Origin: Lactobacillus isalae
GTDB lineage: Bacteria > Bacillota > Bacilli > Lactobacillales > Lactobacillaceae
Direction: 5' to 3'
Length of the DNA stretch: 64,000 nt
NCBI RefSeq assembly: GCF_947539375.1
Contig: NZ_OX443569.1
Coordinates: 186,001 to 250,000 of the forward strand
Under the pieces are notes generated by a model, which had not been told where the DNA came from, searched no databases, and saw only the letters and a list, made by a program, of their open reading frames with translations. Below, piece by piece: positions 1 to 64,000 of this stretch. Numbering within the stretch: the stretch's first letter is position 1; each line of letters begins with the position of its first letter. The position numbers were made by a program, and so were the translations under genes.

Positions 1-1
1 A

Positions 2-1108
2 GGCTTGGGTAAACGTGTTGCTTATCTATTTATCAAATCTTTTGGTAAAAGAACAATTGGATTGGCTTATTCACTTTCAACCGTTGAAACTTTGATGGCA
101 ATTGCTATTCCAAGTAATATTGCACGTGTCAACGGCATTATGTACCCAATTATTGATGCCTTATCTAGACAAATGGGGTCAGATCCAAAAGAAGGTACAC
201 AAAGAAAGTTAGGATCATATTTGATTTTTAACGAGTACGAAGTAAATATTGTAACTTCAACTATGTTTTTAACTGGACTAGCTGGAAATATGGTTGCTTT
301 AGGTATTGCTAAAACTCAAGGAATTACTGTTTCATGGATGCAGTGGTTCTTGGCAGCAATTGTTCCCGGACTTATTTCTTTAATTTTAGTACCATTTATT
401 TTGTATAAAATTTATCCACCAGAAGTTAAAGAAACACCCAACGCTAATGCGTGGGCAAGTAAAAAACTTGAAAAAATGGGAAAAATGACACCTGCTGAAA
501 AAATTATGGCTTGTGTATTTGTCTTAGCTTTGCTTTTATGGCTATTAGGCTCAAGTATTGGAATTGATGCAACTTTAGTTGGTTTTATTGCAGTTTCAAT
601 TTTGTTGATTTCAGGTGTAATCACGGTAAAAGATATGCTTGAACAAAAGGGCGCCTGGAGTTTGATTGTATGGTTATCAATTGTGATGCTCATGTCACAA
701 AAATTAATGAAGTTAGGATTTTTCCCTTGGTTTTCAAAGGAATTAGGCCTAATGCTTCATGGCGTTAACTGGGTTTGTGTTTTAGTAATTTTATTCTTAG
801 TTTACTTCTATATTCACTATATGTTTCCATCTATTACTACTCAGAGTTCAGCAGTATTAGCAGGATTTCTTTCAATTGCTCTTGGAGCGGGTGTACCAAA
901 ATTAATGGCGGGCTTAATGCTTGGATTTGCAGGCTCAATCTTTTGTTCAACTACTCCTTATTCAGCTGGACCAGCAGCACTTCTTTCAACTACAGGATAT
1001 GTAAAATCATCAGATTGGTGGAAGTTATCCGCAGTTTTCGGTGTATTTTTTAATATTGTATGGCTCGGTGGCGGTCTGCTTTGGACTAAAATAATTGGTT
1101 TTTGGTAA
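2..1108 (+). CDS. DASS-family dicarboxylate/citrate transporter, 3' part (starts outside window)
   Basis: Membrane symporter or exchanger of the divalent anion:Na+ symporter family, which moves malate, citrate, succinate or 2-oxoglutarate. The visible part is about 368 residues of mostly hydrophobic helices. It contains the S/T-rich hairpin-type segments typical of the family (IPSNIARVNGIMYPI near the start and SITTQSSAV around residue 275, also STTPYSAGP near residue 318). The reading frame is open from the first bases, so the true start lies upstream and roughly a quarter of the protein is missing. A possible TTG at position 5 is not the real start. It is followed 74 bp later by glutaminase in the same direction, so the two may be co-transcribed. 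The substrate cannot be told from the sequence. Confidence 0.85.
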   Translation, partial: GLGKRVAYLFIKSFGKRTIGLAYSLSTVETLMAIAIPSNIARVNGIMYPIIDALSRQMGSDPKEGTQRKLGSYLIFNEYEVNIVTSTMFLTGLAGNMVALGIAKTQGITVSWMQWFLAAIVPGLISLILVPFILYKIYPPEVKETPNANAWASKKLEKMGKMTPAEKIMACVFVLALLLWLLGSSIGIDATLVGFIAVSILLISGVITVKDMLEQKGAWSLIVWLSIVMLMSQKLMKLGFFPWFSKELGLMLHGVNWVCVLVILFLVYFYIHYMFPSITTQSSAVLAGFLSIALGAGVPKLMAGLMLGFAGSIFCSTTPYSAGPAALLSTTGYVKSSDWWKLSAVFGVFFNIVWLGGGLLWTKIIGFW

Positions 1109-1182
1109 AAAATATTTCACCTAATTAATCGAATCATATATGCTTAAAGTGAGAGTGTATTTTTCATAGAAAAGAGATCGCT

Positions 1183-2103
1183 ATGATTCAATTAGAGAAA
1201 TTAGTTGAAAAGAATTTACCTAAAGAAAAGGAAGGCAAGGTTGCTAGCTATATTCCTGCCCTAGCAGAGGTTGATCCTAAGCAATTAGGAGTTGCCCTTT
1301 ATGATTTAGCCGATAATGAAATTGGTGAAGCGGGACAAAGTGAAGTGCGATTTGCAATCGAGAGTATTTCAAAAGTAATCACTTTAATGCTTGCTATAAA
1401 GAAAATGGGGATTCAAGAAGTATTCAAACATGTTGGATCGCGTCAAACTGGTTTTGCCTTTAATTCAATTCTTAATATGGAGATTGAAAAGGCAAAGTAT
1501 CCGCTGAATCCATTTATTAATGCTGGTGCGATTGCTACGACTTCTATGGTAGTAAGCAAGACTGGCGAAGATGCATTTGAAGAAATACTTTCTTTTGCTC
1601 GGGATATTTGTAATGATCCTAATCTTTATTTAGATCAAATAATTTATCATTCAGAAAGAAGAACTGGTAATCTTGACCGTTCACTTGCGTATTATATGGA
1701 ATCTAAGAATATGATGCTTGGAGATTTAATAACGAGCTTGGATACGTACTTTAAGCAATGTTCAATGATGGTGACAGCACGTTCTTTAGCAAATTTAGGA
1801 GCTGTTCTTGCTAATAACGGTGTGAAACCTTGGGATAATAAGAGAATTATTTCTGTTGAGGAAGCAAGATGTATTAAGTCATTGATGATGACAACAGGCC
1901 TGTATAATCAATCGGGAACTTATTCTCGTTTGATTGGAGTTCCAACTAAAAGTGGAGTTGGCGGTGGGTTAATGTCTGCTGCTCCACGTAGATATGGTAT
2001 TGGAATCTTTAGTCCAGCTCTTGATCAGGCTGGCAATAGTGTTGCTGGGTTAGGTTTATTGAAAGATATTGTTGAAGGCTTGGGCTTAGATATTTTTGAT
2101 TAG
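1183..2103 (+). CDS. glsA: Glutaminase
   Basis: Hydrolyses L-glutamine to L-glutamate and ammonia in the cytoplasm. The 306 residues match the usual length of the serine-dependent beta-lactamase-fold glutaminases. The catalytic S-x-x-K motif is visible as S61-I-S-K64. The conserved N-P-F-I-N-A-G-A-I block lies near residues 108-116, and the G-V-G-G-G segment typical of the C-terminal half is at about residue 258. The ATG is preceded by AAAGAGAT, a fair ribosome site. In lactobacilli glutaminase gives ammonia for acid resistance and glutamate for GadC-type exchangers; such exchangers lie in this window at 27-34 kb, but a direct link is inference. A strong terminator follows at once. Confidence 0.95.
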   Translation: MIQLEKLVEKNLPKEKEGKVASYIPALAEVDPKQLGVALYDLADNEIGEAGQSEVRFAIESISKVITLMLAIKKMGIQEVFKHVGSRQTGFAFNSILNMEIEKAKYPLNPFINAGAIATTSMVVSKTGEDAFEEILSFARDICNDPNLYLDQIIYHSERRTGNLDRSLAYYMESKNMMLGDLITSLDTYFKQCSMMVTARSLANLGAVLANNGVKPWDNKRIISVEEARCIKSLMMTTGLYNQSGTYSRLIGVPTKSGVGGGLMSAAPRRYGIGIFSPALDQAGNSVAGLGLLKDIVEGLGLDIFD

Positions 2104-2120
2104 TTAAAAATTTGTATAGA

Positions 2121-2169
2121 AAAAAGCTAAGCGTACTCGCTATTCTTTGCGGGATGCTTAGCTTTTTAT
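2121..2169 (+). terminator. Intrinsic terminator after glsA
   Basis: Arms AAAAAGCTAAGC (2121-2132) and GCTTAGCTTTTT (2156-2167) pair, with a second inner stem CTCGC/GCGGG. The flanking A- and T-runs allow it to act on both strands, so it could also end the AraC gene transcript coming from the right. A near copy lies at 6892-6939. Confidence 0.85.
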
Positions 2170-2212
2170 AGTTCTTCATTTTATGTGTATGATCTAATAA
2201 TAAAATTTGAAT

Positions 2213-3178
2213 TTAATTATTTTTTCTGACTTCACTAGGTTTCATTTGAAATTGTTTCTCAAATTTTTTATAGAAAAATGTCTTATTAGTAAAACCAACG
2301 TTGGTTAGAATATCTGATATAGACTTGTTGGTAGTGAGTAATTGGTTGTAAGCGATAGATAATCTCTTTTTTATGAGAACTTGTGAGAAAGTTTGTCCTA
2401 GTCTTTCTGAAAACAAATTACTTAAATAATTTTTATTGTAATTATATTTTTCAGCTACTTGGGTTAGAGAAATATAGTTATAGTTTTCCATTATTTCATG
2501 TAAAAGAATCAATAATATGTCGTTCTCAGTATGTTGTGTTGAAAATTTAGAAGTAGTTTGAATATTACGATAGAGTAGCAGAAAGTACGTATTAGTTAGA
2601 TTAGCTAATATTTCTGTACTATATTCTTTAGGAAAATAATATTCTTCAATAATTATATTAGTTAATTTTTTTAAAGAATCATCAATATTTTTGTGACGAA
2701 AAACTAGAAAATTAGATTTCAAGATTGTAGTAAGAAAGACCTGTTTTAAATAATCATGATCTTGCTGAATTAAGTTTTGAAAATCAGACTTTTGACTATT
2801 AAAAATTATATTGACCATTAAATCATTTTTATCGAGAGGTGCTATTGAGTGAATAGCACCTTTATTTAATAGAAGTAAATCTCCCTTCTTTAGTACTATA
2901 AATTCGTTGTTAACCTTTTCTTTTACTGTTCCTTGCAAAACATAATTTAATTCTAAAAATGTATGCATATGAGTTGGATAAGGAGCAAATCTATTGTGTT
3001 TTTTAACATATATACTTTGATTTTTAAATAAATTTGAAGTTAGTACTGGGATTTTTTGTTGTTTTTGGATAGAAAATTGGAGTTCTTTTGGTATATCACT
3101 GTGAAATTTATGGTCTCGAAGCTGTTCTATTTCAATTGGAGATGGCTCAAGTAAAAGATCTAGTAATTTAGTATTCAT
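2213..3178 (-). CDS. AraC-family transcriptional regulator with cupin sensor domain
   Basis: DNA-binding regulator of 321 residues. The N-terminal part (about residues 60-150) is a cupin-like sugar-sensing fold with the typical H-x-H-x-x-x-E line (THMHTFLELNYVL) and a following D-L-L-L-L-N-K-G-A-I-H segment. The last 100 residues hold two helix-turn-helix units (around LTQVAEKYNYNKNYLSNLF and SISDILTNVGFTNKTFFYKKF), ending in the AraC signature F-x-x-x-P-S-E-V-R. It is divergent from the EIIC/rhamnosidase pair, with 121 bp between the start codons, so it is the probable activator of that operon. Which sugar it senses is not shown; a rhamnosyl or galactosyl compound is the natural guess. Confidence 0.9.
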   Translation of the reverse strand: MNTKLLDLLLEPSPIEIEQLRDHKFHSDIPKELQFSIQKQQKIPVLTSNLFKNQSIYVKKHNRFAPYPTHMHTFLELNYVLQGTVKEKVNNEFIVLKKGDLLLLNKGAIHSIAPLDKNDLMVNIIFNSQKSDFQNLIQQDHDYLKQVFLTTILKSNFLVFRHKNIDDSLKKLTNIIIEEYYFPKEYSTEILANLTNTYFLLLYRNIQTTSKFSTQHTENDILLILLHEIMENYNYISLTQVAEKYNYNKNYLSNLFSERLGQTFSQVLIKKRLSIAYNQLLTTNKSISDILTNVGFTNKTFFYKKFEKQFQMKPSEVRKNN

Positions 3179-3299
3179 AATTAAAACCTGTATATTTGAT
3201 ACTTTTATATAAAATTTATGTCATTGTTCTCTCTATATAATACCGCTTACAATAGTAATTGAACCAGTTAAGGAATAAAGATCTTAGGGGGAAGAGAAT

Positions 3300-4571
3300 A
3301 TGAATACAGGAAAAATTCAGCAAAAGCTCGGAAAAATTACGAGTTTCTTTAATTCGAATGTTTATATTCAAGCAATTAAAGATGGGATGCTGGCATACGT
3401 TCCATTCACAATTATTGCATCTGTATTTTTGATAATAGGAACGTTTCCAATACCTGCAGTTGCGCAATGGATGGCTTCATTGTTTCATTTAACGACCGCT
3501 CAATTTGCTGCTAAATTAAACATTGTAAATGATGCAAGTTTAGTAATTGGTGGATTAATTGTTTTGATAGCAATTTCTAAAAACTTAGCTGATCAAATGA
3601 AATTAGACATGATGCCTGTAATATTAACAACTTTAGTGGCCTTTTTTATTTTGACGCCTTATCAGCAAGATAAAGCGGGTAATAATTTATTAAACGTTGC
3701 TCATGTCGGTGCTCAATCAATTTTTCTAGCCATTATTGTAGCTATTCTTGCTGCTATTATATATAGATGGGTTGCTAGGAAAGGTATAACAATTAAATTA
3801 CCTAGTTCAGTTCCACCAGCAGTTTCAAAACCATTTGAATCAATCGTTCCATCATTAGCTGTAATTACAACTTTTTGGATTATTAGATTATGTTTAGATC
3901 AGTTTTCTGGAAAAAGTGCCCTTGATTTGATTAATGTCTTTTTGGGAACGCCATTAAAGGCGATTGGTGGATCATTAATCGGAGTATTATTAGCTAAAAC
4001 TTTTGCACAGTTTTTATGGTTCTTTGGTATTCATGGAGATAGTATTGTAAATGGTGTAATGACACCAGTATTGCAGGTATTACAAGATCAAAATAAAACA
4101 GCTACTTTAGCACATCACACTGCTCCAAATATTATTTGTCAAAGCTTTTGGGATCAATATGTTCAAATTGGTGTTATTGGTGCAATTATAGCTATTGCTA
4201 TTGTCGCTCATAGTGCAAGGTATAAAGCATTAAAGAAAGTAGCTTTAGTTCCTTACATTTTTAATATTGGTGAGCCTACCTTATTTGGTATTCCTTTAAT
4301 GTTAGATATTACATATTTTGTTCCACTTGTATTTAGTAACGCTGCTGCAATTATTATTTCATATACTGCATTTGCATTGAAGTTAGTTCCAGTGCCTAGT
4401 GGCTTAGTACAAGTTCCATGGACCACTCCTGTATTAGTTAGTGGATTTCTAGTAACCGGTAGTTGGACTGGAGCTTTATTACAATTGATAGATGTAATTG
4501 TAGTAACTTTAATTTGGATTCCTTTTGTAAAAATTGCTGATAGAAAAATTTTGGCTAAGGAAGGAGAATAA
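3300..4571 (+). CDS. PTS EIIC component, lactose/cellobiose (Lac) family
   Basis: Membrane permease part of a phosphotransferase system. Its 423 residues show about ten hydrophobic helices and the family hallmarks: the conserved LPSSVPPAVSKPFESIVP segment around residues 169-186, the F-G-I-H-G-D motif near residue 245, and N-I-G-E-P-T-L-F-G-I-P near residue 322. A strong GGGGGAAG ribosome site precedes the ATG. No IIA or IIB gene is nearby, so it must borrow phosphoryl-transfer partners from elsewhere in the genome. The stop is 4 bp from the start of the rhamnosidase gene, so the two are clearly one operon. A TATAAT-like -10 is at 3236-3241 without a good -35, which fits an activator-dependent promoter under the divergent AraC gene. 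Confidence 0.93.
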   Translation: MNTGKIQQKLGKITSFFNSNVYIQAIKDGMLAYVPFTIIASVFLIIGTFPIPAVAQWMASLFHLTTAQFAAKLNIVNDASLVIGGLIVLIAISKNLADQMKLDMMPVILTTLVAFFILTPYQQDKAGNNLLNVAHVGAQSIFLAIIVAILAAIIYRWVARKGITIKLPSSVPPAVSKPFESIVPSLAVITTFWIIRLCLDQFSGKSALDLINVFLGTPLKAIGGSLIGVLLAKTFAQFLWFFGIHGDSIVNGVMTPVLQVLQDQNKTATLAHHTAPNIICQSFWDQYVQIGVIGAIIAIAIVAHSARYKALKKVALVPYIFNIGEPTLFGIPLMLDITYFVPLVFSNAAAIIISYTAFALKLVPVPSGLVQVPWTTPVLVSGFLVTGSWTGALLQLIDVIVVTLIWIPFVKIADRKILAKEGE

Positions 4572-4575
4572 ATAT

Positions 4576-6825
4576 ATGAGCATTTTTGATGGTAAATGGT
4601 TAACTAGGCGACATGTTGATTATGGAAAGAATGCAGCTAACTATTATCAAAAAAATCCAACTATAAAATATTTCAAAAAATTTAATCTAGCACAGGTTAA
4701 ACAGACAAAGTTAAGAATATGCGCGTTGGGCTATTATGTTGCTTATGTTAATGGAAAACTTGTAACACAAGATGTCTTGAATAATGAATGGACGTATTAC
4801 TCAAAATGTAAATATTTTGACGAGTATGATGTTACGAATTTAATTCATATTGGAGAAAATAAAGTAGAAATTGAATTAGGTAGTGGAATGTATAATCCAT
4901 TTCCTTTGCTATTTTTTGCGAAACATAATTTAAGAGAAGGAATAAAAGATACCGGTGAGCCAAAATTTATATTAAATTTACTAGCAGATGATAAAGTTTT
5001 ACTAACCACGGATCGTACTTGGAAGGCAGTAACTGGAAACAGAATATTTAATAATTTATATATGGGTGAATATGTAGACTCCCACTATCAAGGACAGAAG
5101 ATACAAATTAAAACTATATCTTTATCTCAACATGATCTAAGTTCATTCAAAAAAAGTTTTATTCCTAAAGTACGAGAATTCGATTCTTTACCGGTAAAAA
5201 ATATGAGCGAAAGCTCAAAAAGCTTAATAGTAGATTTTGGCGAAACCATCTCTGGCTTTTTAAAAATTAAAATTAATAGTAAAGATACGAAAAAAGTAAT
5301 TTTTAGATATTGTGAAACTAAAAAAGATGGAAAGTTAGACTACGCGACATCATTTGCTGGAGGAATTGGAGCTATTGAAGGTGTGAGTGGTGGTCCAGGA
5401 GCACCGAAAAAAATTTATGAAGAAGATCGGCTCGCTGTTTATCCAGGTACGACGGATTTTAAAAATGAATTTACGTATCATTCTTTTCGATATATTGAAA
5501 TTTTGGGCCTATCTCCTAGAGAAATTGTAGATATATTTGCTATTCCGGTTCATACTAATTTAGCTCGAATAAGTGATGTAAAGACAAATGATAAATTTTT
5601 AAATACTTTATATCATGTAGGTGTTACAACGAGATTGAACAATGTCCACGGAATTTTTGAGGACTGTGCTAGAGAACGTTTGCAGTATGGAGGAGACATA
5701 GTTGAATTGTTGACATCTATGCTTTTTACATTCGATCTAAGCAGATTTAATAGAAAAGTGATTCTTGATTTTGTTTATGGTCAAACAATAGCGGGTGGTA
5801 TCCCTGAAACAGCACCTTATGTGGGAATAGAAAGTCAAGGTACCGGCCGAGGAGAAGGTCCTTTGCTTTGGCAGCTGGTACTTCCGTATATGTTGTATAA
5901 AGATTATCAATTTTATGAGGATAAGAGTTGGTTAAATACCTATTATTCAACAATAAAAAAGCAATATGAATATTTAATGAGCTGGAATTTATCTGATTTA
6001 GCTCAAAGATGCATTGGTGATCACGGAAGCCCAATTATTACTGGTTTTTATGATTCAACTCCAGATAAGATTTTTGTAGGTTATTGTACAATTCTTATGT
6101 TTAATGAACTTAAGTTAAAGATAAATCATATATTAGGTAAAGAAACTATTAATTTAAGTAATGAGAATAAAGCAATAAGAAAGAGAATAGAAAAATTATA
6201 TTTAAATAATGATGGTTCATTTGGTCAAGGGACTCAAACGTCATATGCTTTTGCATTAGCACTTAATTTAGGTGATCGAAAGAAATTAGAAAGAGGATTA
6301 GTTCAAAAAATTAAAGAAAATCGAAAATTATTTAATTGTGGTATTTTTGGACAATCATTATTGTATACTGAGCTTCACAAGATGGGAGAAGATAGTATTG
6401 TTTATGACTGGCTAATCCAAGGTAGTGAAGTAGGATTTAAATCAATGCTTAAGAGTGGAGATCAAGTTTTAAAAGAAAAACTCAGAAATAATGAAACTTC
6501 TGATTCTGCTAATCATGCAATGTTTGCGAGTTATCTAAAATGGTATTATGAAGCTCTTGGTGGAATTTGTGTTGATGAATATGCAGAAGGATTTGACAAA
6601 ATAAAAATCAATCCATATTTAACACCCAAGATTTCAAATATAAATACATCACTCAATACAATTCATGGTTTGATCAAAACGTCAACTAAATTTGAAGACT
6701 CAGTATTTTTATATCAAGTAAAGCTTCCACGGAAAATTAAATATACAGTATCCGATAAATTGAAAAAATCTGAGTGTCAGAAAATAGTAAAAAATAAGGA
6801 AGTAATTTTAAAATTTAAGATTTAA
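4576..6825 (+). CDS. GH78-type alpha-L-rhamnosidase
   Basis: Intracellular glycosidase that would release terminal L-rhamnose from oligosaccharides or glycosides. The protein is 749 residues with no signal peptide. An N-terminal beta-sandwich region (about 1-330) precedes an alpha/alpha-barrel. The barrel contains a D-C-x-R-E-R-x-x-x-G-G-D block from D363, which corresponds to the acidic catalytic loop of GH78 enzymes (usually DCPQRDERLGWTGD). The start chosen is ATG 4576, 4 bp after the EIIC stop and behind AAGGAGA; the longer upstream frame inside EIIC has no ribosome site. Coupling to a PTS permease suggests that the substrate may arrive phosphorylated, for example a rutinose-like disaccharide. 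That last point is inference. Rare TTA/ATA-rich codon use matches the neighbouring sugar genes. Confidence 0.85.
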   Translation: MSIFDGKWLTRRHVDYGKNAANYYQKNPTIKYFKKFNLAQVKQTKLRICALGYYVAYVNGKLVTQDVLNNEWTYYSKCKYFDEYDVTNLIHIGENKVEIELGSGMYNPFPLLFFAKHNLREGIKDTGEPKFILNLLADDKVLLTTDRTWKAVTGNRIFNNLYMGEYVDSHYQGQKIQIKTISLSQHDLSSFKKSFIPKVREFDSLPVKNMSESSKSLIVDFGETISGFLKIKINSKDTKKVIFRYCETKKDGKLDYATSFAGGIGAIEGVSGGPGAPKKIYEEDRLAVYPGTTDFKNEFTYHSFRYIEILGLSPREIVDIFAIPVHTNLARISDVKTNDKFLNTLYHVGVTTRLNNVHGIFEDCARERLQYGGDIVELLTSMLFTFDLSRFNRKVILDFVYGQTIAGGIPETAPYVGIESQGTGRGEGPLLWQLVLPYMLYKDYQFYEDKSWLNTYYSTIKKQYEYLMSWNLSDLAQRCIGDHGSPIITGFYDSTPDKIFVGYCTILMFNELKLKINHILGKETINLSNENKAIRKRIEKLYLNNDGSFGQGTQTSYAFALALNLGDRKKLERGLVQKIKENRKLFNCGIFGQSLLYTELHKMGEDSIVYDWLIQGSEVGFKSMLKSGDQVLKEKLRNNETSDSANHAMFASYLKWYYEALGGICVDEYAEGFDKIKINPYLTPKISNINTSLNTIHGLIKTSTKFEDSVFLYQVKLPRKIKYTVSDKLKKSECQKIVKNKEVILKFKI

Positions 6826-6891
6826 AGCTTTTAAAATTAGATGTATGCATATTTAAATCAGAAAGATGTTAACTAAAATCTATATTGATCT

Positions 6892-6940
6892 AAAAAAGCT
6901 AAGCTTTCTCGCTTTTTTTGCGGGAGGCTTAGCTTTTTTA
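6892..6940 (+). terminator. Intrinsic terminator after the rhamnosidase gene
   Basis: AAAAAAGCTAAGC pairs with GCTTAGCTTTTTTA, enclosing an inner CTCGC/GCGGG stem. It is a near copy of the terminator at 2121-2169, including the loop. The rest of the 304-bp gap before the GH42 gene holds a cre site and AT-rich DNA; no further gene is seen. Confidence 0.85.
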
Positions 6941-7053
6941 TTATGCGGTTAAAAGAAATTATAAATATAAAAATGATCAAATCACAACATTTATTTGATA
7001 AAGTTCTGGTATTTATATCAATCAAAATAATAGATAATAATTATAGATATCAA

Positions 7054-7067
7054 TGAAAGCGCTTAAA
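7054..7067 (+). promoter_or_regulatory. cre site (CcpA operator) upstream of the GH42 operon
   Basis: TGAAAGCGCTTAAA matches 12 of 14 positions of the palindromic catabolite-responsive element TGAAAGCGCTTTCA. It lies 63 bp before the GH42 start, which suits glucose repression of the galactosidase-transporter-esterase operon. Confidence 0.7.
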
Positions 7068-7129
7068 TCAAAAGGATATCAAAAATAATTTAGCAATAAA
7101 AAGATGTTTTTGAGAAAGGAGAGAAAAAT

Positions 7130-9682
7130 TTGAAAATATTTTTTATACAAAATAATGACAATATTGTGATAAATCCATCACGTATTTTGGATTTAATTAA
7201 GCAAAAATTTTCTCCCTCAAGTAATTTTGAAATAAAGAGTTTAACGTATAAAGGCAACAAATGGAAAAAAACTGATATTAATCAAGATGATGTTGTTATC
7301 CTAGGATTAGGTCATTTATTTAACCCAGAATATGTAAGAGGTGATATAAAAGCTCAAGTTAGTTATTTCTTGAAGAAAAAAGTTAAAGTCGCTCTTGCAA
7401 CAGAGTATCGTTATTTTAATTATTATCAAAATTATTTTGATAAAGATTCCGATGGAATGGCTATTCATAATCTAGCCTGGAAAAATAGATTACCGGTTTT
7501 AGATGTATACAGTTTTCTTAATTCATGGTATTTAAGTGATGTTAGAAAACAGAGTGATTTAGAATCCGTTAAATATAGCGATAATGAACAGCAACTCAAG
7601 TCAGGTATAAAGCAACAATTATTTGAAAATTTTATTTCTAATTGGTTATATCGTAAATTTATTAAACCTAATCGCTCTCAATACTTATATGGAGCCTCAA
7701 TTTATCCTGAAGTATGGAGTGATGAAATCAATGAAGAAGATATGGACCATATGGAAAAGATTGGTTTTAATACGGTTCGAATTGGTGAATTTTTCTGGAG
7801 TAAATTAGAACCAGAAGAAAATCACTATAATATGGAATATCTTCGAAACTTATTAGAGAAATTAAAGAGGCATCATCTTAATGTGATCTTGGGAATTCCA
7901 TCCCCAACTCCCCCTCGATGGTTTACTCTACATTATCCAGAAGCGAGAATAGTTAACAAAGACGGTCAAGTTGATGAGCATGGTTCAAGACAGCATGTTT
8001 GTACGAATAATTTGATTTTTAGAAAGAAGGTTTATGGGTTAACTAAGAAAATCACGAAGGTAGTTAATGAATTTGATAATATAGTCGCTATTCAAATTGA
8101 TAATGAATATAAGTGTCACGTTGATCAATGTTTCTGTAAGTCATGTCAGAAATTATGGCCGAGGTGGCTAAAAGAAAAGTATGGAACAATTGATAATTTG
8201 AATAAATCTTGGGGCACAGATCTATGGAGTGAAAGATATCCAAGTTTTGATTCAGTAGTTATGCCAACTGAAACGCCCTTTACGCATAATACAGGTTTAG
8301 AAAATACTTTTGCTGATTTTACCGCAGATACAATTAATGATTTTGCTTCAGGTACAATTCAAATACTAATTGCTAATACTCAAGTGCCGATAACTCATAA
8401 TTCTTCAATGAATTTTAACTTGAATAATTTTGAATTGTTTAATCAATTAGATATTGCGGGATACGACACTTATCCTAGGTTTGATCAATATTGGAACTTC
8501 CCTATTAATTTAGATTTATTTAGAAATATTAAAAATAACAACAACTTTTACTTATTAGAGACATGTACTTCTCATGTTGGATATATTGGTAACTATGTTT
8601 CGCCTTATCCTAAAGGATATCTTCCGACAGAAGTATTCCTGGGATATGCGGCTGGATTAAATTCAATTTTATATTGGCCATACAGAGCCCAACGTGTCGG
8701 AGTTGAACAAACGCATAGTGCAGTTGTTACACAAGCAGGAGCCCCAGATTTAGGTTATGACGATGTTTTGAAAGGTCAAAGAATTTTAAATAAGATAAAG
8801 CCAATTTTAGAAAAAACTACTATTAAAAAATCTAAAGTAGCCATTATTTATTCTGATGAAACAAAACGTAGAATGAATACCGAATCTGGTGGAATGTATC
8901 AATATCGCTCAATCTTTACCAAAGTATACGAAGCAATTACAAGACGTGGAATATCAGTTGAAGTAATTCAGCAAAATGCAGATTTTAATAAGTTTAATTG
9001 TATTCTTGCTCCGTATATTCGCTCAGTTGATGAAAAATTATTAACTAAATTCAAGGATTTTACAGAAAAAGGTGGACAGTTAATTTTAGGACCTTTGACA
9101 GGAGATAGAACCTTTGAAGGAAATTGGCACAATAATGATAATGGCTTAGGGCAACTAGGAATTTGGCTAGGTGTAAAAAATGTCGTCCAATATCTTTCTA
9201 GTGAAGAAAAGACCGCTGCTCGAGTTCAAATAGGCGAAAAAGAGGACAGGTTTGATGGCTTAGTTACTTTATTTGATACTAATCATGAAATACAAGAAGT
9301 AAAGACAGTCGCCCCTGTAGCAGGAAAGAGATCAATTACTTATCAAAATAAAAATGTAATCTACATAGGTGGAATGCCAGAAGATTGTATGAAAAGTTGT
9401 TTTTGGGATTATGTAATTAATAAATATATTAAACCAAACAGTGAGCAAATTGTTGAACAAATGGATGATGGTATCTATAAATATGAACGAGAAAATGATG
9501 AATTTGTGTATATATTTATTGCCAATATGTCTGATAAAGGTAGGGATATTCGAGTAGATAAAGAAAAAATACTTAACGAAAATAATGAAGAAATAGGTGT
9601 AGGATTACATAAATTTGAACCATACACATATCAAATTTTTAAATTCAGAAAGAGAGGAAATAAATATGGATGCAATGAGTGA
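7130..9682 (+). CDS. GH42 beta-galactosidase with an extra N-terminal domain
   Basis: Cytoplasmic beta-galactosidase, probably acting on galactosyl oligosaccharides such as galactan side chains. The GH42 barrel begins near residue 187 (YLYGASIYPEVW). The acid/base is E326 in I-D-N-E and the likely nucleophile is E477 in Y-L-L-E. The zinc-binding cysteines C291, C334, C336 and C339 are all present. The trimerisation-type domain follows from about residue 590, and a short C-terminal beta domain ends it. Usual GH42 enzymes have about 660-690 residues; this one has 850 because of some 185 extra N-terminal residues. The frame has no ATG there: the start is TTG 7130 behind GAAAGGAGAG. The extension has a D-V-V-I-L-G-L-G strand and a P-V-L-D-V-Y strand, vaguely like an SGNH-hydrolase fold lacking clear catalytic residues. 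The 3' end overlaps the transporter gene by 17 bp. Confidence 0.9.
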   Translation: MKIFFIQNNDNIVINPSRILDLIKQKFSPSSNFEIKSLTYKGNKWKKTDINQDDVVILGLGHLFNPEYVRGDIKAQVSYFLKKKVKVALATEYRYFNYYQNYFDKDSDGMAIHNLAWKNRLPVLDVYSFLNSWYLSDVRKQSDLESVKYSDNEQQLKSGIKQQLFENFISNWLYRKFIKPNRSQYLYGASIYPEVWSDEINEEDMDHMEKIGFNTVRIGEFFWSKLEPEENHYNMEYLRNLLEKLKRHHLNVILGIPSPTPPRWFTLHYPEARIVNKDGQVDEHGSRQHVCTNNLIFRKKVYGLTKKITKVVNEFDNIVAIQIDNEYKCHVDQCFCKSCQKLWPRWLKEKYGTIDNLNKSWGTDLWSERYPSFDSVVMPTETPFTHNTGLENTFADFTADTINDFASGTIQILIANTQVPITHNSSMNFNLNNFELFNQLDIAGYDTYPRFDQYWNFPINLDLFRNIKNNNNFYLLETCTSHVGYIGNYVSPYPKGYLPTEVFLGYAAGLNSILYWPYRAQRVGVEQTHSAVVTQAGAPDLGYDDVLKGQRILNKIKPILEKTTIKKSKVAIIYSDETKRRMNTESGGMYQYRSIFTKVYEAITRRGISVEVIQQNADFNKFNCILAPYIRSVDEKLLTKFKDFTEKGGQLILGPLTGDRTFEGNWHNNDNGLGQLGIWLGVKNVVQYLSSEEKTAARVQIGEKEDRFDGLVTLFDTNHEIQEVKTVAPVAGKRSITYQNKNVIYIGGMPEDCMKSCFWDYVINKYIKPNSEQIVEQMDDGIYKYERENDEFVYIFIANMSDKGRDIRVDKEKILNENNEEIGVGLHKFEPYTYQIFKFRKRGNKYGCNE

Positions 9683-11105
9683 TGAACAACCATTGGCCGT
9701 AAAAGTTAATGGCGGAAAACCAATACCTAAGTTTGGGTTGAGAGATAAAATTGGTTATGCTTTTGGTGATGTTGGGACTACCTTTTTAATGGGAATTTTA
9801 GCCTCTTTTGAATCAATTTATTTTACTAACGTTTTGGGAATTTCGCCAGTTATTAGCGGGACGATCTTATCAGTTACAACAATTGTTGGTGCATTTACTG
9901 ATTTAGCTGTTGGTAGAATGGCTGATAAGCGTCATTTAGGAAAGAAAGGACGTTTCCATCCTTGGATTAAATCAATGAAGTGGGCATTAGGCTTGTCAGT
10001 TTTGTTGATCTATATGCCTTTTATTCAAAGCTGGTCAATGGGAGCAAAAATTACATATATTTCATGTGCAAGTATTTTTTATATTGCTTGTTTATCGGCT
10101 TTTAATATTCCATATGGATCATTAGCTGCAGCGATTAGTTCTGATCCAGATGATAGAACATCTCTTTCAATTTATCGTAGCGTAGGGTCTGCTATTGGTG
10201 CTGGCGGTACAGGCTTTGTTTTACCATATCTTGTTTACACAACTTCAAAGACTGGACAACAAATTTTATCTGGTACGCGGTTATTCTACTGTGCAATAGG
10301 TTGTTTTGTATTAGCTATGATTTGCTACACTATTATGTATACTTTAACCACTGAAAGAGTTGTGGTTGAACATAAAAATCCAGTTAAAGGTGGAAAATTA
10401 GCTGCTTCATTATTTAAAGATCGTGCTTTAATTTCATTTTTAGTTGCAGAAATTGTTATTGTTTTATCAACTAGTTTTTCATCATTCTTAACTACTTATA
10501 TGTTTTCAACTTACTTCCAAAGTAAGCAAGCTTTATCAATTGCATTGCTGTTTAACTATGCTAATACGATTGTGCTGTCATTCTTTGCAAAACCATTAGC
10601 TTCAAAATTTGGTAAAAAGAAAATTGTTTCAATTGCATTATTTATGTCATCAATTTTGTATTTGATTGTTTATATTATGCAGATTCACAATGTATGGCTT
10701 TACTTAGTTTTAAGTTTTTTTACCACTCTATGTTTCTCTATGTTTAATATTATGACTTGGGCCTTTATGACTGATGTTATCGATTATCATCAATATGTTT
10801 CAGGGATGCGTGAAGACGGGACTATTTATAGTGTAAATATGTTTGGACGTAAAATTGCACAAACCTTGAATTCTTTCTTTAGTGGTGCAATTTTGACAGC
10901 CATTGGCTATAAAGCATCAACAACTGGTAGTTTGACTCAATCACCAGAAGTTTTAAAAGGAATTTATGCTTTAGCAACATTAGTTCCATTTGTTTTATTA
11001 ATGATCGGCGCTTTAATTTTAACTTTCTGGTATCCATTAAGTAAAAAAGAATTAGAGAAAGTATCCGCAAAACTAAAGGTGGTTAATAAGACTAATAAAG
11101 AATAG
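9666..11105 (+). CDS. GPH-family sugar symporter (first copy)
   Basis: Membrane carrier of the glycoside-pentoside-hexuronide:cation symporter family, 479 residues with about 12 helices. The cytoplasmic loop D-L-A-V-G-R-M-A-D-K-x-x-x-G-x-K-G-R-F-H-P-W (about residues 80-101) is the GPH signature. No EIIA-like C-terminal domain is attached, unlike LacS. The start is ATG 9666 behind GAGAGGAAA; an upstream frame extension lies wholly within the GH42 gene. It sits between the GH42 galactosidase and two esterases, so it probably imports an acetylated galactose-containing oligosaccharide. The precise cargo is inference. Confidence 0.9.
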   Translation: MDAMSDEQPLAVKVNGGKPIPKFGLRDKIGYAFGDVGTTFLMGILASFESIYFTNVLGISPVISGTILSVTTIVGAFTDLAVGRMADKRHLGKKGRFHPWIKSMKWALGLSVLLIYMPFIQSWSMGAKITYISCASIFYIACLSAFNIPYGSLAAAISSDPDDRTSLSIYRSVGSAIGAGGTGFVLPYLVYTTSKTGQQILSGTRLFYCAIGCFVLAMICYTIMYTLTTERVVVEHKNPVKGGKLAASLFKDRALISFLVAEIVIVLSTSFSSFLTTYMFSTYFQSKQALSIALLFNYANTIVLSFFAKPLASKFGKKKIVSIALFMSSILYLIVYIMQIHNVWLYLVLSFFTTLCFSMFNIMTWAFMTDVIDYHQYVSGMREDGTIYSVNMFGRKIAQTLNSFFSGAILTAIGYKASTTGSLTQSPEVLKGIYALATLVPFVLLMIGALILTFWYPLSKKELEKVSAKLKVVNKTNKE

Positions 11106-11117
11106 AGACGAGATAAA

Positions 11118-11957
11118 ATGAGGTATTTTTCACAAAAAATAAGCTCACCACTTTCTGAAAAAGCAGTATTAGATTGCTATATTCAAAACACAGAGAAATG
11201 TGCTCAAGGTAGGAAAAGACCAGCAATTATTATTTGTCCTGGTGGGGGCTATGAAGAAATTGCAGATCGAGAAGGCGAGCCAATTGCAATTAAGATGATG
11301 TCTTATGGATTTCAAGCTTTTGTATTGAATTATAGCCTAGCACCGGCACATTTTCCGATAGCCTTAACTGAATTAAGTACTGCAATAAAAGATGTTAGAA
11401 AAAATGCTAAAGAATTTCATATTGATCCAGATGCTATTTGGGTAGCGGGATTTTCTGCTGGAGGTCATTTAGCAGCGAGCTTAGGAGTTTATTGGCATAC
11501 GGATTTTCTACAAAAATATGGTTATCAAGCTGAAGAAATTAAACCTAATGGATTATTGCTAGGTTACCCTGTAATTACAGCAGGTAAGTATGCTCACCGA
11601 GGATCAATTGTTAATTTGCTAGGTAAAGACAAAGCAAATGAAATTGAGTATTTAAATGAAGTATCTTTAGAGTTGCATGTAGATAGATTTACCCCACCAA
11701 GTTTCATTTGGCATACAGCAACAGATGATGTTGTACCTGTAAATAATAGTTTAATGTTTGCGAACGCTTTGAAACAAAATGATATCAAATTTGCTTTGAC
11801 CATTTATCCAGAAGGTGGTCATGGATTAAGCTTGGGGACTATTGAAACAGCCCATAAAAGTGGTCACGATATTGTTCCTTGCGTAACAAATTGGCCAGAA
11901 AAATTTGTTGAATTTGCTAAAAATGTAGGAAATACCTTTCTGAGTGAAAGGAAATGA
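11118..11957 (+). CDS. Alpha/beta-hydrolase carbohydrate esterase
   Basis: Cytoplasmic esterase of 279 residues in the acetyl-esterase / BD-FAE-like group. It shows the oxyanion motif P-G-G-G-Y near residue 41, the nucleophile elbow G-F-S113-A-G-G, a charge-relay aspartate at D203/D204 (T-A-T-D-D-V-V-P) and the catalytic H235 (E-G-G-H-G). All triad residues are in place. There is no signal peptide. It lies 12 bp behind the symporter and overlaps the next esterase by 4 bp, so it is part of one operon. It likely strips acetyl (or other acyl) groups from imported plant oligosaccharides. Confidence 0.87.
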   Translation: MRYFSQKISSPLSEKAVLDCYIQNTEKCAQGRKRPAIIICPGGGYEEIADREGEPIAIKMMSYGFQAFVLNYSLAPAHFPIALTELSTAIKDVRKNAKEFHIDPDAIWVAGFSAGGHLAASLGVYWHTDFLQKYGYQAEEIKPNGLLLGYPVITAGKYAHRGSIVNLLGKDKANEIEYLNEVSLELHVDRFTPPSFIWHTATDDVVPVNNSLMFANALKQNDIKFALTIYPEGGHGLSLGTIETAHKSGHDIVPCVTNWPEKFVEFAKNVGNTFLSERK

Positions 11958-12913
11958 TTATGTTAACTAATTTAGATAAGTATAAAAATTATAAAGGAGT
12001 CGGTGAAAGACCAAAAGATTTTGACAAGATTTGGAATCAAGGGAAAAGGAAAGTAGACGAAATAGGTTTTAATTATGAACTGCAAAGAGTAAGTGAGCCT
12101 TCAAATATTGTAGATTTTTATCATTTATATTTTTATGGAATCGGTGGAGCCAAAATTCATGCTCAGCTAATTGTGCCTAAAAAATTAACTGGTAAGCATG
12201 CTGGACTATTGTACTTTCATGGTTATCATTGTAGTGCAGGTGATTTTGAAGATAAAGTTGGTTGGGCAGCTGAAGGATTTATTGTTCTTGCTTTAGATTG
12301 TTGCGGACAAGGAGGTTTATCTGAAGATCATATTTCTGTAAAAGGGGATATTATGAATAGACTAATTATTCGCGGTGTTGAAAATTGGAATCCGGAGAAA
12401 TTATACTTTTATCGTCAATTTTTAGATACTTGCCACGCTGCAAACATTCTCATGAATATGACTCATGTTGATGAAAAGAAAATATTCATTAAAGGAATAT
12501 CTCAAGGTGGAGGTTTAGCATTAGCATGTGCAGGTTTAGTTCCAGAAATTTATAAGGTTCAAGTTGCGTATCCATTTTTGTCGGACTATCGAAAAGCATA
12601 TCAGTATGGGCCAACGACAGCATTTGGCGAACTATCTTATTGGTTTCATTATCGCAATCCTCTTCATAAAAAAGAAAAAGATTTATTTACTCTTTTAGAT
12701 TATATCGATGTTAAATTTTTTGCTGATAAAATAAAAGCTCAAGTATTGTGGGAAATGGGTGGTTCGGATAAGCAAGTTCTTCCTTAAACACAAATGGCTG
12801 CTTTTAATCGGATTACGTCTAAAAAGAAAATTTATTTGGCTCCAGAGTATGGACATGAATTTATTCCTCGATTAGGTGATGGTATTAGAGACTTCTTTTT
12901 TAATAAAATGTAA
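11954..12913 (+). pseudogene. Acetylxylan-esterase (CE7-like) gene broken by an in-frame stop
   Basis: The frame reads as a CE7/AXE1-type deacetylase. It shows L-L-Y-F-H-G-Y, then D-C-C-G-Q-G-G, then the nucleophile motif G-I-S-Q-G-G-G near residue 179, and M-G-G-S-D carrying the acid residue. A TAA at 12785-12787 follows Q-V-L-P. Beyond it the same frame goes on for 42 codons, T-Q-M-A-A-F-N-R-I and then Y-G-H-E with the catalytic histidine, and stops at 12911-12913. Family members usually have P-P-S-T at this point, so one base change from TCA to TAA explains the lesion. A product ending at 12787 (277 residues) would lack the catalytic histidine. The lesion is either a recent mutation or a sequencing error. 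The first ATG overlaps the preceding stop. Confidence 0.85.
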
Positions 12914-12922
12914 GCGAATACA
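12909..12922 (+). promoter_or_regulatory. cre-like site before the second AraC gene
   Basis: TGTAAGCGAATACA matches the cre consensus except for one central position. It overlaps the stop codon of the broken esterase frame. A TATGCTACAAT extended -10-like sequence follows at about 12927-12937, suggesting a separate promoter for the AraC gene. Confidence 0.55.
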
Positions 12923-12952
12923 TCTTATGCTACAATTAAATTGTAACTATAG

Positions 12953-13777
12953 ATGAAAAGCGTAGATAAGATGAGTATAAAATTCAATTCTTCAGAAAGC
13001 GAATATCCACTAAAGTTTTATGATATCGGATTAAAGTGGATACAACATAAAGTTTATCGTCCTCATGGATTTAGATATTATCATTGGCTTCAAACAGATA
13101 AAGGTACTGGTTTTATAAAAATCGGTCAACAAGTAATCAAATTATCTCCCCATCAAGGTTTTCTAATGAGACCATATACTCCCTATTCTTGCTATCCTGA
13201 TACAGATCAAATTTGGATAACGTCATTTTTAACTTTTGAAGGAACAATGATTGATTCCTTGGCATCATTTCTTGATTTAAATGAATTTCAAATTTATCAG
13301 GATCTCGATAAAAATCTGGAGAATTTTATTGAGAATAATTACAAGTCATTTACGACGTATGATTATTTATCTTCATTAGAACAATCTACCTTAATTTATA
13401 CATTTTTGATGTATTTAAAGCGTAATGCCTATATTAATGAATTAGATTTTTCGCAAAGTAAAATAGTCAATAAAATTATTGAGTACATTAGGCTTCATTA
13501 TCAAGAAAAAATAAGTAATGAGATGCTTGCATCACTTAGTGGTTATTCTATTCCTCACACTGTAAGATTATTTAAAGCCGAAGTTGAGGTTACTCCAATG
13601 GAATATTTAACACGTTTTCGCTTGAGAATGGCTAAGACACTGGTAGATTTTAAGCCAGAGATTAGTATTGATGAAATAGCCTCGTTAGTTGGCTATTCGA
13701 ATATTTCTTACTTTATTCAACAGTATAAAAAGATGTTTCAAACAACTCCTGGACAGGAAAGACATCATGTTTTATAA
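12953..13777 (+). CDS. AraC-family transcriptional regulator (second)
   Basis: Regulator of 274 residues. The N-terminal half has a degenerate cupin (H-G-F-R-Y-Y-H-W, then I-K-L-S-P-H-Q-G-F-L-M-R-P). The C-terminal 100 residues carry two helix-turn-helix units, the second ending Y-x-x-F-I-Q-Q-Y-K-K-M-F-Q-T-T-P-G. Two ATG starts are possible, 12953 and 12971; the second has a GATAAG just ahead and begins at the usual place for the family. It lies between the GH42/esterase group and the lyase/symporter pair, so it probably controls one or both. Confidence 0.9.
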   Translation: MKSVDKMSIKFNSSESEYPLKFYDIGLKWIQHKVYRPHGFRYYHWLQTDKGTGFIKIGQQVIKLSPHQGFLMRPYTPYSCYPDTDQIWITSFLTFEGTMIDSLASFLDLNEFQIYQDLDKNLENFIENNYKSFTTYDYLSSLEQSTLIYTFLMYLKRNAYINELDFSQSKIVNKIIEYIRLHYQEKISNEMLASLSGYSIPHTVRLFKAEVEVTPMEYLTRFRLRMAKTLVDFKPEISIDEIASLVGYSNISYFIQQYKKMFQTTPGQERHHVL

Positions 13778-13798
13778 AGTAATATTTTAATTATATAT

Positions 13799-13832
13799 AA
13801 AAGCCAAGCATATTATGTTTGGCTTTTTTTAT
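13799..13832 (+). terminator. Terminator or attenuator between AraC and the lyase gene
   Basis: AAAAGCCAA (13799-13807) pairs with TTTGGC (13818-13823), followed by seven T. It ends only 15 bp before the lyase ATG, with the lyase ribosome site AGGAGA directly behind. No room is left for a promoter between them, so the lyase must depend on read-through. Confidence 0.75.
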
Positions 13833-13846
13833 TAGGAGAAAGAGCG

Positions 13847-15538
13847 ATGTTATCTAAATCAAAAGCGCATATAGAAGATAGTAATAAAGAATTATCTTTA
13901 AGCAATAATGAAGTACAAATAACTTTCACTAAACAAGGCTATGTCACAAAGCTTCTGTATAAAGGAAAAAATGTCTTAGAAGACTTAAAAGGCGAACCTC
14001 ATGATCCCGATAAAAATCATAGTTTTTATTGTGATTATCATATGGATGGAAAAACAAGACATATGCATATTGATCAAATAAAAACTATTGAAAATAATGA
14101 TCAGATGATTCATTTGGCGTTTATTGATTCAAAAAGTGAACTTGGAATTGAATATCATATCATTTTGAAAAATAACGATTCTGGCATTTATTCGTATGTT
14201 AAGGCATGGAACAATACTGATCGTTCCTTGAAAGTAAATGAATTAAGAACTGTTTATCGGTTCAATCAAGGTTTGTTTAATTGGAGTACAAATGGAGTTC
14301 GATTCGGCAGGCAACCTTCATCGAAGGAAATGCTTACAGGTAAAAAAATCCAAGATGAGACTTATAAGATGAAGCGAGGAAATCTGTTTTCAAACAGTCA
14401 GATTTATTCCAAATATGATTATGCTGGGTACTATAAAGACACAGATTTCTGGGGACAAGCAGGAGATAATTTTGGTGCATGGCTAATTACACCAGATAAA
14501 TCTTTTTATGGTTCAGGCCCGTTAAATCAAGATCTTATGATTCATTATGATGGATTAATCTTGAATTACTTATTTAGTGAACATTTTGGTAAGGGCCTGA
14601 ATGTTCTGTCAACTGACTTTAAGAAAATGTATGGACCATGGTGTCTATATTTAAATAATGGTTCATTTGAAGATGTAGTAAAAAGAAGTAAGAAAGAAAA
14701 ACAGGCTTGGCCATATTTCTGGTTGGATGATCAAGATTATCCGTTAGAGTTAAGCAATGTTATTGGTCAGATTAGTTCAGCTGTTTCTAAAAAATATGAA
14801 ATCATTTTGATTAGTAATCCTAAGGATAAAAAGACACTTATCGAGCACCAAAATTCTAGTACTTATTGTGTTAAGACAGATGAAAAAGGAAAATTTAGTT
14901 TAAAAAATATTCGACCAGATAGCTATTCCTTATATGCTTACGCTTTAGATGGTACAGATCTTGATAAACATTTATTGATAAAAGATATTTCAATCAATCA
15001 AAGAAAGATTGATTTAGGAAAATTTGAAATTCATCCATCTACAAAAACTATTTGGCAAATTGGTTATCCTTCACATACAACCGATGGATTTAAGTATAGT
15101 GATCAGCTGCGTAATTATGTTTGGCAAAAATTAGTGCCAAGTAATTTAACATATCAAGTTGATAAAAATGATGATTGGTATTATCTCCAAAATGATAGTG
15201 GAAAATGGAATATTGAATTTTCTTCTAATAATTTATCTAATAAAAATTTAGTACTTAAGCTTGCCTTAGCGGGAGCAACGCAAAAACAAATGGATCAAGG
15301 AAATGGGGTCCTGATTAATATCAATTTAAATGGAAAAAAGATTTTTTCTGAAAGATTTGAAAATGATCGAACTGCATATCGTTCAGCGTTAAAGAGTGGA
15401 AGATATCATTTGATAACAGTGCCGATTAATTATGATCAATTAAAGCAAAATCAAGTTAATACTATTAGTTTTACTACTGATGGATATTTAATGTATGACG
15501 CAATCCAATTAGGAGAGGAGTGTAAGAGAAATGTATAA
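13847..15538 (+). CDS. PL4-type rhamnogalacturonan lyase, cytoplasmic
   Basis: Predicted lyase cleaving rhamnosyl-galacturonosyl bonds of rhamnogalacturonan-I by beta-elimination. The 563 residues carry the three-part PL4 layout: catalytic beta-sandwich (1 to about 300), an Ig/FnIII-like domain (about 305-395, with G-K-F-S-L-K-N-I-R-P and Y-S-L-Y-A-Y) and a C-terminal carbohydrate-binding-like jelly roll (about 400-563, W-Q-I-G-Y-P). Candidate catalytic residues are K189 (Y-S-K-Y) and H246 (S-E-H-F-G); their spacing of 57 is close to that of K150 and H210 in the fungal enzyme. W-L-I-T-P and G-G/S-G-P-L-x-Q-D-L also match the family. There is no signal peptide, unlike most PL4 enzymes, so it must act on imported oligosaccharides. 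The symporter gene overlaps its end. Confidence 0.82.
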   Translation: MLSKSKAHIEDSNKELSLSNNEVQITFTKQGYVTKLLYKGKNVLEDLKGEPHDPDKNHSFYCDYHMDGKTRHMHIDQIKTIENNDQMIHLAFIDSKSELGIEYHIILKNNDSGIYSYVKAWNNTDRSLKVNELRTVYRFNQGLFNWSTNGVRFGRQPSSKEMLTGKKIQDETYKMKRGNLFSNSQIYSKYDYAGYYKDTDFWGQAGDNFGAWLITPDKSFYGSGPLNQDLMIHYDGLILNYLFSEHFGKGLNVLSTDFKKMYGPWCLYLNNGSFEDVVKRSKKEKQAWPYFWLDDQDYPLELSNVIGQISSAVSKKYEIILISNPKDKKTLIEHQNSSTYCVKTDEKGKFSLKNIRPDSYSLYAYALDGTDLDKHLLIKDISINQRKIDLGKFEIHPSTKTIWQIGYPSHTTDGFKYSDQLRNYVWQKLVPSNLTYQVDKNDDWYYLQNDSGKWNIEFSSNNLSNKNLVLKLALAGATQKQMDQGNGVLININLNGKKIFSERFENDRTAYRSALKSGRYHLITVPINYDQLKQNQVNTISFTTDGYLMYDAIQLGEECKRNV

Positions 15539-17099
15539 AAAGAAAATAAAATTACAAAAATTAGCGCTAGGTGGAGAAAATACAAAGATTCCTATGTGGC
15601 GTAAATTAGGATTTTCAGCATTTCAAATGTCTAATATTATGATGACATTGGTCACAACATGGTTAATGTATTACTATACAACATTTTTGAAAATACCAAT
15701 TGTTACTGTAACTTTGATGTTTACGACAGCAAAAATCATTGGTGCGGTTATTACACCAATTTATGGCTATTTTTCAGATCGTTTATACCAAACAAAATTT
15801 GGACGTAAACACGGTAGGCGTAAATCAATGTTTCTAATTGGCATACCCCTTAAAGCAATTACTTATATTGTAATGTGGATACCTGGTTTATCAACACCAT
15901 TTTATTTTATTTTCTTCATGTTGTATTTCCTTGTAACGCCAATGCTTTCTACCTCTCAATTGACTTTGACTTCAGAAATGTCAGAAAGTTCTGGACAAAG
16001 AGCACAATTAGTTGGGTTTAATCAAGCCGGTAGTGCAATTGCTGGTATTTTCGGTTCTTTATTCATTGCTTGGATTTTTAAGCTTTGTGGTCAAAACAAT
16101 CTGAAAAGTTTTGTAATTGCAGCAATTATTTACGACATTATCGGTACCATTATGTTGATAATTTTCTATAATTCAGTTTACGAAAGGCCAGTAGATGAAT
16201 CAACTATTCTTGAAAATAATGGGTTAGGATTATGGGAAAGATTAGTTAATATTTTTTGGAATTTCTTTAGTGCAATTAAAAATAAATCTTATTGGACTTA
16301 TGTTTTGATGTGGCAAAGTGAGGAACTTTTTAGAACAATTCGTGGTGATATTAATACTTACTTTATTATTTTTGTATTGTTATTAACACCATCTGATGTT
16401 GCAGTTTCGACTAGTGTTGGATTTTTCTTTGGTATTTTGTTTTTACTATTCTTTATGTGGCTGCAGAGCAAGACAAATGGGATGCTTTCATATCGTATTG
16501 GTGCTTGGTCCGGAATTGCCGTTTTTTTGTTCATCGGATGCTTGGCTATCTTTAGACCAGCACATTTAAGTTTATGGTGGATTGTGGCAATGATTGCGTT
16601 GAATTTCGGTATTACAGGAGTTGTTAATTCATCACAATATATTTTTACTTTTATACCAGATATTGACGAGATGGTAACTTCGAAGCGTCGAGAAGGTGAA
16701 TTTGCAGGTATTAATACAACTTTAGATACAGTTTTAGATTCTCTATTTACCTTAATTGTTGGTGTCGTTTTGCAAGTTACCGGATTTAAACCAGGCGCAA
16801 AGATTCAGTCAGCTACAACAGTAAATGCGTTGATGATTTTATATATAGCTGTCCCAATTTGCTTGTTATTGTTAGGAATTGCTTTTTCTTATATTTGTAA
16901 ATTAAATGTTGAAAATCATACGATTATTTTGAATGAAATTAAGAGATTACGTAGTGGTGGTTCAATGAGAGAAGTTACCCCAGAAACTAAGAAAGTAGTA
17001 GAAGATCTTACTGGTTTTAAGTATGAGAATTGCTGGGGTAACAATGATGTGATGAACTATCGAAAGAGTCGGAAAAAGTCTAAAGAAGTTATTTTATAA
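15531..17099 (+). CDS. GPH-family sugar symporter (second copy)
   Basis: Membrane symporter of 522 residues with about 12 helices. The GPH loop signature is G-Y-F-S-D-R-L-Y-Q-T-K-F-G-R-K-H-G-R-R-K near residues 83-102. It begins 8 bp inside the lyase gene, so the two are translationally coupled, which points to rhamnogalacturonan oligosaccharides as cargo. It is only distantly similar to the copy at 9666 (for example, its tail after residue 470 is longer and charged). No regulatory EIIA domain is fused. Confidence 0.9.
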   Translation: MYKKKIKLQKLALGGENTKIPMWRKLGFSAFQMSNIMMTLVTTWLMYYYTTFLKIPIVTVTLMFTTAKIIGAVITPIYGYFSDRLYQTKFGRKHGRRKSMFLIGIPLKAITYIVMWIPGLSTPFYFIFFMLYFLVTPMLSTSQLTLTSEMSESSGQRAQLVGFNQAGSAIAGIFGSLFIAWIFKLCGQNNLKSFVIAAIIYDIIGTIMLIIFYNSVYERPVDESTILENNGLGLWERLVNIFWNFFSAIKNKSYWTYVLMWQSEELFRTIRGDINTYFIIFVLLLTPSDVAVSTSVGFFFGILFLLFFMWLQSKTNGMLSYRIGAWSGIAVFLFIGCLAIFRPAHLSLWWIVAMIALNFGITGVVNSSQYIFTFIPDIDEMVTSKRREGEFAGINTTLDTVLDSLFTLIVGVVLQVTGFKPGAKIQSATTVNALMILYIAVPICLLLLGIAFSYICKLNVENHTIILNEIKRLRSGGSMREVTPETKKVVEDLTGFKYENCWGNNDVMNYRKSRKKSKEVIL

Positions 17100-17109
17100 A
17101 AAAAAAATA

Positions 17110-17138
17110 TTGACACCGCTTACAATTAGTTTTACTAT
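17110..17138 (+). promoter_or_regulatory. Promoter of the licT-bgl operon
   Basis: A perfect -35 TTGACA (17110-17115) and -10 TACTAT (17133-17138) are separated by 17 bp. A cre half-like CCGCTTACA lies in the spacer, so CcpA control is possible. Confidence 0.85.
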
Positions 17139-17153
17139 GAATATAGTATTAAA

Positions 17154-17229
17154 GGACTGTTACTGATTCGATCAGGCATAACCTATTACAATACCTAAAC
17201 ATACAGGTGTATTGTAATAGGTTTTTTTA
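17154..17229 (+). promoter_or_regulatory. LicT-type RAT antiterminator with overlapping terminator (leader of licT)
   Basis: The RAT sequence runs from 17154 to 17183 (GGACTGTTACTGATTCGATC, then AGGCATAACC), closely matching the target of BglG/LicT proteins. Its last AACC begins the terminator arm AACCTATTACAATAC (17180-17194), which pairs with GTATTGTAATAGGTT (17209-17223) followed by a T-run. Binding of LicT to the RAT would prevent the terminator from forming. Confidence 0.93.
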
Positions 17230-17252
17230 TTCCTTTGAACGGAGAGATGAAT

Positions 17253-18101
17253 ATGAAATATAAAAAGAAAGTTAATAACAATATGGCTCTGGCTCTGGAT
17301 AAGGATGGAAAAGAATGGGTATTAGTCGGTAAGGGTCTGGGATTTGGTTTTAAAAAAGGAGATGCAATAGGAAATGAAAGAATAGAAAAAAGATTTAGAG
17401 CAGAAGAAAAAGAAATTGGCTCCCAACAAGCTATATCGCAGGTTTTATCAAAAATAAATCCACAGGTGTTATTAGTTATTACAAATATTTCTTCTAAAAT
17501 TGAAAAATTTTTAGGATTTAAATTAAGCAATTATAACTATTTAGCTTTAGCTGATCATGTTAATTTTGTTATTCAAAAGCAAAAAGATCCTCAGTATAAG
17601 AAGATTGAACATGTAGATTTTCAATTGAAGAATATATATCCAAAAGAATATGAAGCTGCTATATATACATTACGAATTATTCGTGAAAAATTACATGTTA
17701 CATTGCCAGAAATAGAAGCAAATTATTTAACATTGCATTATGTTAATGCAGCAACTAATGATTCTTATCTTGATGAAACATTAGAAATGACTGAATTAAT
17801 TGAAAAGATTACTCGTGTCATTTCTTACTCTATGCAAGTTTCAATCGATAAAAATTCGATCAACTATTCTAGGTTTATAACTCATATTAGATATTTTTTT
17901 ACTAGAGAAATGAGTAATAAAAAGACGAATGAAGAAAAGATAAGTACTGAATTAATCCACGTAATAGTTAAAAATTTTCCTGAATGTTATAGTACTGCGA
18001 CAAAAGTTGCAGAATTACTTAATCGAGATAAATCTTGGAAGATTGATGAAGAAGAAATACTATACTTAACTATTCATATTTGGCGATTAACTAGAAAGTA
18101 G
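17253..18101 (+). CDS. licT: BglG/LicT-family transcriptional antiterminator
   Basis: RNA-binding antiterminator of 282 residues controlling beta-glucoside genes. The co-antiterminator RNA-binding domain is residues 1-60 (V-N-N-N-M-A-L-A-L and G-K-G-L-G-F-G). Two PRD domains follow with their phosphorylatable histidines in place: H102 and H162 in PRD1, H211 and H275 in PRD2. Activity is therefore expected to be adjusted by HPr and by the EII of the same operon. The start is ATG 17253, six bases after GGAGAG; ATG 17247 and TTG 17235 are less well placed. It is preceded by its own RAT and followed by a second one. Confidence 0.93.
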   Translation: MKYKKKVNNNMALALDKDGKEWVLVGKGLGFGFKKGDAIGNERIEKRFRAEEKEIGSQQAISQVLSKINPQVLLVITNISSKIEKFLGFKLSNYNYLALADHVNFVIQKQKDPQYKKIEHVDFQLKNIYPKEYEAAIYTLRIIREKLHVTLPEIEANYLTLHYVNAATNDSYLDETLEMTELIEKITRVISYSMQVSIDKNSINYSRFITHIRYFFTREMSNKKTNEEKISTELIHVIVKNFPECYSTATKVAELLNRDKSWKIDEEEILYLTIHIWRLTRK

Positions 18102-18163
18102 GACTGTTACTGATTGTAGATCAGGCATAACCTAGCAAGCACATGAATTTTGTTGGGTATTTT
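18101..18163 (+). promoter_or_regulatory. Second RAT antiterminator and terminator between licT and bglP
   Basis: GGACTGTTACTGATTGTAGA then TCAGGCATAACC (18101-18132) is a second RAT that starts on the last base of the licT stop codon. Its AACCTAGCAA (18129-18138) pairs, with G-U pairs, with TTGTTGGGTA (18150-18159) ahead of TTTT. It gives the permease genes a second LicT checkpoint. Confidence 0.88.
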
Positions 18164-18176
18164 CTAGGAGGCAATT

Positions 18177-21531
<3,355 letters not shown>

Positions 21532-21587
21532 TTCTATAAAATATCTATATATATTCGCGTAGCTATTGTTTACGCAATAATAAAAAA

Positions 21588-21740
21588 AGCTAATCACAAG
21601 GATTAGCTAAACTCAAAAGTCATCTTAAGTTACGATTGGAGTTAGTGACCGACACTCACTAGCTCCTTTTCTTTTATAATTATACAATTTTTGCTAAAAA
21701 AATGGAATATCCTAGCAGACCTTGTGGCTGCTTTTTATTT
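21588..21740. other. Cluster of three hairpins between bglH and dhaK
   Basis: AGCTAATC/GATTAGCT (21588-21608) has its T-run only on the minus strand. GGAGTTAGTGA/TCACTAGCTCC (21638-21666) is followed by TTTTCTTTT on the plus strand and is a good terminator for bglH. AGCAG/CTGCT (21714-21732) followed by TTTTTATTTT is a third, weaker plus-strand terminator. A TTGTATAAT sequence on the minus strand near 21678-21686 could start a short minus RNA ending at 21581. The rest of this 290-bp gap is AT-rich with no gene. Confidence 0.6.
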
Positions 21741-21775
21741 TAAGTAATAAATTAAACTTAGAAGGTGGATTAAGT

Positions 21776-21801
21776 TATAATAAGCTGTGAAAGCATTTTC
21801 A
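21776..21801 (+). promoter_or_regulatory. Promoter -10 and cre site of the dha operon
   Basis: TATAAT at 21776-21781 is followed by the cre site TGAAAGCATTTTCA (21788-21801), a 13/14 match. The cre lies just downstream of the -10, a position where CcpA acts as a roadblock. A weak TTAAAC -35 lies 18 bp upstream. Confidence 0.7.
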
Positions 21802-21822
21802 AAAAAGAAAAGAGATAAAAAC

Positions 21823-22818
21823 ATGAAGAAAATTATTAATGATCCACACAATGTTGTACCAGAAATGGTATCAGGAATGACAAGGTCTTATCCACAATTT
21901 ATTGAAAAAATTCCTGACACCGAAGCCGTTGTTCGTTCTGATAAAGAATCAATGAAAGGAAAAGTTGGTATTATTAGCGGTGGTGGTTCTGGACATGAAC
22001 CAACTCATGCTGGTTATATTGGTAAAGGTATGTTGAGTGCTGCTATTTGTGGTCAGGTGTTTACTTCACCAACTCCTGACCAAATTTACGCTGCTATTAA
22101 AGCAGTTGATCAAGGTCATGGCGTCTTTATGGTAGTTAAAAACTATTCAGGTGACGTAATGAACTTTGATATGGCTAAAGACTTAGCCGAGATGGATGAC
22201 ATTAAAGTAAAGTCAATCGTTGTTGATGATGATATTGCAGTAGAAAATAGTTTATACACACAAGGTAGACGTGGAGTTGCTGGTACCTTGTTTATGCATA
22301 AGATTCTTGGAGCAGCTGCGCAACAAGGCGCTAGTTTAGATGAAATTAAAGATCTAGCTAAGAAAGTCTTGCCAAACATTAAGACAATTGCTGTGGCACT
22401 TTCTGCAGCGACCAATCCCGAAGTTGGTAAACCAGGTTTTGTTTTAAAAGAAGATGAAATCGAGTATGGTGTCGGCATTCACAGTGAACCAGGTTATCGC
22501 CGTGAGAAAATTAAGCCGTCTAAAGAATTAGTTGAAGAATTGGTCGGAAAGTTAAATGAAGAGATGCATCTCGACGGTAACAAGAGGTATGCATGTTTGA
22601 TTAATGGCATGGGTGCAACTCCATTAATGGAGCAATATATTTTTGCAAATGATGTTTTAAATAAGTTAGAAGATTTCAATATTAAGCCAAGCTTTATGAA
22701 AGTTGGAAACTATATGACATCACTTGATATGGCTGGTATTTCTTTGACCTTATTTGAGATTAAAGAAGATAAATGGCTTGATTATTTGAACTTTCCAGTT
22801 GAAACAATTGCATGGTAG
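21823..22818 (+). CDS. dhaK: Dihydroxyacetone kinase, DhaK subunit
   Basis: Substrate-binding subunit of the PEP-dependent dihydroxyacetone kinase. The 331 residues include G-G-G-S-G-H58-E-P-T-H and H220 in G-I-H-S-E-P-G, the histidine that binds dihydroxyacetone covalently. The start is ATG 21823 behind AAGAGAT; the frame reaches back to a GTG at 21787 inside the cre site, which is not credible as a start. The gene is followed by dhaL after 12 bp. No DhaS/DhaQ regulator or glycerol dehydrogenase gene is next to it, so control seems to be by CcpA only. Confidence 0.95.
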   Translation: MKKIINDPHNVVPEMVSGMTRSYPQFIEKIPDTEAVVRSDKESMKGKVGIISGGGSGHEPTHAGYIGKGMLSAAICGQVFTSPTPDQIYAAIKAVDQGHGVFMVVKNYSGDVMNFDMAKDLAEMDDIKVKSIVVDDDIAVENSLYTQGRRGVAGTLFMHKILGAAAQQGASLDEIKDLAKKVLPNIKTIAVALSAATNPEVGKPGFVLKEDEIEYGVGIHSEPGYRREKIKPSKELVEELVGKLNEEMHLDGNKRYACLINGMGATPLMEQYIFANDVLNKLEDFNIKPSFMKVGNYMTSLDMAGISLTLFEIKEDKWLDYLNFPVETIAW

Positions 22819-22830
22819 AAGGGAATAAAA

Positions 22831-23415
22831 ATGACATTAACGGTTGATACATTAACAAGTTGGATGAATGATTTTGCTGATAAGATTGAAAACAATAAAC
22901 AATATTTGAGTGATCTTGATACCCCAATCGGAGATGGAGATCATGGCTTTAACATGAGCCGCGGAATGAAAGCAGTAAAAGATAAGTTGGCAACTAAGCC
23001 AGCTGATGTTCCTGCAGCATTCAAAACAATTGCGATGGTATTAATTTCTACTGTTGGAGGTGCATCGGGTCCACTTTATGGAACAGCTTTTCTTGAGATG
23101 GCAAAAAAGAGTAGTTCAACAGATGATCTTGGTGAGTTACTTGAAGCAGCCTTAGCTGGAATTCAAAAACGTGGTGGAGCAAAGCCAGGTGATAAGACCA
23201 TGGTTGATGTTTGGAGTGAATCAGTTCCAGAAGTTAAAGCGGGTAACTTATCAGAAGACAAAATTCATAAAGCTGTTGAAGCAACAAAAGATATGGTTGC
23301 TAAAAAGGGACGTGCTAGTTATTTAGGCGAGCGTTCAAAGGGACATATTGATCCAGGCTCTGAGTCAAGTGGATATCTATTTGAAGCTCTTCTTGAAACG
23401 GAGGACTTACTATGA
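22831..23415 (+). CDS. dhaL: Dihydroxyacetone kinase, ADP-binding DhaL subunit
   Basis: Nucleotide-binding subunit which passes phosphate from DhaM to dihydroxyacetone bound on DhaK. The 194 residues show the Mg-ADP ligands D30, D35 and D37 in D-T-P-I-G-D-G-D-H-G. The G-G-A-S-G-P-L-Y-G-T segment and the G-A-x-P-G-D-K-T-M-V-D motif follow. It overlaps dhaM by 4 bp (ATGA), showing translational coupling. Confidence 0.95.
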   Translation: MTLTVDTLTSWMNDFADKIENNKQYLSDLDTPIGDGDHGFNMSRGMKAVKDKLATKPADVPAAFKTIAMVLISTVGGASGPLYGTAFLEMAKKSSSTDDLGELLEAALAGIQKRGGAKPGDKTMVDVWSESVPEVKAGNLSEDKIHKAVEATKDMVAKKGRASYLGERSKGHIDPGSESSGYLFEALLETEDLL

Positions 23416-23783
23416 GTTTAGGAATTACAATAGTTTCTCACGTTCCAGAAATTGCAACGGGATTACCAAAATTACTAAATCAAGTTGCAAAGGATGTTTC
23501 TATTACTACCGCAGGTGGTATGAATGATGGTGATATTGGCACCAGTATGGAAAAGATCATGCAAGCTTTTGAGGATAATCAAGCTGATGAGATTTTAGCT
23601 TTTTATGACTTAGGAAGTGCAAAAATGAATCTTGAAATGGCGATGGAAATGAGTGATAAAAAAATTCATTTATATGACACAGCTTTAATTGAAGGAGCTT
23701 ATACAGCTGCTTCTTTAATTCAAGCAGGAGTGGGTTTAGATGAGATTGAAGCGCAACTTAAGCCATTAACTATTAAAGATTAA
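23412..23783 (+). CDS. dhaM: Dihydroxyacetone kinase phosphotransfer subunit DhaM
   Basis: EIIA-mannose-like phosphocarrier that receives phosphate from HPr. The active histidine is H10 (V-S-H-V-P-E-I-A-x-G). At 123 residues it is the short single-domain form usual in Gram-positive bacteria, without fused HPr or EI domains. It is the last gene of dhaKLM and is followed by a terminator. Confidence 0.95.
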   Translation: MSLGITIVSHVPEIATGLPKLLNQVAKDVSITTAGGMNDGDIGTSMEKIMQAFEDNQADEILAFYDLGSAKMNLEMAMEMSDKKIHLYDTALIEGAYTAASLIQAGVGLDEIEAQLKPLTIKD

Positions 23784-23801
23784 ATTGATTATAAATAAAG
23801 A

Positions 23802-23842
23802 ATTAGGCGTATTCATTAATTGTGAGTATGCCTATTTTTTGT
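23802..23842 (+). terminator. Terminator of the dha operon
   Basis: GGCGTATTCA and TGAGTATGCC pair with two G-U pairs and are followed by TATTTTTTG. Confidence 0.85.
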
Positions 23843-23978
23843 TGTATTAACTGAGAAGCTGTTTTATTGGTTATAAAATAATAAAAATTCATATATGATA
23901 TGAAAACGTATGTAAAAATCATATATGGTCAATTAAGTGGTAAAATAATAAAAAACATTAATGGAAATAGGAGTAAAA

Positions 23979-24599
23979 ATGAAAAAGTACGCAAAAGCAA
24001 TATATTGGGGATTACCAATCAGTTTAATCCTTGCTATTTCAATTATTTTGCATTTAGGTTGGATTAATGCCTTCGATAATTTCTTTGAAGGATTAGTTCA
24101 TATTGTGCCTAATTTAAAAGGTCTAATGCTAAAGATTACATTTTTAGCTGATACTAAGGTTGATTTAGTTTGGATGGTTTTAATTGCTGTAATTCTATGG
24201 TTTAGAAAACAACGTCCTCTTGCAACTAATTTGGTTTTAACAATGATTACTGGGGATGCAGTAGGTTGGGTAATTAAACACTTAATTCAAAGAGCACGTC
24301 CAGTCCAGCACTTGGCAGTTGACGATGGTTTTAGTTTTCCAAGTGGTCATACCTTAGGGATGGGAATGATTGTAATTTGGATTATTATGGTTCTTTTGCC
24401 AGTTGTCTTGAAAGATAGAACTAAACGTTTTTGGATTGATTTTCTTTTAATTGTTTGGTTAGTCATTGTAATGATTTCAAGAGTATATGTATATGCTCAC
24501 TATCCATCAGATGTTTGTGGTTCTGTTGCAATTGCCTTAACTTGGGTTGCTATTATGCAATTCGTTTTTGAAAAAATTAAGCAAATGGTAAACAAATAA
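23979..24599 (+). CDS. PAP2-family membrane phosphatase
   Basis: Integral membrane phosphatase, probably acting on phosphatidate-type lipids or undecaprenyl pyrophosphate. The 206 residues contain the three PAP2 motifs: K-H-L-I-Q-R-A-R-P, F-P-S-G-H-T and S-R-V-Y-x-x-A-H-Y-P-S-D. About five or six helices are evident. The start is ATG 23979 behind TAGGAG; the in-frame ATG 18 bp earlier has no ribosome site. Two CATATATG boxes exactly 30 bp apart (23890-23897 and 23920-23927) lie upstream. It is a single-gene unit ending in a two-way terminator. Confidence 0.92.
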   Translation: MKKYAKAIYWGLPISLILAISIILHLGWINAFDNFFEGLVHIVPNLKGLMLKITFLADTKVDLVWMVLIAVILWFRKQRPLATNLVLTMITGDAVGWVIKHLIQRARPVQHLAVDDGFSFPSGHTLGMGMIVIWIIMVLLPVVLKDRTKRFWIDFLLIVWLVIVMISRVYVYAHYPSDVCGSVAIALTWVAIMQFVFEKIKQMVNK

Positions 24600-24609
24600 A
24601 TAATTAACA

Positions 24610-24642
24610 AAATAGGGTTAAGCTTAATGCTTAACCCTATTT
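24610..24642. terminator. Bidirectional terminator
   Basis: AAATAGGGTTAAGC and GCTTAACCCTATTT form a perfect 14-bp stem between the convergent PAP2 and C45-type genes. Confidence 0.88.
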
Positions 24643-24679
24643 GCGTGAGTAGTTTTGGTTATGTTATTTATAAAAATTA

Positions 24680-26035
24680 TTAATCGAATAAGGTCCAAGG
24701 TTGACTTGGTCTGTCATATAAATAACCCTTTTGCCAGTTCCATTCTGGGTGTTGTTTCATAAAGTCTTTTGCGTCAAATGGTTCGCCATCAGCTCTACCA
24801 AAGATGCCCCACATATTTAAGTTCTTAATATCTGTAGCATCGGCACATTTACCATCACATGAGCCACCTGGGAAGAATGGAATATTCCAAACGCCATGTG
24901 GATCGTCAGCGTAGTATTGTGGATCAACGTCATAGTGAGCACAAATATTACGTGAAGAAGCACATTGATAACCTAGATATGGATCATACTTATCAGCTAA
25001 GATTCGCTTGGCAACTCCATCGTCAATAGTGCCGGATACTTCTGGTAGTAACTCTTCAAAGCGTGCTCTACGAGCACCGGTTTGCTGACGAGTATCGTTA
25101 TATCCATTATCAACACATTCTAGATTACGAATACGTGGATTGTGACAAGCATTGCAGCCATAATAGAAGCCATCGGTTGACTCTAATAATTCTTGATGTT
25201 TTAATCCTTGTTCATAGCGAGCAATTTCACCAGTATTTATATTGCAAAGGAGCCAAATATTTGCATAGCCACCATTATTACCTTCATTAACTAATTTTAC
25301 CCATTGATCAATATTATTAGCATACTGGGTAGCCTTGCGAGCACGAATAAATTCTGGGATACCTTTTACATCATAGCCAACAAAGCCAGCAATAGTTGTC
25401 TCAGTAATTCCTAAACCGGCATCAGTAACATAGAAGTCAGTCATTGAATCGATATAACCAGGAACAGTTTGCATCTTGAATGCATGACCATTAGTTGGAT
25501 GTACTTCTTCACAAACGTTAAAGTATTGACCGCTCCAAAAGTCATCAAAACTTTCGTGAGCAATTACCGGTTTTCCATCCCGAGTTGCAGAACCAGTTGC
25601 GACAAAACCGGAGCAGTGGGATCCACGTGGGCCTTGAGGTGGATTATTAGAATAATCGGCTGCAACTTGTGGCCACCAATAGCCAGTTAATTCCATCCAG
25701 TCATTCCAACCAATAATGTCATCAACACTAGTTTCAAAGCCGTTAGCAGTGAAACCATCGGCCATTCCTTGCATCTCTTCCATATATTCTTCAGGAATTT
25801 TATCTTTATGCATTTTAACAGCCTGTTCTACAAAGAATGAATAATCCATTCCATACAGTTCAAGTGTCATATGCGTATAGACGCGAATTGCATCCCTAAA
25901 CTCATCAGTTAAAAGATAGCCATGTTGAAAGCCGATTTCGTATGGATCACCTTGAACTGATAAGTAGTGCCAACCATTAATATCTTTTTTACTAGCTTTT
26001 GCAACGATTTTATTTTGTGTATCTGTTAATGTCAT
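24680..26035 (-). CDS. C45-like N-terminal-nucleophile hydrolase (acyltransferase/amidase family)
   Basis: Probable self-processing amide hydrolase or acyltransferase related to acyl-CoA:6-aminopenicillanate acyltransferase and phospholipase-B-like proteins. The 451 residues have the N-terminal family segment G-D-P-Y-E-I-G-F-Q-H-G. The likely nucleophile is C141 in R-G-S-H-C-S-G-F, which would become N-terminal after cleavage of a 140-residue propeptide. D-G-K-P-V-I-A-H-E-S-F-D-D follows as in the family. No signal peptide is seen. The start is ATG 26035 behind AAGGTG; the earlier in-frame ATG at 26056 has no ribosome site. It is the last gene of a cassette with a C1B peptidase (32 bp upstream) and an APC exchanger, and takes the place of the C69 enzyme in the sister cassette. 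The substrate is unknown. Confidence 0.78.
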   Translation of the reverse strand: MTLTDTQNKIVAKASKKDINGWHYLSVQGDPYEIGFQHGYLLTDEFRDAIRVYTHMTLELYGMDYSFFVEQAVKMHKDKIPEEYMEEMQGMADGFTANGFETSVDDIIGWNDWMELTGYWWPQVAADYSNNPPQGPRGSHCSGFVATGSATRDGKPVIAHESFDDFWSGQYFNVCEEVHPTNGHAFKMQTVPGYIDSMTDFYVTDAGLGITETTIAGFVGYDVKGIPEFIRARKATQYANNIDQWVKLVNEGNNGGYANIWLLCNINTGEIARYEQGLKHQELLESTDGFYYGCNACHNPRIRNLECVDNGYNDTRQQTGARRARFEELLPEVSGTIDDGVAKRILADKYDPYLGYQCASSRNICAHYDVDPQYYADDPHGVWNIPFFPGGSCDGKCADATDIKNLNMWGIFGRADGEPFDAKDFMKQHPEWNWQKGYLYDRPSQPWTLFD

Positions 26036-26067
26036 AGCATTCACCTTCGTTTTCAATAGATTAAAAA

Positions 26068-27393
26068 CTAATCAGATAACATTGCAGTCCAATATGGAAG
26101 GTTAATCTCTGCTTTTTCGTAGGCTTCTAATTGGGTAGCAGATAAGTACTTCTTGTTTATTACAGTGTTATAAGTATATTGGTCCATCCAAGAATTATCC
26201 ATAATAAAGTAACCCTTGTGACCAGGCTTGTCGCCCCATGAATTTTGAACTTTCCACTTAGTAGGTTCATTATCATGTAAATCAACACCACAAATTAACA
26301 TGGCATGTGTTGGCATACTTTCACGGTATTGAACTCTAGTAGCCTTGTCTTTACCTAGGCTAATGCCAAATGAACGTTTCCAATTATAAACGCCTAGGGA
26401 AAGTAGGCCAGCAGGATTATTCCATTCTTGTAAAACGTCACAAGCAAACCAAACTGGTTCACCGTCTTTTAGTTGTTCAATTGCCATGTGTCTCATATCA
26501 GCCATTGGAACATTTAAGTAGCGAATGTCTTTACCGCCAACAACGTTATTACATAGTTCAATACCATAAGTTTGGTTGTATTTATAGCCACCACCAGGTA
26601 AGTTCATGAGTTCGACATAATCGTCTAAATTAACATCAGCAAACTTCTTGTAAAATTCTAAAGGTGTAATTTCACCAGTGGTGTGATAATTCTTGTTCTT
26701 ATCGCGATATTCGTAAGTAAACTTTTCTGGAGGAGTACCAAAACAAATACTCAAGATGCGATAGTTTTCTTGATTTAATTGATGAATTACACTCTTAATT
26801 TTTGTATCAGAAGCGTTGTTATTAACTAGATCACGTAATTTCATTGCATCTTTATCTAGTTTTCTGTTATACATTTGATTTATTTCAGTTGTGTTCCATG
26901 CTGGTGTTGTTTCAGGCATTAATTCATGTGGAACTAAACCATATTTTTCAATTAGGTTAGTCAATAATGACCAGTCACCACCATCTTCTTGTGGAGTAGA
27001 TAACAAGAACGTAACTTCACGATCGGATAGAGGCTTAGCAGCAGTTTTTACAATATTGTTATAAAAGTAGTTACCACGCTCTAACTTATCGTAGAAGAAT
27101 AGGTAGTCAGGTGAAAGCTCCATGTCTTTCAAATTATGTTTCTTTTCAATTAAGAAACGAATAAAATTTAAACCACTAAACATCCAGCAGCGACCAGAAT
27201 GCTTTTGATTCATAACTTCATTTGAGTCAACATCAACTGAAAAGTTAAAACTACTATTTTCAATTGCACGCTCATTGGTGATCGCTTTTTTAATACCATT
27301 TTTCATTACTGCATTTTGGGTAATGCGAAATCTTTGATCATCAAGAAAGTCTGATCTAATAGATTTTAAATCAGTAGGATTAAGTTCAGACAT
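26068..27393 (-). CDS. C1B cysteine aminopeptidase (PepC/PepG-like), cassette A
   Basis: Cytoplasmic bleomycin-hydrolase-type cysteine peptidase. The 441 residues contain the full triad: C69 (S-G-R-C-W), H363 (P-T-H-A-M) and N384 (V-Q-N-S-W-G). The conserved K-G-Y-F-I-M segment follows. The length fits the PepC family (about 440-450). The end is N-L-P-Y-W-T-A-M-L-S-D. The C-terminal residues in this family plug the active site and set the aminopeptidase mode. It is 24 bp after the APC gene and 32 bp before the C45-like gene. It is a clear paralogue of the gene at 30608-31933. Confidence 0.92.
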   Translation of the reverse strand: MSELNPTDLKSIRSDFLDDQRFRITQNAVMKNGIKKAITNERAIENSSFNFSVDVDSNEVMNQKHSGRCWMFSGLNFIRFLIEKKHNLKDMELSPDYLFFYDKLERGNYFYNNIVKTAAKPLSDREVTFLLSTPQEDGGDWSLLTNLIEKYGLVPHELMPETTPAWNTTEINQMYNRKLDKDAMKLRDLVNNNASDTKIKSVIHQLNQENYRILSICFGTPPEKFTYEYRDKNKNYHTTGEITPLEFYKKFADVNLDDYVELMNLPGGGYKYNQTYGIELCNNVVGGKDIRYLNVPMADMRHMAIEQLKDGEPVWFACDVLQEWNNPAGLLSLGVYNWKRSFGISLGKDKATRVQYRESMPTHAMLICGVDLHDNEPTKWKVQNSWGDKPGHKGYFIMDNSWMDQYTYNTVINKKYLSATQLEAYEKAEINLPYWTAMLSD

Positions 27394-27417
27394 AATACAA
27401 TCTCTTTTCTAATAAAA

Positions 27418-29085
27418 CTAATTGTTTGCGTCTGGTGGGGTAAGCTTATTATCTTCAGCAGCCTTAACAACTTTGGTTGAAACTTGAGCATCCGGGCTGT
27501 AGTGACGCTTGATAGGCATCCCCATTGGGTTTTGATCTTTAGACATAATATCAGTTGGAACGTTAGAAGAAACTTTACCAGGTTTATTTAAACCTTCGAT
27601 TTCCCAAGTAAATGGAGCAAATTTGTTAGTTGGATCAACCCAGTTGTGGTGCTTTGAAAGTTGATACATAACAAAGCAGATTCCTAAAATTAGTGCTACT
27701 AAAATCAGAATAACTGATATATAAATTATTGGAGATCCAACTTCAGCCTTGACTTGTGCTGGTGGATAGATTGCTAAAATAATCCCGAATACACTAGAAA
27801 GTAAGCCTAGGCCTGCAACAAACCATGCACCGAATTTTCCGCCTGGAACTTTAAATGCTCTTGGACGGTTAGGTTGGTCGTAACGTAATTTCAAGAAGGT
27901 AGTAAACATTAAGATGTAGTAGAACAAATACAAAACAGTAATAGTCTGAGTCAACATAATAACGAAGCCTTCAACATTTGGAAGTAACTTAACCAAGTAG
28001 GCAATGATTGTCATGCCGGCAATTTGTGTGTACATCAAGTGAGCAGGCATTTCGTGTTTATTCTTTTCTTGGAACCAATGTGGTAAGAAGCCAGAACCTC
28101 CAGCTTGACCAAGCATAAATGAAGGACCAGCCATATTAGTAATAACACTAGCTAAAACATTACATAAACTAGCCCAAACAAGTACCATGTATAACCATGG
28201 AATTCCGATAGTAGCACCTAATGTTCTAAAGACAGTGTTTAGCGTATAAATAACGTTGATTTGGTTTTCTGGAACGATCATCGCAATAATTACAGTACCA
28301 ACAACGAAGATTAAGAACACTAAGATCATAGAAATAAACATAGCCTTAGTGAAGTCTTTTTCTGGGTGCTTTAATTGCTTAATGTGGGCAGCGTTCATAT
28401 CAATACCAGTGTATGAGAAGAATACTCCGGCAGCTAAGGCTAAAGTAGACATCCCATTCCACTTAGGAATTAATCCCTTTGGTGTCATTGGAATGGCAGG
28501 TTGGTGACCTTCACATAACCAAACAATGGTTAAAATAATCATTAAGGCTAAGGGAATAAAGGTACCAATCAAAACACCATATTTTGCGACATTAGAAAAG
28601 GCTTTAACACCTTTGGTTGCAATAAATGTTAAGATCCAATATAAAATAATGAAGCCCGTCATAATTAAAATTTCGTGTTGAGGGTGTTGTGCAAATTGTA
28701 CGGCCTTGTCATACATTGGAGTATAGAACATAATCGTAGCAGCATAACTAGGCATCCCCATACCGAAGTTAATCATCGTTTGAAACCATAGAATTAATAA
28801 ACAAGTTAGTGCCCAGCCTTTACCAAGACCTTCACCAACCCATCGAAAGATACCACCACGGTTGCTCCAACCTGATGCTAATTCAGCAGCTACTAAAGCA
28901 GTAGGAATGAAGAAGCAGATAGCACCAATGGCAAAGTAAGTTACAGAAGACAAACCATAGAAGGCTTGCTGAACATCATTACCGATCCCAGCGATAATGG
29001 TAACGTTCATTAATGTCAGTGCAAGAACAGAAATATAAATCTTTTTGATAGACTTTTTTTCTTTATCCTTTGCATCATCCATCAT
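27418..29085 (-). CDS. GadC-like APC amino-acid exchanger, cassette A
   Basis: Membrane amino-acid antiporter of about 555 residues with 12 helices. The N-terminal line (L-A-L-T-L-M-N-V-T-I-I-A-G-I-G and E-L-A-S-G-W-S-N-R-G-G) is typical of the glutamate:GABA antiporter group. A hydrophilic C-terminal tail of some 65 residues (W-V-D-P, then M-G-M-P-I-K-R) recalls the GadC C-plug that closes the channel at neutral pH. Start choice: the ATG at 29094 is directly against its GGAG, so ATG 29085 is preferred. Its nearest relative in the window is the gene at 31967-33613. Substrates are unknown; placement suggests exchange of a peptidase or amidase product. Confidence 0.88.
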   Translation of the reverse strand: MMDDAKDKEKKSIKKIYISVLALTLMNVTIIAGIGNDVQQAFYGLSSVTYFAIGAICFFIPTALVAAELASGWSNRGGIFRWVGEGLGKGWALTCLLILWFQTMINFGMGMPSYAATIMFYTPMYDKAVQFAQHPQHEILIMTGFIILYWILTFIATKGVKAFSNVAKYGVLIGTFIPLALMIILTIVWLCEGHQPAIPMTPKGLIPKWNGMSTLALAAGVFFSYTGIDMNAAHIKQLKHPEKDFTKAMFISMILVFLIFVVGTVIIAMIVPENQINVIYTLNTVFRTLGATIGIPWLYMVLVWASLCNVLASVITNMAGPSFMLGQAGGSGFLPHWFQEKNKHEMPAHLMYTQIAGMTIIAYLVKLLPNVEGFVIMLTQTITVLYLFYYILMFTTFLKLRYDQPNRPRAFKVPGGKFGAWFVAGLGLLSSVFGIILAIYPPAQVKAEVGSPIIYISVILILVALILGICFVMYQLSKHHNWVDPTNKFAPFTWEIEGLNKPGKVSSNVPTDIMSKDQNPMGMPIKRHYSPDAQVSTKVVKAAEDNKLTPPDANN

Positions 29086-29120
29086 TATTTTCATCTCCTA
29101 AAATAATATCAACATTACAG

Positions 29121-29150
29121 AAAAAGCTAGGTGAATTCACCTAGCTTTTT
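29121..29150. terminator. Perfect palindromic terminator between the two cassettes
   Basis: AAAAAGCTAGGTGAA and TTCACCTAGCTTTTT form a fully complementary 30-bp palindrome right after the C69 gene. It separates cassette B from cassette A. Only about 35 bp lie between it and the start of the next APC gene, so the downstream cassette either uses a promoter overlapping this palindrome or relies on read-through. Confidence 0.88.
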
Positions 29151-29152
29151 TA

Positions 29153-30577
29153 TTAATTTTGTAGTCGATCAGTATTAATTGAAAAACTTAAACGAGATAA
29201 AGTTAACTCATGTTTTACTAAATTACCAACAGCTTTATGGGTAAGGTCAAGAACCTTTTGTGCATTAGCAGCATTAGCTTTAGTTAAGTACTGGGTTAAC
29301 TTTTGTCCACTTAACTTTTCAGCTTCAATATCAGTTTGATGAACTAAATGATTTGTAAGTTGATCGGCAGTAGGCAAGAAACCATCTAAGCCATTTAATA
29401 GAGATTTCATTTCGTTATAACTTGGTTGAATCAAGGCAGCAACTGTTCTTGAAAGCCAATAAGCTTGATCAGAATTATATGCATCAGTAGTGTTTTCATA
29501 TTGAGGAGCAGTACCGTTTGCATTAGCATAAAATGGAATATATGGATTAAAAGCAGTTGGAGCAAAGTTAAACCAAGCAATTCCAGCAATTCCGGCTGGA
29601 ACGTTATTTCTAATTTCAAGAATATGTGATTCTGCACATCTTGCCATTGAAATTGGGCGGAATTTAGTTCTGTCGTTTTTTGGCGTATCATCGGCTAATG
29701 GATCATAAATAGTTTCATTATAGTGAGAACTAAGAACATAGCCAACGTCTTCACGTTTTAATTTACGGTCTGGTTTAAAACTAAAGTCTAAATTATTGCT
29801 GGTAGGTGAGAAAGCAATATGACCTAAATAACGTTGTCCAAACCAAACACGTGGTGTGTTATAGCAGCGATCACGTGCATTGGAAGTGCCAAAAATATGC
29901 CGGAAATTAAATTCATTTGGATCTGGATTAAGGTGATTATCTTTTACAAATTCACGAATACCAGGTGCCCACATGAAACGACTACTATCGTCAAAATCAA
30001 TGTTTTGAAGAGAAACTTGGTTAGCAATTACAGCAGCTTTGTCATCATCAAGCTTTTCGGCTACCCAATAGTGACCGGTTGGAATTTCCATATACCAAAC
30101 TTCATCTTTATCACTAAAAGCAATCCCATTGCCTTCATGTGAACCATATTTTTCAATTAATTTACCAAGATATTGCACACCATCACGAGCAGAGTGGATG
30201 AAAGGTAAGACAATACTTAATAAAGCATCTTCACCAATCCCATTACTTACTAGTGGATCAAGTCCTAAAACTTGAGGGTTACCATAAAGGCTCTCAGTTG
30301 AACTCATAGCTACATTTTCACTATTAATTCCGCATTCACCGAATTGACCGTGAATCTTATAGTCTACAAAGGGTGCCATTTGATAACGAAGTGCATTTTC
30401 AGGCAAAGGAATATCTAAACCAGTTACATATGAGTGAAAAGTTTGTTTTTCTGATTTGGCAGGAACAACTACAAACTTTACTGGTACGTTACAAGCTTCT
30501 GCATCACAATCACGTGCAATTATTGTAGAACCAGCAATATTGGCTTTTTTACCAACTATAACAGTGGTACATGCCAT
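29153..30577 (-). CDS. C69 dipeptidase (PepD type), cassette B
   Basis: N-terminal-nucleophile dipeptidase of 474 residues. The start M-A-C-T-T-V-I-V-G-K matches the PepDA family, where the cysteine at position 3 becomes the N-terminal nucleophile. I-I-A-R-D-C-D-A and the G-Q-F-G-E-C-G-I-N segment follow as in the family. Length is typical. There is no signal peptide. It occupies the third position in its cassette, as the C45-like gene does in the sister cassette; both are Ntn hydrolases but from different families. It would cut dipeptides or a related amide in the cytoplasm. A terminator follows immediately. Confidence 0.92.
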   Translation of the reverse strand: MACTTVIVGKKANIAGSTIIARDCDAEACNVPVKFVVVPAKSEKQTFHSYVTGLDIPLPENALRYQMAPFVDYKIHGQFGECGINSENVAMSSTESLYGNPQVLGLDPLVSNGIGEDALLSIVLPFIHSARDGVQYLGKLIEKYGSHEGNGIAFSDKDEVWYMEIPTGHYWVAEKLDDDKAAVIANQVSLQNIDFDDSSRFMWAPGIREFVKDNHLNPDPNEFNFRHIFGTSNARDRCYNTPRVWFGQRYLGHIAFSPTSNNLDFSFKPDRKLKREDVGYVLSSHYNETIYDPLADDTPKNDRTKFRPISMARCAESHILEIRNNVPAGIAGIAWFNFAPTAFNPYIPFYANANGTAPQYENTTDAYNSDQAYWLSRTVAALIQPSYNEMKSLLNGLDGFLPTADQLTNHLVHQTDIEAEKLSGQKLTQYLTKANAANAQKVLDLTHKAVGNLVKHELTLSRLSFSINTDRLQN

Positions 30578-30607
30578 ATATAATCGTCCTTTCTAAAGAA
30601 TTATTCT

Positions 30608-31933
30608 TTAAATTGGGTTCATTGCGTTCCAGTATGGAAGCATTACAGGTTCTTTTTCGTATGCAGCAAGTTGTTCATCGGTCAAGTACTTCTTGTTGAC
30701 TACAGTTTCGTAAGTGTATTGTTCCATCCAGTCGTTACCCATAATAAAGTAACCTTTGTGACCTGGCTTAGTGCCCCAAGAGTTTTGAATCTTCCATCTG
30801 ATTGGCTTATTATCACGCATGTCAACACCTGAAATAAGCATTGCGTGTGTTGGTAAACTTTCACGATATTCAAATCTCTTAGTCTTGTCAGTGCCTAACT
30901 TAATGCCAAATGAACGATCCCAGTCAAAGACTTTTTCAGTTAAAAGACCAGCATCTGGTGCCCATTCTTGAAGAACGTCACAACCAAACCATACAGGTTC
31001 ATCATCCTTCAATTGTTCAATGGCAGTCTTTTCCATATCCTTCATTGAAACGTTGAAGTAGCGGCTTGGTTGACCACCAACCATGTTGCCAGAAATTTCA
31101 ACGCCAAATGGGGTGTTGTATGGATAGTTTTCACCAGGTAAGTTCATTAATTCAACGTAGTCATCAAAGTTAATGTTTACGAACTTCTTGAAGAATTCTA
31201 ATGGAGTAATTTGACCAGTGGTGTGATATTCATTGTTTTCATCACGGTATTCATAAGTAAATTTCTCTGGAGGAGTACCTAAAGAAATGGCTAAGATACG
31301 GTAATTTTCTGCATTTAAGCGACGTAGAACACTCTTCATCTTTTCATCAGATGCGTCGCTGTTAGCTAAATCACGTAATTTCAAAGCATCTTTTTGTAAC
31401 TTTCTATCGTACATACGGTTTAATTCAGTTGAGTTAGCACTAACTGCATCTTCTGGCATGGCTTCCATTGGAACAATACCGTATTTTTCGATTAAGTCTA
31501 CTAATAATTGCCAGTCACCACCATCTTGTTGTGGAGTGGTAAGTAACCAGTTAACTAGACGATCGGACAATGGACGATCAGCGGTGTTAATAATGTTTTG
31601 GTAGAAGTAGTTACCTTTTTCTAGCTTGTCGTAGAAGTAAACGTAGCTAGGTGATAATTCCATGTCCTTAATGTGGTGTTCTTTTTCAATGTGGTAACGA
31701 ATGAAGTTTAAACCTGAGAAGTCCCAGCAACGACCAGATTGTTTTTGGTTTAAAAGTTTATTTGAATCAACATCAATTGAGAATACAAATGGGTGTGAAT
31801 TGATTTCACTTTGATTTGTAATTGACTTCTTGATGCCGTTCTTCATTACGGCATTTTGAGTGTTACGATACTTTGGAGTATCTAAAAATTCTGATCTAAC
31901 TTGTTTTAAATCTTCATTATCAATTTGTACCAT
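30608..31933 (-). CDS. C1B cysteine aminopeptidase (PepC/PepG-like), cassette B
   Basis: Paralogue of 26068-27393 with the same length of 441 residues. The nucleophile is C69 (Q-S-G-R-C-W), with the histidine in L-P-T-H-A-M-L and the asparagine in I-Q-N-S-W-G. The two proteins share long identical runs, such as the N-A-V-M-K-N-G-I-K-K start region, and differ mainly near residues 40-50 and in the C-terminal tail (P-Y-W-N-A-M-N-P-I). The gene lies 33 bp after the APC gene and 30 bp before the C69 gene. AAGAGATTATT precedes the ATG. Confidence 0.92.
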   Translation of the reverse strand: MVQIDNEDLKQVRSEFLDTPKYRNTQNAVMKNGIKKSITNQSEINSHPFVFSIDVDSNKLLNQKQSGRCWDFSGLNFIRYHIEKEHHIKDMELSPSYVYFYDKLEKGNYFYQNIINTADRPLSDRLVNWLLTTPQQDGGDWQLLVDLIEKYGIVPMEAMPEDAVSANSTELNRMYDRKLQKDALKLRDLANSDASDEKMKSVLRRLNAENYRILAISLGTPPEKFTYEYRDENNEYHTTGQITPLEFFKKFVNINFDDYVELMNLPGENYPYNTPFGVEISGNMVGGQPSRYFNVSMKDMEKTAIEQLKDDEPVWFGCDVLQEWAPDAGLLTEKVFDWDRSFGIKLGTDKTKRFEYRESLPTHAMLISGVDMRDNKPIRWKIQNSWGTKPGHKGYFIMGNDWMEQYTYETVVNKKYLTDEQLAAYEKEPVMLPYWNAMNPI

Positions 31934-31966
31934 AATAATCTCTTTTCTTTAAAATCGATAATTTAT

Positions 31967-33613
31967 TTAGTTTTCATCAGTAGAAATATCGTTGTTTTCA
32001 TCAGCTTTAACTACATGATCAGAAACTTGTTCATCTGGCTTATATGGACGCTTAATCGGCATTCCCATTGGGTTTTGATCTTTTGACATAACTGTAGTAG
32101 GTACGTTTGACAATACCTTGCCAGGTTTCTTAAGACCTTCAATTTCCCAAGTAAATGGAGCAAATTCATTATTTGGGTCAACCCAATCGTGATGCTTTGA
32201 AAGTTGATATAAGCCAAAGCAGATTGCAAGAATAACTGCAACTAAAATTAAAATGACTGAAATATAAACCGTTGGAGAACCAACCTCTGATTTAACTTGT
32301 GCAGGTGGATAAATGGCTAAAACAATTGCGAAAGCACTTGAAATTAAGCCAACTCCTGCAACAATCCATGCTCCAACCATACCACCTGGAACTTTAAATG
32401 AACGAGGACGGTTAGGTTGGTCATAACGTAGACGTAAGAATGCAGTAAACATGAGAATGTAATAAATCATGTATAAAACGGTAATTGTCTGAGTTAGCAA
32501 AATAACGAATCCTTCAACATTTGGAATTAATTTTACTAAGTAAGCAATAATCGTCATGCCTGCGATTTGCGTATACATTAAGTGTGCTGGCATCTTGTGC
32601 TTATTCTTTTCTTGGAACCAGTTTGGTAAAAATCCACTACCACCAGCTTGACCTAACATAAATGAAGGTCCAGCCATATTCGTAACAACCATAGCAATGG
32701 TATTACATAGTAATGCCCAAACAAGGACCATGTATAACCATGGCATTCCGATAGTCGATCCTAAAATTCTGAATACAGAGTAGAGAGTGTATAAAACGTT
32801 AATTTGTTTTTCAGGAATAATCATTGCGATAATGACAGTACCGACTACGAAGATTAAGAAGGCAAGAACAATAGAAATGAACATTGCCTTAGTAAAGTCT
32901 TTTTCAGGATGCTTTAGTTGCTTGATGTGGGCTGCATTCATATCAATACCGGTGTATGAGAAGAATACCCCAGCGGCTAAAGCTAAGGTGCTCATTCCAT
33001 TCCACTTAGGAATTAATCCCTTTGGTGTCATTGGAATAGCAGGAGTATGTCCTTGAGCTACCCAAACAATAGCTAAAATAACCATCACTGCTAAAGGAAT
33101 TAAACTTCCGATGATAACTCCGTATTTAGCAAGATTAGAGAATGTTTTAACACCTCTGGTTGCTAAATAGGTTAAAAGCCAATATAAAATGATCCAGCCT
33201 GTCATGATCAATAGTTCATGTTGTGGATTTTGAGCAAATTTTACAGCGGCATCATAGTTCGGTGTATAGAACATAATCGTTGCAGTAAAACTAGGCATTC
33301 CCATTCCAAAGTTCAGCATTGTCTGGAACCATAGAATAAGTAAACAGGTTAGTCCCCAGCCTTTACCTAAACCTTCACCAACCCAGCGGAAGATTCCTCC
33401 GCGGTTACTCCAACCAGAAGCAAGTTCAGCCGCAACTAAAGCAGTTGGGATGAAGAAACAAATAGCTCCGATTGCGAAGTACGTTACTGATGCAAGTCCG
33501 TAGAATGATTGTTGAACATCATTAGCAAGACCAGCAACCATTGATACGTTCATCATTGTCAAGGCAAGGACGGATATATAGGTCTTTTTTGTTTTGGTTT
33601 TTTCGTCTTCCAT
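31967..33613 (-). CDS. GadC-like APC amino-acid exchanger, cassette B
   Basis: Membrane exchanger of 548 residues with 12 helices, strongly similar throughout to the gene at 27418-29085 (for example A-H-L-M-Y-T-Q-I-A-G-M-T-I-I and Q-P-N-R-P-R). It has the same hydrophilic tail with W-E-I-E-G-L-K-K-P-G-K. It is first in its transcription unit, behind AAGGAG, and leads the peptidase and C69 genes. The long AT-rich region upstream contains two palindromes that could be operators (33697-33712 and 33789-33800). Confidence 0.88.
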   Translation of the reverse strand: MEDEKTKTKKTYISVLALTMMNVSMVAGLANDVQQSFYGLASVTYFAIGAICFFIPTALVAAELASGWSNRGGIFRWVGEGLGKGWGLTCLLILWFQTMLNFGMGMPSFTATIMFYTPNYDAAVKFAQNPQHELLIMTGWIILYWLLTYLATRGVKTFSNLAKYGVIIGSLIPLAVMVILAIVWVAQGHTPAIPMTPKGLIPKWNGMSTLALAAGVFFSYTGIDMNAAHIKQLKHPEKDFTKAMFISIVLAFLIFVVGTVIIAMIIPEKQINVLYTLYSVFRILGSTIGMPWLYMVLVWALLCNTIAMVVTNMAGPSFMLGQAGGSGFLPNWFQEKNKHKMPAHLMYTQIAGMTIIAYLVKLIPNVEGFVILLTQTITVLYMIYYILMFTAFLRLRYDQPNRPRSFKVPGGMVGAWIVAGVGLISSAFAIVLAIYPPAQVKSEVGSPTVYISVILILVAVILAICFGLYQLSKHHDWVDPNNEFAPFTWEIEGLKKPGKVLSNVPTTVMSKDQNPMGMPIKRPYKPDEQVSDHVVKADENNDISTDEN

Positions 33614-34425
33614 GAAAATACCAACTCCTTACTAGAAAGGCAAAAGAAGCTAACTAAAAAGATGCTTAGCTTGTGAAAATCTATATAAAATATAACTTAT
33701 GTTATAATTAATAGATTTAAAAAACGCTAAAACTAGCGATATCCACGAGCTCTCATCAAAATAGAAAGTTGAAATATTAAAATAGATAGTTATATATAAC
33801 AACTTGCAAGTCAAAATAATAATTAATCTATTCGTCTCTTAAGATAGAGGGTAGGTACTAAAAAAGCAAATAAAAAGACTTCTTATGTTATTTAATGAGA
33901 ATTTACTCTATAGTTGTTAGAATATTAAAGAATCAATTAAATAGTTAGTACATGTAACACATATTTATTTTTATAAGAAATTGTAACTTATACTAAAAAA
34001 CATATTTCGAATAAAACTCGAAATATGTTTTTATTTATTGTAATTAGTTATTACTTATTTTCAGGAGTATATTTAACCATTAATCGCTTACTTTGAAAGT
34101 TCAAAAATTTTAAATACGGACTATCTTGTGATACAAATGTTTAAGAATAGTCATAATTGTTAAAGAACTAGAAGCTTATAAGTAATAGCTTTATTCCCGT
34201 AATCGTATGTATGTTAACTTTAATTTTATGAAAGGTGATACTTTAGTTACTAACTATGAAGAGTAAATACTTTATTCGCTATAATTGCCTTTTACTTATG
34301 GTAAGGGTTGATAGCGGGAATTTTCTGATACAATTATGACCATACCTAAAAACATTTGTATCATGTGGTAAACAGATAGTGATAAATATAAGTGCTATGT
34401 AATAAGTAATTACTTAATATGAGAT
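33614..34425. other. 812-bp AT-rich intergenic region with palindromes and a degenerate long inverted repeat
   Basis: No credible gene is seen on either strand. Features are: palindromes TATAAC/GTTATA (33697-33712) and GTTATATATAAC (33789-33800); a hairpin AAACATATTTCGA/TCGAAATATGTTT (33998-34030) with a T-rich flank; and an imperfect long inverted repeat, left arm from about 34121 and right arm ending at about 34379. The inverted repeat may be the wreck of a mobile element. The aspT terminator is not obvious; AAGTAATTACTT near 34405 is the only local palindrome. Confidence 0.6.
34121..34379. repeat. Imperfect inverted repeat pair enclosing about 110 bp
   Basis: Left arm: ACTATCTTG, then GATACAAATGTTTAAG (from 34130), TCATAATTG and ATTCCCG (about 34192-34199). 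The reverse complement of the right arm reads ACTATCTG, GATACAAATGTTTTTAGG, GTCATAATTGTATC and ATTCCCG in the same order. Small gaps separate the matching blocks. The core between the arms has no open frame of note. It looks like a MITE-like or decayed insertion element. Confidence 0.5.
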
Positions 34426-36090
34426 TTATGCTAATAAGGCTACAACTAATGGAGCCATAACGGTTAAGAAAATATTACCTAAAGCATAAGTAGGAGTATA
34501 ACTTAGTGCAAATACTGTAGAATCAGTCTCAGCATTTACAGCATTTAAAGCAGCGGTGATTGTTCCGGATCCACAAAGTGAACCGATATTATCAACAATG
34601 TTCATCTTTAAAATGAATTTACTAATAAGTAGTGTAAAGAAATGAGGCAAAATTGATACAAGTACACCGATTACGAATACTAGCCATCCCATTTCTTTTA
34701 GGGCAGTAACAAATCCGCTACCAGCTTCAAGACCTACAACGCCAATGAATAGGTTCAAGCCTAAACTCTTTAATAGCCAAGCTGTTGAAGGAGGAATAAC
34801 TCCGATATTTGGATGTTTTTCTTGTAACCATCCAAAGTATAGGCCAGCAAATAGGGCACCTCCTCCGCCACCAAGGGTTAAAGGAATTTTGTGAATTGTA
34901 ATAACAATTGCTCCCAATAAGATACCTAAAAAGATCCCAATCGACATAAAACTTACATCAGTCTTAGTACCGGCAGCTTTTACATATCCGATCAGTTTAA
35001 TATTATTTTTTAGATAATTTTCTGGACCAACAAGTGTGATATGATCGCCAGTAGTCAATTTTGTATAATCTTTTATATCTTTACCGTCGTGTTGTGCACT
35101 ATCAATTAAAACACCGTTAGCAAGGAATTTTTCTAAGGTATTATATGAATATTCCTTAGTTAATAACACTGTTACTTTCTTTAATTGAATTGGGTAATTA
35201 TTAACATCGATTTCTTTTAACTCAGTGTATGTATTAACAAAAGATGCAAATCCTTGTATACTGCCAACTGTAATTATTACATCGGTTGGCTTTAATACGG
35301 CTTTAGAGCTAGTTAAAGGTTGTTTGTTTCTGTAAATTTTTTCAATAATTAATCCTATATTTTCTTTATCGAAGTTTTGAATGCTTTTTCCAACTAAGCT
35401 AGAACCTTTAGTGATCTCAAAGCCTCTTATACGAATGTTAGAAGAGAGTTTAACACCTTGAGTTTGAGATTTAATATGATTAGTTTCAATGTATTTCTTA
35501 GTTGCTTCTTTTAAGTTGACATGAAGAATTGCTGGAGCAATATTCTTTAAAAAGATTAAGACACCGACAGTACCAAATACATAGGCTAGGGCATAAGCAA
35601 TAGCTACTTGTGACATTGCTGCTTGCTTTGCAGCAGAAGAAATATGTAAGGCTTCGATTGCAGAATTAGCAGTACCAATACAAGCTGATTGAGTTAAAGC
35701 TCCTGCAATGATGCCGCCAGCTTCACCAAATTTAACATGAAATACCTTAAATAAACCAAAAGCTACTCCAAAAGCAATTACTGAAAAGACAATGCTTTGA
35801 ATAATAAATTTAATACCTTTTTTCTTAAAGCTATCAATAAAGACTAGACCAACTTCATATCCAATAGTAAAGATAAAGAGATCAAAAAAGAGGTTTTTAA
35901 CAACAGGTGCAATTTGGAATTTACCCATTTGTCCGATAACTAAACCTACTAGTAACACACCAACTGTAGCACCAAGTTTAAAACTCTTAATGTGAAATCT
36001 ACCAAGTAGATAACCTAATCCTAAAGTAAGGAAGATGGCTACGGAAGGATTTGTTAATACAAAGTTACATATTGAATGCCATACATTCAT
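34426..36090 (-). CDS. aspT: Aspartate:alanine antiporter AspT
   Basis: Membrane exchanger bringing in L-aspartate and releasing L-alanine. The 554 residues have the AspT/YbjL layout: about five helices, a large hydrophilic middle with two TrkA-C-like parts (about residues 205-365, G-S-S-L-V-G-K-S and T-T-G-D-H-I-T-L-V-G), then about six more helices. The conserved G-x-I-x-G-A-L-T-Q-S and G-S-G-T-I-T-A-A-L-N segments appear in the two membrane halves. It lies 17 bp after aspD. Together the pair creates a proton-motive cycle, because decarboxylation consumes a proton inside while the exchange moves net negative charge in. Confidence 0.93.
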   Translation of the reverse strand: MNVWHSICNFVLTNPSVAIFLTLGLGYLLGRFHIKSFKLGATVGVLLVGLVIGQMGKFQIAPVVKNLFFDLFIFTIGYEVGLVFIDSFKKKGIKFIIQSIVFSVIAFGVAFGLFKVFHVKFGEAGGIIAGALTQSACIGTANSAIEALHISSAAKQAAMSQVAIAYALAYVFGTVGVLIFLKNIAPAILHVNLKEATKKYIETNHIKSQTQGVKLSSNIRIRGFEITKGSSLVGKSIQNFDKENIGLIIEKIYRNKQPLTSSKAVLKPTDVIITVGSIQGFASFVNTYTELKEIDVNNYPIQLKKVTVLLTKEYSYNTLEKFLANGVLIDSAQHDGKDIKDYTKLTTGDHITLVGPENYLKNNIKLIGYVKAAGTKTDVSFMSIGIFLGILLGAIVITIHKIPLTLGGGGGALFAGLYFGWLQEKHPNIGVIPPSTAWLLKSLGLNLFIGVVGLEAGSGFVTALKEMGWLVFVIGVLVSILPHFFTLLISKFILKMNIVDNIGSLCGSGTITAALNAVNAETDSTVFALSYTPTYALGNIFLTVMAPLVVALLA

Positions 36091-36107
36091 TTTTTCTCAT
36101 CTACCTT

Positions 36108-37724
36108 TTATTTATTATTTTTTGTGCTTTCAAATTCTTTGTAATAATCTTTCAATACATCTAATACTTGTTTTCCAATTACAGAGTAGTCATTAGTTGG
36201 TAAGTTAGCTTGTGACACTCTTAGTTCACCTGGCTTTGCACCAAATCCAACACCATCGACTAAGACGACACCATTCTTCTCAGCTAATCTCAATAAGAAA
36301 TCAACTTGTTGAAAGTCATCTGCTAAGTAATCTCTGAATTCTTTGCCATAAGTTTTTTCAGCTAATCTGTAGACGTCAATTAATGAATAATAATGTGTAT
36401 TTGTATCAGTGTTATCTTCTGGAGCACCCATAGCTTTATGTAAATCTTGATATCTCTTATTAACTAGCTTTCTAGCAATTTCAATATATGGATCACTTGT
36501 TCCGTCAGGAGTAGCTGTTAACATATGTCTTAATGAGAATAAACTTTCCATAATTTGTTGTGGTGTTGACAAACCAGCAGTGTGGTACAAGCCAATTGAT
36601 CTGCTATCAGCAACTAAACGATCAATAAATTTCATATTTGCAGGATCTAGTACGTTACTACCGTACCGTTTATTCAATTCTTCTTTATCTGCAGCATCCA
36701 ATTTAGAAATATTATGATCGAATACGTTTTTACTATTTAAACCGATAACGCCGAGTCTCCAGCCAGTACAACCATATAGTTTAGAATATGAATAAACGAG
36801 CATAGTGTTATATGGAACAACACTGTAAATACTAGTAAAGTGGGGAACAAAAGCGCCATATACTTCATCACTAATAATCATTAAATCTGGGTTTTTAGTA
36901 GTGGCTTGTTTAATTGCGTTTAAAGCATTTTTATCAAATTCTTTTGAAGTAGGATTTGTTGGATCAACCACAATAAAGGCTTTTACTGATGGATCTGCTA
37001 ATTTTTCAATTTCTTTTGGATTAATTTCCCAGTTATTCTTTTCATATGAATGTAAATCTACTTCAACCAAATCATAATCATTTAGTTCAGGAATTCTTAG
37101 ATATGGAGTAAAAATTGGAGTATTAATAGCAATCTTGTCACCCTTATTTAGTAAGTGATTTTCTGATAAGGAATGAAATGCATATACAATTGCTGCTGTG
37201 GCACCTTCAGTTGGAAATAGCTGCGTTTTATTCGCTAAGTCTGCTCCTTCATATGACAGACCTTGAAGATAATGATTGATTATTATTTCTGTGTTTTTTA
37301 GACATCTATCAGGTACTGGATAATCATTTCCAATTACACCGTTGACCCACTCAGCTACTACGTCATCACGGTTAAGATTTAAAGTATCTTGGCAATAATT
37401 AACAGCATCAATTAGGAATTTATCTTCTTCATTTTTATCTGGATCTAAAAAAGCAAATAATCTTTCTCTAATTCCTTCGGTTGGCATATAGCCGGCCATT
37501 ATACCGTTGTCAATAGTTTGTTTTGAATCATACACTCCAAATTGTACTAGGCGCGCAAAAGCTAACCGAGAAATAGTTTGAATCCAATTTGGATTTCCTC
37601 GACCTGCATTTAAGAAAATATTGCTTTGCTTATTTTTTTGAGCTAAAGCCAACATTTTTCTGCTTATTTCAAAGGCTCCTAGTTTTTCTAATTTTTCTTC
37701 TTCTTTGCTACTAAAATCTTCCAT
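36108..37724 (-). CDS. aspD: L-aspartate beta-decarboxylase / aspartate aminotransferase
   Basis: PLP enzyme turning L-aspartate into L-alanine and CO2. The 538 residues match the AspD/AsdA size, which is larger than ordinary aminotransferases. The Schiff-base lysine is K315 in Y-S-Y-S-K-L-Y-G-C-T-G-W-R-L-G. N-A-G-R-G-N-P-N-W near residue 41 and D-P-T-N-P-T-S-K-E near residue 255 fit the fold-type-I family. AAGGAGG precedes the ATG. First gene of the aspD-aspT operon; upstream lies GCGTTA/TAACGC (37753-37769) in the leader region. Confidence 0.95.
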   Translation of the reverse strand: MEDFSSKEEEKLEKLGAFEISRKMLALAQKNKQSNIFLNAGRGNPNWIQTISRLAFARLVQFGVYDSKQTIDNGIMAGYMPTEGIRERLFAFLDPDKNEEDKFLIDAVNYCQDTLNLNRDDVVAEWVNGVIGNDYPVPDRCLKNTEIIINHYLQGLSYEGADLANKTQLFPTEGATAAIVYAFHSLSENHLLNKGDKIAINTPIFTPYLRIPELNDYDLVEVDLHSYEKNNWEINPKEIEKLADPSVKAFIVVDPTNPTSKEFDKNALNAIKQATTKNPDLMIISDEVYGAFVPHFTSIYSVVPYNTMLVYSYSKLYGCTGWRLGVIGLNSKNVFDHNISKLDAADKEELNKRYGSNVLDPANMKFIDRLVADSRSIGLYHTAGLSTPQQIMESLFSLRHMLTATPDGTSDPYIEIARKLVNKRYQDLHKAMGAPEDNTDTNTHYYSLIDVYRLAEKTYGKEFRDYLADDFQQVDFLLRLAEKNGVVLVDGVGFGAKPGELRVSQANLPTNDYSVIGKQVLDVLKDYYKEFESTKNNK

Positions 37725-37841
37725 AATGTCCTCCTTAAAAAAACACTAAGCGTTAATAAATAACGCCCTTTTAGACTTTTCGCCTTTAGTATAATAAAAA
37801 AAAAAAAAGCAATATATTAGTCTTTAGCGCTATGATCTTGC

Positions 37842-37930
37842 GGTTTTAAGAGGACTACGCTATTGAGAAAATAGCGTAAAACCAGTTTATATTTAGAATG
37901 ATTTTGAATATAAATCATCTATTTCTCAAT
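37842..37930. promoter_or_regulatory. Nested and mutually exclusive inverted repeats between aspD and an APC gene
   Basis: Hairpin 1: GGTTTT (37842-37847) plus ACGCTATT (37857-37864) pair with AATAGCGT (37870-37877) plus AAAACC (37878-37883). Hairpin 2: ATTGAGAAAATAG (37862-37874) pairs with CTATTTCTCAAT (37919-37930). Inside it TTTATATT and AATATAAA (37887-37913) also pair. Hairpins 1 and 2 use the same bases and cannot form together. It may be an attenuator-like switch or overlapping operators; the rest of the 378-bp gap is AT-rich. Confidence 0.55.
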
Positions 37931-38102
37931 GATTAAATAACTGTTCACAAAAGCAAAACATATAGATTATAAAATTATTTTTGTTATTTTTATTGACTAT
38001 ATAAGTACAAAAATTTGTTTTTTTAGGTTGTGACTGTTATGTTGAAGATGAGAGTAAGTATGTAACTTTAATAAATTGATAATTTCAAAGGTGGTAAGGA
38101 TT

Positions 38103-39476
38103 ATGGTTAAAAAAAATGTTCCTAAAAAGCTAACATTTATGTCGATCTACTTTTTGGGAATTAATGGAATTATAGGTTCAGGAGCATTTTTACTTCCGCA
38201 ATCTATGTATAAGGATATGAATTTGCTAAGTGTAGTCGTTTTGCTTTGTGCTGCACTGACAGTTGGATTAATTGCGCTTTGTTATGCAGATTTAGCAAGT
38301 CGATTTACTGGTTCAGGAGCTGCTTGGTTATATTCTTATAATGCCTTCGGAAGATTTGCGGGTTATGAGTTAGGTGTATTTACATGGTTTTTGGGATGCT
38401 GTACTTATGCAGCCGAAGTTGTTGCTTTTTTAACAACTTTAAAGAGCTTTATTCCTGCTTATAATCAAAGTTCGACATATTTTGCAACAGGTATTGGATT
38501 AATTATTATTTTTTCAATAATTAACTTCTTTGGTCGTGGCTTAGTCAAAGTGATTGATAATACTTCCTCTGTTGCAAAGTTAGCAACAATTATTATCTTT
38601 ATTGTTGTTGGCATGTTTTTTATGCATACGATGAACTTTCATCCCGTTGTTCCAGTTGCAGCTACAAAGAGCATTGGTGCATTTTCTCATCATTTTGGTG
38701 AGGCATTCAGTGTTGTATTTTATTTATTTAGTGGCTTTTCTTTTATTCCTATTGCTGCTTCGCAAATGGAAAATCCTGCTAAGAATATTCCACGTGCGTT
38801 GGTTGCAGTTATGGTAAGTGTAAGTATTCTATATATATTAATGCTTTTGATTGCTATTGGAATTTTAGGACACAAGATGTCATGGTATACGATTCCTGTT
38901 GCTAATGCCTTTAAGGCTGCCGTAGGTGAATGGGGATATGTATTGATTGTTGTCGGAGTTTTATTGAGTATTTTTGGTGTGGCATTTACTTGTTCATTTA
39001 ATACACCAGCATTAATTGCTTCCTTATCTCTTGAACACCAATTATTACCAAACTGGGTAGGTAAGAAAAATAAATTTGATGCTCCATGGGTTGGTATTAT
39101 TTTAACAGCAGCTGTTACATTACTTTTAATTACCCAATCATACCTCTTCTTAGTTGGATGTATTGTCTTAGCTTCATTCGTTCAGTATGTACCATCAATT
39201 TTTGCAGTGATTAAATTTAAGCATACAGGTCAATATCCAAACCATGGATTTAAGCTTCCTGGTGGTTATACCATTCCAATTTTGGCTTTATTAGTAGCTT
39301 GCTATTTGATATTTAACTTTACTTGGGAAACTATTTTACTTTCAGTTGTTGTTGCTGCAGTAACTGCTATACTTTATTTCTTCTTAGGTAAAAAGAGATT
39401 AGCTAAAATGGGTGGCATTCCAACTGCAGTTAGAGAGCAGAAGAATCATCCAAATATTACTAAAAAACAAAATTAA
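38103..39476 (+). CDS. APC-family amino-acid permease
   Basis: Membrane permease of 457 residues with about 12 helices. The start region G-I-N-G-I-I-G-S-G-A-F-L-L-P carries the APC helix-1 substrate-binding bend (G-S-G-A). The helix-6-like S-G-F-S-F-I-P-I-A-A-S-Q-M-E-N-P follows near residue 215. The start is ATG 38103 behind AAGGTGGTAAGGA; the frame extends to a TTG at 38076 without a ribosome site. It is divergent from aspD-aspT, so it might supply aspartate or an unrelated amino acid. Substrate not deducible. Confidence 0.88.
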   Translation: MVKKNVPKKLTFMSIYFLGINGIIGSGAFLLPQSMYKDMNLLSVVVLLCAALTVGLIALCYADLASRFTGSGAAWLYSYNAFGRFAGYELGVFTWFLGCCTYAAEVVAFLTTLKSFIPAYNQSSTYFATGIGLIIIFSIINFFGRGLVKVIDNTSSVAKLATIIIFIVVGMFFMHTMNFHPVVPVAATKSIGAFSHHFGEAFSVVFYLFSGFSFIPIAASQMENPAKNIPRALVAVMVSVSILYILMLLIAIGILGHKMSWYTIPVANAFKAAVGEWGYVLIVVGVLLSIFGVAFTCSFNTPALIASLSLEHQLLPNWVGKKNKFDAPWVGIILTAAVTLLLITQSYLFLVGCIVLASFVQYVPSIFAVIKFKHTGQYPNHGFKLPGGYTIPILALLVACYLIFNFTWETILLSVVVAAVTAILYFFLGKKRLAKMGGIPTAVREQKNHPNITKKQN

Positions 39477-39586
39477 TTAATAAAGTTTTTTGAAGTGTAT
39501 TCCAATTTGAACTAATTTTTATGTTGAAATAGGGTATGCTTCATTTTTTGTATGTTTTTATAAGTTTAAAGTATATTTGAAAGTAG

Positions 39587-39629
39587 AAAAAAATGTCTGG
39601 AAATTATATTGGATTTCCAGACATTTTTT
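39587..39629. terminator. Bidirectional terminator
   Basis: AAAAAATGTCTGGAAAT and ATTTCCAGACATTTTTT form a perfect 17-bp stem around a short loop, between two convergent genes. Confidence 0.92.
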
Positions 39630-39642
39630 GTTTGTAGCGAAA

Positions 39643-40851
39643 TTATTTCAAAACAGCGCAAGTTGCAATTATTTTATCGACAAATTCATCTGCCATTCCT
39701 TTTAAAAATACACTATTATAACTTTCAAAATATTTACCAAATTCTTGCTTGTCTACAGAGTATCCGCGATAATCATTTGCCAATGTAATGAGTAGCGTTG
39801 GTTTATCGTCAATATGTCTAATTTTATTTCCTAAAGCAAAAACTAATTCACCGGGATAAGTAATAATTCTGAAATTTTTGAATTCATAGATATATGCAGA
39901 TGTTGAAAAATGAGTATGTCCAAAATACCGAATATGTTTATAAGTATCTAATAGACCTACTAATTTTTCTTTTTCCTCTTTATTTGGTGCTGTATTATAC
40001 TTTTTTTGAATTTCTTGATATAGATCGATTGCTTTAGGATTACTGATAGGATCGTAGTTACATTTTTGTTCTACTCTTTTGATTGCTAATAGATCCCACG
40101 ATAATGTTTTTTCTTTTAGGGGATGTTGTAATGCTTCACCAATTATATTTGAAAGGCGAGTAATTTCATTAAAGCTACTTTCTTTACGAGTAAATCTAGT
40201 ACTGGTATCAGCACAATCTGAAAGCATACACATTGGAATAATGTCATGAATCTTTCTATATTGTTCTCTAATTCCTGCAATTAGATCGGCGGATATTAGA
40301 GTGTTAGTAATATTGAGTACAGTAGGGTGTGTAGCAATTAATAATAAACTAGCCTTAATGACTTTATTATTACTAAAGCGAAGCTCAAAGATATTATTAT
40401 TGTATGGAAGTTTAAGATTGTTTCGATTTGCGTATATTCCATCTGGAACTTTGTAATTAATTAAGGAAATTGTACTTTCACTTTGATTTTTTTTGGCATC
40501 ACTAACTGCTTTGATAGCTTGGTTATTTATTAATCTCCAATATTCAGCATCAATTTTTGGATAATCAATTAATAGGTCAGTTATCGTAGGACCCGAATGT
40601 GTGTGAATAGCACTGATAATGATGTGATTATTATTAATATCAAATTTTTCATGCAATTTTCTTTTTATTTGATCTACTCTAAAACCTGGAATAGCAATTA
40701 AATCTAAAGATATCAAAATAAAACTATTATTTATAAATATAGCAGAAACAGTTAAATCGTCATGAATTCCTGTAGAATTACGAGGCGCATATCCTTCCAT
40801 TTGACATCCAATATTAGGATTTATTTTTTTTATAGAAAAACCAACTTTCAT
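39643..40851 (-). CDS. Neutral/alkaline ceramidase-like N-terminal domain protein
   Basis: The 402 residues match the zinc-amidase N-terminal domain of neutral ceramidases but lack their C-terminal Ig-like domain (full ceramidases have about 650-780 residues). Visible are the metal-binding H83-T-H85 in S-A-I-H-T-H-S-G-P, H175 in I-A-T-H-P-T and the G-Y-A-P-R start segment. There is no signal peptide, so it is cytoplasmic, which makes true ceramide cleavage unlikely. The start is ATG 40851 behind a perfect AAGGAGG; the longer frame upstream crosses the promoter. It is divergent from a PTS EIIC/RpiR pair with shared promoter palindromes, so it probably hydrolyses an amide or ester in a PTS-imported sugar derivative. 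The latter is inference. Confidence 0.72.
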   Translation of the reverse strand: MKVGFSIKKINPNIGCQMEGYAPRNSTGIHDDLTVSAIFINNSFILISLDLIAIPGFRVDQIKRKLHEKFDINNNHIIISAIHTHSGPTITDLLIDYPKIDAEYWRLINNQAIKAVSDAKKNQSESTISLINYKVPDGIYANRNNLKLPYNNNIFELRFSNNKVIKASLLLIATHPTVLNITNTLISADLIAGIREQYRKIHDIIPMCMLSDCADTSTRFTRKESSFNEITRLSNIIGEALQHPLKEKTLSWDLLAIKRVEQKCNYDPISNPKAIDLYQEIQKKYNTAPNKEEKEKLVGLLDTYKHIRYFGHTHFSTSAYIYEFKNFRIITYPGELVFALGNKIRHIDDKPTLLITLANDYRGYSVDKQEFGKYFESYNSVFLKGMADEFVDKIIATCAVLK

Positions 40852-40873
40852 AGTTTGCCTCCTTCTAGGTTTT

Positions 40874-40945
40874 ATTATAGTCACCAATGATATAAATATC
40901 AAAATTAAAATTTATATTGATATTTATATTAGAAAGCGATATCAT
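40874..40945. promoter_or_regulatory. Divergent promoters with paired palindromic operators and a cre site
   Basis: Minus promoter: -35 TTGATA (40902-40897), 17-bp spacer, -10 TATAAT (40879-40874). Plus promoter: -35 TTGATA (40917-40922), 17-bp spacer, -10 TATCAT (40940-40945). Each -35 sits in a near-palindromic box, TGATATAAATATCA (40888-40901) and TGATATTTATATTA (40918-40931), related by symmetry and likely bound by the RpiR regulator. A cre-like AGAAAGCGATATCA (40931-40944) covers the plus -10. Confidence 0.72.
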
Positions 40946-40995
40946 ACAGGTGAAAAGAGAACCAGAATAATGATTAATGCAAGGAGGCAATCATT

Positions 40996-42327
40996 GTGAA
41001 AAGTTCAAATGAATATACAGTAAAAATGCAAAAGTTTATGCAGGAAAAAATAGTTCCTGTAACTACTAAAATGTCAAATGAACCGCATTTAGCTGCTTTA
41101 CGGGATGGATTAACTAATCTTATTCCTTTTACTATTATTGGTGGTTTTTCTACTTTATTAGCTAGTCCACCAGTTAGTCCAGATCTGATAAAACCTACAA
41201 ACTGGTTTTATCAAGTCTTATTAGGATGGTATTATTGGGCAAAAGCAAATAATAATGCTTTATTAGTGCCTTATAATTTATCTATTGGGATTATTTCTGT
41301 TTATGTAGTATTAGGCGTGGCTTATGAACTTGCAAAGCATTATAAAATGCCACCATTCTCAACCGCTTTAGTTTCCTTAATGTCGTTTATGTGTGTCGCT
41401 ACGCCACCAACCATGGATAAAGCACAACAATGGCATATAAGTTTAGCTGGTTTAGGTACCAATTCAATGTTTGCCGCGATCATAATTGGATTACTCAGTG
41501 TTCAAATTAGTCATTGGATGGATAAAAAGAAAATGACTATAAAATTACCAAGCGCTGTTCCTCCAAATGTTGCCGCTCCATTTCAAGCTATGATGCCATT
41601 AGTAGTAAATGTGATATTTTGGATGGGGTTAAATAGCGCATCGAAAGCTTGGTTGCATGCTGGTTTGACTGATTTAATATTTAAGATTTTTGAACCTATT
41701 TTACATGTGGGTGCATCTTTACCAGCTATGCTATTCTTATGTGAATTAGCATTGATTTTCTGGTTCTTTGGTATTCATGGCGATAATATGATTGGTGCTG
41801 TAATTACTCCTATTATTACTGCAAATATTGCACAAAATATGCAACAATATGCTGCTGGTAATCCTGTAACTAATATTTTCGCCAATAACTTTCACTTTAT
41901 TTTTGGAGAAGCAGTTGTTTATTGTGCAATTTTGTGGAGTATGTTACTTTTTTCAAAGTCAGCCAAATTAAGGGCACTTTCAAGATTTTCTTTACCAGCA
42001 AATTTATTTAATATTAATGAGCCACAGGTTTTTGGTATTCCTACTGTTATGAATTTGTTTACATTTATACCAAGTTTTATATGTTTATTAATTAATTTGC
42101 CAATTGCTTACTATGCGTCTAAACTGGGCTTGATGAATAAAACTGTTTTGAGCTTACCATGGACTATGCCGGCTCCGCTTTATGCAATTATCTCTACTTT
42201 AGATTGGCGTGCTGGAGTGGTATGGTTTATAGAATTCTTTATTGATCTAGCTATAATTGCACCATTTATTAAGATGTATGATAAACAGTTACTTGAGGAA
42301 AGTGCTAAAAATAAAAATAGGGAATAA
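40996..42327 (+). CDS. PTS EIIC component, lactose/cellobiose (Lac) family
   Basis: Permease subunit of 443 residues with about ten helices. Markers are L-P-S-A-V-P-P-N-V-A-A-P-F near residue 185, F-W-F-F-G-I-H-G-D-N near residue 255, and N-I-N-E-P-Q-V-F-G-I-P near residue 340. The start is GTG 40996 behind AAGGAGG. No IIA or IIB genes accompany it. The RpiR gene follows after 3 bp, making a two-gene operon. The conserved asparagine in N-I-N-E-P replaces the glycine of many cellobiose permeases, so the cargo may differ. Confidence 0.92.
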   Translation: MKSSNEYTVKMQKFMQEKIVPVTTKMSNEPHLAALRDGLTNLIPFTIIGGFSTLLASPPVSPDLIKPTNWFYQVLLGWYYWAKANNNALLVPYNLSIGIISVYVVLGVAYELAKHYKMPPFSTALVSLMSFMCVATPPTMDKAQQWHISLAGLGTNSMFAAIIIGLLSVQISHWMDKKKMTIKLPSAVPPNVAAPFQAMMPLVVNVIFWMGLNSASKAWLHAGLTDLIFKIFEPILHVGASLPAMLFLCELALIFWFFGIHGDNMIGAVITPIITANIAQNMQQYAAGNPVTNIFANNFHFIFGEAVVYCAILWSMLLFSKSAKLRALSRFSLPANLFNINEPQVFGIPTVMNLFTFIPSFICLLINLPIAYYASKLGLMNKTVLSLPWTMPAPLYAIISTLDWRAGVVWFIEFFIDLAIIAPFIKMYDKQLLEESAKNKNRE

Positions 42328-42330
42328 TTA

Positions 42331-43098
42331 ATGAAATTAGAAGACAAAATTAGCTTATATTACACTTCTTTAACCAAAAGCGAAAAGAAAGTGTATCAGG
42401 CGGTAACAAAAAATCCACAAACTATAATTAATAATTCTATTCAAAAAGCAGCAAAAGATTTAGGAGTTTCTGTTGCCTCCATTCAACGATTTATTAATAA
42501 ACTTGAATATAGTGGATACCCAGAATTTAAGCTTGCATTGCAAAAACAAGAAGAATCTAAGAAGCAGCATCCCTCTACTTTATCTACTCATAATCCTATT
42601 ATTCATGCATATATTAGATCTTTTCACTTGTTAGAAAATTTAGATTTAGATAATTTCTTAAAACCATTAATTAAGGACTTAAGAGAATTTCAAAATATTA
42701 AATCAATCGGTAATGGTAATACGGCTTTGTCAGCTAAACAACTAGTCTATTCAATGTATTCGGAGGATAAGTTTTTAGATGCCGTTGATACTAGTATTAA
42801 AATAGATTATTTAGCTAATAGTGTTGATAAAAATACTTTGTTAATTATTTTCTCTGTAACGGCTCCGCAAAGTACATATGGCAAGCTAATAAAAAAGGCT
42901 CGCGAAAGAGGGGTACGCACTTATCTAATAACAATGAATCAAGAGAGTAAATTATTATCTCAAGTTTCGAATTCAATTGTTTTGCCATCCACGCATGTTG
43001 AACATGATGATAATACACTTCACCGAGTAGATAGTAGAGCAGTATTATACGTATTTGCTGAAATGATATCTTATTACTACGCAATCGGACTAAAATAA
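42331..43098 (+). CDS. RpiR/MurR-family transcriptional regulator
   Basis: Regulator of 255 residues. The N-terminal 75 residues form the HTH_6 domain (L-T-K-S-E-K-K-V-Y and A-A-K-D-L-G-V-S-V-A-S-I-Q-R-F). The C-terminal part (about 110-240) is an SIS phosphosugar-binding domain (S-I-G-N-G-N-T-A-L-S-A and T-L-L-I-I-F-S-V-T). It would sense the phosphosugar made by the adjacent EIIC and bind the palindromes at 40888-40931. It is followed by a terminator. Confidence 0.92.
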   Translation: MKLEDKISLYYTSLTKSEKKVYQAVTKNPQTIINNSIQKAAKDLGVSVASIQRFINKLEYSGYPEFKLALQKQEESKKQHPSTLSTHNPIIHAYIRSFHLLENLDLDNFLKPLIKDLREFQNIKSIGNGNTALSAKQLVYSMYSEDKFLDAVDTSIKIDYLANSVDKNTLLIIFSVTAPQSTYGKLIKKARERGVRTYLITMNQESKLLSQVSNSIVLPSTHVEHDDNTLHRVDSRAVLYVFAEMISYYYAIGLK

Positions 43099-43104
43099 TT
43101 TATA

Positions 43105-43143
43105 AAAGGATCAGTATTTTATTTTGAATACTCGTCCTTTTTA
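43105..43143 (+). terminator. Terminator after the RpiR gene
   Basis: AAAAGGA..AGTATT pairs with AATACT..TCCTTTTT around a TTATTTTG loop. Confidence 0.8.
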
Positions 43144-43179
43144 TTTGTGTTTGATTGATATCAGCCATGTGAAGATCAT

Positions 43180-43245
43180 GCCCATCTATTGTGCTGGAAG
43201 AAATAGATGTAAGTCGTGCATGAAATTGCAAGAGATTGGGCTTTT
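43180..43245 (+). ncRNA. Candidate structured RNA (unidentified)
   Basis: An outer stem GCCCA (43180-43184) / TGGGC (43237-43241) ends in TTTT. It encloses the hairpin CATCTATT/AATAGATG (43183-43190 with 43202-43209, sharing two bases with the outer stem) and the small hairpin TGCA/TGCA (43217-43230). No coding frame is present. This could be a small RNA with its own terminator or a decayed repeat. I know no matching family. Confidence 0.3.
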
Positions 43246-43283
43246 CCTACAACTTTAAAATTATACCTAAAAATATAAATGTA

Positions 43284-43511
43284 TTAATTTTTAGGTGAGT
43301 TATACATAGCAACAATTTTTTCTAATTTTTCATTAGGAATTATCTTTAAATTTCTAATAAATTCAGTAGCTTGCTCTAAAGTACTCCCATTATCCATTTG
43401 ATTTTTAAGAATAACTTTAGCTACATCGATTTTTCCTTCTTCTTTCCCTTGCTCATATCCAACTTTTCCAGCGGCTTGTTCACGTTCTAACATTCTTGTT
43501 TCGTAAAGCAT
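43284..43511 (-). CDS. Rpn-family C-terminal fragment, copy 1 (possible RpnS-like small protein)
   Basis: Small ORF of 75 residues equal to the C-terminal end of an Rpn (PD-(D/E)XK) nuclease. It begins M-L-Y-E-T-R-M-L-E-R-E-Q and has a helical Q-G-K-E-E-G-K segment. It is almost identical to the ORF at 43626-43829, with a 4-residue insertion (K-E-E-G). GAGGGAAAAGATT before the ATG is a credible internal ribosome site, identical in both copies. Upstream, similarity to copy 2 continues into coding-like sequence up to about 43578 and then ends at a terminator hairpin. It is either a dead duplicate or a free-standing antitoxin-like protein, as known for intragenic RpnS. Confidence 0.5.
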   Translation of the reverse strand: MLYETRMLEREQAAGKVGYEQGKEEGKIDVAKVILKNQMDNGSTLEQATEFIRNLKIIPNEKLEKIVAMYNSPKN

Positions 43512-43587
43512 AATCTTTTCCCTCGTTTCTGGATCTTCATTGATTTCTTTAATTCTTCTTTGCGTATAATCAAAATAAATAATTATA

Positions 43588-43625
43588 AAAAATGCTCAGG
43601 ATATAAATTTCCTAAGCATTTTTTA
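43588..43625. terminator. Hairpin between the two Rpn end copies
   Basis: AAAAAATGCTCAGG and CCTAAGCATTTTTT pair with one mismatch and have A- and T-runs on both sides, so it can stop transcription both ways. It lies at the junction of the tandem duplication. Confidence 0.8.
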
Positions 43626-43829
43626 CTATTTATACATAGCAACAATTTTTTCTAATTTTTCATTAGGAATTATCTTTAAGTTTCTTATATATTCAGTAGC
43701 TTGCTCTAAAGTACTCCCATTATCCATTTGATTTTCAAGAATAACCTTAGCTACATCAATTTTCCCTTGCTCATATCCAGCTTTTCCAGCGGCTTGTTCA
43801 CGTTCTAACATTCTTGTTTCGTAAAGCAT
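43626..43829 (-). CDS. Rpn-family C-terminal ORF, copy 2 (possible RpnS-like small protein)
   Basis: ORF of 67 residues beginning M-L-Y-E-T-R-M-L-E-R-E-Q and ending I-V-A-M-Y-K. It is the 3' end of the broken nuclease gene reaching to 44464 but also has its own ATG with the GAGGG ribosome site 8 bases before. In studied Rpn systems the same part of the gene is translated alone as an inhibitor of the nuclease. Its intact state in a wrecked gene is therefore of note. Function here is inferred. Confidence 0.5.
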   Translation of the reverse strand: MLYETRMLEREQAAGKAGYEQGKIDVAKVILENQMDNGSTLEQATEYIRNLKIIPNEKLEKIVAMYK

Positions 43830-44464
43830 AATCTTTTCCCTCGTTTCTGGATCTTCATTGATTTCTTTGATTCTTCTTTGCGCGTAATCAAAATGTTTAT
43901 TTAATTTAACTGGTTCATTTATTCATCAGTTTAGCTAATGCTTTTAAATCTTCGCTTTGTCCTTCAGCTGAAACTTGTGAATTAATGATAATCTTTGTCA
44001 CGTCATCCTGCAATTGTTTCGACTTATCTTGATCAGAGTAAGTTATGGTACGACTCATAAAATTTATCGTCTTTCTTAGGTTTGAAATTGCAGAGAAAAA
44101 TAATATAGGCGTCTTTCAAATTTCGATAGGTTTTTCCTTTATTTAAAGTATAACGTAAATCAAGTCTGGAAAGGTAGTAACGCATTCGTCTACCAATCTC
44201 GTCCTGATCCGTTGTTTGCATTTCGATATTAAACACGCGTCCTTCATGGTCTGTGACTAATACATCAAGTCTAACTTCTTTAGCTTCGTTCTTGCGCTTA
44301 AGATTATTAATCTCGACCTGCTTGTCTAACCAATCGATTTTTTTAATTTTCAAATCTGGAATGATGATTTCTAGCAAATACTTGCAGAATTCTTTATTTT
44401 CCATCACCATTCCAAAGACCTTATCTTCTGTGAACCCAAACCAGGGCTCGATTTTCTTTACCAT
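43626..44464 (-). pseudogene. Rpn-family PD-(D/E)XK nuclease / recombination-promoting protein, frameshifted
   Basis: The N-terminal 143 residues (44464-44033) hold the nuclease domain: L-D-V-L-V-T-D at about residues 78-84, then F-N-I-E-M-Q, the D..E-x-Q core of this superfamily. That frame ends after Y-H-N-L-L. A second frame then reads T-Y-S-D-Q-D-K, continues to A-K-L-M-N-K and stops. A third frame resumes at E-P-V-K-L-N-K-H-F-D-Y and reads through to I-V-A-M-Y-K. At least two frameshifts, and probably a deletion in the middle, have destroyed the full-length protein. AGAGGAC precedes the first ATG. Confidence 0.82.
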
Positions 44465-44562
44465 ATGAGTAGTCCTCTCTAGAGATATTTGAGGAGTGAT
44501 CCCATATATTTATTACGCAAATTAAATTATTTTTTATAAATTAATTTTGAGGAATTAACAAA

Positions 44563-44598
44563 AAACCATACTCCGATTGAATATCGAAATATGGTTCT
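44563..44598 (-). terminator. Hairpin downstream of the APC gene
   Basis: AACCATA and TATGGTT pair across a 20-base loop. It lies behind the minus-strand APC gene, with A-runs giving T-runs on the minus strand. Its look is close to the hairpin at 33998-34030. Confidence 0.55.
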
Positions 44599-44642
44599 TA
44601 TCACAGAATATGCTTTTTCACGATAATTAATAAAGTTAATTG

Positions 44643-46292
44643 TTAATCTTCTTCAGCCTTAAAACCATTAGCAAGGTTGGGCTTTCTTCTACCAATTAGC
44701 CAAACAATTAGTAAACTAAGTACACCTTCAACAGCAATGTAGATTCCTCGTGCAGCTAGATGTTTTAATCCACCAAGGTAGAGACCTAATACAATAGAAA
44801 CGATAATGATTGAAATCATTGAAATCCATTGCACTTTATCAAAGGCAATCCCGTATTCAACTTCACGTTTTCTTATTCCAGGTAAGATTGTACCTAAACC
44901 AATCAAAACGATTACTGCAACAATGTTGATAATTAATTCATACCACCAAATGTTGCTACCCTCAGGTACATCTTGTGGTGTAATTCCCATAATTGTTGCT
45001 ATCGCAGTAACAAGAAGGAGAATTAGTCCGACAGCATAGGCAATTTTGTCGTTTTTAATAAAGACATATTTTGAAGGGAATTTTTTGGAATCTTTTCTAA
45101 CTCGCATAAATGAGTAGAAGATCCAACAGGTAACACCTGGTGAAACGATTGCGTTTAAGTTAAGCAACCAGTTAAAAATATCGTTCATGTCAGGCAAAAA
45201 GATACCTAAGATCATAATGAATGATGATAAAGCTACAGTTAATATATATCCATTAATTGGTAAACCATTCTTATCCTTTTTACGAAGGAATTTAGGCATG
45301 TAGCGATCCCCAGTATCAGAGATAAGCATTCTAGTCATGGCATCGAGTAAAACTGCTAGCAAAGCACAGTTGAAGAAGAAGGATGTCCAAGCCCAGAAGT
45401 AAAGAAGGAAGTCTCCCCAACCATATTGGTGGCCAATCATCTTAAAGGCATAGTAAGCACCATTCATCTTTAAGTCATTAGGCATATGGTTGGCATTAAA
45501 GTAGATTCCAAGTGCAAATGAGCCCAAAATTGTTAAAAATGCAGTCATTGCTGCTAGAGCAATCATTGCTTTCGGGAAGTCGTACTGTGGTCTTTTCATC
45601 TTAGTTACATATGGCGCAACTAACTCAGCACCATTCATAGCATAAATTAACATGGCAATCGTTGAGAAATAGTGCCAGTCAAACTTAGGGAAAATGTCTC
45701 TCCAAGTGAAATTGGTTGTTGCCATATGACCACCTGATTTTACTAAGCCGACAAAGGCAAGAACAACAAAAAGAATGGTCATAATTACCATTAAGCCGCC
45801 ACCAATTGTTGATAAAAATTCCATTGAATTTGAAAAATGGTGTTCAACAATAATGAAGACAATAAAAGTTACAAAGGTTAGTAGGGCAAATAAAGAGTTG
45901 GGGATTTGATCTTGAAATTTTTCTGATCCAGTAAGAGCCCAACCTAAGTCAACGATAACTTCATTAGCTGAATCAACAGCATAAGGAATTGAAGCTGCCC
46001 AATAAGTCCAAGCAGTGAAATATCCAAGAAATTCACCATCAGTTCCACGTACCCATGAAGAAAGCCCTCCGCCTTCTGTACTAAAGGCAGAACCTAATTG
46101 TCCAACCATTAAAGAGTAAGGAATGACATAGAATAAAACCATTACAATCCAGGAAAATATAACTGCCATTCCTTGGTTTTGAAAATTGAACATGATATCG
46201 TCTAAGCCGATAACAGTACAGAGCGCCATCAAAAATAAAGTCTGCCAAGAAATAAATTTCTTATTAGGGTTTAAATCATTTAATTCATCCAC
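44643..46292 (-). CDS. APC-superfamily amino-acid permease/exchanger
   Basis: Membrane transporter of 549 residues with 12-14 helices. The first helix (A-L-C-T-V-I-G-L-D-D-I) and E-G-G-G-L-S-S-W-V-R-G-T-D-G-E-F are typical of the glutamate:GABA-antiporter-like APC subgroup. There is no peptidase or decarboxylase gene next to it. Single-gene unit flanked by hairpins. Substrate not deducible; it is only distantly related to the 27.4-33.6 kb pair. Confidence 0.85.
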   Translation of the reverse strand: MDELNDLNPNKKFISWQTLFLMALCTVIGLDDIMFNFQNQGMAVIFSWIVMVLFYVIPYSLMVGQLGSAFSTEGGGLSSWVRGTDGEFLGYFTAWTYWAASIPYAVDSANEVIVDLGWALTGSEKFQDQIPNSLFALLTFVTFIVFIIVEHHFSNSMEFLSTIGGGLMVIMTILFVVLAFVGLVKSGGHMATTNFTWRDIFPKFDWHYFSTIAMLIYAMNGAELVAPYVTKMKRPQYDFPKAMIALAAMTAFLTILGSFALGIYFNANHMPNDLKMNGAYYAFKMIGHQYGWGDFLLYFWAWTSFFFNCALLAVLLDAMTRMLISDTGDRYMPKFLRKKDKNGLPINGYILTVALSSFIMILGIFLPDMNDIFNWLLNLNAIVSPGVTCWIFYSFMRVRKDSKKFPSKYVFIKNDKIAYAVGLILLLVTAIATIMGITPQDVPEGSNIWWYELIINIVAVIVLIGLGTILPGIRKREVEYGIAFDKVQWISMISIIIVSIVLGLYLGGLKHLAARGIYIAVEGVLSLLIVWLIGRRKPNLANGFKAEED

Positions 46293-46446
46293 GTTTAAAT
46301 TTTCTCTCTTTTCTAGTAATAAGTAATTATGCGGTATTACTAAAAATAACCCGGTGACTTATTTTTAAATTTGATATTCATAAATCTAAAATCGATCCTT
46401 ATATTTTTTTACTTTATCTAGTATAGATTAAAATTGTCGTTAAAAA

Positions 46447-46478
46447 TAGCACCTCTCAAGTTTATGAGGGATGCTACT
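46447..46478 (-). terminator. Terminator of the marR-MFS operon
   Basis: TAGCA.CTCTCA and TGAGGG.TGCTA pair around AGTTTA, and the minus strand runs into TATTTTTAAC. Confidence 0.75.
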
Positions 46479-46483
46479 TTAAA

Positions 46484-47695
46484 TTATTTTGCCAGATTTT
46501 TAACAACATTAAAATTGAACAAAATCAAATTTAAGACCACAATACCTGCTGTGACAATAAATACCATGCTATAACTTGAAATACCAGCAATAAATGAACC
46601 AAGCAGAGGACCCAGAATGTTGCCAATATACATTGCACTTTGATTCCATGAAAAAATTCTTCCTGTAACGGCCGTTGGGGAGTTTTTAGTTAGTAAAGTT
46701 TGTACTTGTGGGAAAAGACAAGCATCAGTGAATCCTACTAAAAATCTTAAAATACCGAGCTGAATAGTGTTATGAACAAAAGCTGTTAAAAAGAAAAGAA
46801 TCGTTGCTCCGATAAAACCACCAATAATAATCTTATGAGTACCAATTTTATCGCCTAAAGCTCCAAATCTAGAAGCTGCTAAGAAAGTAGCAATGCCAGG
46901 GAGAGCTGCGATAACTCCAGAAACAAAAACAACATTACCATTTCCATTCATTAATTGCTTAACGTATAGAGAAACAATCGGATTAATTGAATTATTGGCT
47001 GCTTGAATAATTAAGGTTGTTAATAGTAGACCCAAGATCAGAGCCGGAGAGCGAAGAGTTGCAATAACGCCACTAGCCTTATCAAGTTTCTTTTCGGTTA
47101 TTGGCTTAAAGCCATCTTCATGAACAAAGAATAGAGAAAGAAGGAAGGAGATTAATAATAAACCACCAGTGATAAAGAAAGTAATACGGTAACTAAATGC
47201 AGAAGCTAAAGCTCCGCCTAAGAATGGTCCAAGTAAATTTCCCGCAGTAAAAGATGAGGCCATGGTTCCTAAGGCTTGACCGGATTTTTCTTTTGGAGTT
47301 TCTGTAGCAATTAGAGCATTTGAATTTGAAACAAAACCAGCAAAAACTCCTTGTAGCATTCTTAGGAAGAATAGTTGCCAGACGTTGGTAACTAATCCCA
47401 TACTTCCAAGAACAATTGCCATTCCTAGAGAAGCTCGCAGAATCATTAGTTTTCGCCCTTTTTTGTCGGCTAATTTTCCCCACCAGGGTGAAATAAGTGC
47501 TGAGACAAAATATACCCCTGAAAAAATGAATCCAGACCAAAAGTTGAGTTGTTGATGAGTAAAATGTCCGAGAGTATCAATATAAAGTGGTAAAAAAGGC
47601 ATAATTTCTGAAAATGCAATTCCCGCAATAAAAACTGCAATTGAAAGGACATAAAGATTCTTTTTCCAAATTGGTTTATCTTTTTTTGTTGTCAT
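46484..47695 (-). CDS. MFS multidrug efflux transporter (DHA1 type)
   Basis: Drug:proton antiporter of 403 residues with 12 helices. Motif A is present as S-P-W-W-G-K-L-A-D-K-K-G-R-K (about residues 65-78), and L-G-T-M-A-S-S-F-T-A-G-N-L-L-G-P-x-L-G-G is the motif C region of the antiporters. A GGAGG lies 17 bp before the ATG, further than normal; no better start is evident. It sits 34 bp after the marR gene, which should repress it. The efflux substrate is unknown. Confidence 0.9.
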   Translation of the reverse strand: MTTKKDKPIWKKNLYVLSIAVFIAGIAFSEIMPFLPLYIDTLGHFTHQQLNFWSGFIFSGVYFVSALISPWWGKLADKKGRKLMILRASLGMAIVLGSMGLVTNVWQLFFLRMLQGVFAGFVSNSNALIATETPKEKSGQALGTMASSFTAGNLLGPFLGGALASAFSYRITFFITGGLLLISFLLSLFFVHEDGFKPITEKKLDKASGVIATLRSPALILGLLLTTLIIQAANNSINPIVSLYVKQLMNGNGNVVFVSGVIAALPGIATFLAASRFGALGDKIGTHKIIIGGFIGATILFFLTAFVHNTIQLGILRFLVGFTDACLFPQVQTLLTKNSPTAVTGRIFSWNQSAMYIGNILGPLLGSFIAGISSYSMVFIVTAGIVVLNLILFNFNVVKNLAK

Positions 47696-47729
47696 TTTAT
47701 TTTTATTAGATTCCTCCGTTTTTTTAAAA

Positions 47730-48164
47730 TTATATAGTTTTATTTTTTATGTTTTGAACTTGCTTTTCTAAGTTTGCAGAAATTGCTTCTAGCTCTAATA
47801 GAGTATCCGAATTGACATTGCTAACTAATTCATTAACTTCTTCAAATGCACTATTTACTTGTTTAAGTACATCTTTACCAGCTGGTAGAAGAAATAACTG
47901 TTTTTGCAAACCATTGTTTGGATTGGTTTTACGCTTAATCATTTGCTTTTTTTCTAACATTTTAACTACGTTAGTAAAACTGGCTGGTTGATAGAAAAGA
48001 TAATCAGCGACTTCTTTCTGAATGCAGCCGGGATGTTTTTGAATATAACGTAGTACGCGTGCATGTGACATTCTTAAGTTAATTGAACTTAATCTTTGAT
48101 TGATTAAAATATTTTCTAATTTGCCAATATGATAAAAAAGATTGGCTGGGCGACGTTTTCTCAT
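47730..48164 (-). CDS. MarR-family transcriptional regulator
   Basis: Repressor of 144 residues with the winged helix-turn-helix core C-I-Q-K-E-V-A-D-Y-L-F-Y-Q-P-A-S-F-T-N-V-V-K-M-L-E (about residues 56-80). The wing I-K-R-K-T-N-P-N-N-G-L-Q-K-Q-L-F follows. It is the first gene of a two-gene unit with an efflux pump. The palindrome TTGTAATTACAA at 48228-48239 covers its own -35, so autorepression is likely. Confidence 0.9.
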   Translation of the reverse strand: MRKRRPANLFYHIGKLENILINQRLSSINLRMSHARVLRYIQKHPGCIQKEVADYLFYQPASFTNVVKMLEKKQMIKRKTNPNNGLQKQLFLLPAGKDVLKQVNSAFEEVNELVSNVNSDTLLELEAISANLEKQVQNIKNKTI

Positions 48165-48211
48165 AGATTTCCTGCTTGAAAAAGTTTAAATTACAACTAA
48201 AACTAGTAATA

Positions 48212-48239
48212 ATTATAGTCTAACTACTTGTAATTACAA
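48212..48239 (-). promoter_or_regulatory. marR promoter and palindromic operator
   Basis: On the minus strand: -35 TTGTAA (48239-48234), 16-bp spacer, -10 TATAAT (48217-48212). The perfect 12-bp palindrome TTGTAATTACAA (48228-48239) overlaps the -35. Confidence 0.72.
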
Positions 48240-48328
48240 CTTGTGCTATTTTGAGTTAAATAAATCATTTCAAAAATATGTTATTAAATTATAGGAAATA
48301 ATTATGTATAGAAAATATTAAAAAAATA

Positions 48329-48357
48329 TTGAAAATAGTATAGTGTTATTTTATTAT
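48329..48357 (+). promoter_or_regulatory. Promoter of the mucus-binding protein gene
   Basis: -35 TTGAAA (48329-48334) and -10 TATTAT (48352-48357) are 17 bp apart. A strong GGGAGGA ribosome site follows before the ATG at 48399. Confidence 0.65.
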
Positions 48358-48398
48358 ATTGTTGTAAAAAAATTGAAATTGATTGTGGGAGGAAAAAT

Positions 48399-51300
48399 AT
48401 GCTTTCTAAAAGAAACCAAGACTTAAATAAAAATTTAGCTGATGAAAAGCAACGTTTCAGCATTAGAAAGTTTAACGTTGGGGCTGCCAGTGTATTACTT
48501 GGTACCTCATTAATGCTTGGCGTAAGTACGCAAGTAGCTCATGCCGATAGTAATGTAAATGACAATAGTATTGCGACTATTAATGCAAGCAATGCAGATA
48601 ATCAAGACAAGCAAGTAACTACAAGCAATCATACTGCTCAAGATAATGTGAATTTCGAAGCAAATAAGACTTCTGAAAGCAATGTAGATGATACTCAAAC
48701 TTCAAAAGATTCTACTGAAGATAAAATTGCTTCAACTCAAGAAAGTAATCAAGTTCAAAAAGATCAATCTAATAACGTAACTGCAACTACTAATAAGAGT
48801 GCTCAAGATTCTAAAGAAACTACTACTTTGAATCTTCAGTCTGCACAACCAGTAGTGGCTTCTGCTCTTAAAGAATCTAAAGTTGCTGAACCTACCAAAC
48901 AAGTTACGGCAACTCTTAATATTTATGATTATGATGATACTGATCTAAAGACACCTGATGTAAATAGAGGTGAGGGAGTAGCATTCACCTACACTGGAAA
49001 ATTTACAGATGGTTTATCAATTAGGGATGCAATTCAGGCGCAAATTGATCAAGATACCCAAAAGCAATTAGCTTATAAAGACCAAGGTACTGCAATTGTT
49101 CCTGATAAAGCTGGCCTTCCTACTGAAATTGGGGTATCACCGGTAGTTTATTCTTCATTTAGCGATAATACTCTTGGAGGTTATCATTTTCGCTATGAGA
49201 CAACACCAGAGTATACTAAAGATCTGCAAACCCAATTAGTTGATCAGTATAATAAGTGGCTTGATTATAAGAAAGCTCATTTTGCATTAGCTGGTTATAA
49301 ATTAGCCGATCAAGATGAACAAGCTATTAATCTTGATGATCCTATTGAAGCTGGCAAGACTTATAATATTTATGTTAATCACCAAATTTCGGTTGTGAAC
49401 ATTTACCACTGGACCGAATTAAAGCGCACAGTTGAGTTTAAGTATTATTACAAACAAGATGATAAAAACGATCAGGCTGCTGATTCTGTTACTAAAAATG
49501 GTTACTATAATGATGGAAAATATAATCAAGCCCAGCCTAAGCAATTTATCAATCATACGGGTGAGCCGGTTTTCAGTAATTTGCCAAAAATTGATAATAA
49601 TAGGGTAAATCAAACAGATATTAGTGATGCCAATAGCTTTGAAACAAGACTATTACCTGATGATTTAAAAACTACCAAAGATCAAACCAAAGTACTTCAT
49701 GATACAATTAATAGCAGATATGTTGACTTGGCCCTAGGATTAATCACAGATAACCAAGGCAACTTAAATAATTACGGAAAGGCAACTCCGATATATCCAA
49801 GTGGGACTATTTTATTTGAAGGCGAGCCAGTAAAGCAAATAGATGGTTGGCATACTTTTGATCCTGATGTACCAGACACGGGTAGTGATGATATTACTGA
49901 TACAAACACCTATTCCACAGTACAAGGAGCGTTTAACAAAGGTATTGGTGGTGTTAACGTTGCTCCTGTAAATAACCCTGCTACAACTACTATTTACTAC
50001 TATCACGATCAACCGGTGGACATTACCTTTGAAGATGTAACTAACGGGGATGCAAATGCATCTATCTTGTCTAACTTCACTGCAAGTAAAGACTTGCAGG
50101 TAGATTTAAACAGTGAATACATTCCTGGCAAGCCACACACTACCCCAAAGGATAAGAAAAATAATAAAAACCAAAAGTACGAAGCTTACAGCTATCAAGC
50201 TGACGACAACACTTATGATGCAAGTGCCATCAACGTTGATCCATCAGGTACTTTAAAGTCAAGTAAATCTTTAAACTATGCTGATGTCTTAAAAGCTTAC
50301 ACCGATAATGGTTATGTGTTAGTTTCAAGTGATCCAGATGATTTAACTTATGAACTTGAAGATGTCTATGATAATAACCGCAATTTGCAACATAAAAAGC
50401 GCGTAGTTAAATTGGTTCACCGTGCTGTTGCACATACTGATACTAAGACTGCTAACCGTACCATTCACTATGTAGCTAATAGTGAAGACGGCAAGCAGTT
50501 ACAAGATGACACCACACAAAATGTAACTTTAACTAGCAGTACTTACTATACGGATGCTGTAACAGGCAACCGCGTAAATGCAAAACAAGATGCAAATGGC
50601 GATTGGATTGTAGATACCGCTAATACTGATCCGGTTCCTGCAATTACTTGGACTGTAAATGCTGACAAGAGTACTGGCTTGACAACAGATAATAAGAACT
50701 TTGCTGCCATTACAACTCCAGAAACTATTACCTTAGATGCTGCCGAAGCTGCAAAGCGTGGAACTGATGGAGGCGAATGGTACTTAGTTTCAACTGACAA
50801 GAACGGTGAAGTATCTTACGGCGATCCAACTAGCGACACTTGGAAGAGCGATACTCCTAATAAGATTGCTGATGGTTACTTGGTCTACAAGCAAAAGGCC
50901 CAATATAACATTCACTACATCGACGTTAATGGCGTTGAAGGTAAGACTACTTATGCTCCAACTGACGGTCATGAACTTACTGATCGTTTAGTACAAAACG
51001 TTGGTGAAGGCAAAGGTATCTTTGTTGGCGATACTCCAGATGCAACCAGCAAGTTATGGAGCCCAGCAGATTACGAAAAAGCTGGCTATGTTTTAGTTGG
51101 TTTATCTGATAATGCCAAGGGTGATTTACTCGGTAAGCAAACTTTAACCCATGGCGTCCAAGATCAATACGTATACTTGAAGCACGCAGTGAAGACCATT
51201 ACGCCAAACACTCCAGTTGATGAAGTGCCAAAAGATCCAGAGGGCAATCCAATTGTAGACCCAAGTGATTTACATAAAGAATTCCACCGGACTATCTTCT

Positions 51301-54300
51301 ACAAGGCTAATACAACTGACGGTCAAACTTTAATGGGTCAAACCGATCAAAAGACTGAATTCAACGGTACGATCGCTTATGACGTTGTAACTGGTAAAAC
51401 AACTACCCCAGAAACTGTTAAAGATGTTAATGGCAAGGATGTTCAAGTAGCTACTCTTAAGGATGGTACTATTAGTTGGGATAAGCTAAATGATAAGTTT
51501 AGTGCTATTAACCAACCAACTATTGAATTGAAGAAAGGCGACAAATACGCAACTTCTGACGATATGATTGGTACTTGGTACTTAGTTGATGGTGAGGCTG
51601 GTGAAGTTGACTTAACTCCAGCTTCTAAGAATCCAGACGACAAGACCCTTGTTTACAAGCAAAAAGCTCAATACAACATTCACTACATTGATGTTAACGG
51701 CGTTGAAGATAAGACTACTTATGCTCCAACTGACGGTCATGAACTTACTGATTATTTAGTACAAAACGTTGGTGAAGACAAAGGTAGCTTTGTTGGTGAT
51801 ACTCCAGATGCAACCAGCAAGTTATGGAGTCCAGCAGACTATGAAAAAGCTGGCTATGTTTTAGTTGGTTTATCTGATAATGCCAAGGGTGATTTACTCG
51901 GTAAGCAAACTTTAACTCATGGCGTCCAAGATCAATACGTATACTTGAAGCACGCAGTTAAGGACATTACACCAAACACTCCAGTTGATGAAGTGCCAAA
52001 AGATCCAGATGGAAAACGTGCCGTTGATCCTAGCGATTTACATAAGGAATTTACTCGCACTATTACCTTTGTTGCAAATAATGATGCCAAGAGTCCTTTG
52101 AAGGATGCAGTTCCTCAAAAAGTTGAATTTGATGGTCATATTTATGTAGATATGGTAACTGGTCAAACTACCACTCCAGAAACTGTTAAGGATGCAAATG
52201 GTAAGACTACACAAGTTGCAACTACTAAAGCTGGCAATATTGAATGGAACCATGACACTCAAACTATGGATGAAGTAGTTCAGAAGTACATTACTTTGAA
52301 CAAGGGCGACAAGTACGCAACTTCTGATGATATGGTTGGTACTTGGCACTGGATTAGTGGTACGGCTGACGAGATTACTTTGACACCAACTTCAGATAAT
52401 CCTGAGGACCTTCAATTAGTTTACGAAAAGAACGAGCATGAAACAGGTCCAGATGAAGATCATGATTTACCAAAGGTTGACGTTAAGCAAGAAACAAAGA
52501 CCTTCACTAGAACTATTGTCTACCGCGGAACTAAAGATGGTGGCAAGACTTACCAAGATGTAAATGGTTCACCAGATGGTAAGAACACTTACAAGCAAAC
52601 TGTAACCTTTACTAGAAATATTTTCTCAACTACTAATAAGGATGGTAAGGTAACAATTCTTGAAACTGATCCATGGACAGCTCCTGATAGTACTATGGCG
52701 CGTGTAGATTCCAAGAAGCCTAGTGAAGTTGGTTATGACAAGGTTGATATTGAATCAGTTCCTGCAATCACCGTAGATCCAAATTCTGATAAAACTGATT
52801 TAGGAACTACCGTTGTAACTTACACAATTTCTTCAGTAACTCCACCAGTAGAAGAAACTCACCATGTAACAGTTCATTACGTTGATGAAGACGGCAATGT
52901 AATCAAAGACCCAGTTAAGGATCCTACTGATTACAAGAACGGCGAATCCTATGACGAAAACAGCAGAAAAGATTCTACTATCGAACATGATGGCAAGACT
53001 TACGAATTCACTCGTGTAAAGGAAGGCGACAATCCAACTGGCACTATTCAAGGTAAGGATGTTGACGTAACTTACGTTTACAAGCTGAAGGAAACCCCAG
53101 TAACTCCACCAACAGAAGAAACTCACCATGTAACAGTTCACTACGTTGATGAAAATGGTAATGTAATCAAGGATCCAGTTAAGGACCCAGTCGACTACAA
53201 GAATGGTGAATCTTACGACGAAAACAGTAGAAAAGACACAACTATTGAATACGATGGCAAGACTTACGAATTTACTCGTGTAAAGGAAGGCGACGTTCCA
53301 GCCGGTACCATTGATGGAAAAGACGTTGATGTAACTTACGTTTACAAGTTGAAGGAAACTCCAGTAACTCCACCAACAGAAGAAACTTACCACGTAACAG
53401 TTCACTACGTTGATGAAGATGGCAATGTAATCAAGGATCCAGTAAAGGACCCAGTTGACTACAAGAATGGCGAATCTTACGACGAAAACAGTAGAAAAGA
53501 CACAACTATTGAATACGATGGTAAGACCTACGAATTTACTCGTGTAAAAGAAGGCGACGTTCCAGCCGGTACCATTGATGGAAAAGACGTTGATGTAACT
53601 TACGTTTACAAGTTGAAGGAAACTCCGGTTACTCCACCAGTAGAAGAAACTCATCATGTAACAGTTCACTACGTTGATGAAGACGGCAATGTAATCAAGG
53701 ATCCAGTTAAGGACCCAGTTGACTACAAGAATGGCGAATCTTACGACGAAAACAGTAAGAAAGACACAACTATTGAACACGATGGTAAGACCTACGAATT
53801 TACTCGTGTAAAAGAAGGCGACGTTCCAGCCGGTACCATTGATGGAAAAGACGTTGATGTAACTTACGTTTACAAGTTGAAGGAAACTCCGGTTACTCCA
53901 CCAGTAGAAGAAACTCACCATGTAACAGTTCACTACGTTGATGAAGATGGCAATGTAATCAAGGATCCAGTAAAGGACCCAGTTGACTACAAGAATGGCG
54001 AATCTTACGACGAAAACAGTAAGAAAGACACAACTATTGAACACGATGGTAAGACTTACGAGTTTACTCGTGTAAAGGAAGGCGACGTTCCAGCCGGTAC
54101 CATTGATGGAAAAGACGTTGATGTAACCTACGTTTACAAGTTAAAGGAAACTCCAGTAACTCCACCAACAGAAGAAACTTACCACGTAACAGTTCACTAC
54201 GTTGATGAAGATGGCAATGTAATCAAGGATCCAGTAAAGGACCCAGTTGACTACAAGAATGGTGAATCTTACGACGAAAACAGTAAGAAAGACACAACTA

Positions 54301-55547
54301 TTGAACACGATGGCAAGACTTACGAATTTACTCGTGTAAAGGAAGGCGACGTTCCAGCCGGTACCATTGATGGAAAAGACGTTGATGTAACTTACGTTTA
54401 CAAGTTGAAGGAAACTCCGGTTACTCCACCAGTAGAAGAAACTTACAATGTAACAGTTCACTACGTTGATGAAGACGGCAATGTAATCAAGGATCCAGTA
54501 AAGGACCCAGTCGACTACAAGAATGGTGAATCTTACGACGAAAACAGTAAGAAAGACACAACTATTGAACACGATGGCAAGACTTACGAATTTACTCGTG
54601 TAAAGGAAGGCGACGTTCCAGCCGGTACCATTGATGGAAAAGACGTTGATGTAACTTACGTTTACAAGTTGAAGGAAACTCCGGTTACTCCACCAGTAGA
54701 AGAAACTTACAATGTAACAGTTCACTACGTTGATGAAGACGGCAATGTAATCAAGGATCCAGTAAAGGACCCAGTCGACTACAAGAATGGTGAATCTTAC
54801 GACGAAAACAGTAAGAAAGACACAACTATTGAACACGATGGCAAGACTTACGAATTTACTCGTGTAAAGGAAGGCGACGTTCCAGCCGGTACCATTGATG
54901 GAAAAGACGTTGATGTAACTTACGTTTACAAGTTGAAGGAAACTCCAGTAACTCCACCAACAGAAGAAACTTACCACGTAACAGTTCACTACGTTGATGA
55001 AGATGGCAATGTAATCAAGGATCCAGTTAAGGACCCAGTTGACTACAAGAATGGCGAATCTTACGACGAAAACAGTAAGAAAGACACAACTATTGAATAC
55101 GATGGTAAGACCTACGAATTTACTCGTGTAGAGAAAGGCGAAAGCCCAGTTGGAACTGTTGATGGTAAGGATGTTGATGTAACTTACGTTTACAAAGAAG
55201 TTGTAAAACCAAGCGAAGAACCTGCATCATCAGAAGATTCTAAACACCAAGCTGTTAAAGTTTCTAGTGCTGACAACAAGAATAAGATGGAAGAAAGAAC
55301 TACTAAGACTACTAAGAAGTCAGTTGAAACTCCTGTCTTGTCGCAAACTGCAAGTGTAGCGCACACACCAAGTGCAACTTACAAGACTCCAAAGTCAAAT
55401 AAACAGGTTGTATCACAACAAGCAACTAAAACTTTGCCACAAACTGGTGAAAAGAAGAATTCTAACTTAACAACAGTTGTTGGTTTAGCAGCACTTGCTC
55501 TTTCAGGTATCATTACATTAGCAATTGATCGTAAGAAGAAGAACTAA
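48399..55547 (+). CDS. Giant mucus-binding (MucBP/Mub) LPxTG surface adhesin
   Basis: Cell-wall-anchored adhesin of 2382 residues, predicted to bind mucin glycans. The N-terminus is a YSIRK-type signal (F-S-I-R-K at 20-24, hydrophobic core about 26-45, probable cleavage after A49 in A-H-A). A Ser/Thr/Asn/Gln-rich stretch runs to about residue 165. A unique region (about 170-550) is followed by large Mub-type repeats of 256 residues (50886-52421, plus an earlier diverged copy). Nine 88-residue MucBP units span residues 1480-2271. A linker then leads to the sortase motif L2346-P-Q-T-G2350, a membrane helix and an R-K-K-K-N tail. It forms a single-gene unit with its own promoter and terminator. 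The repeats show recent copying at DNA level. It may vary in repeat number between strains. Confidence 0.95.
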   Translation: MLSKRNQDLNKNLADEKQRFSIRKFNVGAASVLLGTSLMLGVSTQVAHADSNVNDNSIATINASNADNQDKQVTTSNHTAQDNVNFEANKTSESNVDDTQTSKDSTEDKIASTQESNQVQKDQSNNVTATTNKSAQDSKETTTLNLQSAQPVVASALKESKVAEPTKQVTATLNIYDYDDTDLKTPDVNRGEGVAFTYTGKFTDGLSIRDAIQAQIDQDTQKQLAYKDQGTAIVPDKAGLPTEIGVSPVVYSSFSDNTLGGYHFRYETTPEYTKDLQTQLVDQYNKWLDYKKAHFALAGYKLADQDEQAINLDDPIEAGKTYNIYVNHQISVVNIYHWTELKRTVEFKYYYKQDDKNDQAADSVTKNGYYNDGKYNQAQPKQFINHTGEPVFSNLPKIDNNRVNQTDISDANSFETRLLPDDLKTTKDQTKVLHDTINSRYVDLALGLITDNQGNLNNYGKATPIYPSGTILFEGEPVKQIDGWHTFDPDVPDTGSDDITDTNTYSTVQGAFNKGIGGVNVAPVNNPATTTIYYYHDQPVDITFEDVTNGDANASILSNFTASKDLQVDLNSEYIPGKPHTTPKDKKNNKNQKYEAYSYQADDNTYDASAINVDPSGTLKSSKSLNYADVLKAYTDNGYVLVSSDPDDLTYELEDVYDNNRNLQHKKRVVKLVHRAVAHTDTKTANRTIHYVANSEDGKQLQDDTTQNVTLTSSTYYTDAVTGNRVNAKQDANGDWIVDTANTDPVPAITWTVNADKSTGLTTDNKNFAAITTPETITLDAAEAAKRGTDGGEWYLVSTDKNGEVSYGDPTSDTWKSDTPNKIADGYLVYKQKAQYNIHYIDVNGVEGKTTYAPTDGHELTDRLVQNVGEGKGIFVGDTPDATSKLWSPADYEKAGYVLVGLSDNAKGDLLGKQTLTHGVQDQYVYLKHAVKTITPNTPVDEVPKDPEGNPIVDPSDLHKEFHRTIFYKANTTDGQTLMGQTDQKTEFNGTIAYDVVTGKTTTPETVKDVNGKDVQVATLKDGTISWDKLNDKFSAINQPTIELKKGDKYATSDDMIGTWYLVDGEAGEVDLTPASKNPDDKTLVYKQKAQYNIHYIDVNGVEDKTTYAPTDGHELTDYLVQNVGEDKGSFVGDTPDATSKLWSPADYEKAGYVLVGLSDNAKGDLLGKQTLTHGVQDQYVYLKHAVKDITPNTPVDEVPKDPDGKRAVDPSDLHKEFTRTITFVANNDAKSPLKDAVPQKVEFDGHIYVDMVTGQTTTPETVKDANGKTTQVATTKAGNIEWNHDTQTMDEVVQKYITLNKGDKYATSDDMVGTWHWISGTADEITLTPTSDNPEDLQLVYEKNEHETGPDEDHDLPKVDVKQETKTFTRTIVYRGTKDGGKTYQDVNGSPDGKNTYKQTVTFTRNIFSTTNKDGKVTILETDPWTAPDSTMARVDSKKPSEVGYDKVDIESVPAITVDPNSDKTDLGTTVVTYTISSVTPPVEETHHVTVHYVDEDGNVIKDPVKDPTDYKNGESYDENSRKDSTIEHDGKTYEFTRVKEGDNPTGTIQGKDVDVTYVYKLKETPVTPPTEETHHVTVHYVDENGNVIKDPVKDPVDYKNGESYDENSRKDTTIEYDGKTYEFTRVKEGDVPAGTIDGKDVDVTYVYKLKETPVTPPTEETYHVTVHYVDEDGNVIKDPVKDPVDYKNGESYDENSRKDTTIEYDGKTYEFTRVKEGDVPAGTIDGKDVDVTYVYKLKETPVTPPVEETHHVTVHYVDEDGNVIKDPVKDPVDYKNGESYDENSKKDTTIEHDGKTYEFTRVKEGDVPAGTIDGKDVDVTYVYKLKETPVTPPVEETHHVTVHYVDEDGNVIKDPVKDPVDYKNGESYDENSKKDTTIEHDGKTYEFTRVKEGDVPAGTIDGKDVDVTYVYKLKETPVTPPTEETYHVTVHYVDEDGNVIKDPVKDPVDYKNGESYDENSKKDTTIEHDGKTYEFTRVKEGDVPAGTIDGKDVDVTYVYKLKETPVTPPVEETYNVTVHYVDEDGNVIKDPVKDPVDYKNGESYDENSKKDTTIEHDGKTYEFTRVKEGDVPAGTIDGKDVDVTYVYKLKETPVTPPVEETYNVTVHYVDEDGNVIKDPVKDPVDYKNGESYDENSKKDTTIEHDGKTYEFTRVKEGDVPAGTIDGKDVDVTYVYKLKETPVTPPTEETYHVTVHYVDEDGNVIKDPVKDPVDYKNGESYDENSKKDTTIEYDGKTYEFTRVEKGESPVGTVDGKDVDVTYVYKEVVKPSEEPASSEDSKHQAVKVSSADNKNKMEERTTKTTKKSVETPVLSQTASVAHTPSATYKTPKSNKQVVSQQATKTLPQTGEKKNSNLTTVVGLAALALSGIITLAIDRKKKN
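50886..52421 (+). repeat. Two tandem 768-bp Mub-type repeats
   Basis: Units start at 50886 and 51654, each encoding 256 residues that begin Y-K-Q-K-A-Q-Y-N-I-H-Y-I-D-V-N-G. Similarity is highest in the first 110 residues and lower in the second half. A diverged copy of the second half also lies before 50886 (from R-T-I-H-Y-V-A-N near 50458). Confidence 0.88.
52836..55211 (+). repeat. Nine tandem 264-bp MucBP repeats with higher-order period three
   Basis: Unit starts are 52836, 53100, 53364, 53628, 53892, 54156, 54420, 54684 and 54948. Each encodes 88 residues containing H-Y-V-D-E-D-G-N-V-I-K-D-P-V. Linker types in order are VEETHH, TEETHH, TEETYH, VEETHH, VEETHH, TEETYH, VEETYN, VEETYN, TEETYH. 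The TEETYH linker recurs every third unit. Units at 54420 and 54684 appear identical apart from the last bases. This indicates block copying of 792 bp as well as single-unit copying. Confidence 0.93.
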
Positions 55548-55563
55548 AACTGAATATTTTGAA

Positions 55564-55597
55564 GAAAGAGGGTGACGGAAGTCACCTTCTTTTTTTA
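55564..55597 (+). terminator. Terminator of the mucus-binding protein gene
   Basis: AGAGGGTGAC, GGAA loop, GTCACCTTCT then a run of T. Confidence 0.9.
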
Positions 55598-55673
55598 TGG
55601 ATTTTTCTAAAGTTTGTTAGTGAATAATTTTCTATTGTCTATAAAACATAAAATTCATAATTATCTAAATTAA

Positions 55674-55740
55674 AAAAGCAGACTTTTTAAGAATTTAGAA
55701 GTCTACTTTTGGTGTTGTATATTATTTTATAAGTAAAGAA
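55674..55740. repeat. Terminator-like hairpin and flank, left copy
   Basis: AGCAGACTT/AAGTCTACT hairpin followed by TTTTGGTGTTGTATATTATTTT. The same arrangement recurs at 56512-56575 on the other side of the lipoprotein gene, so the gene is bracketed by direct repeats. Confidence 0.6.
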
Positions 55741-55838
55741 GAGCGAAGTTAATGAATGAATTTGTGAGATAAAAATGCACAAAAAATATTAAATGTTTTA
55801 AATTATATTCAATTGGCTGGGTATTCTAATGCAATGAA

Positions 55839-56426
55839 CTAATTATTTGAATTAGTAACTGTAGAAAAGTCATACTTACGATATTTTAAAGCAGCTTTTT
55901 TATCCTTAAACATTGCGCTGTGAATATCACCAGAGGAATATGCTAGATAAAGGCAGGTATTCCCCTTAAAAGTACCCGTAATATAAATAATATCTACAGT
56001 ATCTAAAAAGCCACGCGCACGTAACCACTGAGCTCCATTTTTATCTTCAAAAGAAATCATCGTTGCATCTCCAGCATAAGTTTTATTATCCTTTTCAGAA
56101 CGATGATTCAAATTTAAGTTGGGATCAGTTTTCTGATAAACAACAGAGTTCATAATCGTATGCTTGTTAATGATAAATTTTCGAGCTTGCTTGCTATAGA
56201 TATCTGTTTGATACCAAGTTCCTTGAAAGGCCTTTGGAATTGTAGCTAGTTTAAATCCTGGATATTTTTTATCTAAATTTGGTTTAGGAGTAACGCTTTT
56301 GCTCTTTTTTGAAGTAATGCTTGAAGATTTAGAACTAGAATATTTAGTTCTATTATTGTTAGACGAATTATTGCCACAAGCAGTGAGCAATAAGGTTGAA
56401 AATAATACTAGAATCAGCTTTTTCAT
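55839..56426 (-). CDS. Predicted lipoprotein of unknown function
   Basis: Secreted, lipid-anchored protein of 195 residues. The signal M-K-K-L-I-L-V-L-F-S-T-L-L-L-T-A-C ends in a lipobox with C17. A Ser/Asn/Lys-rich linker (to about residue 50) leads to a soluble domain of about 140 residues containing F-Q-G-T-W-Y-Q-T-D near residue 74 and K-F-I-I-N-K-H-T-I-M. That pattern resembles small lactobacillus lipoproteins with a calycin-like beta fold; no function is known. The start is ATG 56426 behind AAGGAAG; a longer frame upstream has no ribosome site. Single gene. Confidence 0.82.
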   Translation of the reverse strand: MKKLILVLFSTLLLTACGNNSSNNNRTKYSSSKSSSITSKKSKSVTPKPNLDKKYPGFKLATIPKAFQGTWYQTDIYSKQARKFIINKHTIMNSVVYQKTDPNLNLNHRSEKDNKTYAGDATMISFEDKNGAQWLRARGFLDTVDIIYITGTFKGNTCLYLAYSSGDIHSAMFKDKKAALKYRKYDFSTVTNSNN

Positions 56427-56511
56427 GCTTTTTAACTTCCTTATGATATGAATTTTGTCATAAGTATAGCAAAAAATTAGGAAAATTGATGATATTTTTA
56501 ACAGCAAAATA

Positions 56512-56575
56512 AAAAAGTAGATCTTCGGGGGATTAGAAGTCTACTTTTTTAATGTCGTATGTTATTTTGGGAGAA
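56512..56575. repeat. Terminator-like hairpin and flank, right copy
   Basis: AAAAAAGTAGATCTTC pairs with GAAGTCTACTTTTTT with a small bulge, followed by TGTCGTATGTTATTTTGGGAG. The right half matches the left copy at 55700-55735. Confidence 0.6.
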
Positions 56576-56705
56576 TAAGTAAGGTGTAGAAGTTCCCTTA
56601 CTTGTCTAATAGAATACCTTTTAATTTTTAAATAAAGGTAGGCATAAGATTTAAAATTTGCAAAGAATTTCTTTAAAAAGTTTAAAGAAGCAAATATAAT
56701 GAGAA

Positions 56706-56719
56706 TAAAAGCGTTTACG
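56706..56719 (+). promoter_or_regulatory. cre-like site before the M42 peptidase gene
   Basis: TAAAAGCGTTTACG matches 12 of 14 cre positions and lies 12 bp before the start codon, overlapping the ribosome-site region. Confidence 0.5.
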
Positions 56720-56731
56720 AAAGGGAAAATA

Positions 56732-57814
56732 ATGAAAAAAGAACAAGAAATTGAAATGCTAAAAGAATTTTCTGATGCAAATTCAACCTCTGGATTTGAA
56801 GAAGAATTTGTAAAATTGTTTTCGACTTATGCTCAAAACACTGCAAATATTACGGTTGATGGAATGCTTAATGTATATGCTGCGAAAAAAGAAAATAAGG
56901 GAAATCGTCCTGTAATTCAAATGGATGCACATTCTGATGCAGTAGGATTCATTACTCAAGCAGTTAGACCAAATGGGTTAATTAAATTTGTTCCACTAGG
57001 TGGATGGGTAAAATATAATATTCCCGCTTTAAAAGTGAAAATTAGAAATCGTGACGGAGAGTATATCCCCGGCGTAGTTGCTACCAAGCCTCCGCACTTC
57101 ATGACCGCAGCTGAAAGAAATTCAATTCCGGAAGTGGCTGATATGTCAATTGACGTTGGTTCATCAAGTAGGGAAGAAACAATTAAAGATTATAAAATTG
57201 ATACTGGTTGTCCAATTTTTGTAGATGTAAAATGCGAATATCATGAAAAATCAGGTCTTTTCTTTGGTAAGGATTTTGATGATCGTTTTGGCGCTGGCGC
57301 AATGATTGACGTTTTGGACAATTTAAAAGGTGAAGAGACCAATTTTGACGTTATTGCTGCTTTATCCAGTCAAGAAGAAGTCGGGTTACGCGGTGCATAT
57401 GTAACTGGAAGAAAGATCAAGCCAGACTTATGTATTGTGTTAGAAAGTTGTCCAGCCGATGATACTTTTGAACCAGAATGGTTATCGCAAACAGGATTGA
57501 AGCGGGGACCAATGCTTAGAGATATGGATACTACATTTTTACCAAATCCTAAGTTCCAACAATATGCTTGCGATTTAGCTGATAAAAATCATATTCCATA
57601 TACACGTTCTGTAAGAACGGGTGGAGGACAAGATGGAGCTGCGATTTACTATGAATATGGTGCGCCAACAATTGTGATTGGAATTCCAGTGCGTTATGAA
57701 CATTCTCCATATTGTTTCTCTGCTTATAAAGATTTTAAGGCTTCAGTTGATTTAGCAACTGCAATTATTCGTGATATGACACAAGAAAAATTAGATAGTT
57801 TTAAGGTGATTTAA
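56732..57814 (+). CDS. M42-family metallo-aminopeptidase (PepA-like)
   Basis: Cytoplasmic dinuclear-metal aminopeptidase of the glutamyl-aminopeptidase/tetrahedral type, 360 residues. Metal and catalytic residues are visible in M-D-A-H-S-D-A-V-G (about residues 63-71), F-D-D-R-F-G-A-G-A (about 183-191), the general base pair in S-S-Q-E-E-V-G-L-R-G-A, and the late V-R-Y-E-H-S-P-Y. The start is ATG 56732 behind AAAGGG; the ORF could open at 56699 but that region contains a cre-like site. The next small gene starts on the last base of its stop codon. Confidence 0.93.
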   Translation: MKKEQEIEMLKEFSDANSTSGFEEEFVKLFSTYAQNTANITVDGMLNVYAAKKENKGNRPVIQMDAHSDAVGFITQAVRPNGLIKFVPLGGWVKYNIPALKVKIRNRDGEYIPGVVATKPPHFMTAAERNSIPEVADMSIDVGSSSREETIKDYKIDTGCPIFVDVKCEYHEKSGLFFGKDFDDRFGAGAMIDVLDNLKGEETNFDVIAALSSQEEVGLRGAYVTGRKIKPDLCIVLESCPADDTFEPEWLSQTGLKRGPMLRDMDTTFLPNPKFQQYACDLADKNHIPYTRSVRTGGGQDGAAIYYEYGAPTIVIGIPVRYEHSPYCFSAYKDFKASVDLATAIIRDMTQEKLDSFKVI

Positions 57815-58014
57815 TGGATTGGAAAAGCTTTTTTAGGAAGATAACAATTACGTGCTGGATGCTATGTTTGATTAGTTTTCTGGTTTTGATAGTTCGCTAT
57901 ACTGCAAGTGATATTGAATCATTTTTTGCATGGGATTATCCGTTAATATGGGTATTTATACTAGGATGCATTTTCTGTGTTTTGGCGATTTTTTGGCCTA
58001 AGAAAAATAAGTGA
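57814..58014 (+). CDS. Small two-helix membrane protein of unknown function
   Basis: 66-residue protein with two hydrophobic helices (about residues 10-28 and 43-60) and a K-K-N-K tail. Its ATG shares one base with the stop codon of the M42 gene, so it is co-translated. AAGGTGA inside the end of the M42 gene serves as ribosome site. No family recognised. Confidence 0.65.
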   Translation: MDWKSFFRKITITCWMLCLISFLVLIVRYTASDIESFFAWDYPLIWVFILGCIFCVLAIFWPKKNK

Positions 58015-58018
58015 TAAT

Positions 58019-58058
58019 AAAAACAGGAGATAGAATGAAGCTATCTCCTGTTTTTATT
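58019..58058. terminator. Bidirectional terminator
   Basis: AAAAACAGGAGATAG and CTATCTCCTGTTTTT make a perfect 15-bp stem between convergent operons. Confidence 0.92.
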
Positions 58059-58074
58059 ATTTAATTTAAATATT

Positions 58075-59361
58075 TTATTCTACTCGAGCAATTTCATCGT
58101 GTACTTTAATGTTGTGTGATCCTAAACTTGGCTCTTGACCATGAAGGTTGAATTTAACATTAACACCTGGTCTAAATAGAAGAACATGTGTTGATCCACC
58201 GAAGTGGAAAATGCCTAGTTGATCGCCTTTATTAATATGTTGACCAACTTTAACAGTTATTTCATTGCCAGATACTTCTGCCATCCCAACAGCAACAAAG
58301 CACATTAAGCCAATCTTTGGATTATCGGCCTTAATAAAGATAACAGCACGTGATGCAGTTTCAGTAATATATGCTTGAGAATCATTAGGAGCAGCAGGGT
58401 CAGGACCATTTGGATTTTCAAATCCTTGTGGTAATGTTTCTGAATAGTATGAACCATATAAATTATAAGCTTTAACAATAGTACCGCTAACAGGGCTATT
58501 CCATCTGTGATAGCTTAATGCACTTAGAAAGGCCTGATATAGCGTACCACCAACAAATTCAGAAGTTAACGGATCATTATGAAGCAAATCAATAAGTGAA
58601 TATGGCTGTCCTTTAATCCAGAATTTTGCCTTAAGAGGTAAATTATGAGCAATTCTATAAGGAGCTGATTCACATGCGTTAGCAATGGAATCTGGATCAT
58701 CAGCATTTTCTACAGGACGAACTCCAGGATTAAAGGTTCTGGTGAAGAAATGATCCCAAGATTTAAATCCATATTGTTGATCAATATCATTATTAGGACA
58801 AGCAAAGATATCATGAAAGTTTTTGCCATAAGCGGCATCACACATGCTCTTTAATGCTTCATCTCCAAGCCAACCTTCTTTAGAACGATTCAAAACATAA
58901 GTTGAATCTGAAGATTGCAAGAATTTTCCCCAATAATCTAGAATATCACGTAGTTTTTGATTAACACGTGGATCCATAAAAGCAACATATCCCGCTTTTG
59001 TAGCCATTGGATAATCCAAAATTGCATTAATTGGAAACCCAACTAGTCCAGTAGTATTAAATTCTGGAGCTCGGTGCATAACCCGATTAATAACTCTGAG
59101 CATTTGATGATAATTATGAACAGCTGGAGTATCCATTGGAGTTTTTACATATTTAGCTGGAACTTCCTCAAACATCATGTGAAATAAATTCCAAAGATAT
59201 CTATCAGATTCAATTAAATCTTTTAAGGCTTGAACAGGTGGCAAAAGAGTTTGATCTTGTTCTGCTTCAGCTTCTTTTAGAACCTTTTTTAGCCAATTAT
59301 TGTAGAATTCTTGATCACTAGGTAACCACTGTCCAACATTAAACTTTATATCTTTTTTCAT
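58075..59361 (-). CDS. Phosphatidylserine-decarboxylase-like pyruvoyl decarboxylase, copy 1
   Basis: Member of the phosphatidylserine decarboxylase superfamily, 428 residues, with a large N-terminal PSDC-type region (1 to about 200) of the kind found in amino-acid decarboxylating relatives such as the fungal tryptophan decarboxylase PsiD. The self-cleavage motif is G-G-S-T with S390, which would yield a pyruvoyl group and an alpha chain of only 39 residues. F-F-T-R-x-F-N-P-G-V-R-P (about 205-216) and Y-H-R-W-N-S-P-V-S-G (284-293) match the superfamily, but N288 stands where most members have histidine. No membrane helix is obvious. The start is ATG 59361 behind AAGGTGG; a GTG three codons earlier is less likely. 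It lies 15-25 bp after the antiporter gene. Likely substrate is a free amino acid, not a phospholipid (inference). Confidence 0.82.
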   Translation of the reverse strand: MKKDIKFNVGQWLPSDQEFYNNWLKKVLKEAEAEQDQTLLPPVQALKDLIESDRYLWNLFHMMFEEVPAKYVKTPMDTPAVHNYHQMLRVINRVMHRAPEFNTTGLVGFPINAILDYPMATKAGYVAFMDPRVNQKLRDILDYWGKFLQSSDSTYVLNRSKEGWLGDEALKSMCDAAYGKNFHDIFACPNNDIDQQYGFKSWDHFFTRTFNPGVRPVENADDPDSIANACESAPYRIAHNLPLKAKFWIKGQPYSLIDLLHNDPLTSEFVGGTLYQAFLSALSYHRWNSPVSGTIVKAYNLYGSYYSETLPQGFENPNGPDPAAPNDSQAYITETASRAVIFIKADNPKIGLMCFVAVGMAEVSGNEITVKVGQHINKGDQLGIFHFGGSTHVLLFRPGVNVKFNLHGQEPSLGSHNIKVHDEIARVE

Positions 59362-59384
59362 TTTGACCACCTTATAATAATTAA

Positions 59385-60818
59385 CTAAAATGCAATCTTC
59401 TTAGTAATTAGAAGATAAATAGAAATAACAGCAAGAATACAAATGATAATGGCAAGAGCCAGTTCCCATTTGTTAAATAAAGGAGCTTTAGTTTTATCAT
59501 ATTCTTTTCTTGCAAAGTAATAGAAAATAATACCTACAGCATAAATAATGGTTGAAATTAATAAATAATTTAATCCAGCTGCATATAATAGCCATAAACA
59601 GTAGATCGTTGATAGAATACCGATAAATAAGCTTTCATTTCTCTTCTTAGAGTTATTAGTGAATATTTCCCGTTTTTGAGCGATTTTCCACAAATACATT
59701 GAACTAAGAAGATAACAAGGTAAAATTATTACCCCGGTAATATCGATACAAGCTAAGTACACATTGTTAGCTGTAACAACTAAGATCATGAATAAAGACA
59801 TTAATACACTGGAAATATATAGAGAAGTGCTTGGTACTTTTTTCTTATTTTCATGAGCAAAGAATTTTGGTAATACATGGCCTTTAGCTGCAGCGTATGG
59901 AAGCTGTGCCATCATAACTGTCCATGCAACCCATGAACCACCAACAGAAATAATTACAGAAATTGTTACGAAGTCTATAAACCATGGACCTAATAAGTTT
60001 TTCATAATATAGGCTGTAGATGGATCAGTTAGTTTAGAAAGAGTTGGTTGGTGGTAAATACCATAAGCGACAATACTAATCAAAACGTAGGCAATTAATG
60101 ATGTTAAATAACCCAAAACGGTTGCTTTACCAACATCTTTTGGATTTTTGGCGTGGTTAGAAATAACTACCGCTCCTTCAATCCCGATAAAGCACCATAA
60201 TGTTACTAACATTGGAGATTTAATTTGTGAAACAAAGTTTCCTAAATGTAGGCCTTGTCCCCAGAATCCCCAGAAAAATGTTGGGAAACGGAAGAAAATT
60301 AGCATACAAATAAAAATAATGCCTAAGCTAATAAATTTGATGATAACAGTAATAGTGTTGAGGGAAGTAGCCTCTTTGACACCATTCAGAACTAAGAAGT
60401 TATAAATCCAAATTAAAACAATACCGAATATAACAGTTGGCCATTGGTGTTTAAGTAAAACTGGAAAGTAACGACCGAATGAGTCATTCAGCATAACTGC
60501 ATAAGCAACGTTTCCTGTAATTGCTTCAATCCAGTATCCCCATGCCGAGTTAAAACCAACATATTTACCAAAACCGGCGCGTGCATAAGAATATATACCG
60601 ATATTCAAATCTGGTCTTTCTTCGGCTAAGATTTTGAAAGTAAAAGCAAGTCCAAACATGCCAATACCAGTTAGAATCCAAGCAATGATAACGGCACCTA
60701 GGGATGATGAGGCAGCCATGTTTTGTGGAATATCAAAAATCCCGCCACCAATCATGGCACCGACTACCATAGCTATTAAACCAAAGAGACCAATTTTATG
60801 ACTTTTAGCTTTAGTCAT
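59385..60818 (-). CDS. APC amino-acid/amine antiporter (basic amino acid/polyamine type)
   Basis: Membrane exchanger of 477 residues with 12-13 helices, similar in pattern to ArcD/HdcP-type arginine:ornithine and histidine:histamine antiporters: V-V-G-A-M-I-G-G-G-I-F-D-I-P-Q-N at residues 17-32 and I-G-I-Y-S-Y-A-R-A-G-F-G-K-Y near residue 73. It lies between two pyruvoyl decarboxylase-like genes, 35 bp from the first and about 20 bp from the second. This is the classic layout of a decarboxylase/antiporter pathway that imports an amino acid and exports its amine. Substrate unknown. Confidence 0.88.
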   Translation of the reverse strand: MTKAKSHKIGLFGLIAMVVGAMIGGGIFDIPQNMAASSSLGAVIIAWILTGIGMFGLAFTFKILAEERPDLNIGIYSYARAGFGKYVGFNSAWGYWIEAITGNVAYAVMLNDSFGRYFPVLLKHQWPTVIFGIVLIWIYNFLVLNGVKEATSLNTITVIIKFISLGIIFICMLIFFRFPTFFWGFWGQGLHLGNFVSQIKSPMLVTLWCFIGIEGAVVISNHAKNPKDVGKATVLGYLTSLIAYVLISIVAYGIYHQPTLSKLTDPSTAYIMKNLLGPWFIDFVTISVIISVGGSWVAWTVMMAQLPYAAAKGHVLPKFFAHENKKKVPSTSLYISSVLMSLFMILVVTANNVYLACIDITGVIILPCYLLSSMYLWKIAQKREIFTNNSKKRNESLFIGILSTIYCLWLLYAAGLNYLLISTIIYAVGIIFYYFARKEYDKTKAPLFNKWELALAIIICILAVISIYLLITKKIAF

Positions 60819-60853
60819 TTTGAGATCTTCTTTCTTTTAATTAAAAATCTAAC

Positions 60854-62140
60854 TTACTTAACACGAGCTATTTCTTCACGGACTTTAATATTTGAGCTTC
60901 CTAAACCAGGTTCTTGATCATGTAAATTGAACTCAACATTAGTTTCTGGTCTAAATAGAAGTACATGAGTTGAACCGCCAAAGTGGAACATGCCTAGTTG
61001 ATCGCCTTTGTTAACGTGTTGACCTACGCGTACAGTAATTTCATCGCTTGAAACTTCGGACATACCGACGGCAACAAAGCACATTAAGCCAATCTTTGGA
61101 TTATCAGCTTTAATGAAAATGACAGCACGAGTAGCGGTAGCAGTTAAAAAGGCTTGTGAGTCGTTGGCTGCAACAGGATCGGCGCCACGTTCATTTTCAA
61201 ATCCTTGATATAGACTTTCTGAATAATATGAACCTGGTAAATTATAAGCTTTTACAATTGTTCCACTAACTGGACTATTCCATCTGTGGTAACTTAAAGC
61301 GCTTAAAAATGCTTGATATAAAGTGCCACCCTCAAATTTAGATGTCCATGGGTCGTTGTGAAGAAGATCCATTAATGAATATGGTTGGCCCTTAATCCAG
61401 AATTTTGCTTTCATTGGAAGATTACGAGCAATTCTAAATGGTGCGGATTCACAAGCATTTGCAATAGAATCAGGATCATCTGGATCTTGGACAGGACGAA
61501 TTCCAGGGTTAAATAAACGGGTAAAGAAGTTATCCCATGAGGTAAATCCCAAATGCTTTTCTCGATCATCGGATTCGCATTTGAAAATAGTGGTAAATTT
61601 ATCACCATCAGCTACTTTAGACATTTCATTTAATGCATAGTCACTTAACCATCCATTTTTAGAGGTATTAAGAACATAGGTAGAGGCTGGAGTTTGTAGA
61701 TATTTACCCCAATAGTTTAATATATCTCTTAATTTTTCGTTAATTTTTGGATTCATAAAGAAGACATATCCGGCTTTAGTAGCCATTGGATAATCTAAAA
61801 TTGCATTAATTGGTGTTCCAACTAGTCCAGTAGTATTAAATTCAGGTGCTCTTTGAATAATACGATTAAGCATTAATAACATTTGCTTATAATTACGAAC
61901 CTGTGGTGTTCCCATTGGAGTATCAATATATTTTTCAGGTATTTCATCAAACATCATCTGAGTAATATTGTATAAATATCTATCAGATTCAATTAGATTC
62001 TTTAAAGCTTGAACTGGTGGAAGTAATTTTTTATTTTCTTCGCTTTCTGCTTCTTTTAGAACCTTTTTTAACCATTTATTGTAAAACTCTTGGTCGCTAG
62101 GTAACCATTGTCCTACATTGTATTGAATATTCTTTTTCAT
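60854..62140 (-). CDS. Phosphatidylserine-decarboxylase-like pyruvoyl decarboxylase, copy 2
   Basis: Paralogue of the gene at 58075-59361, also 428 residues and collinear without gaps at its key points: F-F-T-R-L-F-N-P-G-I-R-P (205-216), Y-H-R-W-N-S-P-V-S-G (284-293) and G-G-S-T with S390. Differences concentrate around residues 55-95 and 160-200, which may line the substrate pocket. It is the first gene of the operon, behind a clear promoter. It could form mixed assemblies with copy 1 or take a second amino acid. Confidence 0.82.
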   Translation of the reverse strand: MKKNIQYNVGQWLPSDQEFYNKWLKKVLKEAESEENKKLLPPVQALKNLIESDRYLYNITQMMFDEIPEKYIDTPMGTPQVRNYKQMLLMLNRIIQRAPEFNTTGLVGTPINAILDYPMATKAGYVFFMNPKINEKLRDILNYWGKYLQTPASTYVLNTSKNGWLSDYALNEMSKVADGDKFTTIFKCESDDREKHLGFTSWDNFFTRLFNPGIRPVQDPDDPDSIANACESAPFRIARNLPMKAKFWIKGQPYSLMDLLHNDPWTSKFEGGTLYQAFLSALSYHRWNSPVSGTIVKAYNLPGSYYSESLYQGFENERGADPVAANDSQAFLTATATRAVIFIKADNPKIGLMCFVAVGMSEVSSDEITVRVGQHVNKGDQLGMFHFGGSTHVLLFRPETNVEFNLHDQEPGLGSSNIKVREEIARVK

Positions 62141-62208
62141 AATTTATACCTCGATATTTATGAAAAAATAACACTAAACTTAATAAAAATGTGCACACTT
62201 TCACTGTC

Positions 62209-62237
62209 ACTATAAGGCTAAATCTAAGAGTGGTCAA
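62209..62237 (-). promoter_or_regulatory. Promoter of the pyruvoyl decarboxylase/antiporter operon
   Basis: On the minus strand: -35 TTGACC (62237-62232), 17-bp spacer, -10 TATAGT (62214-62209). The leader to the ATG is about 65 bases. Confidence 0.75.
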
Positions 62238-62257
62238 AAAAAGCGTATTTTAGAATA

Positions 62258-62338
62258 AAAAACAGATGGCATAACTGATATGGTTCGTAGATAAATATAT
62301 AGGATTATCATATATCAGTTAAAATTCATCTGTTTTTG
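62258..62338. terminator. Long bidirectional terminator
   Basis: AAAACAGATG plus AACTGATATG pair with CATATATCAGTT plus CATCTGTTTT in a long interrupted stem with A/T runs at both ends. It ends the EIIC gene to the right. Confidence 0.8.
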
Positions 62339-62363
62339 CATACATTTAATTTATTAATAATTT

Positions 62364-63653
62364 TTAGTCTTTTACGGCATCACCTACGGCTGTATTTTGT
62401 GATGTACTATTTTCTTCGCTTCTATTTTCAGCTTTAAGAGCTTGTCTGTCTAAGGCCTTGAAGAATGGCCAGTAGCAAACAACAGCAAAGGCTAAACAAA
62501 TTGCTTGCCAAACAACAGCTTTCCAGTCACCACCAGTGATTAAGAAACCATTTAAGAAGATAGGAGTAGTCCAAGGAACACTGGCAATTACCATGTGAAT
62601 GACGCCAAATTTAATTAAGAAGTATGAGATCCCCTGTAAAATCATAGGAACTAGAATAAACGGAATTGAAAGCATAGGGTTTAAAACAACTGGTAGACCA
62701 AACATAATAGGTTCAGAAATTTGGAAGATACATGGAACAAATCCTAAGTGAGCTAGTTGCTTATAGCGTTTACTTTTAGCAAACATCATACAAATAACTA
62801 ATCCTAAAATAGCACCAGTACCACCCATATTCATACCAAAGTTTAAGAATCCATCAGCGGTAATGTGGGTAGCTGCTGCTCCGTTCATAGCTTTATGCAT
62901 GTTATCCATTAAGAAAGCACCATAAACAGGACCAGAAATAGCACCGACAGTGTTGTTTCCATGAATACCAATAGTCCAAGCAAATAGAGTAAAGAATAGT
63001 AAAACTTCCATTCCCCAGAAACTACCAAGACCGGCAGTAAATGGTGAAAAGATCCAAGTAATAAAGGCATTAATATCTAGGTGAAGTAAACATCTTAATA
63101 CCCAGGCAAGCCCCAAGATCACAATGGCTGGAATTAACGAAACAAAGGAACTTGCGACTGCAGGTGGAACAGAGTCGGGCAATTTTATGACAATCTTATG
63201 TTTGATAAAGAAATCATAAATTGTTCCGGATAAGAGAGCGATGACGATAGCCGTAAACATACTAGTTGAGCCTAAGTTGGCTGGGTCAAGAGCCATCTTA
63301 TCGTTTAATTCGCAGATAATAAATGCAATAGCACCGATTACAGATGCGGATAATTTATCTATTTTATTTTCTCGAGCTAAAGTATATGAAATACCAATTG
63401 CAACAATTAAACCGATCATGCCAGTTGTCATATTAATTGGCGCATTTAAAATTGGAAGATAAGGTTTAATAACATTATTCCAGCCATTAATAGGAAGATT
63501 GGCAATAATCATAAAGATTGAGCCAAAGATAGTAAATGGAACCGAAATAATCATACCGTCTCTTAAGACGATCATATATTTATTATTGCCAAATTTTCCT
63601 AGAGCTGGCAGGACTTTTGACCTAATAAGGTTCATGAACTTACTGTTTTGCAT
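62364..63653 (-). CDS. PTS EIIC component, lactose/cellobiose (Lac) family
   Basis: Permease subunit of 429 residues with about ten helices. Markers: L-P-D-S-V-P-P-A-V-A-S-S-F near residue 157, W-T-I-G-I-H-G-N-N near residue 227 (G-N-N in place of the usual G-D) and Q-I-S-E-P-I-M-F-G-L-P near residue 307. The start is ATG 63653 behind GGAGGT. It is alone, without IIA or IIB. A cre-like site (63726-63739) lies upstream. The next gene upstream, on the same strand, looks like a ROK-type regulator or kinase. Confidence 0.92.
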   Translation of the reverse strand: MQNSKFMNLIRSKVLPALGKFGNNKYMIVLRDGMIISVPFTIFGSIFMIIANLPINGWNNVIKPYLPILNAPINMTTGMIGLIVAIGISYTLARENKIDKLSASVIGAIAFIICELNDKMALDPANLGSTSMFTAIVIALLSGTIYDFFIKHKIVIKLPDSVPPAVASSFVSLIPAIVILGLAWVLRCLLHLDINAFITWIFSPFTAGLGSFWGMEVLLFFTLFAWTIGIHGNNTVGAISGPVYGAFLMDNMHKAMNGAAATHITADGFLNFGMNMGGTGAILGLVICMMFAKSKRYKQLAHLGFVPCIFQISEPIMFGLPVVLNPMLSIPFILVPMILQGISYFLIKFGVIHMVIASVPWTTPIFLNGFLITGGDWKAVVWQAICLAFAVVCYWPFFKALDRQALKAENRSEENSTSQNTAVGDAVKD

Positions 63654-63725
63654 GAGTTAGACCTCCAAAAAAAGATAACCAGTAATCATTTAAGTAAGTA
63701 AAGTTAATTAACTAACCATCTAAAA

Positions 63726-63739
63726 TGTAAGCCCTTTCT
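63726..63739. promoter_or_regulatory. cre-like site before the EIIC gene
   Basis: TGTAAGCCCTTTCT matches cre at 12 of 14 positions, about 75 bp before the EIIC start codon. Confidence 0.5.
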
Positions 63740-63774
63740 TCAAAAATGTCAACAATTAATTTCTAAAATCATAA

Positions 63775-63812
63775 AAAAAGGCTTATGTCTAAGGAATTAG
63801 ACGTAAGCGCTT
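63775..63812 (-). terminator. Terminator of the ROK-like gene
   Basis: GCTTATGTCTA and TAGACGTAAGC pair around AGGAAT, and the minus strand runs into CCTTTTTTTATG. The stop codon of the gene lies inside this stem. Confidence 0.85.
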
Positions 63813-64000
63813 GGTACCAAGATGAAAGACTTGTCTCATCAAAAATGAATAGCTTCCGAGCAATGGAGCAAAAGTAGATTGCCGTGAAATTTCTAATTTA
63901 GTATCTGTTTTTTGCAAAATTGGAAGATGATTACGGAGTTGTATTAATAGTAGTGGCAAGTTTTCAATTAGAGTTGAATCAAGAAAAATAATTTGAGGAG
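63789..64000 (-). CDS. C-terminal end of a probable ROK-family protein (cut by window edge)
   Basis: An open frame of 69 residues runs in from the right edge and stops at 63789. It reads P-Q-I-I-F-L-D-S-T, then L-P-L-L-L-I-Q-L-R, and S-T-F-A-P-L-L-G-S-Y-S-F-L-M-R-Q-V-F, matching in pattern the C-terminal strand-helix-strand and G-A/S helix of ROK-family regulators and sugar kinases. Without the upstream part the choice between regulator and kinase cannot be made; position ahead of an EIIC gene favours a regulator. Confidence 0.5.
   Translation of the reverse strand, partial: PQIIFLDSTLIENLPLLLIQLRNHLPILQKTDTKLEISRQSTFAPLLGSYSFLMRQVFHLGTKRLRLIP

Follow-up and report, generated by a model that had tools for sequence, protein, structure and literature searches.

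The window analysed here is a 64,000-nucleotide stretch of a Lactobacillus isalae contig, and within it lies a three-gene operon on the minus strand. The first gene, PSD1 (60854 to 62140), encodes a predicted pyruvoyl decarboxylase of the PSDC/PS_Dcarbxylase family with 428 residues. It is followed, after a gap of 35 bases, by a gene (59385 to 60818) for a 477-residue basic amino acid/polyamine antiporter of the APC superfamily, for which arginine/agmatine exchange is predicted, and, after a further 23 bases, by PSD2 (58075 to 59361), a 428-residue paralogue of PSD1. This arrangement, in which two collinear paralogues of equal length flank an antiporter, is as a sequence-only reading of the same DNA had described it. 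The ATG at 59361 was preferred as the start of PSD2 because an alternative GTG at 59370 falls, by eye, within a Shine-Dalgarno-like stretch. Also on the minus strand, 3' of PSD2, lies a strong intrinsic-terminator-like hairpin with a 20-bp stem (58014 to 58060; z -10; reported for both strands). The operon had further been said to stand behind a single promoter, for which a sigma-70-type candidate can be found on the minus strand 5' of PSD1 (TTGACC-17-TATAGT, 62237 to 62209, 10/12 matches). Since the region contains 15 sites of this quality, as compared with 21.5 in shuffled sequences, this candidate is not above chance and the claim could not be upheld.

Both enzymes possess a PSDC domain (PF12588; E 2e-49 and 4.5e-49) together with a PS_Dcarbxylase domain that scores above its cut-off (PF02666; E 1.8e-36 and 4.1e-34), and they share 75.7% of their residues. 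As claimed, each carries a Gly-Gly-Ser-Thr motif at Ser390, from which a 39-residue alpha chain is predicted (in PSD1, beta chain 1–389 and alpha chain 390–428). A Kyte-Doolittle scan revealed no hydrophobic segment in either protein, in keeping with the proposed lack of membrane anchoring. Neither enzyme has a Pfam match to the PvlArgDC family (PF01862) or a match to the histidine decarboxylase (HdcA) domain. Their closest solved relatives are instead PsiD-type chains, comprising the L-tryptophan decarboxylase PsiD (PDB 8x4q, 8x4s) and a PsiD-like protein (9jer, 9jf5, 9jfn), and the match to this type far outscores that to a lipid phosphatidylserine decarboxylase (PSD; 265 as compared with 27 bits).

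It is very improbable that the locus is a decaying or non-functional remnant in which pyruvoyl formation was lost when a histidine at position 288 gave way to asparagine. Asn288 is indeed present in PSD1, PSD2 and all Lactobacillus rows of our alignment, where it is matched with the second histidine of the YHRVH motif of a lipid PSD chain, a residue of the presumed self-cleavage triad. In place of the Asp-His-Ser triad of lipid PSDs, the aligned residues are Glu231, Asn288 and Ser390. Signs of decay can also be seen in relatives: in L. johnsonii ATCC 33200 all that is left of the locus is a PSD1/PSD2 hybrid with a broken frame, the antiporter being gone, and in a second genome (G012) the one PSD copy is interrupted by stops. 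However, the solved chain 9jer likewise has asparagine in this column, and both enzymes are under purifying selection, with dN/dS values of 0.016–0.019 against near orthologues (0.019 for PSD1 and its L. taiwanensis counterpart) and of 0.035 for the antiporter against its near relatives. Across the alignment the column contains histidine in 63 of 87 sequences and asparagine in the other 24, a spread that rules out residue 288 as a marker of substrate. Because histidine is found both in PsiD and in all five relatives linked to the agmatine-degrading genes discussed below, the residue does not track substrate, and the earlier use of Asn288 as an argument against a phospholipid substrate fails.

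The lipid question can be addressed on other grounds. PSD1 and PSD2 carry a PF02666 domain above cut-off and a Gly-Ser cleavage motif, and their relatives are publicly annotated as ‘phosphatidylserine decarboxylase family protein’, all of which would fit true phosphatidylserine decarboxylases that form phosphatidylethanolamine. Yet every PSD equivalog model listed fell below its cut-off (best 88.1 bits, as against 371), neither enzyme has a hydrophobic segment, and PsiD-like chains score far above the lipid PSD. Furthermore, a search for PF01066 gave a single gene in the genome (187 residues), which lies beside recA and by position looks like pgsA, and PSD1 and PSD2 are the only PF02666 genes, making a lipid substrate unlikely. 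On model scores and genome content we reject this identity, which is very improbable.

With 510 bits, the antiporter exceeds the cut-off of the subfamily model TIGR00905 (409), and its nearest solved chains are those of the arginine/agmatine antiporter AdiC. All equivalog cut-offs listed for it failed, including those of the models for arginine-ornithine exchange (495 bits, cut-off 591), histidine-histamine exchange (388 bits, cut-off 725) and arginine/agmatine antiport (184.6 bits, cut-off 574). The 12–13 helices that the sequence-only reading ascribed to it are putative, as a crude hydropathy scan split some of its segments and merged others.

While the sequence-only reading named no substrate, the gene neighbours of relatives suggest arginine. 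In five of 80 relatives (L018, L049, L051, L076 and L081), genes for AguA (agmatine deiminase) and/or AguB (N-carbamoylputrescine amidase) adjoin the PSD-like gene, with an APC antiporter also present. The hosts are a Veillonellaceae MAG (L018), Klebsiella, Pseudomonas psychrophila and two Endozoicomonas, and the antiporters of the Klebsiella and Pseudomonas loci are of PotE type. All of the linked Agu proteins score above the cut-off of TIGR03380 or TIGR03381, the truncated L081 AguA falling below a second AguA model. At L018 the genes run antiporter-AguA-AguB-PSD with gaps of 11–29 bases; here the PSD-like protein is 67–69% identical to the window enzymes, with PSD2 slightly closer (69%), and the antiporter is 64% identical to that of the window. 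Among 45 carrier genomes searched, none of them Lactobacillus, eight encode AguA above cut-off, and in four of these eight it lies in the PSD operon; by a simple binomial calculation, finding at least three of eight within 6 kb has a probability of about 1e-6. Neither AguA nor AguB was found at the locus in the remaining 75 relatives, many of whose contigs are short.

The sequence-only proposal of an operon joining an antiporter to PsiD-like, predicted pyruvoyl decarboxylases is supported, in that linkage to an APC antiporter recurs in distant bacteria: it was seen at 13 of 80 loci and in two of five plasmid regions compared, and falls at five separate positions in the tree. No such antiporter was found at the other 67 loci, again with many short contigs. 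At one locus (L032) an antiporter and a PSD-like gene are accompanied by a PLP decarboxylase that matches the arginine decarboxylase model best, at 706 bits (cut-off 1167). The L018 operon is headed by the C-terminal remnant of such a PLP decarboxylase gene, which scores 240.9 bits with the arginine model and 238.8 with a lysine model. The PSD-like enzyme need not be the sole source of agmatine in the Agu-linked genomes, since SpeA above cut-off is present in three of the five (L049, L051 and L076) and other PLP decarboxylases in L018 (an ornithine-decarboxylase-type gene and a short one). Of the five, the fragmentary L081 genome alone lacked all three families covered by the search, namely SpeA above cut-off, PF01276 and PF01862.

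We consider it quite likely, judging from sequence and gene context, that the window operon is an arginine-to-agmatine exchange module. We infer a cycle in which arginine would be imported by the antiporter, PSD1 and PSD2, having cut themselves between Gly389 and Ser390 to form the pyruvoyl cofactor, would convert it to agmatine with consumption of a cytoplasmic proton, and agmatine would leave against incoming arginine, thereby raising internal pH and generating proton-motive force; defence against acid is probably the operon’s role. In relatives that also possess AguA and AguB, the module would continue to putrescine. The window genome, when searched, gave no match for AguA, arginase/agmatinase or PvlArgDC (PF01862), an absence that fits the export of agmatine.

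A less probable reading, though one deserving some weight, is that the enzymes act not on arginine but on a different amino acid, cationic or aromatic (ornithine, lysine, histidine or tryptophan), or that substrates are split, with PSD2 and the antiporter serving arginine and PSD1 something else; the sequence-only reading had raised two substrates or a mixed enzyme as possibilities. PsiD, which its PDB entry names as a tryptophan decarboxylase, is 39% identical to PSD1. The two paralogues fall into distinct clades, and in most of the Lactobacillus carriers examined a PSD1-type gene is found with no antiporter. The paralogues also show a dN/dS of 0.13, above the values for near orthologues and for more distant ones (0.056–0.094), a contrast that is weak because dS is near saturation among the latter. 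Against another substrate stand the AguA/AguB linkage in three lineages and the AdiA-like neighbours, which indicate arginine. In addition, at 22 sites where the bacterial family is conserved, its residue matches 9jer and not PsiD (three of these, Gly10, Pro75 and Ser390, being gaps in the PsiD row), a pattern that sets the family apart from PsiD without pointing to a substrate. Against the arginine reading, nothing within Lactobacillus itself ties PSD to agmatine: of 60 related genomes, 14 have a PSD match and 10 an AguA match, with no overlap. An orthologous antiporter (at least 88% identical) was present in four of the 60, all with PSD, and was missing from 10 of the 14 PSD carriers.

The proposed arginine-to-agmatine module has several counterparts. 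E. coli AdiA and AdiC provide arginine-dependent acid resistance by the same logic of a decarboxylase paired with an antiporter, AdiC being the nearest solved antiporter; AdiA, however, depends on PLP and has a different fold, and the window antiporter falls below the arginine/agmatine model cut-off. The histidine-histamine system of Lactobacillus, HdcA/HdcP, likewise joins a pyruvoyl enzyme, as predicted here, to an APC antiporter, but the window enzymes lack the HdcA domain and the window antiporter scores well under the matching exchange model. PsiD and PsiD-like proteins share the two-domain family and 39–40% identity with PSD1, and the GG(S) end of the PsiD beta chain aligns with the window cleavage motif, while the substrate of PsiD is, by its name, tryptophan. 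We know of no exchange operon that includes PsiD. In chlamydiae, according to PMC2720952, a pyruvoyl-dependent arginine decarboxylase, AaxB (195 residues, cleaved at Ser53), and an arginine:agmatine antiporter, AaxC, are encoded in a single operon, the arrangement proposed for the window; set against that account, the window enzymes are longer, belong to the PSD superfamily, have their predicted cut near the end and come in two copies, with no porin-like gene in the operon.

The pathway had been called undescribed, a claim that needs narrowing, given that PsiD is known and that PMC12283126 cites a pyruvoyl arginine decarboxylase of separate fold from Aspergillus oryzae (Murakami et al. 2024). 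That enzyme is fungal and a possible relative of the window enzymes, being reportedly PSD-annotated or PSD-like, with a small C-terminal subunit. Our literature search found no case of a bacterial arginine decarboxylase of the PSD superfamily. On balance, we consider it probable that such an enzyme occurs on the PSD fold in many bacterial phyla, misnamed as a lipid enzyme, having become linked on several occasions to an antiporter, or to AguA and AguB, in arginine-agmatine or arginine-putrescine modules, standing once beside an AdiA-like PLP remnant, and having been duplicated in gut Lactobacillus for acid defence and agmatine output. If true, this would assign a function to a widely misnamed family, put right an annotation in common use, hint that AdiA-like enzymes have been replaced by non-homologous ones, and provide a PSD-superfamily route by which a gut Lactobacillus makes agmatine despite its lack of matches to the other agmatine genes searched. 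Agmatine is bioactive in animals, so its output by commensals is of interest.

The gene was present in only one of 380 genomes of the class of L018 (L018 itself) and, in an evenly drawn sample of the window genome’s phylum, in one of 398 (the window genome alone). Near matches were found neither for the window operon in plasmids nor for the L049 stretch in E. coli. Shared neighbours in other relatives offered no further lead. Seven neighbours were tested at the loci of Edwardsiella, Pantoea, Erwinia and L018, and none proved to be an amine gene. A further test covered ten neighbour proteins in all, picked by short gaps or length, from seven of the 80 loci and including one more gene each from L022 and L046. 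Four of the ten matched nothing in NCBIfam at E 1e-20, and the remaining six matched NodT-type efflux, UbiB-like, metallophosphoesterase, ‘aminoacetone oxidase family’ flavoprotein (L080), SulP and dipeptidase models.

Three minus-strand genes run head to tail in the operon: PSD1 (60854-62140), an APC antiporter (59385-60818) and PSD2 (58075-59361), with intergenic gaps of 35 and 23 bases, an arrangement that bears out the sequence-only reading of two decarboxylase paralogues placed around an antiporter. Both PSD genes are open reading frames with PSDC and PS_Dcarbxylase domains, and the GGST motif with S390 claimed for them is present in each, with a predicted alpha chain of 39 residues. A 20-bp hairpin (58014-58060; z -10) lies 3' of PSD2. 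The promoter proposed ahead of PSD1 fared less well, since the candidate minus-strand site at 62237-62209 is plausible but does not rise above chance. PSD1 is 98% identical to its Lactobacillus taiwanensis counterpart, and similarity places the window in the johnsonii/taiwanensis group of the genus. Values of dN/dS were 0.016-0.019 for PSD1 and PSD2 (compared with L. taiwanensis and with a relative from a MAG) and 0.035 for the antiporter (compared with L. taiwanensis), reaching 0.056-0.094 when the orthologues compared were more distant; judged from these sequence comparisons, selection maintains all three genes. Two listed ORFs before the operon, a gene at 48399-55547 encodes a YSIRK-type surface protein of 2382 aa; it has numerous near-identical repeats in its C-terminal part and, by eye, an LPQTG-type sorting signal.

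PSD1 and PSD2 are unlikely to be lipid enzymes, and a non-lipid role is most likely. They are the only PF02666 genes in the window genome (one contig of 2.12 Mb), whose sole PF01066 gene, with a 187-aa product, adjoins recA in a pgsA-like placing, so that the genome would hold no PF01066-family phosphatidylserine synthase. Neither protein has a hydrophobic segment, and every NCBIfam PSD model that they match is matched under its cut-off. The nearest solved proteins are the PsiD-like 9jer (265 bits) and PsiD, a tryptophan decarboxylase by its PDB name (222 bits); a lipid PSD scores 27 bits.

To see which genes accompany this family, we scanned genome contigs for relatives and used the best 80 of 85. 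An APC antiporter adjoins the PSD-like gene in 13 of these 80 (four Lactobacillus loci and L018, L032, L049, L051, L055, L056, L059, L076 and L081), in a comparison that detects antiporters of the window group or PotE type and is blind to other transporter kinds. Agmatine deiminase (AguA) or N-carbamoylputrescine amidase (AguB) adjoins it in five of the same best 80: both in L018, L049 and L076, AguB in L051 and AguA in L081, loci that together come from a Veillonellaceae MAG (L018), Klebsiella, Pseudomonas psychrophila and two Endozoicomonas. All of these AguA and AguB proteins exceed the TIGR03380 or TIGR03381 cut-off, and the truncated L081 AguA falls short of a second AguA model. The five loci represent three lineages. 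In a tree of 87 sequences, weak at its deep nodes, these lineages fall into separate clades with good support; L001-L008, L019, L053, L061, L083, L085, L087, L097, L098 and L104 were omitted from it as same-gene copies, short or broken. Of the 45 carrier genomes examined, all from outside Lactobacillus, eight have an AguA above cut-off, which in four sits in the PSD operon; a simple binomial for at least 3 of 8 lying within 6 kb gives ~1e-6.

Against a reading in which these enzymes decarboxylate arginine to agmatine stand the 75 of the best 80 relatives whose loci show no AguA or AguB. Furthermore, the genomes of L049, L051 and L076 encode SpeA and that of L018 encodes other PLP decarboxylases, so the PSD-like enzyme is not the sole possible agmatine source there. 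SpeD-derived arginine decarboxylases (PMC10407285) may be a further source. A last point against is N288, which replaces the histidine that 63 of the 87 aligned sequences have in this column; as 9jer likewise has N there, the change need not abolish the predicted self-cleavage.

The most telling locus for the substrate is the L018 operon, in which antiporter, AguA, AguB and PSD follow in that order, tightly packed, on a 101-kb contig with an even GC of 0.36-0.41 over the 14 kb examined. Identity to the window is 67-69% for PSD and 64% for the antiporter. At the operon head (L018:1617-2408), a 263-aa open frame aligns to an AdiA-like PLP decarboxylase only over the stretch from residue 482 to the C-terminus and is, by this alignment, a C-terminal remnant of such an enzyme. 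This points to the PSD-like enzyme having taken the place of an arginine decarboxylase. In L032, a full AdiA-like gene lies between antiporter and PSD. The arginine model gives the PLP proteins of both loci their best scores, which are still under the cut-off; with the L018 piece it is nearly level with the lysine model (240.9 versus 238.8 bits). A DUF1440 gene (PF07274; L018:7537-8100) begins 250 bases after the PSD-like gene; E. coli YagU, of this family, is linked to acid resistance.

Under the favoured arginine reading, arginine would enter the cell and be decarboxylated, consuming a proton, and agmatine would leave. The window genome has no match to AguA, the arginase/agmatinase family or PvlArgDC, so agmatine would be exported; one large PF01276-type PLP decarboxylase gene lies outside the operon. 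Among solved structures, those of AdiC are closest to the antiporter. Counting against the reading, the antiporter falls under the cut-off of every equivalog listed. The exchange logic is that of AdiA/AdiC, in which arginine enters, decarboxylation uses a proton and agmatine leaves, and it is shared by chlamydial AaxB/AaxC, for which arginine-in, agmatine-out exchange is outlined in PMC2720952.

The operon had been put forward as an undescribed pathway. This appears to hold for the bacterial PSD family and its operons within the literature searched, but the exchange system itself is not new, and an enzyme of this type may already have been described from fungi. The Aspergillus oryzae ADC of Murakami et al. 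2024 had reportedly been annotated as a phosphatidylserine decarboxylase. Titles and abstract openings of the open-licence literature searched describe no bacterial PSD-family arginine decarboxylase. Pyruvoyl arginine decarboxylases are summarised as three convergent forms with different folds, one being the A. oryzae ADC, credited to Murakami et al. 2024 (PMC12283126), and the word 'phosphatidylserine' occurs nowhere in the main text of a 2025 gut decarboxylase survey (PMC12484125).

Among 60 related genomes, an antiporter orthologue (88% or more) occurs in four, all with PSD genes, and is missing from the other ten of the 14 PSD-positive genomes, one of which has a weak match and lies outside the genus; Lactobacillus PSD copies mostly stand alone. 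PSD matches (14) and AguA matches (10) never share a genome in this set, so the arginine reading hinges on relatives outside the genus. In Lactobacillus johnsonii ATCC 33200, a single PSD gene with broken frames (L053:6001-7272) is PSD1-like over residues 1-241 and PSD2-like over 242-428, with no antiporter match at the locus and an M42 peptidase gene (97%) nearby; here PSD1 and PSD2 seem to have recombined, with deletion of the intervening stretch. L. taiwanensis has a third PSD-like paralogue (L009:4507-5793; 82% to PSD1) directly upstream of its PSD1-antiporter-PSD2 set.

An antiporter also adjoins the PSD-like gene in two of five plasmid regions compared, a sixth, without annotation, having been left out. 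Such pairs lie on an Enterobacter cancerogenus plasmid typed conjugative (L099:4451-7251) and a Photobacterium damselae plasmid typed non-mobilizable (L101:1726-4657), and the module may pass between species. A more distant family branch, mostly at 36-39% identity, comprises L103:5962-7203 and other Burkholderiales plasmid matches (Burkholderia, Caballeronia, Paraburkholderia and Mycetohabitans); the antiporter is absent at the one locus of this branch inspected, and its substrate may differ. In a Saganbacteria MAG, a flavoprotein gene of the 'aminoacetone oxidase family' (L080:7201-8394) lies 34 bases after the PSD-like gene.
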